A stretch of DNA of 40,049 nt from positions 1-40,049 of the forward strand of contig JACOUX010000002.1 in NCBI GenBank assembly GCA_016177615.1, written 5' to 3'. Source of the DNA: Candidatus Woesearchaeota archaeon (GTDB lineage: Archaea > Nanobdellota > Nanobdellia > Woesearchaeales > GW2011-AR4). The position numbers and the translations under genes are program-made. Of this stretch, positions 1 to 40,049 are shown in pieces (position 1 is the stretch's first letter; each line of letters starts with the position of its first letter). The notes under the pieces are model-generated. The model had not been told where the DNA came from and did no database searches. It saw only the letters and a program-made list of their open reading frames with translations.

Positions 1-2
1 CA

Positions 3-1337
3 GGGTACCCTGCGGCTGCCAGAAGGTACAGGCTGCATTATGAAGGATATAACATCTCAATAGAAGAGCCGTATTTCTGGACTTTGCATTATCTGAGGTA
101 TTACGGCGGCTTTTCAAGGATTGACAAGATAACAGATGTGTTTGCAGCAGCTGAAAATTCCGCATTCTTTGGGGCATCCCAGCAAAGGCTCGGGCTGCAG
201 CAGGACAAGGTCAGCCAGTTTCTTGCAACAATAGGGAAGATGGTAAGGGAGCTTTTCCAGCTTGTAAGGGAGATGAGGATTCTCGACGAAAGGCTAAGCT
301 ATTACGCTGACAGCTACACAAACAGCCCAAGCGCAGAGAGCGCTGAAATCACGCTTAAGGGCATATGGGTTGATCTTGTCGAGCAGGGCGCTAAAAACCC
401 GGCATCTGTTTATGGAATGGCCCGCGAGGTGCAGTTTACAACATTGCCTGACCTGTTCTTCAGCACACATCCAAAAAAGCAGGAAGATGTTGATATTTCA
501 GTGGAAAGGGAAAGGGGACAGTTCAACAGGAAAGTAAGGGAAGTTCTGAAAAGAAAATTAAGGGCATTCCTGGCCTGGAAAGAGCATACCTATGAGGAGC
601 TCAAGAACAGGAGAGCATTCACTCTGAAATATTTGAGGCAGCATTTTGAAATAATAAGGATGTACATGACATGGGTAAAGCCCTACCTTAAGAATATTCA
701 GAGGCTTCAATTGGACCAGTCAAGGGCTGATACAGCTGACCTGATTGTGGCATTTGAAAGCTCCATGATTGAAGTGGAAATACTTGCAATCAGGGGCAAG
801 GAAAGCGACAAGGTCAAGCAATGCGTCCTTATGCACTATCTTTTCAGGACAAGGCCAGAGATGAACTATTCGCAGGAATACCAAAGGGGCCCATTGCATC
901 TTGGAAGGATTGAAATTGATTTCAGGGCTTACGGATGGACTGATCAGCAGATTGAGAGCTACAAGAAGATGAGGGAGCATGAGGATTTCCAGCTTCTTGG
1001 GGTTATAGACGGCTCTGTAAAGGCCGCGATGGAAGCATTAGGAGATGAGCTTATGAGGTATTTGAAAGAGGCAGGAGAGGAGTTTGACGAAAAGCCGAAA
1101 GAAGCCAAGAAGGCTTACAAGCAGTCAGGCCCCTTCATGTCAATATTCAAGGGCTTTGCAGAATTATTCGCATCTTTTAAGACTGGCAAAGGCGCAATGG
1201 AAGCCAGAAAAAAAGTTTCACAAACAGAAGCAATGAAGACTGCAATGTCAAGAAAGAATGCAGAAGACAAAGTCAAGAAAGTGATGTGGAATACCTATCA
1301 TCATTTCAAGAAGCAGCATGACATGCTGAACTGGTAA
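3..1337 (+). CDS. Conserved hypothetical protein, 5' end outside window
   Basis: ORF track starts at a TTG (84), but the frame is open back to base 3 (GYPAAARRYRLHYEGYNISIEEPYFWT...), so this is a 5'-truncated gene. No family recognised. Confidence 0.8.
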   Translation, partial: GYPAAARRYRLHYEGYNISIEEPYFWTLHYLRYYGGFSRIDKITDVFAAAENSAFFGASQQRLGLQQDKVSQFLATIGKMVRELFQLVREMRILDERLSYYADSYTNSPSAESAEITLKGIWVDLVEQGAKNPASVYGMAREVQFTTLPDLFFSTHPKKQEDVDISVERERGQFNRKVREVLKRKLRAFLAWKEHTYEELKNRRAFTLKYLRQHFEIIRMYMTWVKPYLKNIQRLQLDQSRADTADLIVAFESSMIEVEILAIRGKESDKVKQCVLMHYLFRTRPEMNYSQEYQRGPLHLGRIEIDFRAYGWTDQQIESYKKMREHEDFQLLGVIDGSVKAAMEALGDELMRYLKEAGEEFDEKPKEAKKAYKQSGPFMSIFKGFAELFASFKTGKGAMEARKKVSQTEAMKTAMSRKNAEDKVKKVMWNTYHHFKKQHDMLNW

Positions 1338-1375
1338 AATCAAATAAATATTTAAAGCTGCGATATAACTCCTGG

Positions 1376-1999
1376 TTGGATAAGCTTATGAGAGAATCTC
1401 TATTGGCTGCTGCCGGGCATGGCAAGAGGTACTTCGGGCATGATGACCCTTTTGGAAAGGCATTTATTGAGTTAGGCGGAAAACCATTGTTGCATTATAT
1501 AACAAGAGAATTGCGGCAGGCAGGTATTGAAAGGTTGGTAATAGCGGCAAACGAGGAAAATTTTGGCAGGTTTAAAATTCTTGAGAAGGATTTTGAAATT
1601 TTTATATACATCGACAGGGAATTAAAAGGGCCTTTTTGCTATCCTTATGTGTTGGAAGGCAGGCTGCCATACCAATATCACATGCTTTATGGTCACCAGC
1701 CGGTAAGCGCCGATCATTTGATAGCCCAAGACATGGTTTCTGACGCTGATTCGATTGTGGCTTCTTTCTACAAGAAGTATGGTGAGAAGTTCAGGGTGCC
1801 TGCAAAGTTAGGCATAGATTCAACTGTTACTTTTGTTGAGCGGGAAAGCGAAGGGGAAGGGTTTATTGGGGGGCCTTTCATTATAATAGGGCCTCAAATG
1901 TCAAGGATAGTGAAGGACGACAATTTTCAACACAAGCCGGCTTATTACATTAAAAAAGCCGCAGAGTCAGGAACTTCTATTAATGAGCTGTCAAGTTAG
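1376..1999 (+). CDS. Nucleotidyltransferase-like (MobA/GlmU N-terminal type) protein
   Basis: LLAAAGHGKRYF...KAFIELGGKPLLHYITRELRQAGIERLVIAAN resembles the NTP-transferase N-terminal G-x-G-xR and GKPLL motifs. The C-terminal half is divergent. Confidence 0.55.
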   Translation: MDKLMRESLLAAAGHGKRYFGHDDPFGKAFIELGGKPLLHYITRELRQAGIERLVIAANEENFGRFKILEKDFEIFIYIDRELKGPFCYPYVLEGRLPYQYHMLYGHQPVSADHLIAQDMVSDADSIVASFYKKYGEKFRVPAKLGIDSTVTFVERESEGEGFIGGPFIIIGPQMSRIVKDDNFQHKPAYYIKKAAESGTSINELSS

Positions 2000-2023
2000 C
2001 GTCACCTACGAACTATAAAAAAA

Positions 2024-2332
2024 TTATCTTGCTGATACAAAAATTTTAAATTTTAATCTATTCACATTTTCGTTTGATTGAAATTCTTTTTTATCTTTAG
2101 ATTTTCCAGCTATTACATTTGCCATAATTAAACCTAAGCCCGATTTTCCACCACTCTCTTTTGATTCATTTATAGTAACAGCAACATCAAAATCTATATA
2201 TGTTCCTGCTCTATCCGCCAAAGTTTTACTATATTCTCCAACAATAGAAAACCTATTTTTTATCATATTTGCAGAATCAACACCAGTAACTACACTTAAA
2301 AGAGCTTCTTTAATAAATTCTTTCAATTCCAT
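2024..2332 (-). CDS. Small Trypco2-like (trypsin-co-occurring domain 2) protein
   Basis: Likely ATG at 2332 (MELKEFIKEALLSVVTGVDSA...IDFDVAVTINES...GGKSGLGLIMANVIAG...VNRLKFKIFV). The pattern LKEFIKE..L..V..G / FDVAVT / GG..G.G / V.R.KF.V resembles that family. Confidence 0.5.
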   Translation of the reverse strand: MELKEFIKEALLSVVTGVDSANMIKNRFSIVGEYSKTLADRAGTYIDFDVAVTINESKESGGKSGLGLIMANVIAGKSKDKKEFQSNENVNRLKFKIFVSAR

Positions 2333-2333
2333 T

Positions 2334-2495
2334 TCAATCCCTCTCAATGACTAATTTATCTCCTTTAACTTCCCCTTCTAATTCCTGCCCTGTTTTCCAG
2401 CCCAATTTCTCGATAAGGTTTGAAGGAATGACAACCCAGAATTTCTCGTATTTTGTGCCTTTGTATTCCCTGCTTATCTGACTTTGTAGCCTCAT
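2334..2495 (-). CDS. AbrB/SpoVT-like DNA-binding protein (53 aa, absent from ORF track)
   Basis: Reverse-complement translation MRLQSQISREYKGTKYEKFWVVIPSNLIEKLGWKTGQELEGEVKGDKLVIERD*; typical swapped-hairpin pattern (VVIPSNLIEKLGWKTGQELE). Stop lies 1 nt before the ATG of the 2024..2332 gene. Confidence 0.75.
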   Translation of the reverse strand: MRLQSQISREYKGTKYEKFWVVIPSNLIEKLGWKTGQELEGEVKGDKLVIERD

Positions 2496-2504
2496 TTTTG
2501 AGGT

Positions 2505-2561
2505 TAGATACCTAATAGTATATAAGCTTTTCGATACCGAAAACTATATTTTAGGTATCTA
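2505..2561. repeat. Nested inverted repeat between divergent AbrB and transposase genes
   Basis: TAGATACCTAA (2505-2515) is the exact reverse complement of TTAGGTATCTA (2551-2561). An inner hairpin TTTTCG-ATAC-CGAAAA spans 2528-2543. Confidence 0.75.
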
Positions 2562-2579
2562 TATATTTAGAAATATACT

Positions 2580-3464
2580 ATGGAAAACATAATAAAATGC
2601 CTTCATTGTGGAAAGAGCAACTACAAGAAAAAGGGTTTTAGAAAAACCCAGAATAGAGGCAAAATTCAGAAATTTTACTGCTTTGAGTGCCATAGATACT
2701 TCACCAATGATGAAGGGTTTTACAGGATGAGAAACAGCGAGGAAAAGATAACTGAATGTATTGACCTTTATTTTTCCAATCTGTCAAGCAGAAAAGTCAG
2801 GAATCATTTAAGACGACATAGACCAAAAAATGCAAGTCACGAAACTATACTTAATTGGTGCAGAAAATATGTCTTAAAAGTGACCAAATACACAGAAACA
2901 TTACAGCCACAATTAAGCGGTCAGTTCTATGCAGATGAAACAGAAATAGACAGGGAAAAAGACCATAACGATATTTTCTGGTGCAATGTTGATTGGGGAA
3001 CACGATATATTAATGCTACCCTATACAGCCCTTATGACCAAAATTTAAATGATGCCACAAAATTTATGGAAAAAATAAAACAAAGTAAAAGACTACCAAA
3101 ATACATTCAAACTGACGCTGGAGTTTTTTATCCGACAGCATTTAAATCTGTATTTTACAGCAATAGAGGAAAAAGAGATGAACAGCCAGAGCATAGAATA
3201 AATAATGTGTCAAAAACAGGAAAACATAATGTAAGGATTGAAAGTGTGTTTATGAAAGTAAAAGACAGGACACAAGATTTTCGAGGGCTTAAAGCATTAT
3301 GGTCAGCACCAATCTTAATGCAGGGAATAATCTTACAGCACAACTATATTGAGAGCCACACAACGACAGGGCAAGTGCCGAGTGAATTAGCTGGTTTAAA
3401 GTTAGAATGTGGGGTTAATAGGTGGTTGGGATTAATTAAGTTGGCGACTTTTAATAAAGTTTAA
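2580..3464 (+). mobile_element. DDE transposase with N-terminal zinc ribbon (IS6/IS240-like)
   Basis: CLHCGKSNYKKKG...FYCFECHRYFT zinc ribbon; catalytic-like YADETEID, IQTDAGVFYPTA and RIESVFMKVKDRTQDFRGL motifs. Confidence 0.8.
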
Positions 3465-3490
3465 ATAGGTTAATACTCAATAAATATAAT

Positions 3491-4156
3491 ATGTCACTTT
3501 TAAATATACTACTTATTATTTTTGCATTATCTTTTCTATGTATCATTATTTTCTTTGATGAGTTTTCATATTTTTTTAAAAAATCCAAATCTAAATTAAG
3601 TAAAATTTATGGTGCGATAAAAGAAATACCAAAATTTAGACATTTATTTTTATTGACTTTTTATGTTGTAGGTATAATAATTTTTGAATTTTTTATCTTT
3701 TATAATGTTCACATGATATACTTTTTTTATTATTGGATATTCATATTACTAAACTTTCTTTTAATTGTGAATATTAGTAATATCAACATAAAGGAAAATT
3801 TGACAAAATTTGAAGCATTTAGATTTATTGTTACTTATTTTATTATTTGTTTATTAGAAGTAATTTTATTTTCAGTAGCTTACTATACTACTTCAGCATT
3901 TAATAAAGGTCAAATTTCCCTCAATAATCAATTTTATAACTTGGATTTGAGTGGTTCATTTCATGTAAGTATTGTAGTTTTTTTAGCAAATTACCTACAA
4001 TTTATGCCAGAAGGAATTTATATGAAATTGTTAATAGTACTTCAAGTATTGTCCTCTCAACTAATTTTACTTGGATTTTTGTTTATAATGTTTGGACAGA
4101 TATTAGAGAAAGTAAAAAAAGGAGAAGTTTTAAATAGAAAAGGTAAAGTTAAATGA
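3491..4156 (+). CDS. Multi-pass membrane protein
   Basis: Several hydrophobic segments (LLNILLIIFALSFLCIIIFF, HLFLLTFYVVGIIIFEFFIFY, etc.). Overlaps the next ORF by 4 nt (ATGA). Confidence 0.7.
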   Translation: MSLLNILLIIFALSFLCIIIFFDEFSYFFKKSKSKLSKIYGAIKEIPKFRHLFLLTFYVVGIIIFEFFIFYNVHMIYFFYYWIFILLNFLLIVNISNINIKENLTKFEAFRFIVTYFIICLLEVILFSVAYYTTSAFNKGQISLNNQFYNLDLSGSFHVSIVVFLANYLQFMPEGIYMKLLIVLQVLSSQLILLGFLFIMFGQILEKVKKGEVLNRKGKVK

Positions 4157-4428
4157 ATATGAATAAAAAAGGAGAATTAGTTTTAATAAGTATTGTAGTA
4201 GCAATCTTGGTACTAACAAGTTTTGCAATTCTTAAGGAGAAAATAGACCAAGATAGAATTATTCATTATGTGGGTGATATTTCAACAAAAACTGCTTATA
4301 ATTTAGAAAGTAAAAATATTAATTGTGATTTAAATAAAATCATAATTCTAAAAAATAATATTATTCTATTTGAAGACTACAACAAAGTTAAATTAGAAGG
4401 ATTTAAAGTAGACCAAAACTGCAATTAG
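4153..4428 (+). CDS. Small secreted/membrane-anchored protein
   Basis: N-terminus MNMNKKGELVLISIVVAILVLTSFAILKEK resembles a class III (pilin-like) signal segment; translationally coupled to the upstream gene. Confidence 0.6.
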   Translation: MNMNKKGELVLISIVVAILVLTSFAILKEKIDQDRIIHYVGDISTKTAYNLESKNINCDLNKIIILKNNIILFEDYNKVKLEGFKVDQNCN

Positions 4429-4542
4429 AATTATTATAAACAAAGTAAAACCAATAGAAAGATTATCTAATTTTTTGTCATCTTCTTTTAAAGTTTGTAT
4501 TAAGGTCATCCAAAATCCCTTATTTAGATTATTTTCAGTCAT
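4393..4542 (-). CDS. Small membrane protein (49 aa, absent from ORF track)
   Basis: Reverse-complement translation MTENNLNKGFWMTLIQTLKEDDKKLDNLSIGFTLFIIILIAVLVYFKSF*. TATA-like tatttaaat just upstream. Overlaps the end of 4153..4428 antisense. Confidence 0.4.
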   Translation of the reverse strand: MTENNLNKGFWMTLIQTLKEDDKKLDNLSIGFTLFIIILIAVLVYFKSF

Positions 4543-4686
4543 TTTATTTAAATATTCTCTTTTTAGTGTATCCTTTTAGTATACTGGTATATAAATGTGT
4601 TGTTTTTATGGGTGACGTTTATTTGACAGCTCAACAAAACATTAACTATAAATACAGGCTTTCAAATAAATTAATTGGTGCCAAGA

Positions 4687-6827
4687 TGAAATTCAATTCA
4701 GGCTATTACTCTCATCATCCTGTTGTTGATTACTTCAACGCCATGGATCCTCAAAGCTATGGCGAAAAGCCGCCTTATGGAGCTGATTTGGGAATCAAGG
4801 ATATAGGAATGAGTGTTCCAATGGGAATTTCTGCTGCAAATGTTGCTGGAATTTATTCAAAGATAAGAATGGGTGCAGGCAACATAGAAATCCAGTTTCC
4901 GGGATACAGGATGGGCAACAGGAATGCGCAGACTCCTGAAATGCTGGGAGAAGACCAAAGGCAGGCAATAAGAGAATTGTCAATGGCCAACGAAGTCAAG
5001 TTCACAACCCATGCGTCGTTCCAGCTTATGGGGATGATGGGGAGAGATGAAAGAGGAAATTTTTCCCTTAATAACGCAACGCAGGACATGTTTGAGCTGA
5101 AAAGGGCAATTGACTTCCAGGCTGACATGGGCGGCGGCTCTGTAGTCATCCACTCCGGGGAATTTGAAAGGCCTATGACAGATATGTACCTTGATGATGA
5201 AACAGGAAGGCTGAACCTGGCAAGAGACTCAAGCGGCAGACTGCTTTTCAAGCAGGCGCATACCCAGGAAGTTGATGCCCATTTTGAGCTGCTTGATGAC
5301 AGGACTTCAGCAAAGATTGAAACTACTCAAAAGAACAGGTATGTAGCCAGCCCTGTATGGTTAAGGGCAAAAGATAGCAGGCAAGGAGTCAACCAAAATG
5401 GTGATCCTGTGCCAATAAGCAAAGGAGATTATGTTGATTATGAAGGAAGGAAAATAATGGATCCTTACCACCCAATAAAAGGCAGAGTTCCTGAATTTGA
5501 TGAAAAAGACAGGATATTCAAAGTCAGGCTGAAATCATTCGAAGACTTCAAGAGGGAAGCTGAAGAGTACAACATATGGTTTGAGAAAGAACATCGCAGA
5601 AAGCCGAATTATTATGAAAAAATGTATCCTGAAGAGGCTTATGTCAAGGCAACTTTAGATGCCCAGGAAGGCATTGCAAGAGGATGGTCTTTGGAGTTTT
5701 CCTCAAACTCACAGACTCTTATAAAGGCCCTTAGCGAGCTTCAAAAGGCAAAAAAATATTATTCCGACTTAGAGAAATCTGTTCCTGCTGAGGATCAATG
5801 GAAATTGATGAGGGAAGACAGGGAGCTGCAAAATTTGACTCAAGGCTTTGCGTCCCCTGAAATTAAAACCCCGACAGATCTTCTCAAAAAAGTGGAGTTT
5901 GATGTTGAAAGGAGGTTGGAGTACGCCCGTTCAACAGCAGCTTCCCAGGAGCAGCAGGCAAATGACACGGCAGAGACAAAAAAGCACATCATAACACCAA
6001 TCAAAAGGCTTGAGAAGCATGGAGTGAGGATGTATGCAGAGGCTGCAATTCACGCTTTGCAAAAAACCAGAGACCCGAATAATCCTGTTGTTGTTGCCAT
6101 TGAGCATATCTTTCCTGAAAGGTTTGGCGGCCATCCTGAAGAGCTGAAATGGATAATCAAAAAATCAAGGGAAAAGATGGTTGATATGCTGACAAAGCCA
6201 GAAATCCCATATGGCGCGAGTTTAGCACCAGGAGAAGTAAAAGAAGACACGCTTCAGCCAAACCCCTATTACATGGGGATAAGCAAAGAGGAAGCTCAAA
6301 AACTTGCTGAAAGGCACATTAAGGCAACAATTGATACAGGCCACATAAACCTCTGGAGAAAGTATTGGCAGGATGACCCAAGGATAACAAGAGAGCAAAA
6401 CGATGCGGCATTCAACAAATGGGCTGTGCAAACAATTGAGAGCCTGGCAAAAGACAAGATGGTTGGAAACGTTCACCTTGCCGATAATTATGGCTACCAT
6501 GACGACCATCTTGCACCAGGGCAGGGAAATAGCCCCATAAAGGAAATAATCTCAAGAGTTAAGCATTATGGATATGACAAGGCTATAACTGTAGAGCCTG
6601 GCGCAGACGCCTCAACTGACTTAAGCGATTTTCATGGGCTAATGAAGACGTGGAAGTTCTTTGGAAGCCCGGTTTATGGCATGGGATTCAGGGGCTCTGG
6701 AGTTCCGCAAACCTGGAGCGATGTGCAATACTCTTTCTTCGGGCAGAACAAGCCTCCTTACTATATCTTTGGAGGCTATGCTCCGTCAAATGACTGGACA
6801 TTATGGAGCGGCGTTGGGTTGGAGTAA
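4687..6827 (+). CDS. TIM-barrel protein, AP endonuclease IV/xylose isomerase-like, with large insertion
   Basis: Start probably ATG near 4687 (MKFNSGYYSHH). Motifs: TTHASF, VVIHSGEF, VAIEHIFPERFGGHPEEL, TIDTGHINLW, VHLADNYGYHDDHLAPGQGNSPIKEI, ITVEPGAD. Confidence 0.7.
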
Positions 6828-6886
6828 AATCATGTAATGCTTAATTCTTAAAAAAGTTTAAATATGCCATTCTGCCTCTTTTATCC

Positions 6887-7339
6887 ATGAAATGCCCCTA
6901 CTGCAATTATGATGAAACTCAGGTTATTGATACAAGGGAGACTGAAAATCTCGAGGCAACTAGAAGAAGGAGGGAATGCCTGAAATGCAATAAGCGCTTT
7001 ACAACCTATGAGAGGGTTGAGGAAGCCGACATAGTTGTTGTCAAGAAAGACGGAAGAAGGGAAAGATTCCAAAGGCAGAAAGTTTTGAACGGCGTTCTCG
7101 AAGCCTGCGAGAAAAGGCAGATTGCCCTTGAAAAGATTGAAAAGCTTGTTGATGACGTTGAATCTGATTTGAGAAAAAGGGATTCTGTCGAAGTTGAAAG
7201 CAAGATAATCGGCGAGCTTTTGATGAAAAAGCTCAAGTCCCTTGACAAAGTCGCTTACATCAGATTTGCATCTGTTTATCGCGAATTTGAAGATGTTGAG
7301 AAGTTCGAGGAAGAGCTGGAGAAGCTGATAAAGAAATGA
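6887..7339 (+). CDS. nrdR: Transcriptional repressor NrdR
   Basis: MKCPYCNYDETQVIDTRETENLEATRRRRECLKCNKRFTTYERVE zinc ribbon plus ATP-cone domain, diagnostic of NrdR. Confidence 0.95.
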   Translation: MKCPYCNYDETQVIDTRETENLEATRRRRECLKCNKRFTTYERVEEADIVVVKKDGRRERFQRQKVLNGVLEACEKRQIALEKIEKLVDDVESDLRKRDSVEVESKIIGELLMKKLKSLDKVAYIRFASVYREFEDVEKFEEELEKLIKK

Positions 7340-7350
7340 TTTGTATTGGC

Positions 7351-7758
7351 TTACCTACCACCGAATTTTTCATGTAAAAATTTTACGCTCATATTCTCAT
7401 AATTAAAAGCTTTAGGGATTTTTTGGAAATCTGGATATATGTTAATGCCGACATAGTCACCTCTTCCGCCTTTGAACAGCATCCTAAATTCAGATTGCCA
7501 TGTCTCTAAACACTCTAATCTGTAAGGAGTGTCAAGTCCATCGAGTAATGTGAAATCCAACCTATTGGAAGTCGGTCCGACATGCCATCTTCCGTCCTGC
7601 ATCATGTTTGATTGATTAGTTTTTGAAGCATCGTAGGGCTCATGGCCGTATGTCAGAAATTTTGGTGTATCTGCTGTGCCAACTCTCAACCGGACATTTG
7701 ATTTTGCAATCACTTCCAATGGGTTCACTGCTTTCTGTTGTTTAATAATTTGCCGCAT
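7351..7758 (-). CDS. Hypothetical protein
   Basis: 135-aa ORF with TATA-rich upstream region; no recognised family. Confidence 0.55.
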   Translation of the reverse strand: MRQIIKQQKAVNPLEVIAKSNVRLRVGTADTPKFLTYGHEPYDASKTNQSNMMQDGRWHVGPTSNRLDFTLLDGLDTPYRLECLETWQSEFRMLFKGGRGDYVGINIYPDFQKIPKAFNYENMSVKFLHEKFGGR

Positions 7759-7872
7759 AATATATTTAGAATTATATTTCTATATTTAAATCTTTTTATG
7801 GAGTTACTACTATAAAGAAAATAATAATGTAAATACTGGGGGCGCAATACTAATCAAGAAAAGATTATTATA

Positions 7873-8454
7873 TTGCTACACAAAACTCTTCTTGTGATAA
7901 TCGGGCTTACAGGCAAAAACGCAGCTGGAAAAGGAGAAGCTGCAAGTTATCTGAAATCCAAAGGATTTATTTATTATTCCTTGTCTGATATAATAAGGGA
8001 AAAAGCGACAGAAAGTGGGCTGGAGCATTCAAGGGAAAATCTCATTAATCTTGGCAACGAGCTTAGAATGAAGTTTGGCCCGAGTTATCTTGCGCAGGAG
8101 ACGAACAACAAGATTAAGCGGCAGCTGAAAAAAAACAAGAGTGAAAATTTCGTGGTTGACAGCATAAGAAGCCCGTTTGAGGCAAGGGAGTTAATGAAAA
8201 ACAAGGGATTTATTTTGATCGGAATTGATGCCCCTGTTGAATTAAGGTTCAAGAGGCTGCTTGAAAGAAACCGGATTGGAGATGCAAAGACTCTTGATGA
8301 TTTCAAAAAACAGGAGCAGAGGGAAAATTTAAAAAGCGACACAAATCAGCAGCTTGATGAGACGTTTAAGCTGTCCAATAAGATTATCATTAATGATGGC
8401 TCAATTGAAGAGCTGCATAAGAAAATTGATTTGTTGTTGAAAGAAATAAAATAA
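7873..8454 (+). CDS. P-loop (deoxy)nucleotide kinase-like protein
   Basis: GLTGKNAAGKGEAASYLKSKGF Walker A; FVVDSIRSPFEARELM; RFKRLLERNR. Start may be GTG of MIIGLTG. Confidence 0.75.
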   Translation: MLHKTLLVIIGLTGKNAAGKGEAASYLKSKGFIYYSLSDIIREKATESGLEHSRENLINLGNELRMKFGPSYLAQETNNKIKRQLKKNKSENFVVDSIRSPFEARELMKNKGFILIGIDAPVELRFKRLLERNRIGDAKTLDDFKKQEQRENLKSDTNQQLDETFKLSNKIIINDGSIEELHKKIDLLLKEIK

Positions 8455-8488
8455 TTATTAAAATTTAATATTAATTATTAAATGGATA

Positions 8489-8591
8489 ATGCGCTGTGAA
8501 AGGAACTGCATAAGGAAATAAAATCAGAATGCTTAAAGAAAGAATCATAGTACCAAAGTTTAATTGGAAAATTCAAAAACATAGACCATAA
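8489..8591 (+). other. Conserved two-copy element, copy A (ncRNA or micropeptide pair)
   Basis: AATGCGCTGTGAAAG...(27 nt)...TGCTTAAAGAAA also occurs at 13708-13762 with the same spacing. Encodes MRCERNCIRK* (8489-8521) and MLKERIIVPKFNWKIQKHRP* (8529-8591). Confidence 0.6.
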
Positions 8592-8597
8592 TCAAAA

Positions 8598-9035
8598 ATG
8601 CCAAGAACCAATTGGGAAAACTACTTTATGAATATCGCTAAAGAGGTAGCTACAAGAAGCACCTGCGACAGGAAGCATGTTGGCAGCGTGATTGTAAAAG
8701 ACAGGACAATACTGTCAACAGGCTACAACGGAAGCATAAGGGGGATGCCACATTGCGATGATGTAGGCCATCTGATGGAAGCAGGCCATTGCGTTGCAAC
8801 AATCCATGCAGAGACAAATGCCATTTTGCAGGCTGCCAAGAACGGCGTGATGATAGACGGCGCAGAAGTCTACATAACAGCCAGCCCGTGCTGGAGCTGC
8901 TTCAAGATGCTTGCGAATGCAGGCATAAAAAAGATCTATTACGGAGAGTTCTACAGGGATGAAAGGAGCTTTGATGTTGCCAAAAGGCTGGGAATAGAGC
9001 TTGTGCACATTCCAGTTGACCAGAAATCGCTTTAG
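8598..9035 (+). CDS. dCMP deaminase
   Basis: HAETNAILQAAKNG and SPCWSCFKMLANAGIKKIYY zinc-binding deaminase motifs. Confidence 0.92.
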   Translation: MPRTNWENYFMNIAKEVATRSTCDRKHVGSVIVKDRTILSTGYNGSIRGMPHCDDVGHLMEAGHCVATIHAETNAILQAAKNGVMIDGAEVYITASPCWSCFKMLANAGIKKIYYGEFYRDERSFDVAKRLGIELVHIPVDQKSL

Positions 9036-9052
9036 GATTCTTCAGATTCTCT

Positions 9053-9181
9053 TTAGTCAAACCCGCTCATCATGGACTCATGCTGATGCCTGTGCTTGTC
9101 ATAATGGTCCGAGCATACATGCATTCCATTCCATACTTTGGCTGCAGGCCTTGTGCACCCTGGCTCTTCGCATTCGGTCAT
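9053..9181 (-). CDS. Small zinc-binding protein (42 aa, absent from ORF track)
   Basis: Reverse-complement translation MTECEEPGCTRPAAKVWNGMHVCSDHYDKHRHQHESMMSGFD*; Cx4C...Cx2H putative zinc site. Convergent with dCMP deaminase. Confidence 0.6.
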   Translation of the reverse strand: MTECEEPGCTRPAAKVWNGMHVCSDHYDKHRHQHESMMSGFD

Positions 9182-9281
9182 AATCGGCATTAAATGCCAG
9201 CTTCTATATTAATCTTTTCAAAAGAAAAACTATTTATATCAACTAATATAATAGTGGATTAATTATAGCAGTATACTAAAA

Positions 9282-10217
9282 ATGCCAAAGCACACTTCCA
9301 AAGTAGCTATTGTCGGCGCAGGATTCGTGGGAAGCACTGCCGCCTATGCCTTATTGATTGAGGGCGCAGCATCGGAAATTGCATTGATTGATGTAAACAG
9401 GGAAAAGGCAGAGGGGGAGGCGATGGACCTGCAGCATGGGCTGCAGTTCAAACCAAATGTCAGGGTTTCTTTTGGCAGCAGCTATGAGCTGTGCAAAGAT
9501 GCCGAGATTGTTGTGATAACTGCAGGAGCCCACCAAAAGCCTGGCGAAACAAGGATAGATTTGGTGAAAAAGAATTCTGCGATTTTCAAAGAGATGATTC
9601 CTCAAATCACAAAGCACAACAAAGAATGCATACTTCTTGTCGTTTCAAATCCTCTTGATGTTTTGACATATTTGGCACTGAAATATTCAAAATTCCCGAA
9701 AAACAGGGTGTTTGGCTCAGGGACTATCCTTGATACTGCAAGGCTCAGGTATTTAATCGGGCAGCACTTCGGAGTCAGCCCGAACAGCGTGCATGCCTAC
9801 ATAATGGGAGAGCATGGCGATTCATCTTTTCCAGTGTGGAGCAGCGCCAATATTGCAGGAGTGCATTTAAGCCATTTTAAAAAATACAATAAAAAAGCTA
9901 TGGATAAGATATATCAGAAAACCAAGAGCGCCGCTTATGAAATAATTGCCAAGAAAGGCGCAACCTATTACGCAATCGGATTGGGAGTATCCAAGATTGT
10001 AAAGGCTGTTTTATCCGACCAAAATGAAGTTCTTGCATTATCATCTTATCTGAAAGGTTATCATGGAGTAAGTGATGTCTGCCTGAGCGTGCCATGCATA
10101 GTCAACAGAAATGGGATAAAAGAGCAGATACTGATGCCTTTGAATTCTTTGGAGAAAAGGCAGCTGAAAAAGTCTGCAAGCCTTATAAAAAATATTTTGA
10201 AAGAATGCGCCTGCTAA
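9282..10217 (+). CDS. ldh: L-lactate dehydrogenase
   Basis: KVAIVGAGFVGST, GAHQKPGETR (Gln at the substrate-specificity position favours LDH over MDH), SNPLDVLTYLALK, GSGTILDTARLRYLI, MGEHGDSSFPVWS. Confidence 0.9.
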   Translation: MPKHTSKVAIVGAGFVGSTAAYALLIEGAASEIALIDVNREKAEGEAMDLQHGLQFKPNVRVSFGSSYELCKDAEIVVITAGAHQKPGETRIDLVKKNSAIFKEMIPQITKHNKECILLVVSNPLDVLTYLALKYSKFPKNRVFGSGTILDTARLRYLIGQHFGVSPNSVHAYIMGEHGDSSFPVWSSANIAGVHLSHFKKYNKKAMDKIYQKTKSAAYEIIAKKGATYYAIGLGVSKIVKAVLSDQNEVLALSSYLKGYHGVSDVCLSVPCIVNRNGIKEQILMPLNSLEKRQLKKSASLIKNILKECAC

Positions 10218-11209
10218 TTCCCAACAAACCTCGAATACAAAGATTTCGCTTCTTTCTCGTCCTTTGCCTTAATCAAAGCCCTTCCATCATTGAAAATGGT
10301 TAACCTGCGATCGAAATTGATGCAATAATCAAAATCCGTTATTTTTCCAGCTTTCTTTAATCTATTTTTTAATTCGCTGAATTGCCCCTTATCAAAAAAT
10401 TTTCCCCTAATCTGGTACATATTATCTCCGCATAACTTGATCATTGGGGGAAATTTTTTGCCGTCCAAATATTCAAAGCTCTTCTTTGAGCAGCAAATGC
10501 AGCCTTTATTTTTGTTGACTTTGATTTTTATGAGCTCATTTTTCCAGACGTCAAAGAACAAAAGGCATTTTTCATAGTTTTTATTGAGCATTATTTTTAT
10601 TGCCTCATTTGATTGTAATGAAGAAACCAGATGGGTTATTGAATTTAAAACTCCGGCTGTATCGCAGGTTTCTAGCTGGGCAGCTTCCTTCAAAAAGCAC
10701 CTCAGGCAGGCAGTTCTGCCGGTAATAATATTGAAAACATAGCCTTTGCTCCCGACTGCTGAAGAATAAATGAATGGAATCTTATTTTTTACAGAGAAGT
10801 CATTGATAAGGAACCTTGTTTCAAGGTTGTCAGTGCAGTCTAGAATTAAATCGATATTTTTTTTGTGATTTTTTATCTTTATAATTTTAGTTATATTATT
10901 ATAGTTCAAGTCATCAATTACGGACTTAATTTGAATTTCAGAATTTATTTTATTTAAGTGCTCTTTTGCTGCCATTGCCTTTGGCTTGCCTATGTCGCCT
11001 TCATCATACAATGACTGCCTTTGAAGGTTTGACAGCTCTACAACGTCTCTGTCAATCAGGATTATATTTCCAATTCCGGCCCTGGCCATTAATTCTGCAG
11101 AAGCTGAGCCAAGAGCGCCTACTCCTATGATAACGACTGAGCTTTTTCCCAGTTTCTTCTGTCCCTGCCTGCCAATTTCCTTAAATATCTCCTGTCGGAT
11201 GTAGCGCAT
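10214..11209 (-). CDS. E1-like ThiF/MoeB/UbaA-family adenylyltransferase
   Basis: VVIIGVGALGSASAELMARAGIGNIILIDRDVVELSNLQRQ...GKPKAMAAKEHL; LILDCTDNLETRFLINDFS; CLRCF and CICC Cys pairs. Confidence 0.9.
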   Translation of the reverse strand: MRYIRQEIFKEIGRQGQKKLGKSSVVIIGVGALGSASAELMARAGIGNIILIDRDVVELSNLQRQSLYDEGDIGKPKAMAAKEHLNKINSEIQIKSVIDDLNYNNITKIIKIKNHKKNIDLILDCTDNLETRFLINDFSVKNKIPFIYSSAVGSKGYVFNIITGRTACLRCFLKEAAQLETCDTAGVLNSITHLVSSLQSNEAIKIMLNKNYEKCLLFFDVWKNELIKIKVNKNKGCICCSKKSFEYLDGKKFPPMIKLCGDNMYQIRGKFFDKGQFSELKNRLKKAGKITDFDYCINFDRRLTIFNDGRALIKAKDEKEAKSLYSRFVGN

Positions 11210-11257
11210 AATATAGGAATTTTAATAACTTTTAAATAATAGATGGTTTAATATTCT

Positions 11258-11725
11258 ATGATGGTATACAAGTTCATAAAGATGCAGGCCAGGGACATTC
11301 TAGCTGATATAACTGCGTTTGGGAGCATCTCATTCTATGTCCTTTTGCTTGCAGTATCATTGAGCCTTGGAGAATATGAGCTGTTTACAAAAATGTGCCT
11401 GGGGCTTGGGTTGATTTTCATATCAGTCATTATTATCAAGACATTTTACTTCAAGGAAAGGCCTCTGAAGAAGGTGCATTCTAATTACTTTGAGAAGCTT
11501 GATGCGGCGTCTTTCCCCAGCGTGCACGCATCAAAAGCATCTTTTTTGGGGATATTGCTAAGCAAGTACTTTGGCAATCACATTTTCACTGCACTGATGA
11601 TAGTCCTTGTTTTAATCATCGCCTATACAAGAATCTATTTAAAAAAGCATGATTTTGCTGATGTTTTTGCCGGAGTTATTCTTGGAGCCTTATCTTATTT
11701 TGTGGTAAGCCTGCTTTTGGGCTGA
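11258..11725 (+). CDS. PAP2 superfamily phosphatase
   Basis: KERPLKK, FPSVHASKA, TRIYLKKHDFADVFAGVILG match PAP2 KX6RP-PSGH-SRX5HX3D-type motifs. Confidence 0.82.
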   Translation: MMVYKFIKMQARDILADITAFGSISFYVLLLAVSLSLGEYELFTKMCLGLGLIFISVIIIKTFYFKERPLKKVHSNYFEKLDAASFPSVHASKASFLGILLSKYFGNHIFTALMIVLVLIIAYTRIYLKKHDFADVFAGVILGALSYFVVSLLLG

Positions 11726-11772
11726 CTTATCGCATTCTACCACCCCAAATTCCATAAAGTTTAAATATAAGG

Positions 11773-11786
11773 TTAACAATCGTTAA
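11773..11786. promoter_or_regulatory. Operator palindrome TTAACAATCGTTAA upstream of HTH regulator
   Basis: TTAAC-AATC-GTTAA follows TATA-like tttaaatata and ends 4 nt before ATG 11791. A near-identical site lies at 36923-36936. Confidence 0.65.
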
Positions 11787-11790
11787 GTTT

Positions 11791-12186
11791 ATGCAAGAAA
11801 CCATGCCGCAGGAGATAGAAGTAAGATATATAATTCCTGCTATCAGAAAGGAACTGGCAAGGGTGTTTATTAAAGAGCACAAAATGAGCCAGAAAGAGGC
11901 AGCTAATGTGCTTGGCCTGACTGAAGCTGCTGTATCGCAATATCAGCATTCCAAAAGGGCAACCCAAGTGGTTTTTACTGATAATGTTATCAATGAGATA
12001 CGGGTTTCTGCTGACAGGATTTTATCAGACAAAAATACAAAGCAAAGGCTGATTGCCGAAATATACAGGATAAGCAACCTCACTACAGTCAGGCAGATTT
12101 TATGCGACCTGCACAAGGCCCAGTCAAAAGACTTGGCAACATGCAGCGTATGCTTTGACGAAGGGTTAATCAATGTTAAAATCTAG
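11791..12186 (+). CDS. HTH transcriptional regulator (COG2522-like) with C-terminal Cys cluster
   Basis: MSQKEAANVLGLTEAAVSQYQHSKRA helix-turn-helix; C-terminal CDLHKAQSKDLATCSVCFDEGLI (Cx12Cx2C). First gene before sufB. Confidence 0.75.
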   Translation: MQETMPQEIEVRYIIPAIRKELARVFIKEHKMSQKEAANVLGLTEAAVSQYQHSKRATQVVFTDNVINEIRVSADRILSDKNTKQRLIAEIYRISNLTTVRQILCDLHKAQSKDLATCSVCFDEGLINVKI

Positions 12187-12198
12187 CATAGTTTCATA

Positions 12199-13605
12199 AT
12201 GGCACCGGTAACAGAACAAATTTTTGACAAGGACTACAGCAAGTACGGCTTCCATGACAAGGAAGAGTCAGTGTTCAAGACAGAAAAAGGTCTTACTGAA
12301 GAGACTGTGAAGCAGATTTCAAAGATAAAGAATGAACCGGAATGGATGCTTAACTTAAGGCTTAAATCATTAAAGGAGTTCTGGAAAAGGCCGATGCCTA
12401 AATGGGGAGCAAATCTGAGTACAATAGATTTTGATAATATTTATTACTACCTAAAGCCGACAAATATGAAGGGCGACACTTGGGATGACGTGCCAGAATA
12501 TATCAAGAATACTTTTGACAAGCTTGGAATTCCTGAGGCTGAAAGAAAATTTCTTGGGGGAGTAGGCGCGCAGTATGAGAGTGAAGTGATCTACCACAAA
12601 ATAAGGGATGACCTTGCAAAGCTAGGCGTTGTTTTCCTTGACATGGATGGGGGCTTAAGGGAATATCCTGAAATCGTGAAGAAATATTTTTGCTCAGTAA
12701 TCCCGCATAATGACAACAAGTTTGCTGCACTGAACACGGCTGTTTGGAGTGGGGGGAGCTTCGTTTATGTTCCTGCCGGCGTCAAAGTGGATTTGCCTCT
12801 TCAGGCATATTTTAGAATCAACGCAAAGAACATGGGGCAGTTTGAAAGGACATTAATCATAGCAGAACCAGGAAGCTCTGTGCACTATATCGAGGGTTGT
12901 ACAGCCCCGGTCTATTCTTCAGACTCATTGCATTCAGCTGTTGTAGAATTAATTGCGTTGGAAGGCTCAAGAATCCAGTACACAACTATCCAGAACTGGA
13001 GCAATAATGTCTACAATCTTGTTACAAAAAGGGCATTTGCGCATAAAAATGCAACTGTATCCTGGGTTGACGGAAATTTGGGGTCAAAAATCACGATGAA
13101 ATACCCTTCTATTTATCTTCTTGGCGAGCATGCAAGAGCAGAGATTTTAAGCGTTGCTTTTGCAGGCAAGGGCCAGCACCAGGATGCAGGCGGCAAGATT
13201 CTGCATTTTGCCCCAAACACCTCTTCAAGAATAACTTCCAAGTCAGTCAGCAAAGACGGAGGAAGGACAACTTACAGAGGATTATTAAGCGTAGCTGAAG
13301 GATGCAAAAACGTAAAGTCGCATGTAAGCTGCGATGCCTTGATTTTGGACGACAAATCAGCTTCTGACACTGTGCCTTATATGGAGATAAATGAAAAAGA
13401 TGTGAATATAGAGCATGAAGCAACTGTCGGAAAGATAGGCGAAGAGCAATTATTTTACCTGATGAGCAGAGGATTAAGCGAGGATCAAGCTAAAACAATG
13501 ATAGTTTCCGGATTCATGGAGCCTTTCACAAAAGAGCTTCCTTTGGAATATGCTATTGAGCTTAATAGATTGATTGCGCTGAATATGGAAGGCTCGGTTG
13601 GATAA
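12199..13605 (+). CDS. sufB: Fe-S cluster assembly protein SufB
   Basis: 468 aa with SufB signatures ([71 protein letters not shown]). Confidence 0.95.
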
Positions 13606-13707
13606 AAGATTTACCAGATAAAATTAAAGTCAGTCCATTTAACGAAAAACACTAAAAAAATATCAATAAAAATTTTTAAAAAATAATTATTAATTTAAAA
13701 TTTTATT

Positions 13708-13787
13708 AATGCGCTGTGAAAGAAAGCAAATAAGAAGTTTAACCCATTGTGCTTAAAGAAAAAATAACATTGCATGATTTCAATTGA
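13708..13787 (+). other. Conserved two-copy element, copy B (ncRNA or micropeptide pair)
   Basis: Gapless ~70% identity (about 55/79 by eye) to 8488-8566; preceded by AAATAATTATTAA, also present before copy A. Encodes MRCERKQIRSLTHCA* and a GTG-started LKEKITLHDFN*. Confidence 0.6.
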
Positions 13788-13826
13788 ACGTATCATAAAA
13801 AAATTGATGGTGATTCTGATAATATT

Positions 13827-15023
13827 ATGGCAAAACAAAACCTAGTTACAAAACACGCTGTAAAGCTATTATCGCAGGCTGAAAGCAGCTTTGCTTCCGC
13901 GAAAAAAGAAGATGCATTTGTAATCTACAAGTCCCTTCCGATGCCAAAGGAGAGGGAAGAAGACTGGCGCTACACGCAGATTGAGAAACTGAAGATTGAG
14001 AACTTTGAAAATGAAGCTGCTGACGCCAAAATAGAAGCATCTGCTCATTTTGAAGAGCTGCAAAGCAATGGTATAATTCTGGAAGACATCAATACCGCGC
14101 TGGAAAAATACCCTGCTGCCCAGAATTATTTTTTTAAAAGCGGCAGAATAGACAAAGACAAATTTGTTGCACTTTCAGCAGCTCAGTTCACTAATGGAGC
14201 TTACTTGTATGTTCCAAAGAATGTCGAGCTTAAAGAGCCAATAAGAATAAATTTTAATTTTAGCGGGAAAAAAAACGCAATTCATAACCTGATTGTTTGC
14301 GAGGCAAACACAAAGATCGATTTCATTGAGGAATATTCAAACAATCCAAGTGATTCAGAGCAGCTAAACGCCTGTGTGACTGAAGTTTTCGCCAACAACA
14401 ACTCAAGAATAAATTTTTACCATCTTAACAGCTGGACTAATGAGGTTTATAATTTTACAAATGTAATTGGTGCTTTGGAGCGAGACGCCTCAATCAATTG
14501 GGTTTCCGGCTCTTTCGGGGGGAAATTAAACAGATTGAAAATAGACACTTTATTCAATGGCCAAGGCTCAAGCTGCAGCAACCTTGGAGTTTTTTTTGGC
14601 AAGGGAAAGGAGCATATTGACATAACAACCAATGTCTATCATAATGTTGAAAGCACTACAAATAACATCTTGGTTGATGGAATCTTAAGGGACGAATCAT
14701 CATCTGTTTATCGTGGGCTAATAAGAATAGAAAAGCCAGCGCAGAAAACAAATTCGTATCTTGCAAATCATATCTTGAAATTAGGAAATAAGACATTGGC
14801 AAACAGCATTCCAAGTTTGAAGATTGATGCAAACGATGTCAAGGCTTCACATGGTGCAACAGTCGGGCAGATAAACGAGGAGCATCTGTTCTATTTGATG
14901 GCAAGAGGCTTGTCAAGGGACGAAGCAGAAAAAATGATTGTCGAAGGGTTCTTCGAGCCAATTATTATGAAGATACCAAATGAAGAATTAAGGGAGAAGA
15001 TAAGGGCAATGGTGAGAGGGTAA
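13827..15023 (+). CDS. sufD: Fe-S cluster assembly protein SufD
   Basis: SufB/SufD-family core (YVPKNVELKEPIRINF, ASHGATVGQINEEHLFYLMARGLSRDEAEKMIVEGFFEPI) with KEREEDWRYT N-terminus typical of SufD. Confidence 0.9.
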   Translation: MAKQNLVTKHAVKLLSQAESSFASAKKEDAFVIYKSLPMPKEREEDWRYTQIEKLKIENFENEAADAKIEASAHFEELQSNGIILEDINTALEKYPAAQNYFFKSGRIDKDKFVALSAAQFTNGAYLYVPKNVELKEPIRINFNFSGKKNAIHNLIVCEANTKIDFIEEYSNNPSDSEQLNACVTEVFANNNSRINFYHLNSWTNEVYNFTNVIGALERDASINWVSGSFGGKLNRLKIDTLFNGQGSSCSNLGVFFGKGKEHIDITTNVYHNVESTTNNILVDGILRDESSSVYRGLIRIEKPAQKTNSYLANHILKLGNKTLANSIPSLKIDANDVKASHGATVGQINEEHLFYLMARGLSRDEAEKMIVEGFFEPIIMKIPNEELREKIRAMVRG

Positions 15024-15024
15024 G

Positions 15025-15345
15025 ATGGGAATTAACGCAAACGCAAACTTACCGTCAAAGAGTTTTATTTTGTACCTTCCATCAGGAATTCCTTTATATT
15101 TATTCGGTTGCTTTGCTATTGCAGTATTACTTGTAAATTTTTATAATAAAATTTTGGATTATTATTTAATTTTTGTTTTATATCTCGCATTGGGCTCTAT
15201 AGGTGCAGTTTTAACACAGAAAGGGATAGGTGAATGGAAAAAAATGGATATTCTTGAAAATCAAAAGATGAAATCGGAGATTAAGAATATAAAATTACAA
15301 AATAAAAAATTAGAAATAGAGATAAAATTATTGAAAAGAAAGTAG
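15025..15345 (+). CDS. Small membrane protein with C-terminal coiled coil, within suf locus
   Basis: Two hydrophobic helices then EIKNIKLQNKKLEIEIKLLKRK; begins 1 nt after the sufD stop. Confidence 0.65.
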   Translation: MGINANANLPSKSFILYLPSGIPLYLFGCFAIAVLLVNFYNKILDYYLIFVLYLALGSIGAVLTQKGIGEWKKMDILENQKMKSEIKNIKLQNKKLEIEIKLLKRK

Positions 15346-15362
15346 AAGCTTAGAAAATAAAA

Positions 15363-16589
15363 ATGCCAAAAACAAATTTTGAAATCAAAAACATAAGAAA
15401 AGACTTCCCTATCTTAAGCAGAAAAATCCGCGGAAAGCAATTAATATATTTTGACAGCGCAGCAACATCGCAAAAGCCAAAGCAAGTGATTGAGGCAATG
15501 GAGGATTACTACAAAAATCATAATGCAAACATCCACAGGAGCATCCACACTTTGGGAGAAGAAGCAACTGAAGCCTATGAAAAAGCTCATGAAAAAGTTG
15601 CTGATTTCATAAATGCTGGCTCGTACCAAAACATTGTCTTTACAAAAAACACTACAGAGTCATTGAATCTGCTTGCTTATTCATTGACTGCAGACCTGAA
15701 GAAAGGCGACGAGATTGTAATATCACAGATGGAGCATCACAGCAATCTTGTGCCGTGGCAGCAATTGGCAAAGCAAAGAGGTTTAAAATTAGAGTTTATC
15801 AAAATAGATGAGGAAGGAAAGCTGGATGAAGAAAGCATAAATGAAAGCATTACAAAAAAAACTAAAATTGTTTCAATAATGCATGTTTCAAATGTCTTGG
15901 GTACAATTAATGATATTAAAAAAATTGGAAATATTGCGCATGAAAACAATGCCTTAATGGTTGTTGACGGCGCCCAGTCAATTCCTCATATGCCTGTTGA
16001 TGTCAAGAAGATTGACGCTGATTTTTATGCCTTTTCAGGCCACAAGATGCTAGGGCCTACTGGAATTGGGGTTTTGTACGGGAAAAGAGAATTGCTGGAA
16101 AATATGCAGCCGTTCCTATACGGCGGGGAGATGATAAGGGAAGTCAAGTTTGAAGACACTAAATTCAATGACCTTCCTTGGAAGTTCGAGGCAGGCACGA
16201 TGAATATTGCAGAAGCAGTTGGACTGGATGCTGCAATTGATTATCTGAAAAAGATTGGAATGGAAAACATACAAAAAAAGGACAAGGAACTGACCAATTA
16301 TACATTTGAAAAATTAAAAGAAATAAAAGATGTTAAAATATACGGTCCAAAGGAAAGAGGCGCGGTTGTTTCATTCAATGTTGATGAAATACACGCCCAT
16401 GACGTTTCACAAATACTTGACAGCGAAGGCATCGCAATAAGGGCAGGCCATCACTGCTGTATGCCATTGATGGGCGTTTTGAAAGCTCATGCAGCAGCAA
16501 GGGCAAGCTTTTATTTTTACAATACTAAAGATGAAATTGATAAATTTGCCAATGCATTAGGAAAAGTCAAGAAGGTCTTTAGGGTTTGA
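15363..16589 (+). CDS. sufS: Cysteine desulfurase SufS
   Basis: PLP-Lys motif FSGHKMLGPTGIGVLYGK; RAGHHCCMPLMG active-site Cys. Confidence 0.95.
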   Translation: MPKTNFEIKNIRKDFPILSRKIRGKQLIYFDSAATSQKPKQVIEAMEDYYKNHNANIHRSIHTLGEEATEAYEKAHEKVADFINAGSYQNIVFTKNTTESLNLLAYSLTADLKKGDEIVISQMEHHSNLVPWQQLAKQRGLKLEFIKIDEEGKLDEESINESITKKTKIVSIMHVSNVLGTINDIKKIGNIAHENNALMVVDGAQSIPHMPVDVKKIDADFYAFSGHKMLGPTGIGVLYGKRELLENMQPFLYGGEMIREVKFEDTKFNDLPWKFEAGTMNIAEAVGLDAAIDYLKKIGMENIQKKDKELTNYTFEKLKEIKDVKIYGPKERGAVVSFNVDEIHAHDVSQILDSEGIAIRAGHHCCMPLMGVLKAHAAARASFYFYNTKDEIDKFANALGKVKKVFRV

Positions 16590-16623
16590 TTTGTTAATTT
16601 TTTATTATGCTGAGGTGATTTGA

Positions 16624-16782
16624 ATGATAAACGTGCCTGCAGAAGCAAGGGAAATAATTGAGAAGGAAATATCAAGCAAAGAAAATATAACCGGCATCGA
16701 CCCAAGATGGACGCATGTGATAGTCATCCATAAGCTTATGGAGATAGAAAAGCGATTGGATGCTATTGAAAGGAAATTATAA
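16624..16782 (+). CDS. Small conserved-looking protein between sufS and sufU (52 aa, absent from ORF track)
   Basis: MINVPAEAREIIEKEISSKENITGIDPRWTHVIVIHKLMEIEKRLDAIERKL*; preceded by gaggtg ribosome-binding-like sequence. Confidence 0.65.
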   Translation: MINVPAEAREIIEKEISSKENITGIDPRWTHVIVIHKLMEIEKRLDAIERKL

Positions 16783-16800
16783 AAATAAAAAATTAACTAA

Positions 16801-17196
16801 ATGAACGGCATAGAACAGATGTACCAGGAAAACATCCTTGACCATTACAAAAACCCAAGGAATAAAGGGATAATCAAGAATCCAAGCGTGCACCATCATG
16901 AGAACAATCCATTGTGCGGCGATGAGTTAGATTTATATTTGGTGATAGATAACCATAAGGTTATTGATGTAAAAATCAATGGTCATGGCTGTGCAATATC
17001 GCAGGCAAGCGCCTCGATGCTTTCAGAGCAGATAAAGGGAAAAGCTCTGGAAGACCTAAAGAAACTGGCAAAAGAAAATATTTTGGAAATGCTTGGGATT
17101 CCGTTAAGCCCGGTCAGATTAAAATGCGCATTGCTTTCATTGGATACGCTGAAAAACAGCATACTGATTTATGAAAAGTATGTAAATAAAAAATAA
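16801..17196 (+). CDS. sufU: Fe-S scaffold/sulfur transfer protein SufU (IscU-like)
   Basis: MYQENILDHYKNPRNKG, NPLCGDELDLYL, GHGCAISQASASMLSEQIKG, RLKCALLSL. Confidence 0.93.
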   Translation: MNGIEQMYQENILDHYKNPRNKGIIKNPSVHHHENNPLCGDELDLYLVIDNHKVIDVKINGHGCAISQASASMLSEQIKGKALEDLKKLAKENILEMLGIPLSPVRLKCALLSLDTLKNSILIYEKYVNKK

Positions 17197-17202
17197 AGAA
17201 AA

Positions 17203-17260
17203 ACGGGTTCAGAATCAGGTTAATGAACCCATTAAGATTGCTTTCCCACAGCCTATAGGT
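17203..17260 (+). pseudogene. tRNA-Leu-like relic or tRNA-derived RNA
   Basis: Shares CAGAATCAGGTTA (17210-17222 vs 17323-17335) and TTGCTT[T/A]CCCACAGCCT (17238-17254 vs 17358-17374) with the adjacent tRNA; anticodon-arm region shortened by ~7 nt. Confidence 0.55.
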
Positions 17261-17312
17261 TGTCTAAATAAGCAAATATATAAAGCTTTTGTTTTTATAT
17301 AAGAGGCGCAGA

Positions 17313-17425
17313 GCCACGGTGGCAGAATCAGGTTATTGCGCTTGTCTCAAAAACAAGTTGCTTACCCACAGCCTTACGGGTTCAAAACTTTTTCGCAAGA
17401 AAGAGTGGTAATCCCGTCCGTGGCG
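17313..17425 (+). tRNA. tRNA-Leu(CAA) with apparent ~25-nt T-loop insertion (putative intron)
   Basis: Acceptor GCCACGG/CCGTGGC; D arm GCAGAATCAGGTTATTGC; anticodon arm CTTGT-CTCAAAA-ACAAG; variable arm GCT-TACCCAC-AGC; T stem ACGGG/CCCGT enclosing 32 nt rather than 7. TATA-like tttttatataag upstream. Confidence 0.82.
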
Positions 17426-17483
17426 CGTAAATTTAATGAGCAGAATATTGATTTATGAGAAGTATGTTAAGAAGGGAAAAAAT

Positions 17484-17777
17484 ATGAAATTTGATAAACT
17501 CAAAAAAGTTGGAATTGTTATTGGCTTGTTTGTTTTTATATGGGCAGTTTTAAACCTCGTCCCCATTGGGAAATTCAAAATATCAAACCCCTTCCCAATA
17601 GAAAGATATTGCACGTTAAATTATTTTTATTGTTATTCTGACATAGGTGAGGTTGAAGGATATCCAAACTTCTTGGGCAATCCAATAATAATCACACTTA
17701 TAACAATAATTTTGCCTGCTATCTTAACTTTTTTTGTTTACAAATTCATAATAGAAAATAAATTAAAAAGCAAATAA
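17484..17777 (+). CDS. Small two-TM membrane protein
   Basis: Likely ATG at 17484 (MKFDKLKKVGIVIGLFVFIWAVLNLV...). The upstream part of the track ORF (MSRILIYEKYVKKGKN) resembles a duplicated sufU tail. Confidence 0.6.
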   Translation: MKFDKLKKVGIVIGLFVFIWAVLNLVPIGKFKISNPFPIERYCTLNYFYCYSDIGEVEGYPNFLGNPIIITLITIILPAILTFFVYKFIIENKLKSK

Positions 17778-17857
17778 CATTTATCAAAGTTTTTATGACC
17801 TGATGATTATTAAATTGTACAATCTTATCAAAGAAAAATTATAAGTTGGGTATTACT

Positions 17858-18613
17858 ATGACAGACGAACTGATAATAAAAGATTTGCATGTCAGCATAG
17901 AAGGAAAAGAGATTTTGAAAGGAGTAAACCTAGTCGTTAAAAAAGGCGAAGTATGTGCATTGATGGGACCAAATGGAAGCGGAAAATCAACTTTGGCATA
18001 CACATTAATGGGGCATCCAAAGTACACTGTTGACAAAGGGGAAGCTTGGTACAAGGGAAAAAATATTCTTGAGCTGAAGCCTGACGAGAGGGCAAAGCTT
18101 GGACTGTTTTTGTCATTCCAGTATCCGCAGGAGATTCCGGGAGTTTCTGTATCAAACTTTTTGAGGACTGCATATAATGCTGTTAAGCCAACTCAAATGA
18201 GCGTCCCTGACTTCATCAAATTATTGAAAGAAAAAATGAAGTTATTAAAAATCGATGATGCATTCGCAAGAAGATATTTGAATGAGGGATTTTCAGGCGG
18301 AGAGAAGAAAAGGACAGAGATTCTGCAATTGGCTGTTTTGCAGCCGGAGATGGCAATTCTGGATGAAACGGATTCAGGATTGGATATAGATTCATTGAAG
18401 ATTGTTGCAGAAGGAGTTAATTCACTCTTAAATCCAAACTTTGGAGTTTTAGTCATTACCCATTACCAAAGATTATTAAACTATATAACGCCTGATAAAG
18501 TGCACATAATGGTGAGGGGAAAAATAGTCAAGAGCGGCGGAAAAGAGCTGGCGCATGAGCTTGAAGCGAAAGGGTATGATGAGTATTTGGGAGAGCCGGA
18601 AGTGAAAGAATAA
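17858..18613 (+). CDS. sufC: Fe-S assembly ATPase SufC
   Basis: ABC ATPase with GPNGSGKSTLAYTLMGHPKY, SGGEKKRTEILQLAVLQPEMAILDETDSGLDIDSLK; start at 17858. Confidence 0.95.
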   Translation: MTDELIIKDLHVSIEGKEILKGVNLVVKKGEVCALMGPNGSGKSTLAYTLMGHPKYTVDKGEAWYKGKNILELKPDERAKLGLFLSFQYPQEIPGVSVSNFLRTAYNAVKPTQMSVPDFIKLLKEKMKLLKIDDAFARRYLNEGFSGGEKKRTEILQLAVLQPEMAILDETDSGLDIDSLKIVAEGVNSLLNPNFGVLVITHYQRLLNYITPDKVHIMVRGKIVKSGGKELAHELEAKGYDEYLGEPEVKE

Positions 18614-18648
18614 AATTTTATTTTTTAAAATTATTGGAGGACATCAAA

Positions 18649-18993
18649 ATGGAACAACAAACAAAAGAGATCATTATAACATTAACAGACAAGGCAGCAG
18701 AAAAAGTAAAATCCCTGCTGGAAAAGGAAAACAAGAAAGAATATGGATTAAGAGTTGGAATAGTTTCAGGCGGATGCTCGGGATATATGTATGACATCTG
18801 CTTGGAAAAATCTGCAAAGGAAAATGACATGGTTCTTGAAGAAAAAGGAGTCAAGGTATTCATCAACCCTGAAAGCATAGCGTTCATGAAAGGCTCAACT
18901 GTGGATTATGTCGAGAGGCTGCAGAATTCAGGATTCAAGGTAAATAATCCAAATGTGAAGAGAAGCTGCGGATGCGGGCACAGCGTTGGTTAA
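18649..18993 (+). CDS. A-type Fe-S carrier (HesB/IscA/SufA family)
   Basis: SGGCSGYMYD and SCGCGHSVG C-terminal Cys motif; ATG at 18649 preceded by ttggagg. Confidence 0.93.
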   Translation: MEQQTKEIIITLTDKAAEKVKSLLEKENKKEYGLRVGIVSGGCSGYMYDICLEKSAKENDMVLEEKGVKVFINPESIAFMKGSTVDYVERLQNSGFKVNNPNVKRSCGCGHSVG

Positions 18994-19075
18994 CGGCCTT
19001 TAAAACAAAAAAATTTATATACATATTAAATTAAAAGAAATGCTCAGATTATTATGATTTTTGTTTTTTTTGTGA

Positions 19076-20131
19076 TTACAATCCCTTAAACGCTTCATCA
19101 ACATCATTTTCACTGTAATTATTTTTTATTAAAGCATCTTTTATCTGCTCTTTTTTATATCCTTTTTTGATATTGGAAGCTGCATAATTTCTCAATCCCG
19201 AAAGAAGATGCTGCCGTTTTTGCTCACGAATATCTGAATGGCCTTTTTTCCTTTCAATCTCATGGTAAAGGAAAAATCCCAGCAGAACAAAAACAGGAAA
19301 TGTGAAATAAAGCCAGGTGAATTTTATTTTTGAGGCGGATTCCGATGAAGCTGGTCCTGAAACAGGTAAATCCTTAAACTTTATATCCTGGGAAACAATC
19401 TGAGCTGATTGTGAATCAGAGGCGTCAACAAAGATTGTATTGCCCTGAATTGTTCCTCTTAAAGTAACGAGAGAGCCTGATGTAAACGGGGGCAATTGGC
19501 CGTTTGACTCAATCTTGTATCTTGAATCTGAAGTTTTAAGATAGTAAAGATACCCGCTTCCTGTGCTGCTGTCATATTGGAGCACTTCAAGCTCTCCTGT
19601 AAAATAACCCGGTTGCGCATTCACTTTTTGGGTTGAAATAGAAATATTTGTAATTATACAGTCATGGGGGCAATTTTGACTATTTTCATCAGACTGGCAT
19701 ATTGAATCACCACAATACATTGAAAATTTTGAAACATCTATACTTAATAATTCCCTATCATCTTTTATTATTTTAATTACATTGCCTTTTTTATAATAGG
19801 GCAACGAAATACTAAAATTTAAATTATCTAATTCAACAGCACCTGATTTCTCTCCAGGTTCGAGTGGAGGTAGAGCGATTAGTTTATTAGGAATATCAAA
19901 ATAACCCTTATAGAGAATTTCTTTATCAATCGATAGCAATTCTAATTTATAAGGTAAGATTTTGTCACTTATTGTGGAATATCCTGTGATTAGATATACA
20001 TCTTTTAGTTCTAATGTTCCTTTATCATATTCCAAATATAGAAAATAAATTTTTTCAGATTGTAAAGCTATAACAAAAGGCAGTACAAAAATCAATATTG
20101 ATAAAAGGGTTATCATTTTGTCGATTTTCAT
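19076..20131 (-). CDS. Membrane-anchored partner of giant surface protein
   Basis: N-terminal signal segment, CGDSICQSDENSQNCPHDC Cys motif, OB-like GSLVTLRGTIQGN segment, C-terminal TM and cytoplasmic tail. Start overlaps the upstream stop by 4 nt. Confidence 0.75.
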   Translation of the reverse strand: MKIDKMITLLSILIFVLPFVIALQSEKIYFLYLEYDKGTLELKDVYLITGYSTISDKILPYKLELLSIDKEILYKGYFDIPNKLIALPPLEPGEKSGAVELDNLNFSISLPYYKKGNVIKIIKDDRELLSIDVSKFSMYCGDSICQSDENSQNCPHDCIITNISISTQKVNAQPGYFTGELEVLQYDSSTGSGYLYYLKTSDSRYKIESNGQLPPFTSGSLVTLRGTIQGNTIFVDASDSQSAQIVSQDIKFKDLPVSGPASSESASKIKFTWLYFTFPVFVLLGFFLYHEIERKKGHSDIREQKRQHLLSGLRNYAASNIKKGYKKEQIKDALIKNNYSENDVDEAFKGL

Positions 20132-23100
20132 GAATAAGCCTCCATTAATTTAGACAAGTGTCTCTCACCAACAGGATTAAAACTACCATTTAGGTCTAAC
20201 ATCATTGAATGATTCTCGCGCGGTCTATACCATTCTTCATATGTGCACCCCTTTACACAATTTGTATTTGGAAGATTGGACCATTTTGGACAATCGGGCG
20301 TTCCATCACAATTAACCTTTTCTTTCGAATCACAGCTAGGACAAGACCCACGAACATATTCATCGGATAATCCTCCAAATGAATGACCAAATTCGTGGAC
20401 TGATACATTATAATTACCTCTGTATGAGACTGAATAGTATCCTCCACTGCCTCCATAAGTATCATTATTAACTATTATAAATACATAGTCATGAGGGCAG
20501 TGAGCAGCCGCTTGCTCAACTTTAGACCAATCACAGCATATAAGCTTTTTCAAACCACCACAATTATATTGACAAGCAAGGTCATGAGTATTATCTATTC
20601 TATAAAAATTTATTTTATTTCTTTGCGATTTAAATGGCTCATAATCTAATAACCCCCTAATAAATATGTTTACATCATTTGCAAACTTAACTTGGTCCGA
20701 ATTTAAGTAAGCATCGCCAATATATAAAAGGTCTAGCTTATTTTTAGGGTCCCCATTATAATCTAATGTAGTGCATGAGTTGGCAACACATGAACCATCT
20801 CGTTGACATTCTTGATTATCTAAACATCCACAATTTTGACAATCATTTCTTAAGTTTCCATTTGCACAAAATTTTGGTTTTATAGAAGAGCATTGATTGT
20901 AAAAAGTTCCATCCGTGCATCTTTCGAGTTTGCAGTCTGATGTGCACCCATCGCCATTATTTGTGTTTCCATCATCGCATTCTTCCGTTCCCTCTTTGTT
21001 TCCATTACCGCATCGTACAGTCTGTGTATAATGCCACCACAAGTCAACATACCCATTTTCCGGAACATTAACATTTACAGAATTTCCTGATGTTGGAACA
21101 TCTTGATGGCAATCAACTCGGTTTGTGCATTGAGTGTAGCCAACACTCCAGCCTTGGGGAACTGTGACAGAAACTTTATGGGCTCCTGCAGGCACATCGT
21201 CCAGAAAATAAGGATTAGTCTTTGTTGGCAAGGCATCATCAAGATAAACTGTTTCCTGGCTTGGGGGAATTGCATCTTGGACATTTCCCGGCATCTTGAC
21301 TTTTATTCCTTGGATTCGTCCTCTAAATCGAGATGGAGGAGGCAAATTATTTAACTCATCCCCATTAAGCCTTATTATCCCCATAGAATTTCCATGATGG
21401 GGTGCGATGGAGGCTCCTCCAAAATATATTGCATTAGGGTTATTATTTTGATCAACATAGAAGAATGGGCTTACATGCCCAAAATTATCAAAAATAGAGC
21501 CGCTTTTTCTGAACCAAAGCCCTCTGTAAGTCCATGATAAGCCAAACTGGCTGGTGGCAATATGTGTCCCGTCCCTCAATCCAAAAATCATGTAATACAA
21601 ATCCCCTATTTTCTTTACATCAACATCCCCCATTCCAGTAAGAAGGGGATCTTGGTATTTAACCCACACCATTCCATCAGAGGATGTCGCATAGCCAACA
21701 TAACTCGTAACTCCGTCATTTGTGTCGTACCACATCATCCATAAAGAGCCCTGCTTCATTACGGATGGCCTGCCTACAATCCTGCTGTTCCATTGGAATG
21801 GCCCTACATCAAGAACAATTCCTTTCTTTACCCATGTTTTTCCATCTGTAGAAGTTGCTAAATGTATTCTATCGTTTTCTGCAACATTTGCGTCAGTATA
21901 GTACATATAATAAGTTCCATCAACCTTAACAACGCTTGGGTCATTGACATGATTTGAATTCCCATTATCCAAAACAACGCCTTTTTTATCCCAAGTAATT
22001 CCATCAGCTGATTCAGCGTAATGAATTCTGTCATGGCCGTCATTTCCTTGTCCTCCGTACCACATCTTGTAAATGCCGTTTTCATAAAGAACATCGGGGG
22101 CATAGACGTTGCCTGTTCCGTGCGTGCCTAATTCTGTTGTCAAGGTTCCGCCAAAGAGCTCGGCTAAAATTTCATTATCAGCCACCTGCTTCCACATCTT
22201 TCTTATTTCTCCGTATCTGTAATCATAAGGATTGCCTCCTTTCTGGCACGCATACCCAACATAAATTTTTCCGTTTTCATAATATGCTTCAGGAACATGC
22301 GTTGCAGGGCAATCTGGATCAGGATTTATGTAGCCTGTCACTTTCCAGCTTATTCCATCGTCAGAAACTGCTTCAGCAATTTTCCTTGCCTTCCACTGCC
22401 ATCCTTCACCATTTGAAGATCCATAGCTTGGGTCAGGAGGGTCAGAGTAAGAGTAATATTTATTTCCTGCTCTGATTACATTTGGATTTGGCCATTGCTT
22501 TATTGCTGGATTACTTCCTGCATTGATAATGTTCCAAGTTCCAGTAAGGAAGGCATCTGATGTGGAAGCAGCCTGCATTTCCGCATAGCCCATGTCAACC
22601 CGATCATTCCAATAATCAAACCATAATCTAAATTTGCCGTCTTCATACATTAAAGATGGACGGTGGTACATACCATTCATTATAGCAACACCATGATTAA
22701 TGTCATCAACTGCTCCTGCCTCTTTTTCATAAACCAATAATGGCTTGGATGTTTTTGTCCAATCTATTCCATTTGCTGAAACAGCGCCCATGATGTCATA
22801 AAAGTCGCCATCTTTATCTCCCTGCCTTTCGTAGCCTATGCCGTCCAAATCAAATCCTGTCGCAGAATAAGCCATGTAGTAATTATTTCCAACTTTTATT
22901 ACAGAAGGATCTCCGTTATGCCATTGGTCATAGTATTTATCCTGGGCAGAGATAACTGGAATCCATAAAGATGGATTCATTGTGCTGTCAAAAATTGGAT
23001 TGTTGTTTGAGTCCTTTCCGGAATAAATTTCCCAATTTTTGCTGTCTTTTGATCTTGCATGGAAAATAGCATCGCAGCCATTTCCATGAAGGACATTTTC

Positions 23101-23835
23101 ATTGCAGTCCTCCTTTGCCCAGCCGAAGAACCACATCTTGTATTTGAATTCGCTTCCTTCATCAATAATTATCCTTGGATTGTACATGTTGCCGAAGTTC
23201 TTCAATAATGTTCCTTCCCTTGTCCACAAAGAAGTCTGGTCGGTTTTAAAGGCGTCAGTGCCGTCTCGAGGTGAGGCCTCTCCTGTTGCACCCTCACAAT
23301 CAGTTTTTCCCTCAAATCTTTTCAATCCATCCCATTTAGAATAAAGAGTTCCTCTGTTGACCAGCTTTTTATCAGCAGGGCATTCTACTTTTACTGAGGG
23401 GCCAGTAACCCAGCCCGTATTGCACGTTTTTCCAACCGAGCACCATGCTTCTCCCTTGAATCCAAGCGCCTCAAGCCAGATATCTGTCTTGGCAATAGGC
23501 TCTGGCTCAGGGCTAGGCTTAGTTATCAATGGAGCGGATGAATCTGTGCCTTTATCATTATAGAAATTTTGGCCTACTTGATAAACTCCCGAATATATCC
23601 ATCCACCCTTTCTTGCTTGGTTATCCCAAACGGCCTTGCATCCATTGCTCCAAAAATCATTTTCATTTGCGTTATGATAAGCTTTGCTTCGCTCAAACTG
23701 GCCGAATTCTGCCCACTTCAGCTCTCCATTCCTGAAAAATTTATTTGTCGGCCCGTTTTCTGGATAGTCCCAAACATAGACAAGAGGCTCGCACCCATAA
23801 TGCCAGTTCCAATCCACCCATAATGCCAGTTCCAA
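20128..23835 (-). CDS. C-terminal portion of giant surface protein (beta-propellers, PEGA-like, DUF4215-like, M64-type metallopeptidase)
   Basis: Repeated DPSVVKV..TYYMYYT..../IHYAESADGITW propeller motifs; CGNGNKEGTEECDDGNTNNGDGCTSDC; zinc-peptidase motif NVSVHEFGHSFGGLSDEY. The N-terminal MELALWVDW is probably a frameshift artefact. Confidence 0.85.
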   Translation of the reverse strand: MELALWVDWNWHYGCEPLVYVWDYPENGPTNKFFRNGELKWAEFGQFERSKAYHNANENDFWSNGCKAVWDNQARKGGWIYSGVYQVGQNFYNDKGTDSSAPLITKPSPEPEPIAKTDIWLEALGFKGEAWCSVGKTCNTGWVTGPSVKVECPADKKLVNRGTLYSKWDGLKRFEGKTDCEGATGEASPRDGTDAFKTDQTSLWTREGTLLKNFGNMYNPRIIIDEGSEFKYKMWFFGWAKEDCNENVLHGNGCDAIFHARSKDSKNWEIYSGKDSNNNPIFDSTMNPSLWIPVISAQDKYYDQWHNGDPSVIKVGNNYYMAYSATGFDLDGIGYERQGDKDGDFYDIMGAVSANGIDWTKTSKPLLVYEKEAGAVDDINHGVAIMNGMYHRPSLMYEDGKFRLWFDYWNDRVDMGYAEMQAASTSDAFLTGTWNIINAGSNPAIKQWPNPNVIRAGNKYYSYSDPPDPSYGSSNGEGWQWKARKIAEAVSDDGISWKVTGYINPDPDCPATHVPEAYYENGKIYVGYACQKGGNPYDYRYGEIRKMWKQVADNEILAELFGGTLTTELGTHGTGNVYAPDVLYENGIYKMWYGGQGNDGHDRIHYAESADGITWDKKGVVLDNGNSNHVNDPSVVKVDGTYYMYYTDANVAENDRIHLATSTDGKTWVKKGIVLDVGPFQWNSRIVGRPSVMKQGSLWMMWYDTNDGVTSYVGYATSSDGMVWVKYQDPLLTGMGDVDVKKIGDLYYMIFGLRDGTHIATSQFGLSWTYRGLWFRKSGSIFDNFGHVSPFFYVDQNNNPNAIYFGGASIAPHHGNSMGIIRLNGDELNNLPPPSRFRGRIQGIKVKMPGNVQDAIPPSQETVYLDDALPTKTNPYFLDDVPAGAHKVSVTVPQGWSVGYTQCTNRVDCHQDVPTSGNSVNVNVPENGYVDLWWHYTQTVRCGNGNKEGTEECDDGNTNNGDGCTSDCKLERCTDGTFYNQCSSIKPKFCANGNLRNDCQNCGCLDNQECQRDGSCVANSCTTLDYNGDPKNKLDLLYIGDAYLNSDQVKFANDVNIFIRGLLDYEPFKSQRNKINFYRIDNTHDLACQYNCGGLKKLICCDWSKVEQAAAHCPHDYVFIIVNNDTYGGSGGYYSVSYRGNYNVSVHEFGHSFGGLSDEYVRGSCPSCDSKEKVNCDGTPDCPKWSNLPNTNCVKGCTYEEWYRPRENHSMMLDLNGSFNPVGERHLSKLMEAYS

Positions 23836-26800
23836 TCGCTGTTTTCGTATTTAACATGATATGCGTACCTTTGCTCAAACCTGCCTGCATTTGGGGCGTC
23901 TAAGCAGATATTATAGGCGTTTGAATCAGTGCCCCATATTGGAGGAATATCCCTGTAGCATTTTTCTTTCCTGATGTTTGAATTTGCCTCTCCAAAATCT
24001 TCTACAAGGTTTACAGAAACATAATCAGAGTTGCCATCGTTTCTTGGATAGCATGTATCCTTGTTGGTGCTCAGTTTAGTAAGCGCATTATTTTGGCCGG
24101 CATTTAGATTTGACCATGCAAATCCGTAAACAGGAGCTCCAGAATCGCATGAATAATGCTCAGCGCTTCTTCGGGTAAACTCTGGTCTGTAATTTGTATT
24201 CATCCAGCTTAATGGCCATAATGGAGGGGTGACGCTTAAAACATCACCGCCATACTTAAACCCTCTTAAAATATTTCCTGCATCCCTTTGCCAGCTTTCC
24301 CATTCGTATATTGTGTTCGGCTGGTCATCCCACCCAAAATATTTTTGATAAACAACCTGCCTGTTTCCGCTTTCTCCAGGAACATTAAGAGGCCCGCTCC
24401 ATACCTTCATGAATTGGCTGCCATAAGCAGCAGCATTGCCCATGGTGCCAAGGTATCTCTTTCCGGTATATTCCTGCCCGTCACGCGGCCAGAAAGCAGG
24501 ATGAGTGAGGACTGCGTTGAATGCAGCATTATTAACTTTACAATCATTAGTGCATAGATCATTACTGAGCTGGTTGCCATCATCGCATTCCTCTGCTGCG
24601 CCTTGGCTGTTTGGCCTTTGAATTCTTCCGTCTCCGCAAGTGCCGCCTTTCTTTGTTATTTCCAATCCAATTCTTCTGTATTCATCCTTCACATTTTTTG
24701 GAAGGTCTCTTGCGCCTTTCCAAGCGGGAGTAACCTTTATGCCCGGGTAAATGAATCCAATCATTCCAACAATGCTGTCATCAGATTCAGCAAGCTTGTA
24801 GTAATTGTCTGCAACCGAAGACATCTGATCTTCCCTTATCCCATTTTTGCCGTGAATATTTGCATCCCACTGTGAATCCATTATAAGAACTACTTTTTGA
24901 CCCGGCCTTGAGCGCGCGTTTTTAAGGGCTTCAAGCAGTCCGAGATAAAATTCATCAGAAGAAACGTCTAAAATCCCGTAATAATTAAATGATATCCAAT
25001 CAACAGAAGGAGGAACCTGAAATTTGCCTTGTTGGATAATTGGGAAGGCCTCATCAATAAATATAGGCACATTTTTTGTCTTTTCAGTGTTTTTTAATAA
25101 ATCAGCAACCATTTTTATATCTTGGTAAGCAAGCCCGTTCCAATAGCCTTCATCAAGAAGATAGAAAGCGCCGGCCATGCTCCAGTCAATATCTTTGTTT
25201 GCATCCAAAAAGGCATTCCAGCGATCAGTGTAATCAGGGTAAAGCTTGAACTTGGGCCTTCCTCCAAGCCCTATTCCCCCTTGGTCATTATAGTAAAATA
25301 ACAGCCCGACATCAATTATCGGCTTGACTCCTTGGCTATACATCCCATTAACTTCCCTTACAATTGAAGAGTCTCCATCACAGCCCCATGGGTCCATATG
25401 CCCGATATTGGCAAAAGATGAAACTTCATCAGTGTAGTCATGTTTTTTCTCTTCATCAAACGGGTCATCCCCCCAGCAGACGTTTGTATAGTAAAATCCG
25501 AAATATTTTAGAGAAATTCCGTCTTCTTTCATGCAGTTAGCAGAGCAGCCGTCACCATTAATATTATTGCCGTCATCGCATTCTTCAGAAACCTGATTGG
25601 GTGCTCCATCGCCGCATCTTGCCGGCTGCTCTGCATTGCATCTAAAAGGCAAAATGTCTGTATCGCTGATTCCTGCTGAGTTCAGGCTATGGATCCAAAA
25701 CCTGTAATCTGTGTTTGGGCTAATTCCATAGGAGTAAGATATTCTGGGCTGTTGCGGCTGGGTTACAGGAATTTCCACCATAAGGTCGTTTGTGCCTGAA
25801 ACATACCATGCATCTACTATATTCGGGTATCTTATTGGGTCATTGTTGCTCATATCATCAATTCTTAGCGCATATTTATCTGCTCCACTAACAAAATCCC
25901 ATGACACAGTAATCCTGCTGCCATCATTGCTGCATGCGCTTTGAAGGTTTGCTGGCTTGGAGGGGAGCTGAGCAGGCTGGCTGACAACAAGCTCGTTCTG
26001 CGAACGCAATTGCACGCCTGATGCCGTTGCTACGAAATAATACTCCGGATTTCCGCCAAGAATCCCATCATCCTGCCATTCTGCTGTCCATGTTGATTCT
26101 GCACGATTATTAGAGAATGTTGCAGGCTGCGGATTAGTTCTTACTGGATCATTTCTTACTATATCATTCTCTTCAACAACAAAATTAACATTTTTCCCGT
26201 TGCAGTTCTCTCCCTCAACAATTAGTTTTACATCTTCGCCTTCATTTGCGGTTGTTTTTTCCCAGGAGGCGGATTTAAGGGTGCATGGCGCAGGAATTCC
26301 AGGACCGTTCATTGAATATCCAATAAGCCCTTCACTTGTTTTGCCTTCGCAATTTGCGTCATTTGACACAAAATGGTCTGACTTAGCCTGATCAAAACAG
26401 CGATACAGCGGAGTGTTTGTCTCCTGACTTTGGGTTTTTGAGCTCCAGCCGATGTTTCTAATAAATATATCTCCATCCGATTCACAATGTTCCCAGTTCT
26501 TTTTTGAAGGATCCGCAAGCGAAACCATATAATCATTCCATATTGGAATATAACATTCGTATAACGGCTGATAGCCATCTTTAGGATAAGTAAGAAGATA
26601 ACCCAGCATTCCAGATTTTTGATATCCTTCACTAGGCTTTGCTATTTCAGTTGAAACTTTTGTTTTTTTTGCAGCTGGGTTGGTGTATTTTGTAAGCTCA
26701 ACTTTGGAAGAAAATGAATCAGTCTTTTCCAAAGTGATTTTTCTTCGCATCAAATATTTTTGAAGGAATGAGTCCTTGTCAAAAATTTTCATGTAGTAAA

Positions 26801-29800
26801 CGTAGAATTCCTTTCCAACAGAATCGCTGTTTCCATCAGGAGCTATGAATGAAGGATAAGCATATACCTGCTTTTTATTTTCTCTCCCGTCAAAAAATGG
26901 CAGCCATGAATCAACCCTTTGGTCATTTCCATTAGATACCTGAGGATAAAAGGTTTGGAATATATGCTCCCACGAAGTTATGTCAGTTCCTTTTGTTTCA
27001 TAAAGATGGAATCCCCATTGCCCTGTGACCAAAGGAGCAATAAACCTTTTGAGATATGAATTAAATACAACAAACTGGCCTGCATCTTTCACAGCAGTTG
27101 ATTTTCCGCCCAAAGCATCTTCATTATACTGGCCGCTGTAGTATTTTTTCCACGTTCCTGGCCTGCCCTCATCACTTATTTTTGAGCGCGCTATATTCAT
27201 CTTCCAGTTTGGCTTGGTCATAAAGAACAAGTAAAAATAATCACCAATAGGCATAACTTTTGCGTCCCCGGCGTCATCAGCTTCATCATTTCCATTAGTT
27301 GCAGAATCTGCTGTAAGCACCTGATTATTTGGATAATCCGGCTTGCTCCATGTTTTTCCGCTATCAAATGATTCAGCAAATGCCATAGATTGCTTGATGG
27401 CTGGACCAGGGCAACCTCCTTCTGCATGATACCATCCTATCCAGTGCGTTTCAGAAAGCTTATATGCTGAATTCAGCCATGAGCCACAGTTGTCAAAATC
27501 ATTTCCTTTGTCTAAGACAATTCCCTCATATTTGATGTCATTTAAGCTGCTTCCTACAAAACTTAAAGTTTTTTCATGCGCGGTAAATGCCCGCACTCCG
27601 GATGCTATTGGCATTGTGAAAAAGGAATTGTCCAATCCTTCAAAATTCCCTTTTGGGCCCATCACATATTCCTCCTCTCCAAGAGTCAGCTGGAAGTTTG
27701 TGTCAATAGGGGCAGTGCAAGTTTCTCCAGTTACAATCATTCCGCTTGGGCATCCGCATTGTGAAGCTTTATTGATTAAGTTTCCGTTGCTGCAATAAGA
27801 TGGTTTGTTAGTGCTGCATTGACTGTAAAGTGTTCCGTCGGAGCATTTAGGCTGGATTATACCCAAAATCACTTTTCTTAATTCCCCAACTGCTATTCTT
27901 GGGGTCCCGTCTAAGTTTGTTATTGACAGCCCGTCGGAAGGATTTGCGCATTCATTAATACCGACCGGTTTCCAGCCCCAAACATTAAATCCATAGCCTT
28001 TGTCCAAAGCGTGCTTAACAATAACCCCGTCTACCCGGGCTTGATTTTGTTCTTGCCCATTGCAACTAGTCGCGCCCAACTCCCCTATAATTAATGGAGT
28101 GCTAGGGTAAAGATTCTTGAAACGCGAGGCGCGCGCATCTACCTCATTGCGTATCTGTTCGTCAGTCATACCCTCTAAACCATAGGCTGTCATACTGACA
28201 AAATCAAATTCAATCGGCGAAAGTATTGGTGATTCGCCATTAGCCCAATTAAGATTGATTAAAGAGTAATCATGGTAACCTATTTTGAACTTAGAGCGCA
28301 GTTCAGCCGGCAACCTGGAAGGCAGGCTGCCAAGAGTTGCCCTTAGCAGAGAAGCAACCTCTTTGGCATGCGCCTGGTCTTTCATGCCGCATGGATCAGC
28401 ATTCTCTGTAAAAAACAAAATGTACGTCATGTCACTATAGTCTGAAATTTCTGTAAGGAACGTTTTAACATAAGTCTCAAACGAATTATACATCATCTCA
28501 TTCTTTATCCAGTTGCATGCATCAATCCCCTCCGGAGCCCAGCCTTCACCAAGATAATTGAGGCCTAGAATGACTTTCATGTGATTAGCACGCAACAAAC
28601 TCAATGTCTGCTTTAAATCAGCAAAAGCGCTATCGCTATATTCCGGCGGAGAGGCAAGCGGCTTTTGGTTAAAAGTCTTCCAAGGCGGTATTAGCCATAC
28701 AGTATTGAATCCAACATCTTTTATGGCCGGCAGCGCAATTTGCAAATCCTGAACAAATTTTGGATTTGAGCCCAAGTCGATTGGAAAATCGTAAAATGTG
28801 ACACTCTTTATATCTTTCACGTCAGATATGCCTGAAAAGCATGCGCTTGTATCAAACTTGCACTGGTTCGCTGTTCCTGCTGCATAACATTTCAAGGTTC
28901 CTGATGCGAAGCCTTTTTTCTGGCATGACTGATCATTTAATTTTGTGCCATCGCATTCTTCACCATGGTCAATTTGATTATTGCCGCATAGGCCATCTTG
29001 AGCAACAAGAATGTTTTGGTATTGCGGCTCAATGCCTGCTTTGTTCAAGTTGACGAGTGGCCTGAATCCTAGCCTGATTGCAGGAGAATCAGCTTTCAGG
29101 CCGTAATCATCCCTTTCATAATCATTGAAGAGCGGGTCAATAACTAATGAATTCCTGTCAAATCCAGGGACATTTTTCCATTGGTCAAGTGTTTCAACTC
29201 CGCTGAAGCCAATGATTCTCAAGTCGTTTTCTCTGCCTTTATGAAAGTAAATATTGTAATCGGATTCAGAAAGAGAAGGATTTTCACCCCCTATATTAAA
29301 TAAAATTGCATCTGGATCTGAATAATGGAATATATTCCTGAATATTTTATTGCCGCTGGGCAATTGGCCTGTGGCATAATCCCTGCCAAAGCCACCATAA
29401 CCAGTCTGAAATTCATCAGCGTCAGAAAATATATTATTTTCCACAAGGTTATCAAATGTCCGATGCATTGAAAGCCCCATATCGGTGCGGTATATCAGGT
29501 TGTCTTTAATTGTGATACCATGGCTCCCCTGGTCAAGATAAATTCCGATCCCATATTTGCCCAGGCAGGCTATGCAATCTTTTTGCTGGGAATCATGAAT
29601 GAGATTGCTCCTGATTATATTGTTGGGCTGCTTGCCGAGGGAGTATATTGCGCCGCCGTCCTCCATTAGCTGGACGGTATTGCCAATTCGGTTATACTCA
29701 ATCAGATTATTCTTTGCAACTGTGTCCTCATTGTACCACATAAAGCCTATGGACATTCCCGTGTACGGCAAATCTTTCAATTCATTATGAGCCACATAAC

Positions 29801-32800
29801 TATTTTGCAAAAAGCCAAGCCAAATTCCCGGACCCCCATTGTATTCCACTGAAACGTCGTGGATATAATTATTTGTAATCTGGTTATTAATATTCATCAG
29901 TTTTATATCCGTGGTTTTGTAGTTGGAAGTGTCTCCCAGGGTCAGGCCAGTGCCGGATATGTCATTAAAATCATTGCCTGAAATAACATTTTCCTGGCTG
30001 CCCTGCTCAAATCCCAAGCCTGCCCCGCCCAAGTGAGTGAAAACATTTCTTTCAAAAGTGATTGATTTTGCGGCCTTGAATGCGACACTTGCTGGAACTT
30101 TTGTCCATCTTCCTATTGTTGGATAAAGCGGCCTGTCAGACTCATAAATCGGCGCATCTCCAATTAGATGGAAATTTGATTGAACCTCGGCAAACCCGTT
30201 GTTGTCATTGGGCCTTATCCATCCTGCATGAGAAAATGTAATTCCTTCAAACTGTATGTTTTGTATTGGATTTCCGGCTGTCCCGCTGCCTTCAACTAAA
30301 GTTTCAGTCAAGGGCATTATTACTTTAGCGGTGCTTTTTTCTTCTCCCTGCCGGGGCATGTAATACAGCCATCCGGTTTCGCGATTAAGATACCATTCTC
30401 CCGGCTGGTCTAATAATTCGTAGGCGTTTTCAATCCATGTTGGCGAATCCATCTTCGGCCCGTTTGTGTGGCTTTGGGAATTATCCCAGCATGGTTGCTT
30501 CATCGTAATTGAATTTCCTGAAATGCTTTGAATGCCGCACCTGAACTGTTTCCATCCACTGTTCGATACAAACTCAACATCCCGGATGCTCTGCCAGTTT
30601 TGCATGGATAAGTCAGTTGTTGTGAATCCAGTGGATGTTTTTTGCCCGTCGGGCAGCCCTGCGCTGCTCCTTGCCCTTATGGCCCTCTTGCCGTTCACAT
30701 AAAGTTGCCTTGGCTGGATGTTTTTTCCAACATTCGCTTTCCATTTATTGCCGTCTTGGATCCATTCTGTGATTGGCTTTCCACCGCTGATTACAGGAAT
30801 TTCTCCGGGATAATTTTTGTAAACGACATTAAATCCGTTTGTCCCTGAGTCCATTGGATCAAGGCTAAATGTTCGTTCAAGGTAATATGTCCCGCCGCGC
30901 AGATAAACAATTATCTCCTTTGTCATTTGCTGATTGACCCCGCGGACAGCTTCTTTTGCTTTTTCCAGTGTCTTATATGGTTCACGTTCAGTTCCCGGGT
31001 TTCTATCATCCCCGTCTGGAGAGACGTAGAAAACGGTTGGATTGTTTGTTCCAGGGCATTTGAAATGAACTATGAAAGGGCTTCCGATTGCGTTTCCATT
31101 CTTGCTGTGGACCCACCAGCGGTAATTCTTATTGGGAACAATAGTTGAAATGAATGACGTTCCTGAAACTTCAGTCATTATATCTGTGGAGCCGCCAACA
31201 TACCACCCATCCTGCGCATTCGCATTATTATTGGAAATTTCATCAACCCTGACAAGATAAGAAGCAGCATCATTTATCGGCTCCCATGCAAGGGTTGCTC
31301 TGTCGCCTGCAGCATTGCAGCTGCTTTGCGGGTTTGATGGAGGTAATAATATACCTATAGAGAGTGGCTGAGCTGCTGTGCATCCAGAATAATCAAAAGT
31401 GCAGTCATCCCTGCATGAAAGCTGACCGCCAGTAAACTGAGTAAATGAAGTACAAGTCTTTCCATCCAGTTCTGTTTTATCGCACTCTTCATTAACCCCA
31501 GCATCATTCGGCTTTTGTATTATGCTGTCTCCGCATCGTTTTAGCGGTTCAGTAACCACATTAACATTCTCTGTGGATTCGCCAAACCATTCTCTTTGTT
31601 CCTGAACTGATTCCCATTGGAAATTATAATGGCCTTCTGTTGGAGGCGCAGTCACCGTGAATGTGAAAGTGTGCTCCCGGTTTGGGCTTACTCTTTCTGA
31701 TTCAGGCAAATCAACTCTTCCTATGCCCCAAATCATATTATCCTGCGGATTTTGCGAGCCTAATTTGTAATTTTCAGATTTTTTCCACTCGGTTGTTCCT
31801 GTATTTTTCATTGTGACAGAAACAGAATATTGCTTTCCCGGCTCCATTTTTGAAGGAACGCTTTGTGATATGAACTGGGCTTTATTGCCGCTTGTGCTTG
31901 TGCACAATCCTGTGTTGACCTGGCAGCTTATGCACCTTAAATTGCCTCCTGTAAATCCGTGTGAAGCGCAGTTGTCATTGTCCGTGAATTTAATTCCGTC
32001 ACATTCTTCTCCCGAATCAATATTTCCGTTTCCGCATAACTGCTCGCATTTTGAGCTGGCAGTTAATTTGTACAAAAGCCCCGCAGGATTGTTTTGCGCT
32101 GTTGCCTGCCATGGACCGGTGGCATCTCCGCCAATGTTTGTAACCTCGCATTTCAGGATATTTGTTCCCGGCTTTAGATAATTGTCGATCACAACTGTTT
32201 TTTTATTCTGCTCCAGATAATATCCAACGCCTGCCGCTGAAATTACCTGCGTAAAAGGCGTTTCAGAATTAAGATAGCATGTGAATAAATCATCAGCGGC
32301 AATTACGAATGTTCCTTTAAACTCCTTAGCATTATCCGGAAGATCAAATGTTCTTGTGAACATAACTGTCATTGTTACAGTCGGATTGCTTACAAGAGCT
32401 TCTTTCCAAATCCAAGTCGCCCCAGGAATGTTTGCGCTCCATTCAGGATGAACATACGTTGCAACAGAAGGATTTCCGTCTGCAAGAGTTGCTGCATCGC
32501 TTACTATAGAAATATCTGCGTCTTTGCATGGAGTTGTTATTTTTTTAACGCAAGCCCCTTCCTTGCACTCTTTTCCTTCACCACAATTCTGAGGCGATTC
32601 AATAAAAATGTAGCCGCTGCAAGAATACTCAACCAGATAATTTTCATCAAAACAATAATCAAGATGGTTAATTCCGAATTTATCTGTCACTGTTCCCCTT
32701 ACATCAGGAGCATTTCCGCCGTCTGTGTCGGTGCATGTTTGGATTTCTTTTTTGCAATCAGAACTGCACCCGTCGCCATTAATTTTATTCCCATCATCAC

Positions 32801-34709
32801 ATTCCTCATTTAAAGGATTTACATCTCCATCACCGCAGATATTAATCCCGCAGTTCCAATTAACATCCAGCCTGTACAAAAGCCCTGCAGGATTTAAGTC
32901 AGGGTCTGGGGTTCCGCCGTTTCTGCCTACGCATTTTAGCAAATTCTGTCCTGCCTTCAAATAAGTATCAACATTGAAAACCCCTTTGTTTGCATCAATA
33001 AAATTAGCGAAGCCAGGAATGATCTGCTCTGGGTTTGATGTTGTGAATGGCACCTCAGAGTTCAAATAACAGGTGTAAAAATCATCAGCAGCTATTGTTA
33101 TTGTCCCGCGAATTGATTGTGCATTAGCAGGAATATCAAAAGTTTTCGTAAAAGTTACAGTCTGGGTTTGTGCCTTGTATTCTTTCCAAATCCATGTAGC
33201 CCCAGGAATGTTTGCGCTCCATGCAGGGTGAACCAATGCCGCAACAGAAGGTTTGCCATCAGAAAATGTATTTGTGTCGCTTACAATTGATAAAGAGCTT
33301 GGCTGGTTAATGCAATTATCAGTTGCTGTGCAGGAAGAGGCATCTAATTTGCATTTATCATCACATTTTAGTGCTCCAGAAGAATATCCTAAAGAAACGC
33401 ATGTTTTTCCTTTTAAATCTATTCCATCGCATTCCTCACTTCCTTCAATGTTTCCGTCACCGCATATTCCAATGCTGCCGATAGCCGCCCTTATCCTGCC
33501 TGCAAGCGCATTATTGCAAGCCCTTTCAGCGAGCTCTAAATCGCGCTCATTGACTACGCCATCAGCATTTACATCATTAGGGGGGTTTGTGATCTGGTCT
33601 GCTGCCTTGGCCATTTCACACCATTGAGCATCTCCTAGTTCCACATTATCAGGGGCCCAAAACCAGTTGACTATTTCGGCGCCTGCATCTGAAGATGTCT
33701 GAAATGCTGAAACAAGCCAGTCTGAAGTCACAGGCAAAGCATGAGCGCAGCTTGATCCCTCAGGCCAGGGCCCAATATAGCCACCTTCACTATAGAATAT
33801 AACTGGCTTGTTAGAATATTGTATTGTGTTGCGAATCAGCGTATCATAAATTGAATAATGCCCGGGCTCCCAGCACCATGCATAAAAATCAGTTGAAGCA
33901 GCATCCACCAATCTGTAATATGGCTCGGCATAAAGCTGCCATCTATCAGAAGGATGAAATGCAGGAAACGCGCTAAGAATTATAGATGTTTTCAGCCAAG
34001 GAAGCTGCTGCCTTGAGTATGCCACTGTATCCATTATGTCATGATAACAGGCTGAGTCCTGCGGGCATGTATCAGGATTCGGCTCGTCATACATCATAAA
34101 GTATCCAAGAGCCTGGCGCCTGTTTGGAAAAGGGTCAACATTAGTTTTAAGCCAATCGATTGTACTTCTGCTCGTCATATAAATTGGGTCGATCTTAAGC
34201 CCAAGCCCTGCTGCCTTGTCAAACAAAGCTGCGTCAAGTGAAAATTTGCCTATGCGCTGGAATCCAGAAGCTTTGATTACCTCAAGCCCTTCCTCATTAA
34301 GCGACAATCCTTTAGGCACAAATACAACTCCCAATTTCGCAGCTCCTCCAATACTTAGCCCCTTAACGCAATTTCCATTAGAGCAGTATCCGCCGCTACA
34401 AGCAGCTTTATTGTTCGTAAACCCGCACGTTGCGCGTCCTTGGCTATTTGGCCCGCAATCATCAGTGCACGGATTATCATCAGAGGAGCAGCTCTTTTGG
34501 CTACAGCTGCATCCAAACTGGTCTACGATAGTTGTTTTTGTATAGGGGCACCTGTCGCAAGACAAACCAAAACCCGATTGACCGCAGTCTGGAACCCCAT
34601 CCCTATCAGAATCCTGAACTAAAGCATCAGAGTCCTTAACTGTAAATAAGAAAGTCACAAGTAAGAAGAACACTATAAAACTCAAATACACACTCTTTTT
34701 CATCTGCAA
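23718..34709 (-). CDS. N-terminal portion of giant multidomain secreted surface protein (glycoside hydrolase-like modules)
   Basis: Signal peptide MKKSVYLSFIVFFLLVTFLF; DSDRDGVPDC type-3-like repeat; TIM barrels; NBR1-type Ig-like and Fn3-like domains; GH141-like beta-helix (FYVSPDGDDRNPGTEREPYKTLEKAKEAVR...YLRGGTYYL); several DUF4215-like Cys modules. Confidence 0.88.
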   Translation of the reverse strand: MQMKKSVYLSFIVFFLLVTFLFTVKDSDALVQDSDRDGVPDCGQSGFGLSCDRCPYTKTTIVDQFGCSCSQKSCSSDDNPCTDDCGPNSQGRATCGFTNNKAACSGGYCSNGNCVKGLSIGGAAKLGVVFVPKGLSLNEEGLEVIKASGFQRIGKFSLDAALFDKAAGLGLKIDPIYMTSRSTIDWLKTNVDPFPNRRQALGYFMMYDEPNPDTCPQDSACYHDIMDTVAYSRQQLPWLKTSIILSAFPAFHPSDRWQLYAEPYYRLVDAASTDFYAWCWEPGHYSIYDTLIRNTIQYSNKPVIFYSEGGYIGPWPEGSSCAHALPVTSDWLVSAFQTSSDAGAEIVNWFWAPDNVELGDAQWCEMAKAADQITNPPNDVNADGVVNERDLELAERACNNALAGRIRAAIGSIGICGDGNIEGSEECDGIDLKGKTCVSLGYSSGALKCDDKCKLDASSCTATDNCINQPSSLSIVSDTNTFSDGKPSVAALVHPAWSANIPGATWIWKEYKAQTQTVTFTKTFDIPANAQSIRGTITIAADDFYTCYLNSEVPFTTSNPEQIIPGFANFIDANKGVFNVDTYLKAGQNLLKCVGRNGGTPDPDLNPAGLLYRLDVNWNCGINICGDGDVNPLNEECDDGNKINGDGCSSDCKKEIQTCTDTDGGNAPDVRGTVTDKFGINHLDYCFDENYLVEYSCSGYIFIESPQNCGEGKECKEGACVKKITTPCKDADISIVSDAATLADGNPSVATYVHPEWSANIPGATWIWKEALVSNPTVTMTVMFTRTFDLPDNAKEFKGTFVIAADDLFTCYLNSETPFTQVISAAGVGYYLEQNKKTVVIDNYLKPGTNILKCEVTNIGGDATGPWQATAQNNPAGLLYKLTASSKCEQLCGNGNIDSGEECDGIKFTDNDNCASHGFTGGNLRCISCQVNTGLCTSTSGNKAQFISQSVPSKMEPGKQYSVSVTMKNTGTTEWKKSENYKLGSQNPQDNMIWGIGRVDLPESERVSPNREHTFTFTVTAPPTEGHYNFQWESVQEQREWFGESTENVNVVTEPLKRCGDSIIQKPNDAGVNEECDKTELDGKTCTSFTQFTGGQLSCRDDCTFDYSGCTAAQPLSIGILLPPSNPQSSCNAAGDRATLAWEPINDAASYLVRVDEISNNNANAQDGWYVGGSTDIMTEVSGTSFISTIVPNKNYRWWVHSKNGNAIGSPFIVHFKCPGTNNPTVFYVSPDGDDRNPGTEREPYKTLEKAKEAVRGVNQQMTKEIIVYLRGGTYYLERTFSLDPMDSGTNGFNVVYKNYPGEIPVISGGKPITEWIQDGNKWKANVGKNIQPRQLYVNGKRAIRARSSAGLPDGQKTSTGFTTTDLSMQNWQSIRDVEFVSNSGWKQFRCGIQSISGNSITMKQPCWDNSQSHTNGPKMDSPTWIENAYELLDQPGEWYLNRETGWLYYMPRQGEEKSTAKVIMPLTETLVEGSGTAGNPIQNIQFEGITFSHAGWIRPNDNNGFAEVQSNFHLIGDAPIYESDRPLYPTIGRWTKVPASVAFKAAKSITFERNVFTHLGGAGLGFEQGSQENVISGNDFNDISGTGLTLGDTSNYKTTDIKLMNINNQITNNYIHDVSVEYNGGPGIWLGFLQNSYVAHNELKDLPYTGMSIGFMWYNEDTVAKNNLIEYNRIGNTVQLMEDGGAIYSLGKQPNNIIRSNLIHDSQQKDCIACLGKYGIGIYLDQGSHGITIKDNLIYRTDMGLSMHRTFDNLVENNIFSDADEFQTGYGGFGRDYATGQLPSGNKIFRNIFHYSDPDAILFNIGGENPSLSESDYNIYFHKGRENDLRIIGFSGVETLDQWKNVPGFDRNSLVIDPLFNDYERDDYGLKADSPAIRLGFRPLVNLNKAGIEPQYQNILVAQDGLCGNNQIDHGEECDGTKLNDQSCQKKGFASGTLKCYAAGTANQCKFDTSACFSGISDVKDIKSVTFYDFPIDLGSNPKFVQDLQIALPAIKDVGFNTVWLIPPWKTFNQKPLASPPEYSDSAFADLKQTLSLLRANHMKVILGLNYLGEGWAPEGIDACNWIKNEMMYNSFETYVKTFLTEISDYSDMTYILFFTENADPCGMKDQAHAKEVASLLRATLGSLPSRLPAELRSKFKIGYHDYSLINLNWANGESPILSPIEFDFVSMTAYGLEGMTDEQIRNEVDARASRFKNLYPSTPLIIGELGATSCNGQEQNQARVDGVIVKHALDKGYGFNVWGWKPVGINECANPSDGLSITNLDGTPRIAVGELRKVILGIIQPKCSDGTLYSQCSTNKPSYCSNGNLINKASQCGCPSGMIVTGETCTAPIDTNFQLTLGEEEYVMGPKGNFEGLDNSFFTMPIASGVRAFTAHEKTLSFVGSSLNDIKYEGIVLDKGNDFDNCGSWLNSAYKLSETHWIGWYHAEGGCPGPAIKQSMAFAESFDSGKTWSKPDYPNNQVLTADSATNGNDEADDAGDAKVMPIGDYFYLFFMTKPNWKMNIARSKISDEGRPGTWKKYYSGQYNEDALGGKSTAVKDAGQFVVFNSYLKRFIAPLVTGQWGFHLYETKGTDITSWEHIFQTFYPQVSNGNDQRVDSWLPFFDGRENKKQVYAYPSFIAPDGNSDSVGKEFYVYYMKIFDKDSFLQKYLMRRKITLEKTDSFSSKVELTKYTNPAAKKTKVSTEIAKPSEGYQKSGMLGYLLTYPKDGYQPLYECYIPIWNDYMVSLADPSKKNWEHCESDGDIFIRNIGWSSKTQSQETNTPLYRCFDQAKSDHFVSNDANCEGKTSEGLIGYSMNGPGIPAPCTLKSASWEKTTANEGEDVKLIVEGENCNGKNVNFVVEENDIVRNDPVRTNPQPATFSNNRAESTWTAEWQDDGILGGNPEYYFVATASGVQLRSQNELVVSQPAQLPSKPANLQSACSNDGSRITVSWDFVSGADKYALRIDDMSNNDPIRYPNIVDAWYVSGTNDLMVEIPVTQPQQPRISYSYGISPNTDYRFWIHSLNSAGISDTDILPFRCNAEQPARCGDGAPNQVSEECDDGNNINGDGCSANCMKEDGISLKYFGFYYTNVCWGDDPFDEEKKHDYTDEVSSFANIGHMDPWGCDGDSSIVREVNGMYSQGVKPIIDVGLLFYYNDQGGIGLGGRPKFKLYPDYTDRWNAFLDANKDIDWSMAGAFYLLDEGYWNGLAYQDIKMVADLLKNTEKTKNVPIFIDEAFPIIQQGKFQVPPSVDWISFNYYGILDVSSDEFYLGLLEALKNARSRPGQKVVLIMDSQWDANIHGKNGIREDQMSSVADNYYKLAESDDSIVGMIGFIYPGIKVTPAWKGARDLPKNVKDEYRRIGLEITKKGGTCGDGRIQRPNSQGAAEECDDGNQLSNDLCTNDCKVNNAAFNAVLTHPAFWPRDGQEYTGKRYLGTMGNAAAYGSQFMKVWSGPLNVPGESGNRQVVYQKYFGWDDQPNTIYEWESWQRDAGNILRGFKYGGDVLSVTPPLWPLSWMNTNYRPEFTRRSAEHYSCDSGAPVYGFAWSNLNAGQNNALTKLSTNKDTCYPRNDGNSDYVSVNLVEDFGEANSNIRKEKCYRDIPPIWGTDSNAYNICLDAPNAGRFEQRYAYHVKYENSDWNWHYGWIGTGIMGASLLSMFGTIQKTGRQINFSGMES
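23792..23837. repeat. Exact 23-bp tandem duplication causing frameshift in the giant gene
   Basis: CACCCATAATGCCAGTTCCAATC at 23792-23814 and again at 23815-23837. Removing one copy leaves (14582-23)/3 = 4853 codons, in frame. Confidence 0.95.
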
Positions 34710-34785
34710 GCTCTAAACCTGAATCATAAATATTTAAATATATCGAAATTCTGGAATTTTTTCCCGTGTCAAAATACATTTAACA

Positions 34786-35661
34786 TTATCCAATGCATTC
34801 GCCTTCAACATTGACGTTTCTCACGCCAAACTGGAATATATGAGAATTCAGATATTTTTTTTCATAAGTGCTGAAGTCAACAAGCTGGATTATTTCATTC
34901 TGCCCGTTATCGCTGTTTTTCAGGTAAACATTAGTCAATCCATTTTTATCATAAATTGCACAATCATTGGAAATGTAATACTTATTGGGCTGCATATTTT
35001 TGGCGTTTTCAACGAGCAAAACAGCGGAATTGTATAAGCTCCTGAATCGGATAGGCAAAGTTATCCTGAATGAATCAAATTTTGTGGCGAAATTCCCGAT
35101 TTTTACAGTTATAGGATATTGGACATTAATTGCGACGTCTTCGTCGTTAAAGAAGGAATAGGCAGCTGGATAGCTCCCGGATGGCTTTGTGATGTCTATG
35201 CCAAGCTCCTTGAACAAACTCTTATCAAAGCATTTTTCAAACTCTACTGCAGCATATCTTGACAATTTTTTGCTTATCTCGTCCAAAGATGGAATGTATG
35301 TGCTGTATATAACATCATTCCCTACTTGCTCAGCTTCAAGATAATAAGGCACTTTATCACCTAGGAATAAGGCATTTTTGCTGGCTCCTTCTTCATCATA
35401 AGCAATATCTCCATTTGGATCGATATAGCCTGAAAAAGGGCCTATCCTGTTGAATAAGGCGTCTTCGCTAACTAATTTCACGCAGGTTTCAGCATAAACT
35501 TTCACAATGTCAGCGCCTATCTCCTGGCTTGTCCCTGAAATGCTAGCTGCGCTCTTCTTTTTGGCGCTGGACAAGCTAAGGTAAAATCCTAATCCTATAA
35601 CTATGAGGATTACTATTGCAGCCACCAGAAATACAGAAATCTGGCCTCTTTTTTTCATCAA
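34786..35661 (-). CDS. Secreted/pilin-like membrane-anchored protein
   Basis: MMKKRGQISVFLVAAIVILIVIGLGFYLSLS class III-like signal; 291 aa, directly upstream of the giant gene on the same strand. Confidence 0.7.
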   Translation of the reverse strand: MMKKRGQISVFLVAAIVILIVIGLGFYLSLSSAKKKSAASISGTSQEIGADIVKVYAETCVKLVSEDALFNRIGPFSGYIDPNGDIAYDEEGASKNALFLGDKVPYYLEAEQVGNDVIYSTYIPSLDEISKKLSRYAAVEFEKCFDKSLFKELGIDITKPSGSYPAAYSFFNDEDVAINVQYPITVKIGNFATKFDSFRITLPIRFRSLYNSAVLLVENAKNMQPNKYYISNDCAIYDKNGLTNVYLKNSDNGQNEIIQLVDFSTYEKKYLNSHIFQFGVRNVNVEGECIG

Positions 35662-35712
35662 GCTTGTTTCTGTAGATTAATATTTATAAAGTTAACTAAA
35701 ATACGAGTTATT

Positions 35713-35925
35713 GTGACTATAAAAGTAAAAGCTTATATTGACAGGGAAAACAGGAAAGTCGAGGTTGAGCTAAAAGGCAGCCCAAAAGTTTCTGATTTGA
35801 TGAAAAAACTTAAAATCAATCCTGTGACAGTTATAGTTTCAAGAAACAATGAGCTTATCCTGGAAGATGGGATGCTAAAAAATAATGATGAAATAAGGAT
35901 ATTATCAGTCATATCTGGAGGTTAA
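35713..35925 (+). CDS. Ubiquitin-like SAMP/ThiS/MoaD-family protein
   Basis: 70-aa beta-grasp-like protein ending in SVISGG (C-terminal GG). Confidence 0.88.
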   Translation: MTIKVKAYIDRENRKVEVELKGSPKVSDLMKKLKINPVTVIVSRNNELILEDGMLKNNDEIRILSVISGG

Positions 35926-35933
35926 TAATAATA

Positions 35934-35966
35934 AAAAAATTTCATAGATGAATTGTGAAATTTTTT
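35934..35966 (+). promoter_or_regulatory. Hairpin between SAMP-like and TtuA-like genes
   Basis: AAAAAATTTCA (35934-35944) and TGAAATTTTTT (35956-35966) are exact reverse complements with an 11-nt loop. Confidence 0.5.
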
Positions 35967-35978
35967 CAAAGAGTCAAA

Positions 35979-36926
35979 ATGAACTGCTGCAATAACAAGC
36001 CAATATTTGAATCATACGACGGGAACAGGCTCTGCAAGATACACTTCAATGCCTATTTAGAAGGAAAAGTATTCAAAACCATAAGACAGTTTGAGCTGCT
36101 CGATAAAGAGGAAAATCTTGGAGTTGCAATTTCAGGAGGAAAAGATTCATTGACTGTCCTTAGCATCTTAAAAAGATTATCGATGCAGAATCCTAATATC
36201 AAAATCTGCGCAATTGCAATAGACGAGGGAATTGCAGGCTACAGAGACAGGACTTTAGCCACGGCGCAGGAATTCTGCGATAAAAATAATATTAGGCTGC
36301 ATATTTTCTCTTACAAGGAAGAGTTTGGACTGAGTTTGGACGAGATGCTCAAAATACTGAATGTAAAGCCATGCACCATCTGCGGGATTTTCAGACGATA
36401 CTTATTAAATAAAAAATCCAAGGAATTAAAACTGACAAAACTGGCGACAGGCCATAATCTCGATGATGAGTGCCAGTCAATCCTGATGAACCAGATGAGG
36501 AATGACATGAAAGCATCTGCCAGGCTCGGCCCTAAAGTTGGGATGGTGCAGGATGAAAAATTTGTACAGAGGATTAAGCCACTGTATTTGTGCGCTGAAA
36601 AAGAAGTTACAACTTACGCTTTCCTTAATAGGATGCTTGACAGCTTCAATGAATGCCCGAATGCGATTCATTCTTACAGGGCGCAGGTAAGGGACATGCT
36701 GAATGTTATGGAGCAGAAATTTCTGGGAACAAAATATTCCATTGTGAACTCTTTTATTCAAATGCTGCCAATGCTGAAAGAAAAATTCAGCTGCGGAGCA
36801 ATCAAAGTCTGCTCACGATGCAGCGAGCCATGCTCAAAGGATATTTGCAATGCATGCGTTTATTTGGAAAGGTTAAAAAATAAGGCAGTTTCTTCACTAA
36901 TTGAACCAAAACCTTTAAATAATTAA
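35979..36926 (+). CDS. TtuA/NcsA (Ncs6-like) tRNA 2-thiolation protein
   Basis: Zinc finger MNCCNNKPIF...CKIHF, PP-loop VAISGGKDSLTVLSIL, PCTICGIFRRYLLN, TGHNLDDECQSI, C-terminal CSRCSEPCSKDICNAC. Confidence 0.9.
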   Translation: MNCCNNKPIFESYDGNRLCKIHFNAYLEGKVFKTIRQFELLDKEENLGVAISGGKDSLTVLSILKRLSMQNPNIKICAIAIDEGIAGYRDRTLATAQEFCDKNNIRLHIFSYKEEFGLSLDEMLKILNVKPCTICGIFRRYLLNKKSKELKLTKLATGHNLDDECQSILMNQMRNDMKASARLGPKVGMVQDEKFVQRIKPLYLCAEKEVTTYAFLNRMLDSFNECPNAIHSYRAQVRDMLNVMEQKFLGTKYSIVNSFIQMLPMLKEKFSCGAIKVCSRCSEPCSKDICNACVYLERLKNKAVSSLIEPKPLNN

Positions 36927-36936
36927 CAATTGTTAA
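36923..36936. promoter_or_regulatory. Operator palindrome TTAACAATTGTTAA upstream of ferredoxin
   Basis: Perfect 14-bp palindrome directly after TATA-like ctttaaata; one mismatch to the 11773 site over 15 nt (TTAACAATYGTTAAG). Confidence 0.65.
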
Positions 36937-36944
36937 GTCTTGAA

Positions 36945-37232
36945 ATGGCAGAATTAAACCAACAAGAGCAGCAAACGGCTAAGAAATTTCAGGTGCAGCA
37001 CGACAGGCCAAATTGCATAGGATGCGCTGCCTGCGCAGCAGTAGCTCCAAACTTCTGGGTAATGAGCGAGGACGGCAAGTCTGACATTGTTGGGTGCAGG
37101 AAAAGGGATGATGAATGGGAAGAATTGGATATTGAGGAAAAGGATTATGCGCTCAACAAGGAAGCTGCTGACTCATGCCCGGTAAATGTGATTCATATTA
37201 TTAATAAGGAGACTGGGGAGAAAATAATTTAG
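36945..37232 (+). CDS. Ferredoxin, single [4Fe-4S] type
   Basis: PNCIGCAACAAVAPNFW...ADSCPVNVIHI: CxxCxxC...CP motif. ATG at 36945; the track start (TTG 36930) lies inside the operator. Confidence 0.9.
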   Translation: MAELNQQEQQTAKKFQVQHDRPNCIGCAACAAVAPNFWVMSEDGKSDIVGCRKRDDEWEELDIEEKDYALNKEAADSCPVNVIHIINKETGEKII

Positions 37233-37278
37233 CAAGATTTATAAATAATGTTAACAATAAGCGATTAGTTTATTAAAA

Positions 37279-37482
37279 ATGCAAGAACAAATTGAATTGA
37301 AAAAGAAGTTAGCTTCAATTGAAAATGAAATTGACAGACTTAAAGCTATGGTGATAAATCCATCGCAGTCAAAGAAGAGAAAAAAGATTATAAAACTTGA
37401 AGGCTTATGGAAAGGTGTCCACGTTACTGAAGAAGACATAGAGGACGCTAAAAAATCTTTATTTAAATATGATGTGGAATGA
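37279..37482 (+). CDS. VapB-like antitoxin
   Basis: 67-aa acidic/coiled N-terminus, C-terminal KLEGLWKGVHVTEEDIEDAKKSLFKYDVE typical of antitoxins paired with PIN toxins; overlaps the PIN remnant by ATGA. Confidence 0.7.
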   Translation: MQEQIELKKKLASIENEIDRLKAMVINPSQSKKRKKIIKLEGLWKGVHVTEEDIEDAKKSLFKYDVE

Positions 37483-37741
37483 TTTATGTCACTGAATTTA
37501 TATTGCAGAAAGAATAAAGATAGATTTGGAGCCAAAGGATTTATTGACAAAATTTCAAGAGAGTTCCAATTATCTTTTATACGGTTTTGATATCGATGTC
37601 TTGGCAGAATATTCAAAATATACAAATATTAGGGATATCCATGACAGAATAATAATTGCAACATCCAGCATCTTAATGACTAAGCTGATAACTAAAGATG
37701 AAGGCATAATAAATTCTGGTTACGCTACTAAAGTCTGGTAA
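37479..37741 (+). pseudogene. Truncated, frameshifted VapC/PIN-domain toxin remnant
   Basis: MIYVTEFILQKE* (37479 on), then another frame IKIDLEPKDLLTKFQESSNYLLYGFDIDVLAEYSKYTNIRDIHDRIIIATSSILMTKLITKDEGI, a PIN C-terminal half; the N-terminal acidic-residue region is missing. Confidence 0.75.
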
Positions 37742-37755
37742 ACTACGACAAAAAA

Positions 37756-37956
37756 ATGAAATGCCCCAAATGCGGTTCAAAAGATATAAAGCCGGCAAAT
37801 TATTTAGGCATTAAAGTAATCAAATGCAGCAACTGCGGCTTTGATGAAAGCTCTGCTTATGAGGTTTATCCGGAGCAGAAGGCTAGCCAGAAGGCAAAGG
37901 GAAGATATTCAGTTTATAAGGTGGGAGGAAGCAGAAGGACGAGGAAAAATAGATAA
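37756..37956 (+). CDS. Zinc-ribbon protein
   Basis: MKCPKCGSKDIKPANYLGIKVIKCSNCGFDES; basic C-terminus. Confidence 0.75.
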   Translation: MKCPKCGSKDIKPANYLGIKVIKCSNCGFDESSAYEVYPEQKASQKAKGRYSVYKVGGSRRTRKNR

Positions 37957-37986
37957 TTATTTAAAATATTAAAAAAATGAGCGCTT

Positions 37987-38046
37987 ATGCGCAAAAGAGG
38001 CCAGCTGACTTCTGAAACATTAGCATACATACTAACTATTATATAA
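37987..38046 (+). pseudogene. Truncated class III signal-peptide protein remnant
   Basis: MRKRGQLTSETLAYILTII* matches the N-terminal leader style of pilin-like proteins but stops after 19 aa. Confidence 0.35.
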
Positions 38047-38089
38047 GAATGCAGTAGCTTGCTATTATGATAATGGATAGGGAAAATAA

Positions 38090-38917
38090 ATGGAACTTAA
38101 ATCTTTAATTGGCAAATTTACAATTTACCAGTACATGTCAGCATTCTTGCTAATCTTACTTTTTGCAAGCGCATTCTTTTATGGCTTTGGAGTAAGCTCG
38201 TTAATTCCTGTATTAATCACAGTTATAACAGCAGCATTGCTTGATTCATTAATTAATTATTACAAATCTAAAACTTTGGAGTTTCCATACTCAGCATTCA
38301 TTTCAGGATTGTTTATAGGCGGCTTATTGACCCAGGGGCTTCAGTGGTATGTGTATGTTTCTGCTGGAGCAATTGCAGTCCTATCAAAACATTTAATTAT
38401 AGTTCATGGAAGGCACATATTTAATCCAGCAAATTTTGGAGTATTTGCAGTTTTTCTTTTGTTTAATGCCTCCAATACATGGTGGACCTCATCTCCTTTT
38501 ATTTTAGTGCTGATATTTGGAATCTTTATATTGTGGAGGATGAGAAGATTTGATTTGACAATTTCATTTCTTGCAGCATACTACATCATTCATGCCATTA
38601 TTGAGCCGCAGATAATGATGGGAATGCCGATGATGCAAATGCCAATGATGATGAATAATTTTTATTTGTCATTCATAAGCCAAAGCACTATCTTCTTTTT
38701 CGCGATGTTCATGCTGATAGAGCCGAAAACGCATCCTGCCTCGAGAAGAGCAAGAATATTTTATGGAATCCTGGCTGCAGCAATGATTATAGGCGTTGAA
38801 TTAAAGAATCCTGCATTCGGACTGCCGTTTGTGCTTCTAATAGCAAACATGCTTGTGCCGGTGTTGAACAGGATTGATGTGGAGGTTAGGAAGAGGAGTG
38901 ATATTAAGCAGGGATAA
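38090..38917 (+). CDS. RnfD/NqrB-like membrane protein
   Basis: SKHLIIVHGRHIFNPANFGVFAV and MFMLIEPKTHPASRRAR are RnfD/NqrB-type motifs; multiple TM helices; Met-rich loop MMGMPMMQMPMMMN. Confidence 0.7.
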   Translation: MELKSLIGKFTIYQYMSAFLLILLFASAFFYGFGVSSLIPVLITVITAALLDSLINYYKSKTLEFPYSAFISGLFIGGLLTQGLQWYVYVSAGAIAVLSKHLIIVHGRHIFNPANFGVFAVFLLFNASNTWWTSSPFILVLIFGIFILWRMRRFDLTISFLAAYYIIHAIIEPQIMMGMPMMQMPMMMNNFYLSFISQSTIFFFAMFMLIEPKTHPASRRARIFYGILAAAMIIGVELKNPAFGLPFVLLIANMLVPVLNRIDVEVRKRSDIKQG

Positions 38918-38960
38918 ATATTCAAACTCAATTTGAGCAACAATGCATCCATCTGCCTTG

Positions 38961-40049
38961 TCAGCTTTTGAGCAGCCAGCTCCAAAATGAAACAAATTCA
39001 ATTTTTCTGCCGTCAAATTCCCTAGTTTTTTTATCTCCTAGATACAAAAGAAGAGATTTCTTTATTTTATACTTATTCATAAATAATTTTAATGTGCTCA
39101 AATCCCTGTCTTCAACCTTTTCCCTATTTTTAACTTCAATAGGCAGAATGTTCCTGCCTTCAATTTTTATGAAGTCTATCTCCTTTTCCAAGTTCCTCCA
39201 GTAATGCTTCCCGTCCATGGAGCTTAAGACGAAAGACTCTAAAATTTTATCATTATTTTCCCCATAGCAATATGCAAGATTCCACCAGTAAGGATAAGCT
39301 CTCTGCAACTTTCTGCTCGTTGACAAAGTACTTGGCCTGAAATTCTTAACAATTCTTATTAGATAGCAAAATTCAAGATAGAAAATGTGCTTGTAGAGGG
39401 TATTCTTGCTTATCCTTAGGTTCTTTGATAGATTATCATAATCAAGATAGAACCCTGGCTCTTTGTAAAACAATTCTATGAGACTATACAATAATTCTTT
39501 GTTAATATTGCGAAATCTTTCTGGAAGGTCTGATTTGATTATCTTGTCTATAATTGTTGTTTTAAGATAATCCTTGATGACTAATTCATTATCCCAGTTT
39601 ACCGTCTCCGGGAAGCTTTTTAATAAGTAGGAAAAAAATTCTTTTTTTATTTCCCTTAAGTACAATTCATGATTCTTAGCCATTTTCTGCTTTCCAGATA
39701 ATTCTAAAAATTCTTTAAAGCTTAAGGGATTAATGTTAATTAGGAAATACCTTCCAGCAAGATTTTTTATAGCTTCTTCTTCAAGATTGATGCTGCTGGA
39801 TGACGAAATGCAAAATTTTATGTTTGGGCTTGAATCATAAATTAATTTCAGCTCGCCAGCCCATTTTTTAAATTTTGTTATCTCATCAAAAAAAACAAAA
39901 ATTTTTTCTTTTTTGTAATCTACTCCCGTTAATTCTTTGTAATTTTCAAAAAGGTCTACCAAATCATCAATTTCCTTGTCAAAACTAAAATAAAAGATTC
40001 TTTTGGCATTAGTTCCGCTAAGCAGGTCTTTTATCGTCTGGTATATAAG
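38961..40049 (-). CDS. AAA ATPase (DUF4143-type), truncated at window edge
   Basis: The frame stays open from the track start (39962) to the window end (LIYQTIKDLLSGTNAKRIFYFSFDKEIDDLVDLF...). Walker B-like IFVFFDEI; CISSSSS; LNPLSFKEF-like; C-terminal IDFIKIEGRNILPIEVKN nuclease-like segment. Confidence 0.8.
   Translation of the reverse strand, partial: LIYQTIKDLLSGTNAKRIFYFSFDKEIDDLVDLFENYKELTGVDYKKEKIFVFFDEITKFKKWAGELKLIYDSSPNIKFCISSSSSINLEEEAIKNLAGRYFLININPLSFKEFLELSGKQKMAKNHELYLREIKKEFFSYLLKSFPETVNWDNELVIKDYLKTTIIDKIIKSDLPERFRNINKELLYSLIELFYKEPGFYLDYDNLSKNLRISKNTLYKHIFYLEFCYLIRIVKNFRPSTLSTSRKLQRAYPYWWNLAYCYGENNDKILESFVLSSMDGKHYWRNLEKEIDFIKIEGRNILPIEVKNREKVEDRDLSTLKLFMNKYKIKKSLLLYLGDKKTREFDGRKIEFVSFWSWLLKS

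Follow-up and report, generated by a model that had tools for sequence, protein, structure and literature searches.

In the CTG-clade yeasts, a tRNA-Ser(CAG) reads a leucine codon as a fixed code change, and the Rickettsia palindromic elements are small elements that are kept in frame within protein genes and contain no tRNA gene. Bulge-helix-bulge (BHB) introns in the T arm of archaeal tRNAs are known in Thermoproteales and Caldiarchaeum, and the available portions of the literature on non-canonical archaeal BHB introns make no mention of Woesearchaeota (PMC8450103, PMC3293823, PMC4033280). Position 59/60 is the junction of the permuted tRNAs of Thermofilum pendens and Cyanidioschyzon merolae (PMC3218864), and for the bacterial allo-tRNAs 8/4 or 9/3 acceptor branches (12 bp) are described, with introns not mentioned in the available part of that account (Mukai et al. 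2017, as reviewed in PMC7609411). The open-licence literature on Woesearchaeota tRNA introns yielded nothing beyond one group I intron paper, and no description of the tRNA family reported here was found in it; within that literature, a family of serine-like tRNAs with hydrophobic-amino-acid anticodons is previously undescribed. The gene described below varies on two established themes, T-loop introns and missense-type tRNAs, and comes with a partner sequence of its own.

The gene lies in the window, the whole 40,049-nt stretch that was analysed, which belongs to a draft Woesearchaeota genome of 1.54 Mb (67 contigs, 99% complete). This genome was covered by searches and by selected stretches, and the relatives of its nifU are Candidatus Woesearchaeota MAGs. 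A preliminary description had placed a tRNA-Leu(CAA) with a T-loop insertion at 17313-17425; all arms and the CAA anticodon were found there as described, with 32 nt between the two strands of the T stem, ACGGG/CCCGT, and removal of 25 nt (17387-17411) from these leaves TTCAAAT. The 5' exon (17313..17386, + strand, tRNA positions 1-59) comprises the acceptor strand GCCACGG, the D arm, the anticodon arm CTTGT-CTCAAAA-ACAAG, a long variable arm, and the T stem strand ACGGG followed by TTCAAA. The 25-nt intron at junction 59/60 (17387..17411, +) consists of A, a 7-bp hairpin CTTTTTC-GCAA-GAAAGAG, TGGT, and AA, and the 8-bp hairpin with a GCAA loop that had been reported at 17387-17406 was likewise recovered. 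The 3' exon (17412..17425, +) holds T60, the T stem strand CCCGT, the acceptor strand CCGTGGC, and the discriminator G73 at 17425, with no encoded CCA. A TATA-box-like sequence, ATATATAAAGC (17276..17286, +), was located upstream by inspection, and occupies the same place across the family.

ARAGORN reported no tRNA in the window, and neither did an Rfam scan at the gathering threshold; at a relaxed threshold, the Rfam tRNA model gave 19.8 bits, under the cut-off. A covariance model built from relatives matched exactly 17313-17425. The four stems, acceptor (GCCACGG/CCGTGGC), D, anticodon, and T, are preserved in full, and they covary among relatives, with 97.5% of cells paired versus 42-48% when partner columns were slid, and 98.3% versus 44-50% in the same test on 69 sequences, so that the window tRNA is not a chance match. 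Only 15 Rfam tRNAs scored above the cut-off in this genome despite its 99% completeness, and many of its tRNAs are hidden by introns in the D, anticodon, and T arms.

Comparison with relatives strongly supports the insert as a 25-nt archaeal intron, 17387-17411, between tRNA positions 59 and 60, in line with the non-canonical T-arm intron proposed in the preliminary description: position and motif are common to 48 collected relatives, and excision makes their tRNAs detectable. Nine similar tRNAs of this genome and its genus were aligned with the one in the window, and the common layout is T stem, TTCR, AA, insert, a YGRA-like tetranucleotide, two nucleotides, T, and T stem, which reads as a BHB with TTCR/YGRA as central helix and AA^N and NN^T as bulges. 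Every spliced family member has TTCRAA^...^T, with an excised interval that ends in a YGRA/GGAA-like tetranucleotide plus 2 nt. The central helix is paired in 97% of cells in the family, and slid controls collapse; position 57 follows its intron partner, with G57 opposite C in 12/12 cases and A57 opposite C in 0/59 (71 sequences, 48 + 23). After exact excision, ARAGORN detected 48/48 family tRNAs, and 52/54 including tRNA-Ser controls, versus 6 unspliced and 16 with the excision shifted by 7 nt.

The preliminary description had not arrived at a clean BHB; one can be built at 59/60, though a relaxed one. The family has two 3-nt bulges, a 4-bp helix, and the predicted cuts in the bulges, and the window copy has a relaxed form, ACGGG-TTCA-AA^A...TGGT-AA^T-CCCGT, in which two 3-nt bulges surround a central helix of TTCA (positions 54-57; 17381..17384, +) and TGGT (17406-17409). 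This helix is the weakest in the family, with three of four pairs (A57-U, C56-G, a U55.G wobble, and a U54xU mismatch), and in the minimum-energy fold of the window copy, the hairpin and a symmetric internal loop form in place of a BHB; the BHB of the window copy therefore rests on comparison and not on thermodynamics. Excision of 17387-17411 gives the canonical T loop TTCAAAT, the predicted spliced sequence across it being TTCAAATCCCGT, and the spliced tRNA is called tRNA-Leu(caa) by ARAGORN.

The gene resembles the described archaeal BHB introns in its short T-arm intron, its BHB-like motif, the restoration of a canonical tRNA upon removal, and the intron-rich tRNA set of its genome. As far as the available text of those accounts goes, it differs from the Thermoproteales and Caldiarchaeum cases in its DPANN Woesearchaeota host and in the dominance of 59/60 within a single tRNA family. 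With permuted tRNA genes it shares exactly the same junction and a BHB in the T loop (PMC3218864); unlike in those genes, the halves stand in normal order, and the sequence upstream is a copy of a 5' fragment, not a 3' half. A permuted or split tRNA was rejected on this order of parts, as no 3' half lies upstream of the 5' half. Introns at 59/60 also occur elsewhere in these genomes, in tRNA-Ser, tRNA-Gly(GCC), and others; the T-loop intron of tRNA-Ser(CGA) is absent in genus mates and present at 59/60 in the window genome and others. One tRNA-Ser(CGA) of the window genome (L026, G000:C41:19857-20008) seems to be interrupted twice in its T arm, by an intron close to 53/54 and another at 59/60; the former resembles the D-loop insert of a probable tRNA-Glu (L044), a likeness that suggests intron transposition. 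In another genome, the T-loop insert of tRNA-Ser(CGA) (L022, G002:C4:50689 onward) seemingly holds an entire further tRNA-Ser gene (model match G002:C4:50799-50882).

The remark in the preliminary description that G73 is atypical for leucine was borne out by the four other leucine tRNAs of the window genome, with anticodons CAG (contig C17), GAG (C40), CAA (C43), and TAG (C62), which all have A73 and the V-loop motif TTAGTG (the motif in 4/4, versus 0/48 family members). The CAA and TAG genes carry several introns each, the CAA gene being heavily interrupted, and their anticodon-loop exons were joined by hand and read approximately. The window tRNA has the leucine anticodon CAA with neither A73 nor TTAGTG. 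Its G73, long variable arm, and nearest sequence are those of tRNA-Ser: the closest non-family relative in the genome by BLAST is tRNA-Ser(CGA) (85% over 40 nt), and global comparison scored 31 against the best tRNA-Ser and 14 against the best tRNA-Leu. Across the family, 39/48 members are nearer tRNA-Ser, and 9/48, mostly UAA, score nearer leucine tRNAs. The label tRNA-Leu(CAA) is doubtful on sequence grounds, because of G73, the serine-type body, and the separate A73 leucine tRNAs of the genome, one of them with the same CAA anticodon.

G73 is present in 47/48 collected family members, and the anticodons after splicing are Leu in 39, Ile GAT in 4, Val GAC in 2, Phe GAA in 1, and Asp-type in 2. 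In a second, more distant set, drawn from other families within the order and class and read by ARAGORN or by eye, NUN anticodons were present in 24/24 (a 25th match, a tRNA-Ser, was left out), giving NUN anticodons (A35) in 70/72 overall (46/48 + 24/24). Anticodons differ between species at orthologous loci: GAT, GAC, AAG, and AAG near an acylphosphatase-like gene, GAC, CAG, CAG, and GAG beside a glutamyl-tRNA-synthetase-like gene (neighbour names were read from translations), and AAG, GAG, and CAG at a third locus. Strong model matches (E <= 1e-14, inspected in part) were obtained in 72/292 genomes of the order and in 41/282 genomes of a phylum sample, 38 of these 41 belonging to the same order. 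One locus (L163, G148:C38:800-4300) holds five G73 tRNAs in a row (TAG, GAT, CAA, GAA, CAA), and a partial copy lies upstream of every one of them. In the anticodon loops of L096, L098, and L123 (CCGAGGA), the universal U33 is replaced by C33. L131 (G016:C2:21710-21812), a tRNA-Leu(CAA) of bacterial look that has A73, a T-loop insert, and an upstream partial copy, sits within an open frame whose start is Hint-like.

Within the available description of allo-tRNAs, the family shares with them a long variable arm, diverse non-serine anticodons, and ties to transposon reading frames and polycistrons (PMC7609411), and its sequence features would fit their serine identity; it differs in its 7/5 branch, archaeal host, T-loop intron, almost exclusively NUN anticodons, and partial copy. 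Judged by these features, allo-tRNAs are the nearest functional relatives, but their 8/4 or 9/3 branch is not found here. The tRNA-Ser(CAG) of CTG-clade yeasts is similar as a serine-type tRNA for a leucine codon, whereas the present family is multi-copy, with changing anticodons and with A73 leucine tRNAs alongside.

A degenerate partial copy of the tRNA just upstream (17203..17253, +), missed in the preliminary description, consists of a GGGTTC/GAACCC hairpin around a copy of the D loop, followed by a copy of the variable arm, ATTGCTTTCCCACAGCC, with no T arm. It is preceded by the A-rich tag AAATAAAGAAAAA (17191..17203, +), as in many family members, and its best match is its own tRNA (32, versus a mean of 17 for other tRNAs). 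Most family members lie about 60-100 nt downstream of such a copy, often headed by AAATAAAGAAAAA; it is made up of a hairpin enclosing the D loop, or else the anticodon arm, and a variable-arm copy, with no T arm. In 38/48, the upstream region matches its own tRNA better than any other (mean score 39.4 versus 16.1); the same search found no copy in most tRNA-Ser controls, nor in either of the two A73 leucine tRNAs tested. At orthologous loci with a switched anticodon, the copy bears the new anticodon too. The copy is mostly lacking in a group of members that come from other genera in the order (G290, G250, G281). An anti-tRNA switch, in which copy and tRNA would pair inside one long transcript, was rejected, because there was no energy gain and cross pairs averaged only 4.3 versus 2.9 with swapped partners. 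In a remnant (L020, G014:C28:1687-1759), partial copy and tRNA 3' part are fused, which looks like the outcome of a deletion between the two variable-arm repeats. A conserved promoter-like box, CACTGGACAT...TGAA-TATATAAAG, precedes the copy at L008, L039, L043, L103, and others; it resembles a regulated promoter, is present in many non-genic members, and is absent from the window member.

At least eleven family members lie within long open frames on the sense strand that run through the element uninterrupted by a stop. A single 1026-aa open frame in the window genome (L037, G000:C57:255-3336) contains two tRNA-bearing elements in frame (760-990 and 1370-1610), and a Pfam intein-splicing domain continues on both sides of one of them; among the other host frames are a THUMP-methyltransferase gene (L107) and genes for surface proteins that carry lectin-like domains. 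Like Rickettsia palindromic elements, these are small and in frame inside protein genes; unlike them, they carry a tRNA gene. Homologous units shared without flank similarity (257 nt at 88.7% for L096/L123, 268 nt at 84.7% for L099/L126) occupy unrelated sites, as expected of a mobile element, which points to mobility, and some other loci are orthologous and stable. The unit is approximately 255-320 bp, too short for a transposase of its own to be expected. The window element is placed at the stop codon of nifU, and is flanked by the nifU end, ATTTATGAAAAGTATGT (17167..17183, +), and a second, imperfect copy of this tail, ATTTATGAGAAGTATGT (17451..17467, +). At nifU junctions without the element, nifU is followed directly by sufC (L032 and L033) or another gene lies between (L031), and upstream of purC a different element is present in each of three genomes (L008, L019, L105). 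Inspection by eye for target-site duplications found the nifU tail repeat suggestive but diverged, and no consistent duplication at the other loci.

The reading preferred here, at a probability of roughly 0.6, is that the window gene encodes a T-loop-intron tRNA that is spliced, has a serine-type body with a leucine anticodon, and probably accepts serine as a missense tRNA. A single splicing endonuclease gene was found in the genome; it encodes a 201-aa protein (PF01974 + PF02778) closest to the Nanoarchaeum enzyme, with a plausible predicted Y/H/K triad. This enzyme would recognise the relaxed BHB in the T arm and cut after A59 and before T60, and exon ligation would yield the normal T loop TTCAAAT. 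The mature product would be a long-variable-arm tRNA of serine-type identity with a leucine anticodon, not a regular leucine tRNA. It would most likely be charged with serine by SerRS, since SerRS generally does not read the anticodon, as stated in the available part of the allo-tRNA account (PMC7609411). Use on the ribosome would place serine at some hydrophobic codons, making this a natural missense tRNA, and the tRNA may move as a compact module with its co-evolving truncated copy, which, as a first guess, could act as a small RNA in mimicry of the tRNA or in competition with it.

The same data could be read as an additional tRNA-Leu(CAA) of the ordinary kind that has a T-loop intron, UUG being read as leucine by a lineage whose LeuRS might tolerate G73, and the leucine anticodons of 39/48 members and some UAA members with leucine-like D arms that score nearer leucine tRNAs fit this. 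It is nevertheless unlikely in view of the A73 leucine tRNAs with a common V-loop signal for CAG, GAG, CAA, and TAG in the same genome, the swaps of orthologous loci to Ile and Val anticodons, the occurrence of Phe anticodons, and the proximity of the window tRNA body to tRNA-Ser. A tRNA-like RNA without a decoding function, serving in regulation, as a structural RNA, or as the substrate of some other pathway, its insert removed or not, is a credible if minority alternative: the tightly coupled truncated copy, the placement inside reading frames, C33 in some loops, and the free drift of anticodons would suit it, whereas the tRNA stems and T/D-loop consensus bases are all kept and covary, and these stems with NUN anticodons in 70/72 suggest codon reading or an anticodon-dependent partner.

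That the gene is a pseudogene or a dying mobile-element copy is improbable. The central-helix mismatch and a clearly broken relative in G014 (L020, copy fused to the tRNA 3' half) lean that way, as does the fact that CAA anticodons are redundant in this genome (two with G73, one with A73); a second tRNA-Leu(CAA), which together with a lack of spliced transcript the preliminary description had taken to imply a pseudogene, was indeed found twice, with G73 on contig C57 and with A73 on C43. That implication does not follow, because all four stems of the window tRNA (acceptor, D, anticodon, and T) are unbroken and covary, with compensatory changes in the family in place of uncompensated decay. An assembly artefact or chance, for which the draft state of the genome (67 contigs) might speak, is already refuted by the recurrence of the same structure in dozens of independent genomes. 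Going beyond the preferred missense-tRNA reading, it is conceivable, though unlikely, that Woesearchaeota carry mobile two-RNA modules, in which a T-loop-spliced, serine-accepting tRNA misreads hydrophobic codons and a truncated mimic tracks its anticodon and controls or counteracts it, as a selfish or regulatory system rewriting hydrophobic codons to serine on demand.

Standard finders miss these genes (none in the window and 6 of the unspliced test set were detected by ARAGORN), so that tRNA inventories of these archaea are incomplete, and in-line T-loop introns and permuted tRNA genes are linked by their common 59/60 junction. If the missense-tRNA reading is true, a widespread archaeal lineage keeps many tRNA-Ser-like tRNAs that read Leu, Ile, Val, and Phe codons, coexisting with A73 leucine tRNAs of regular look, and programmed mistranslation, or a non-decoding role of tRNAs, would become directly testable.
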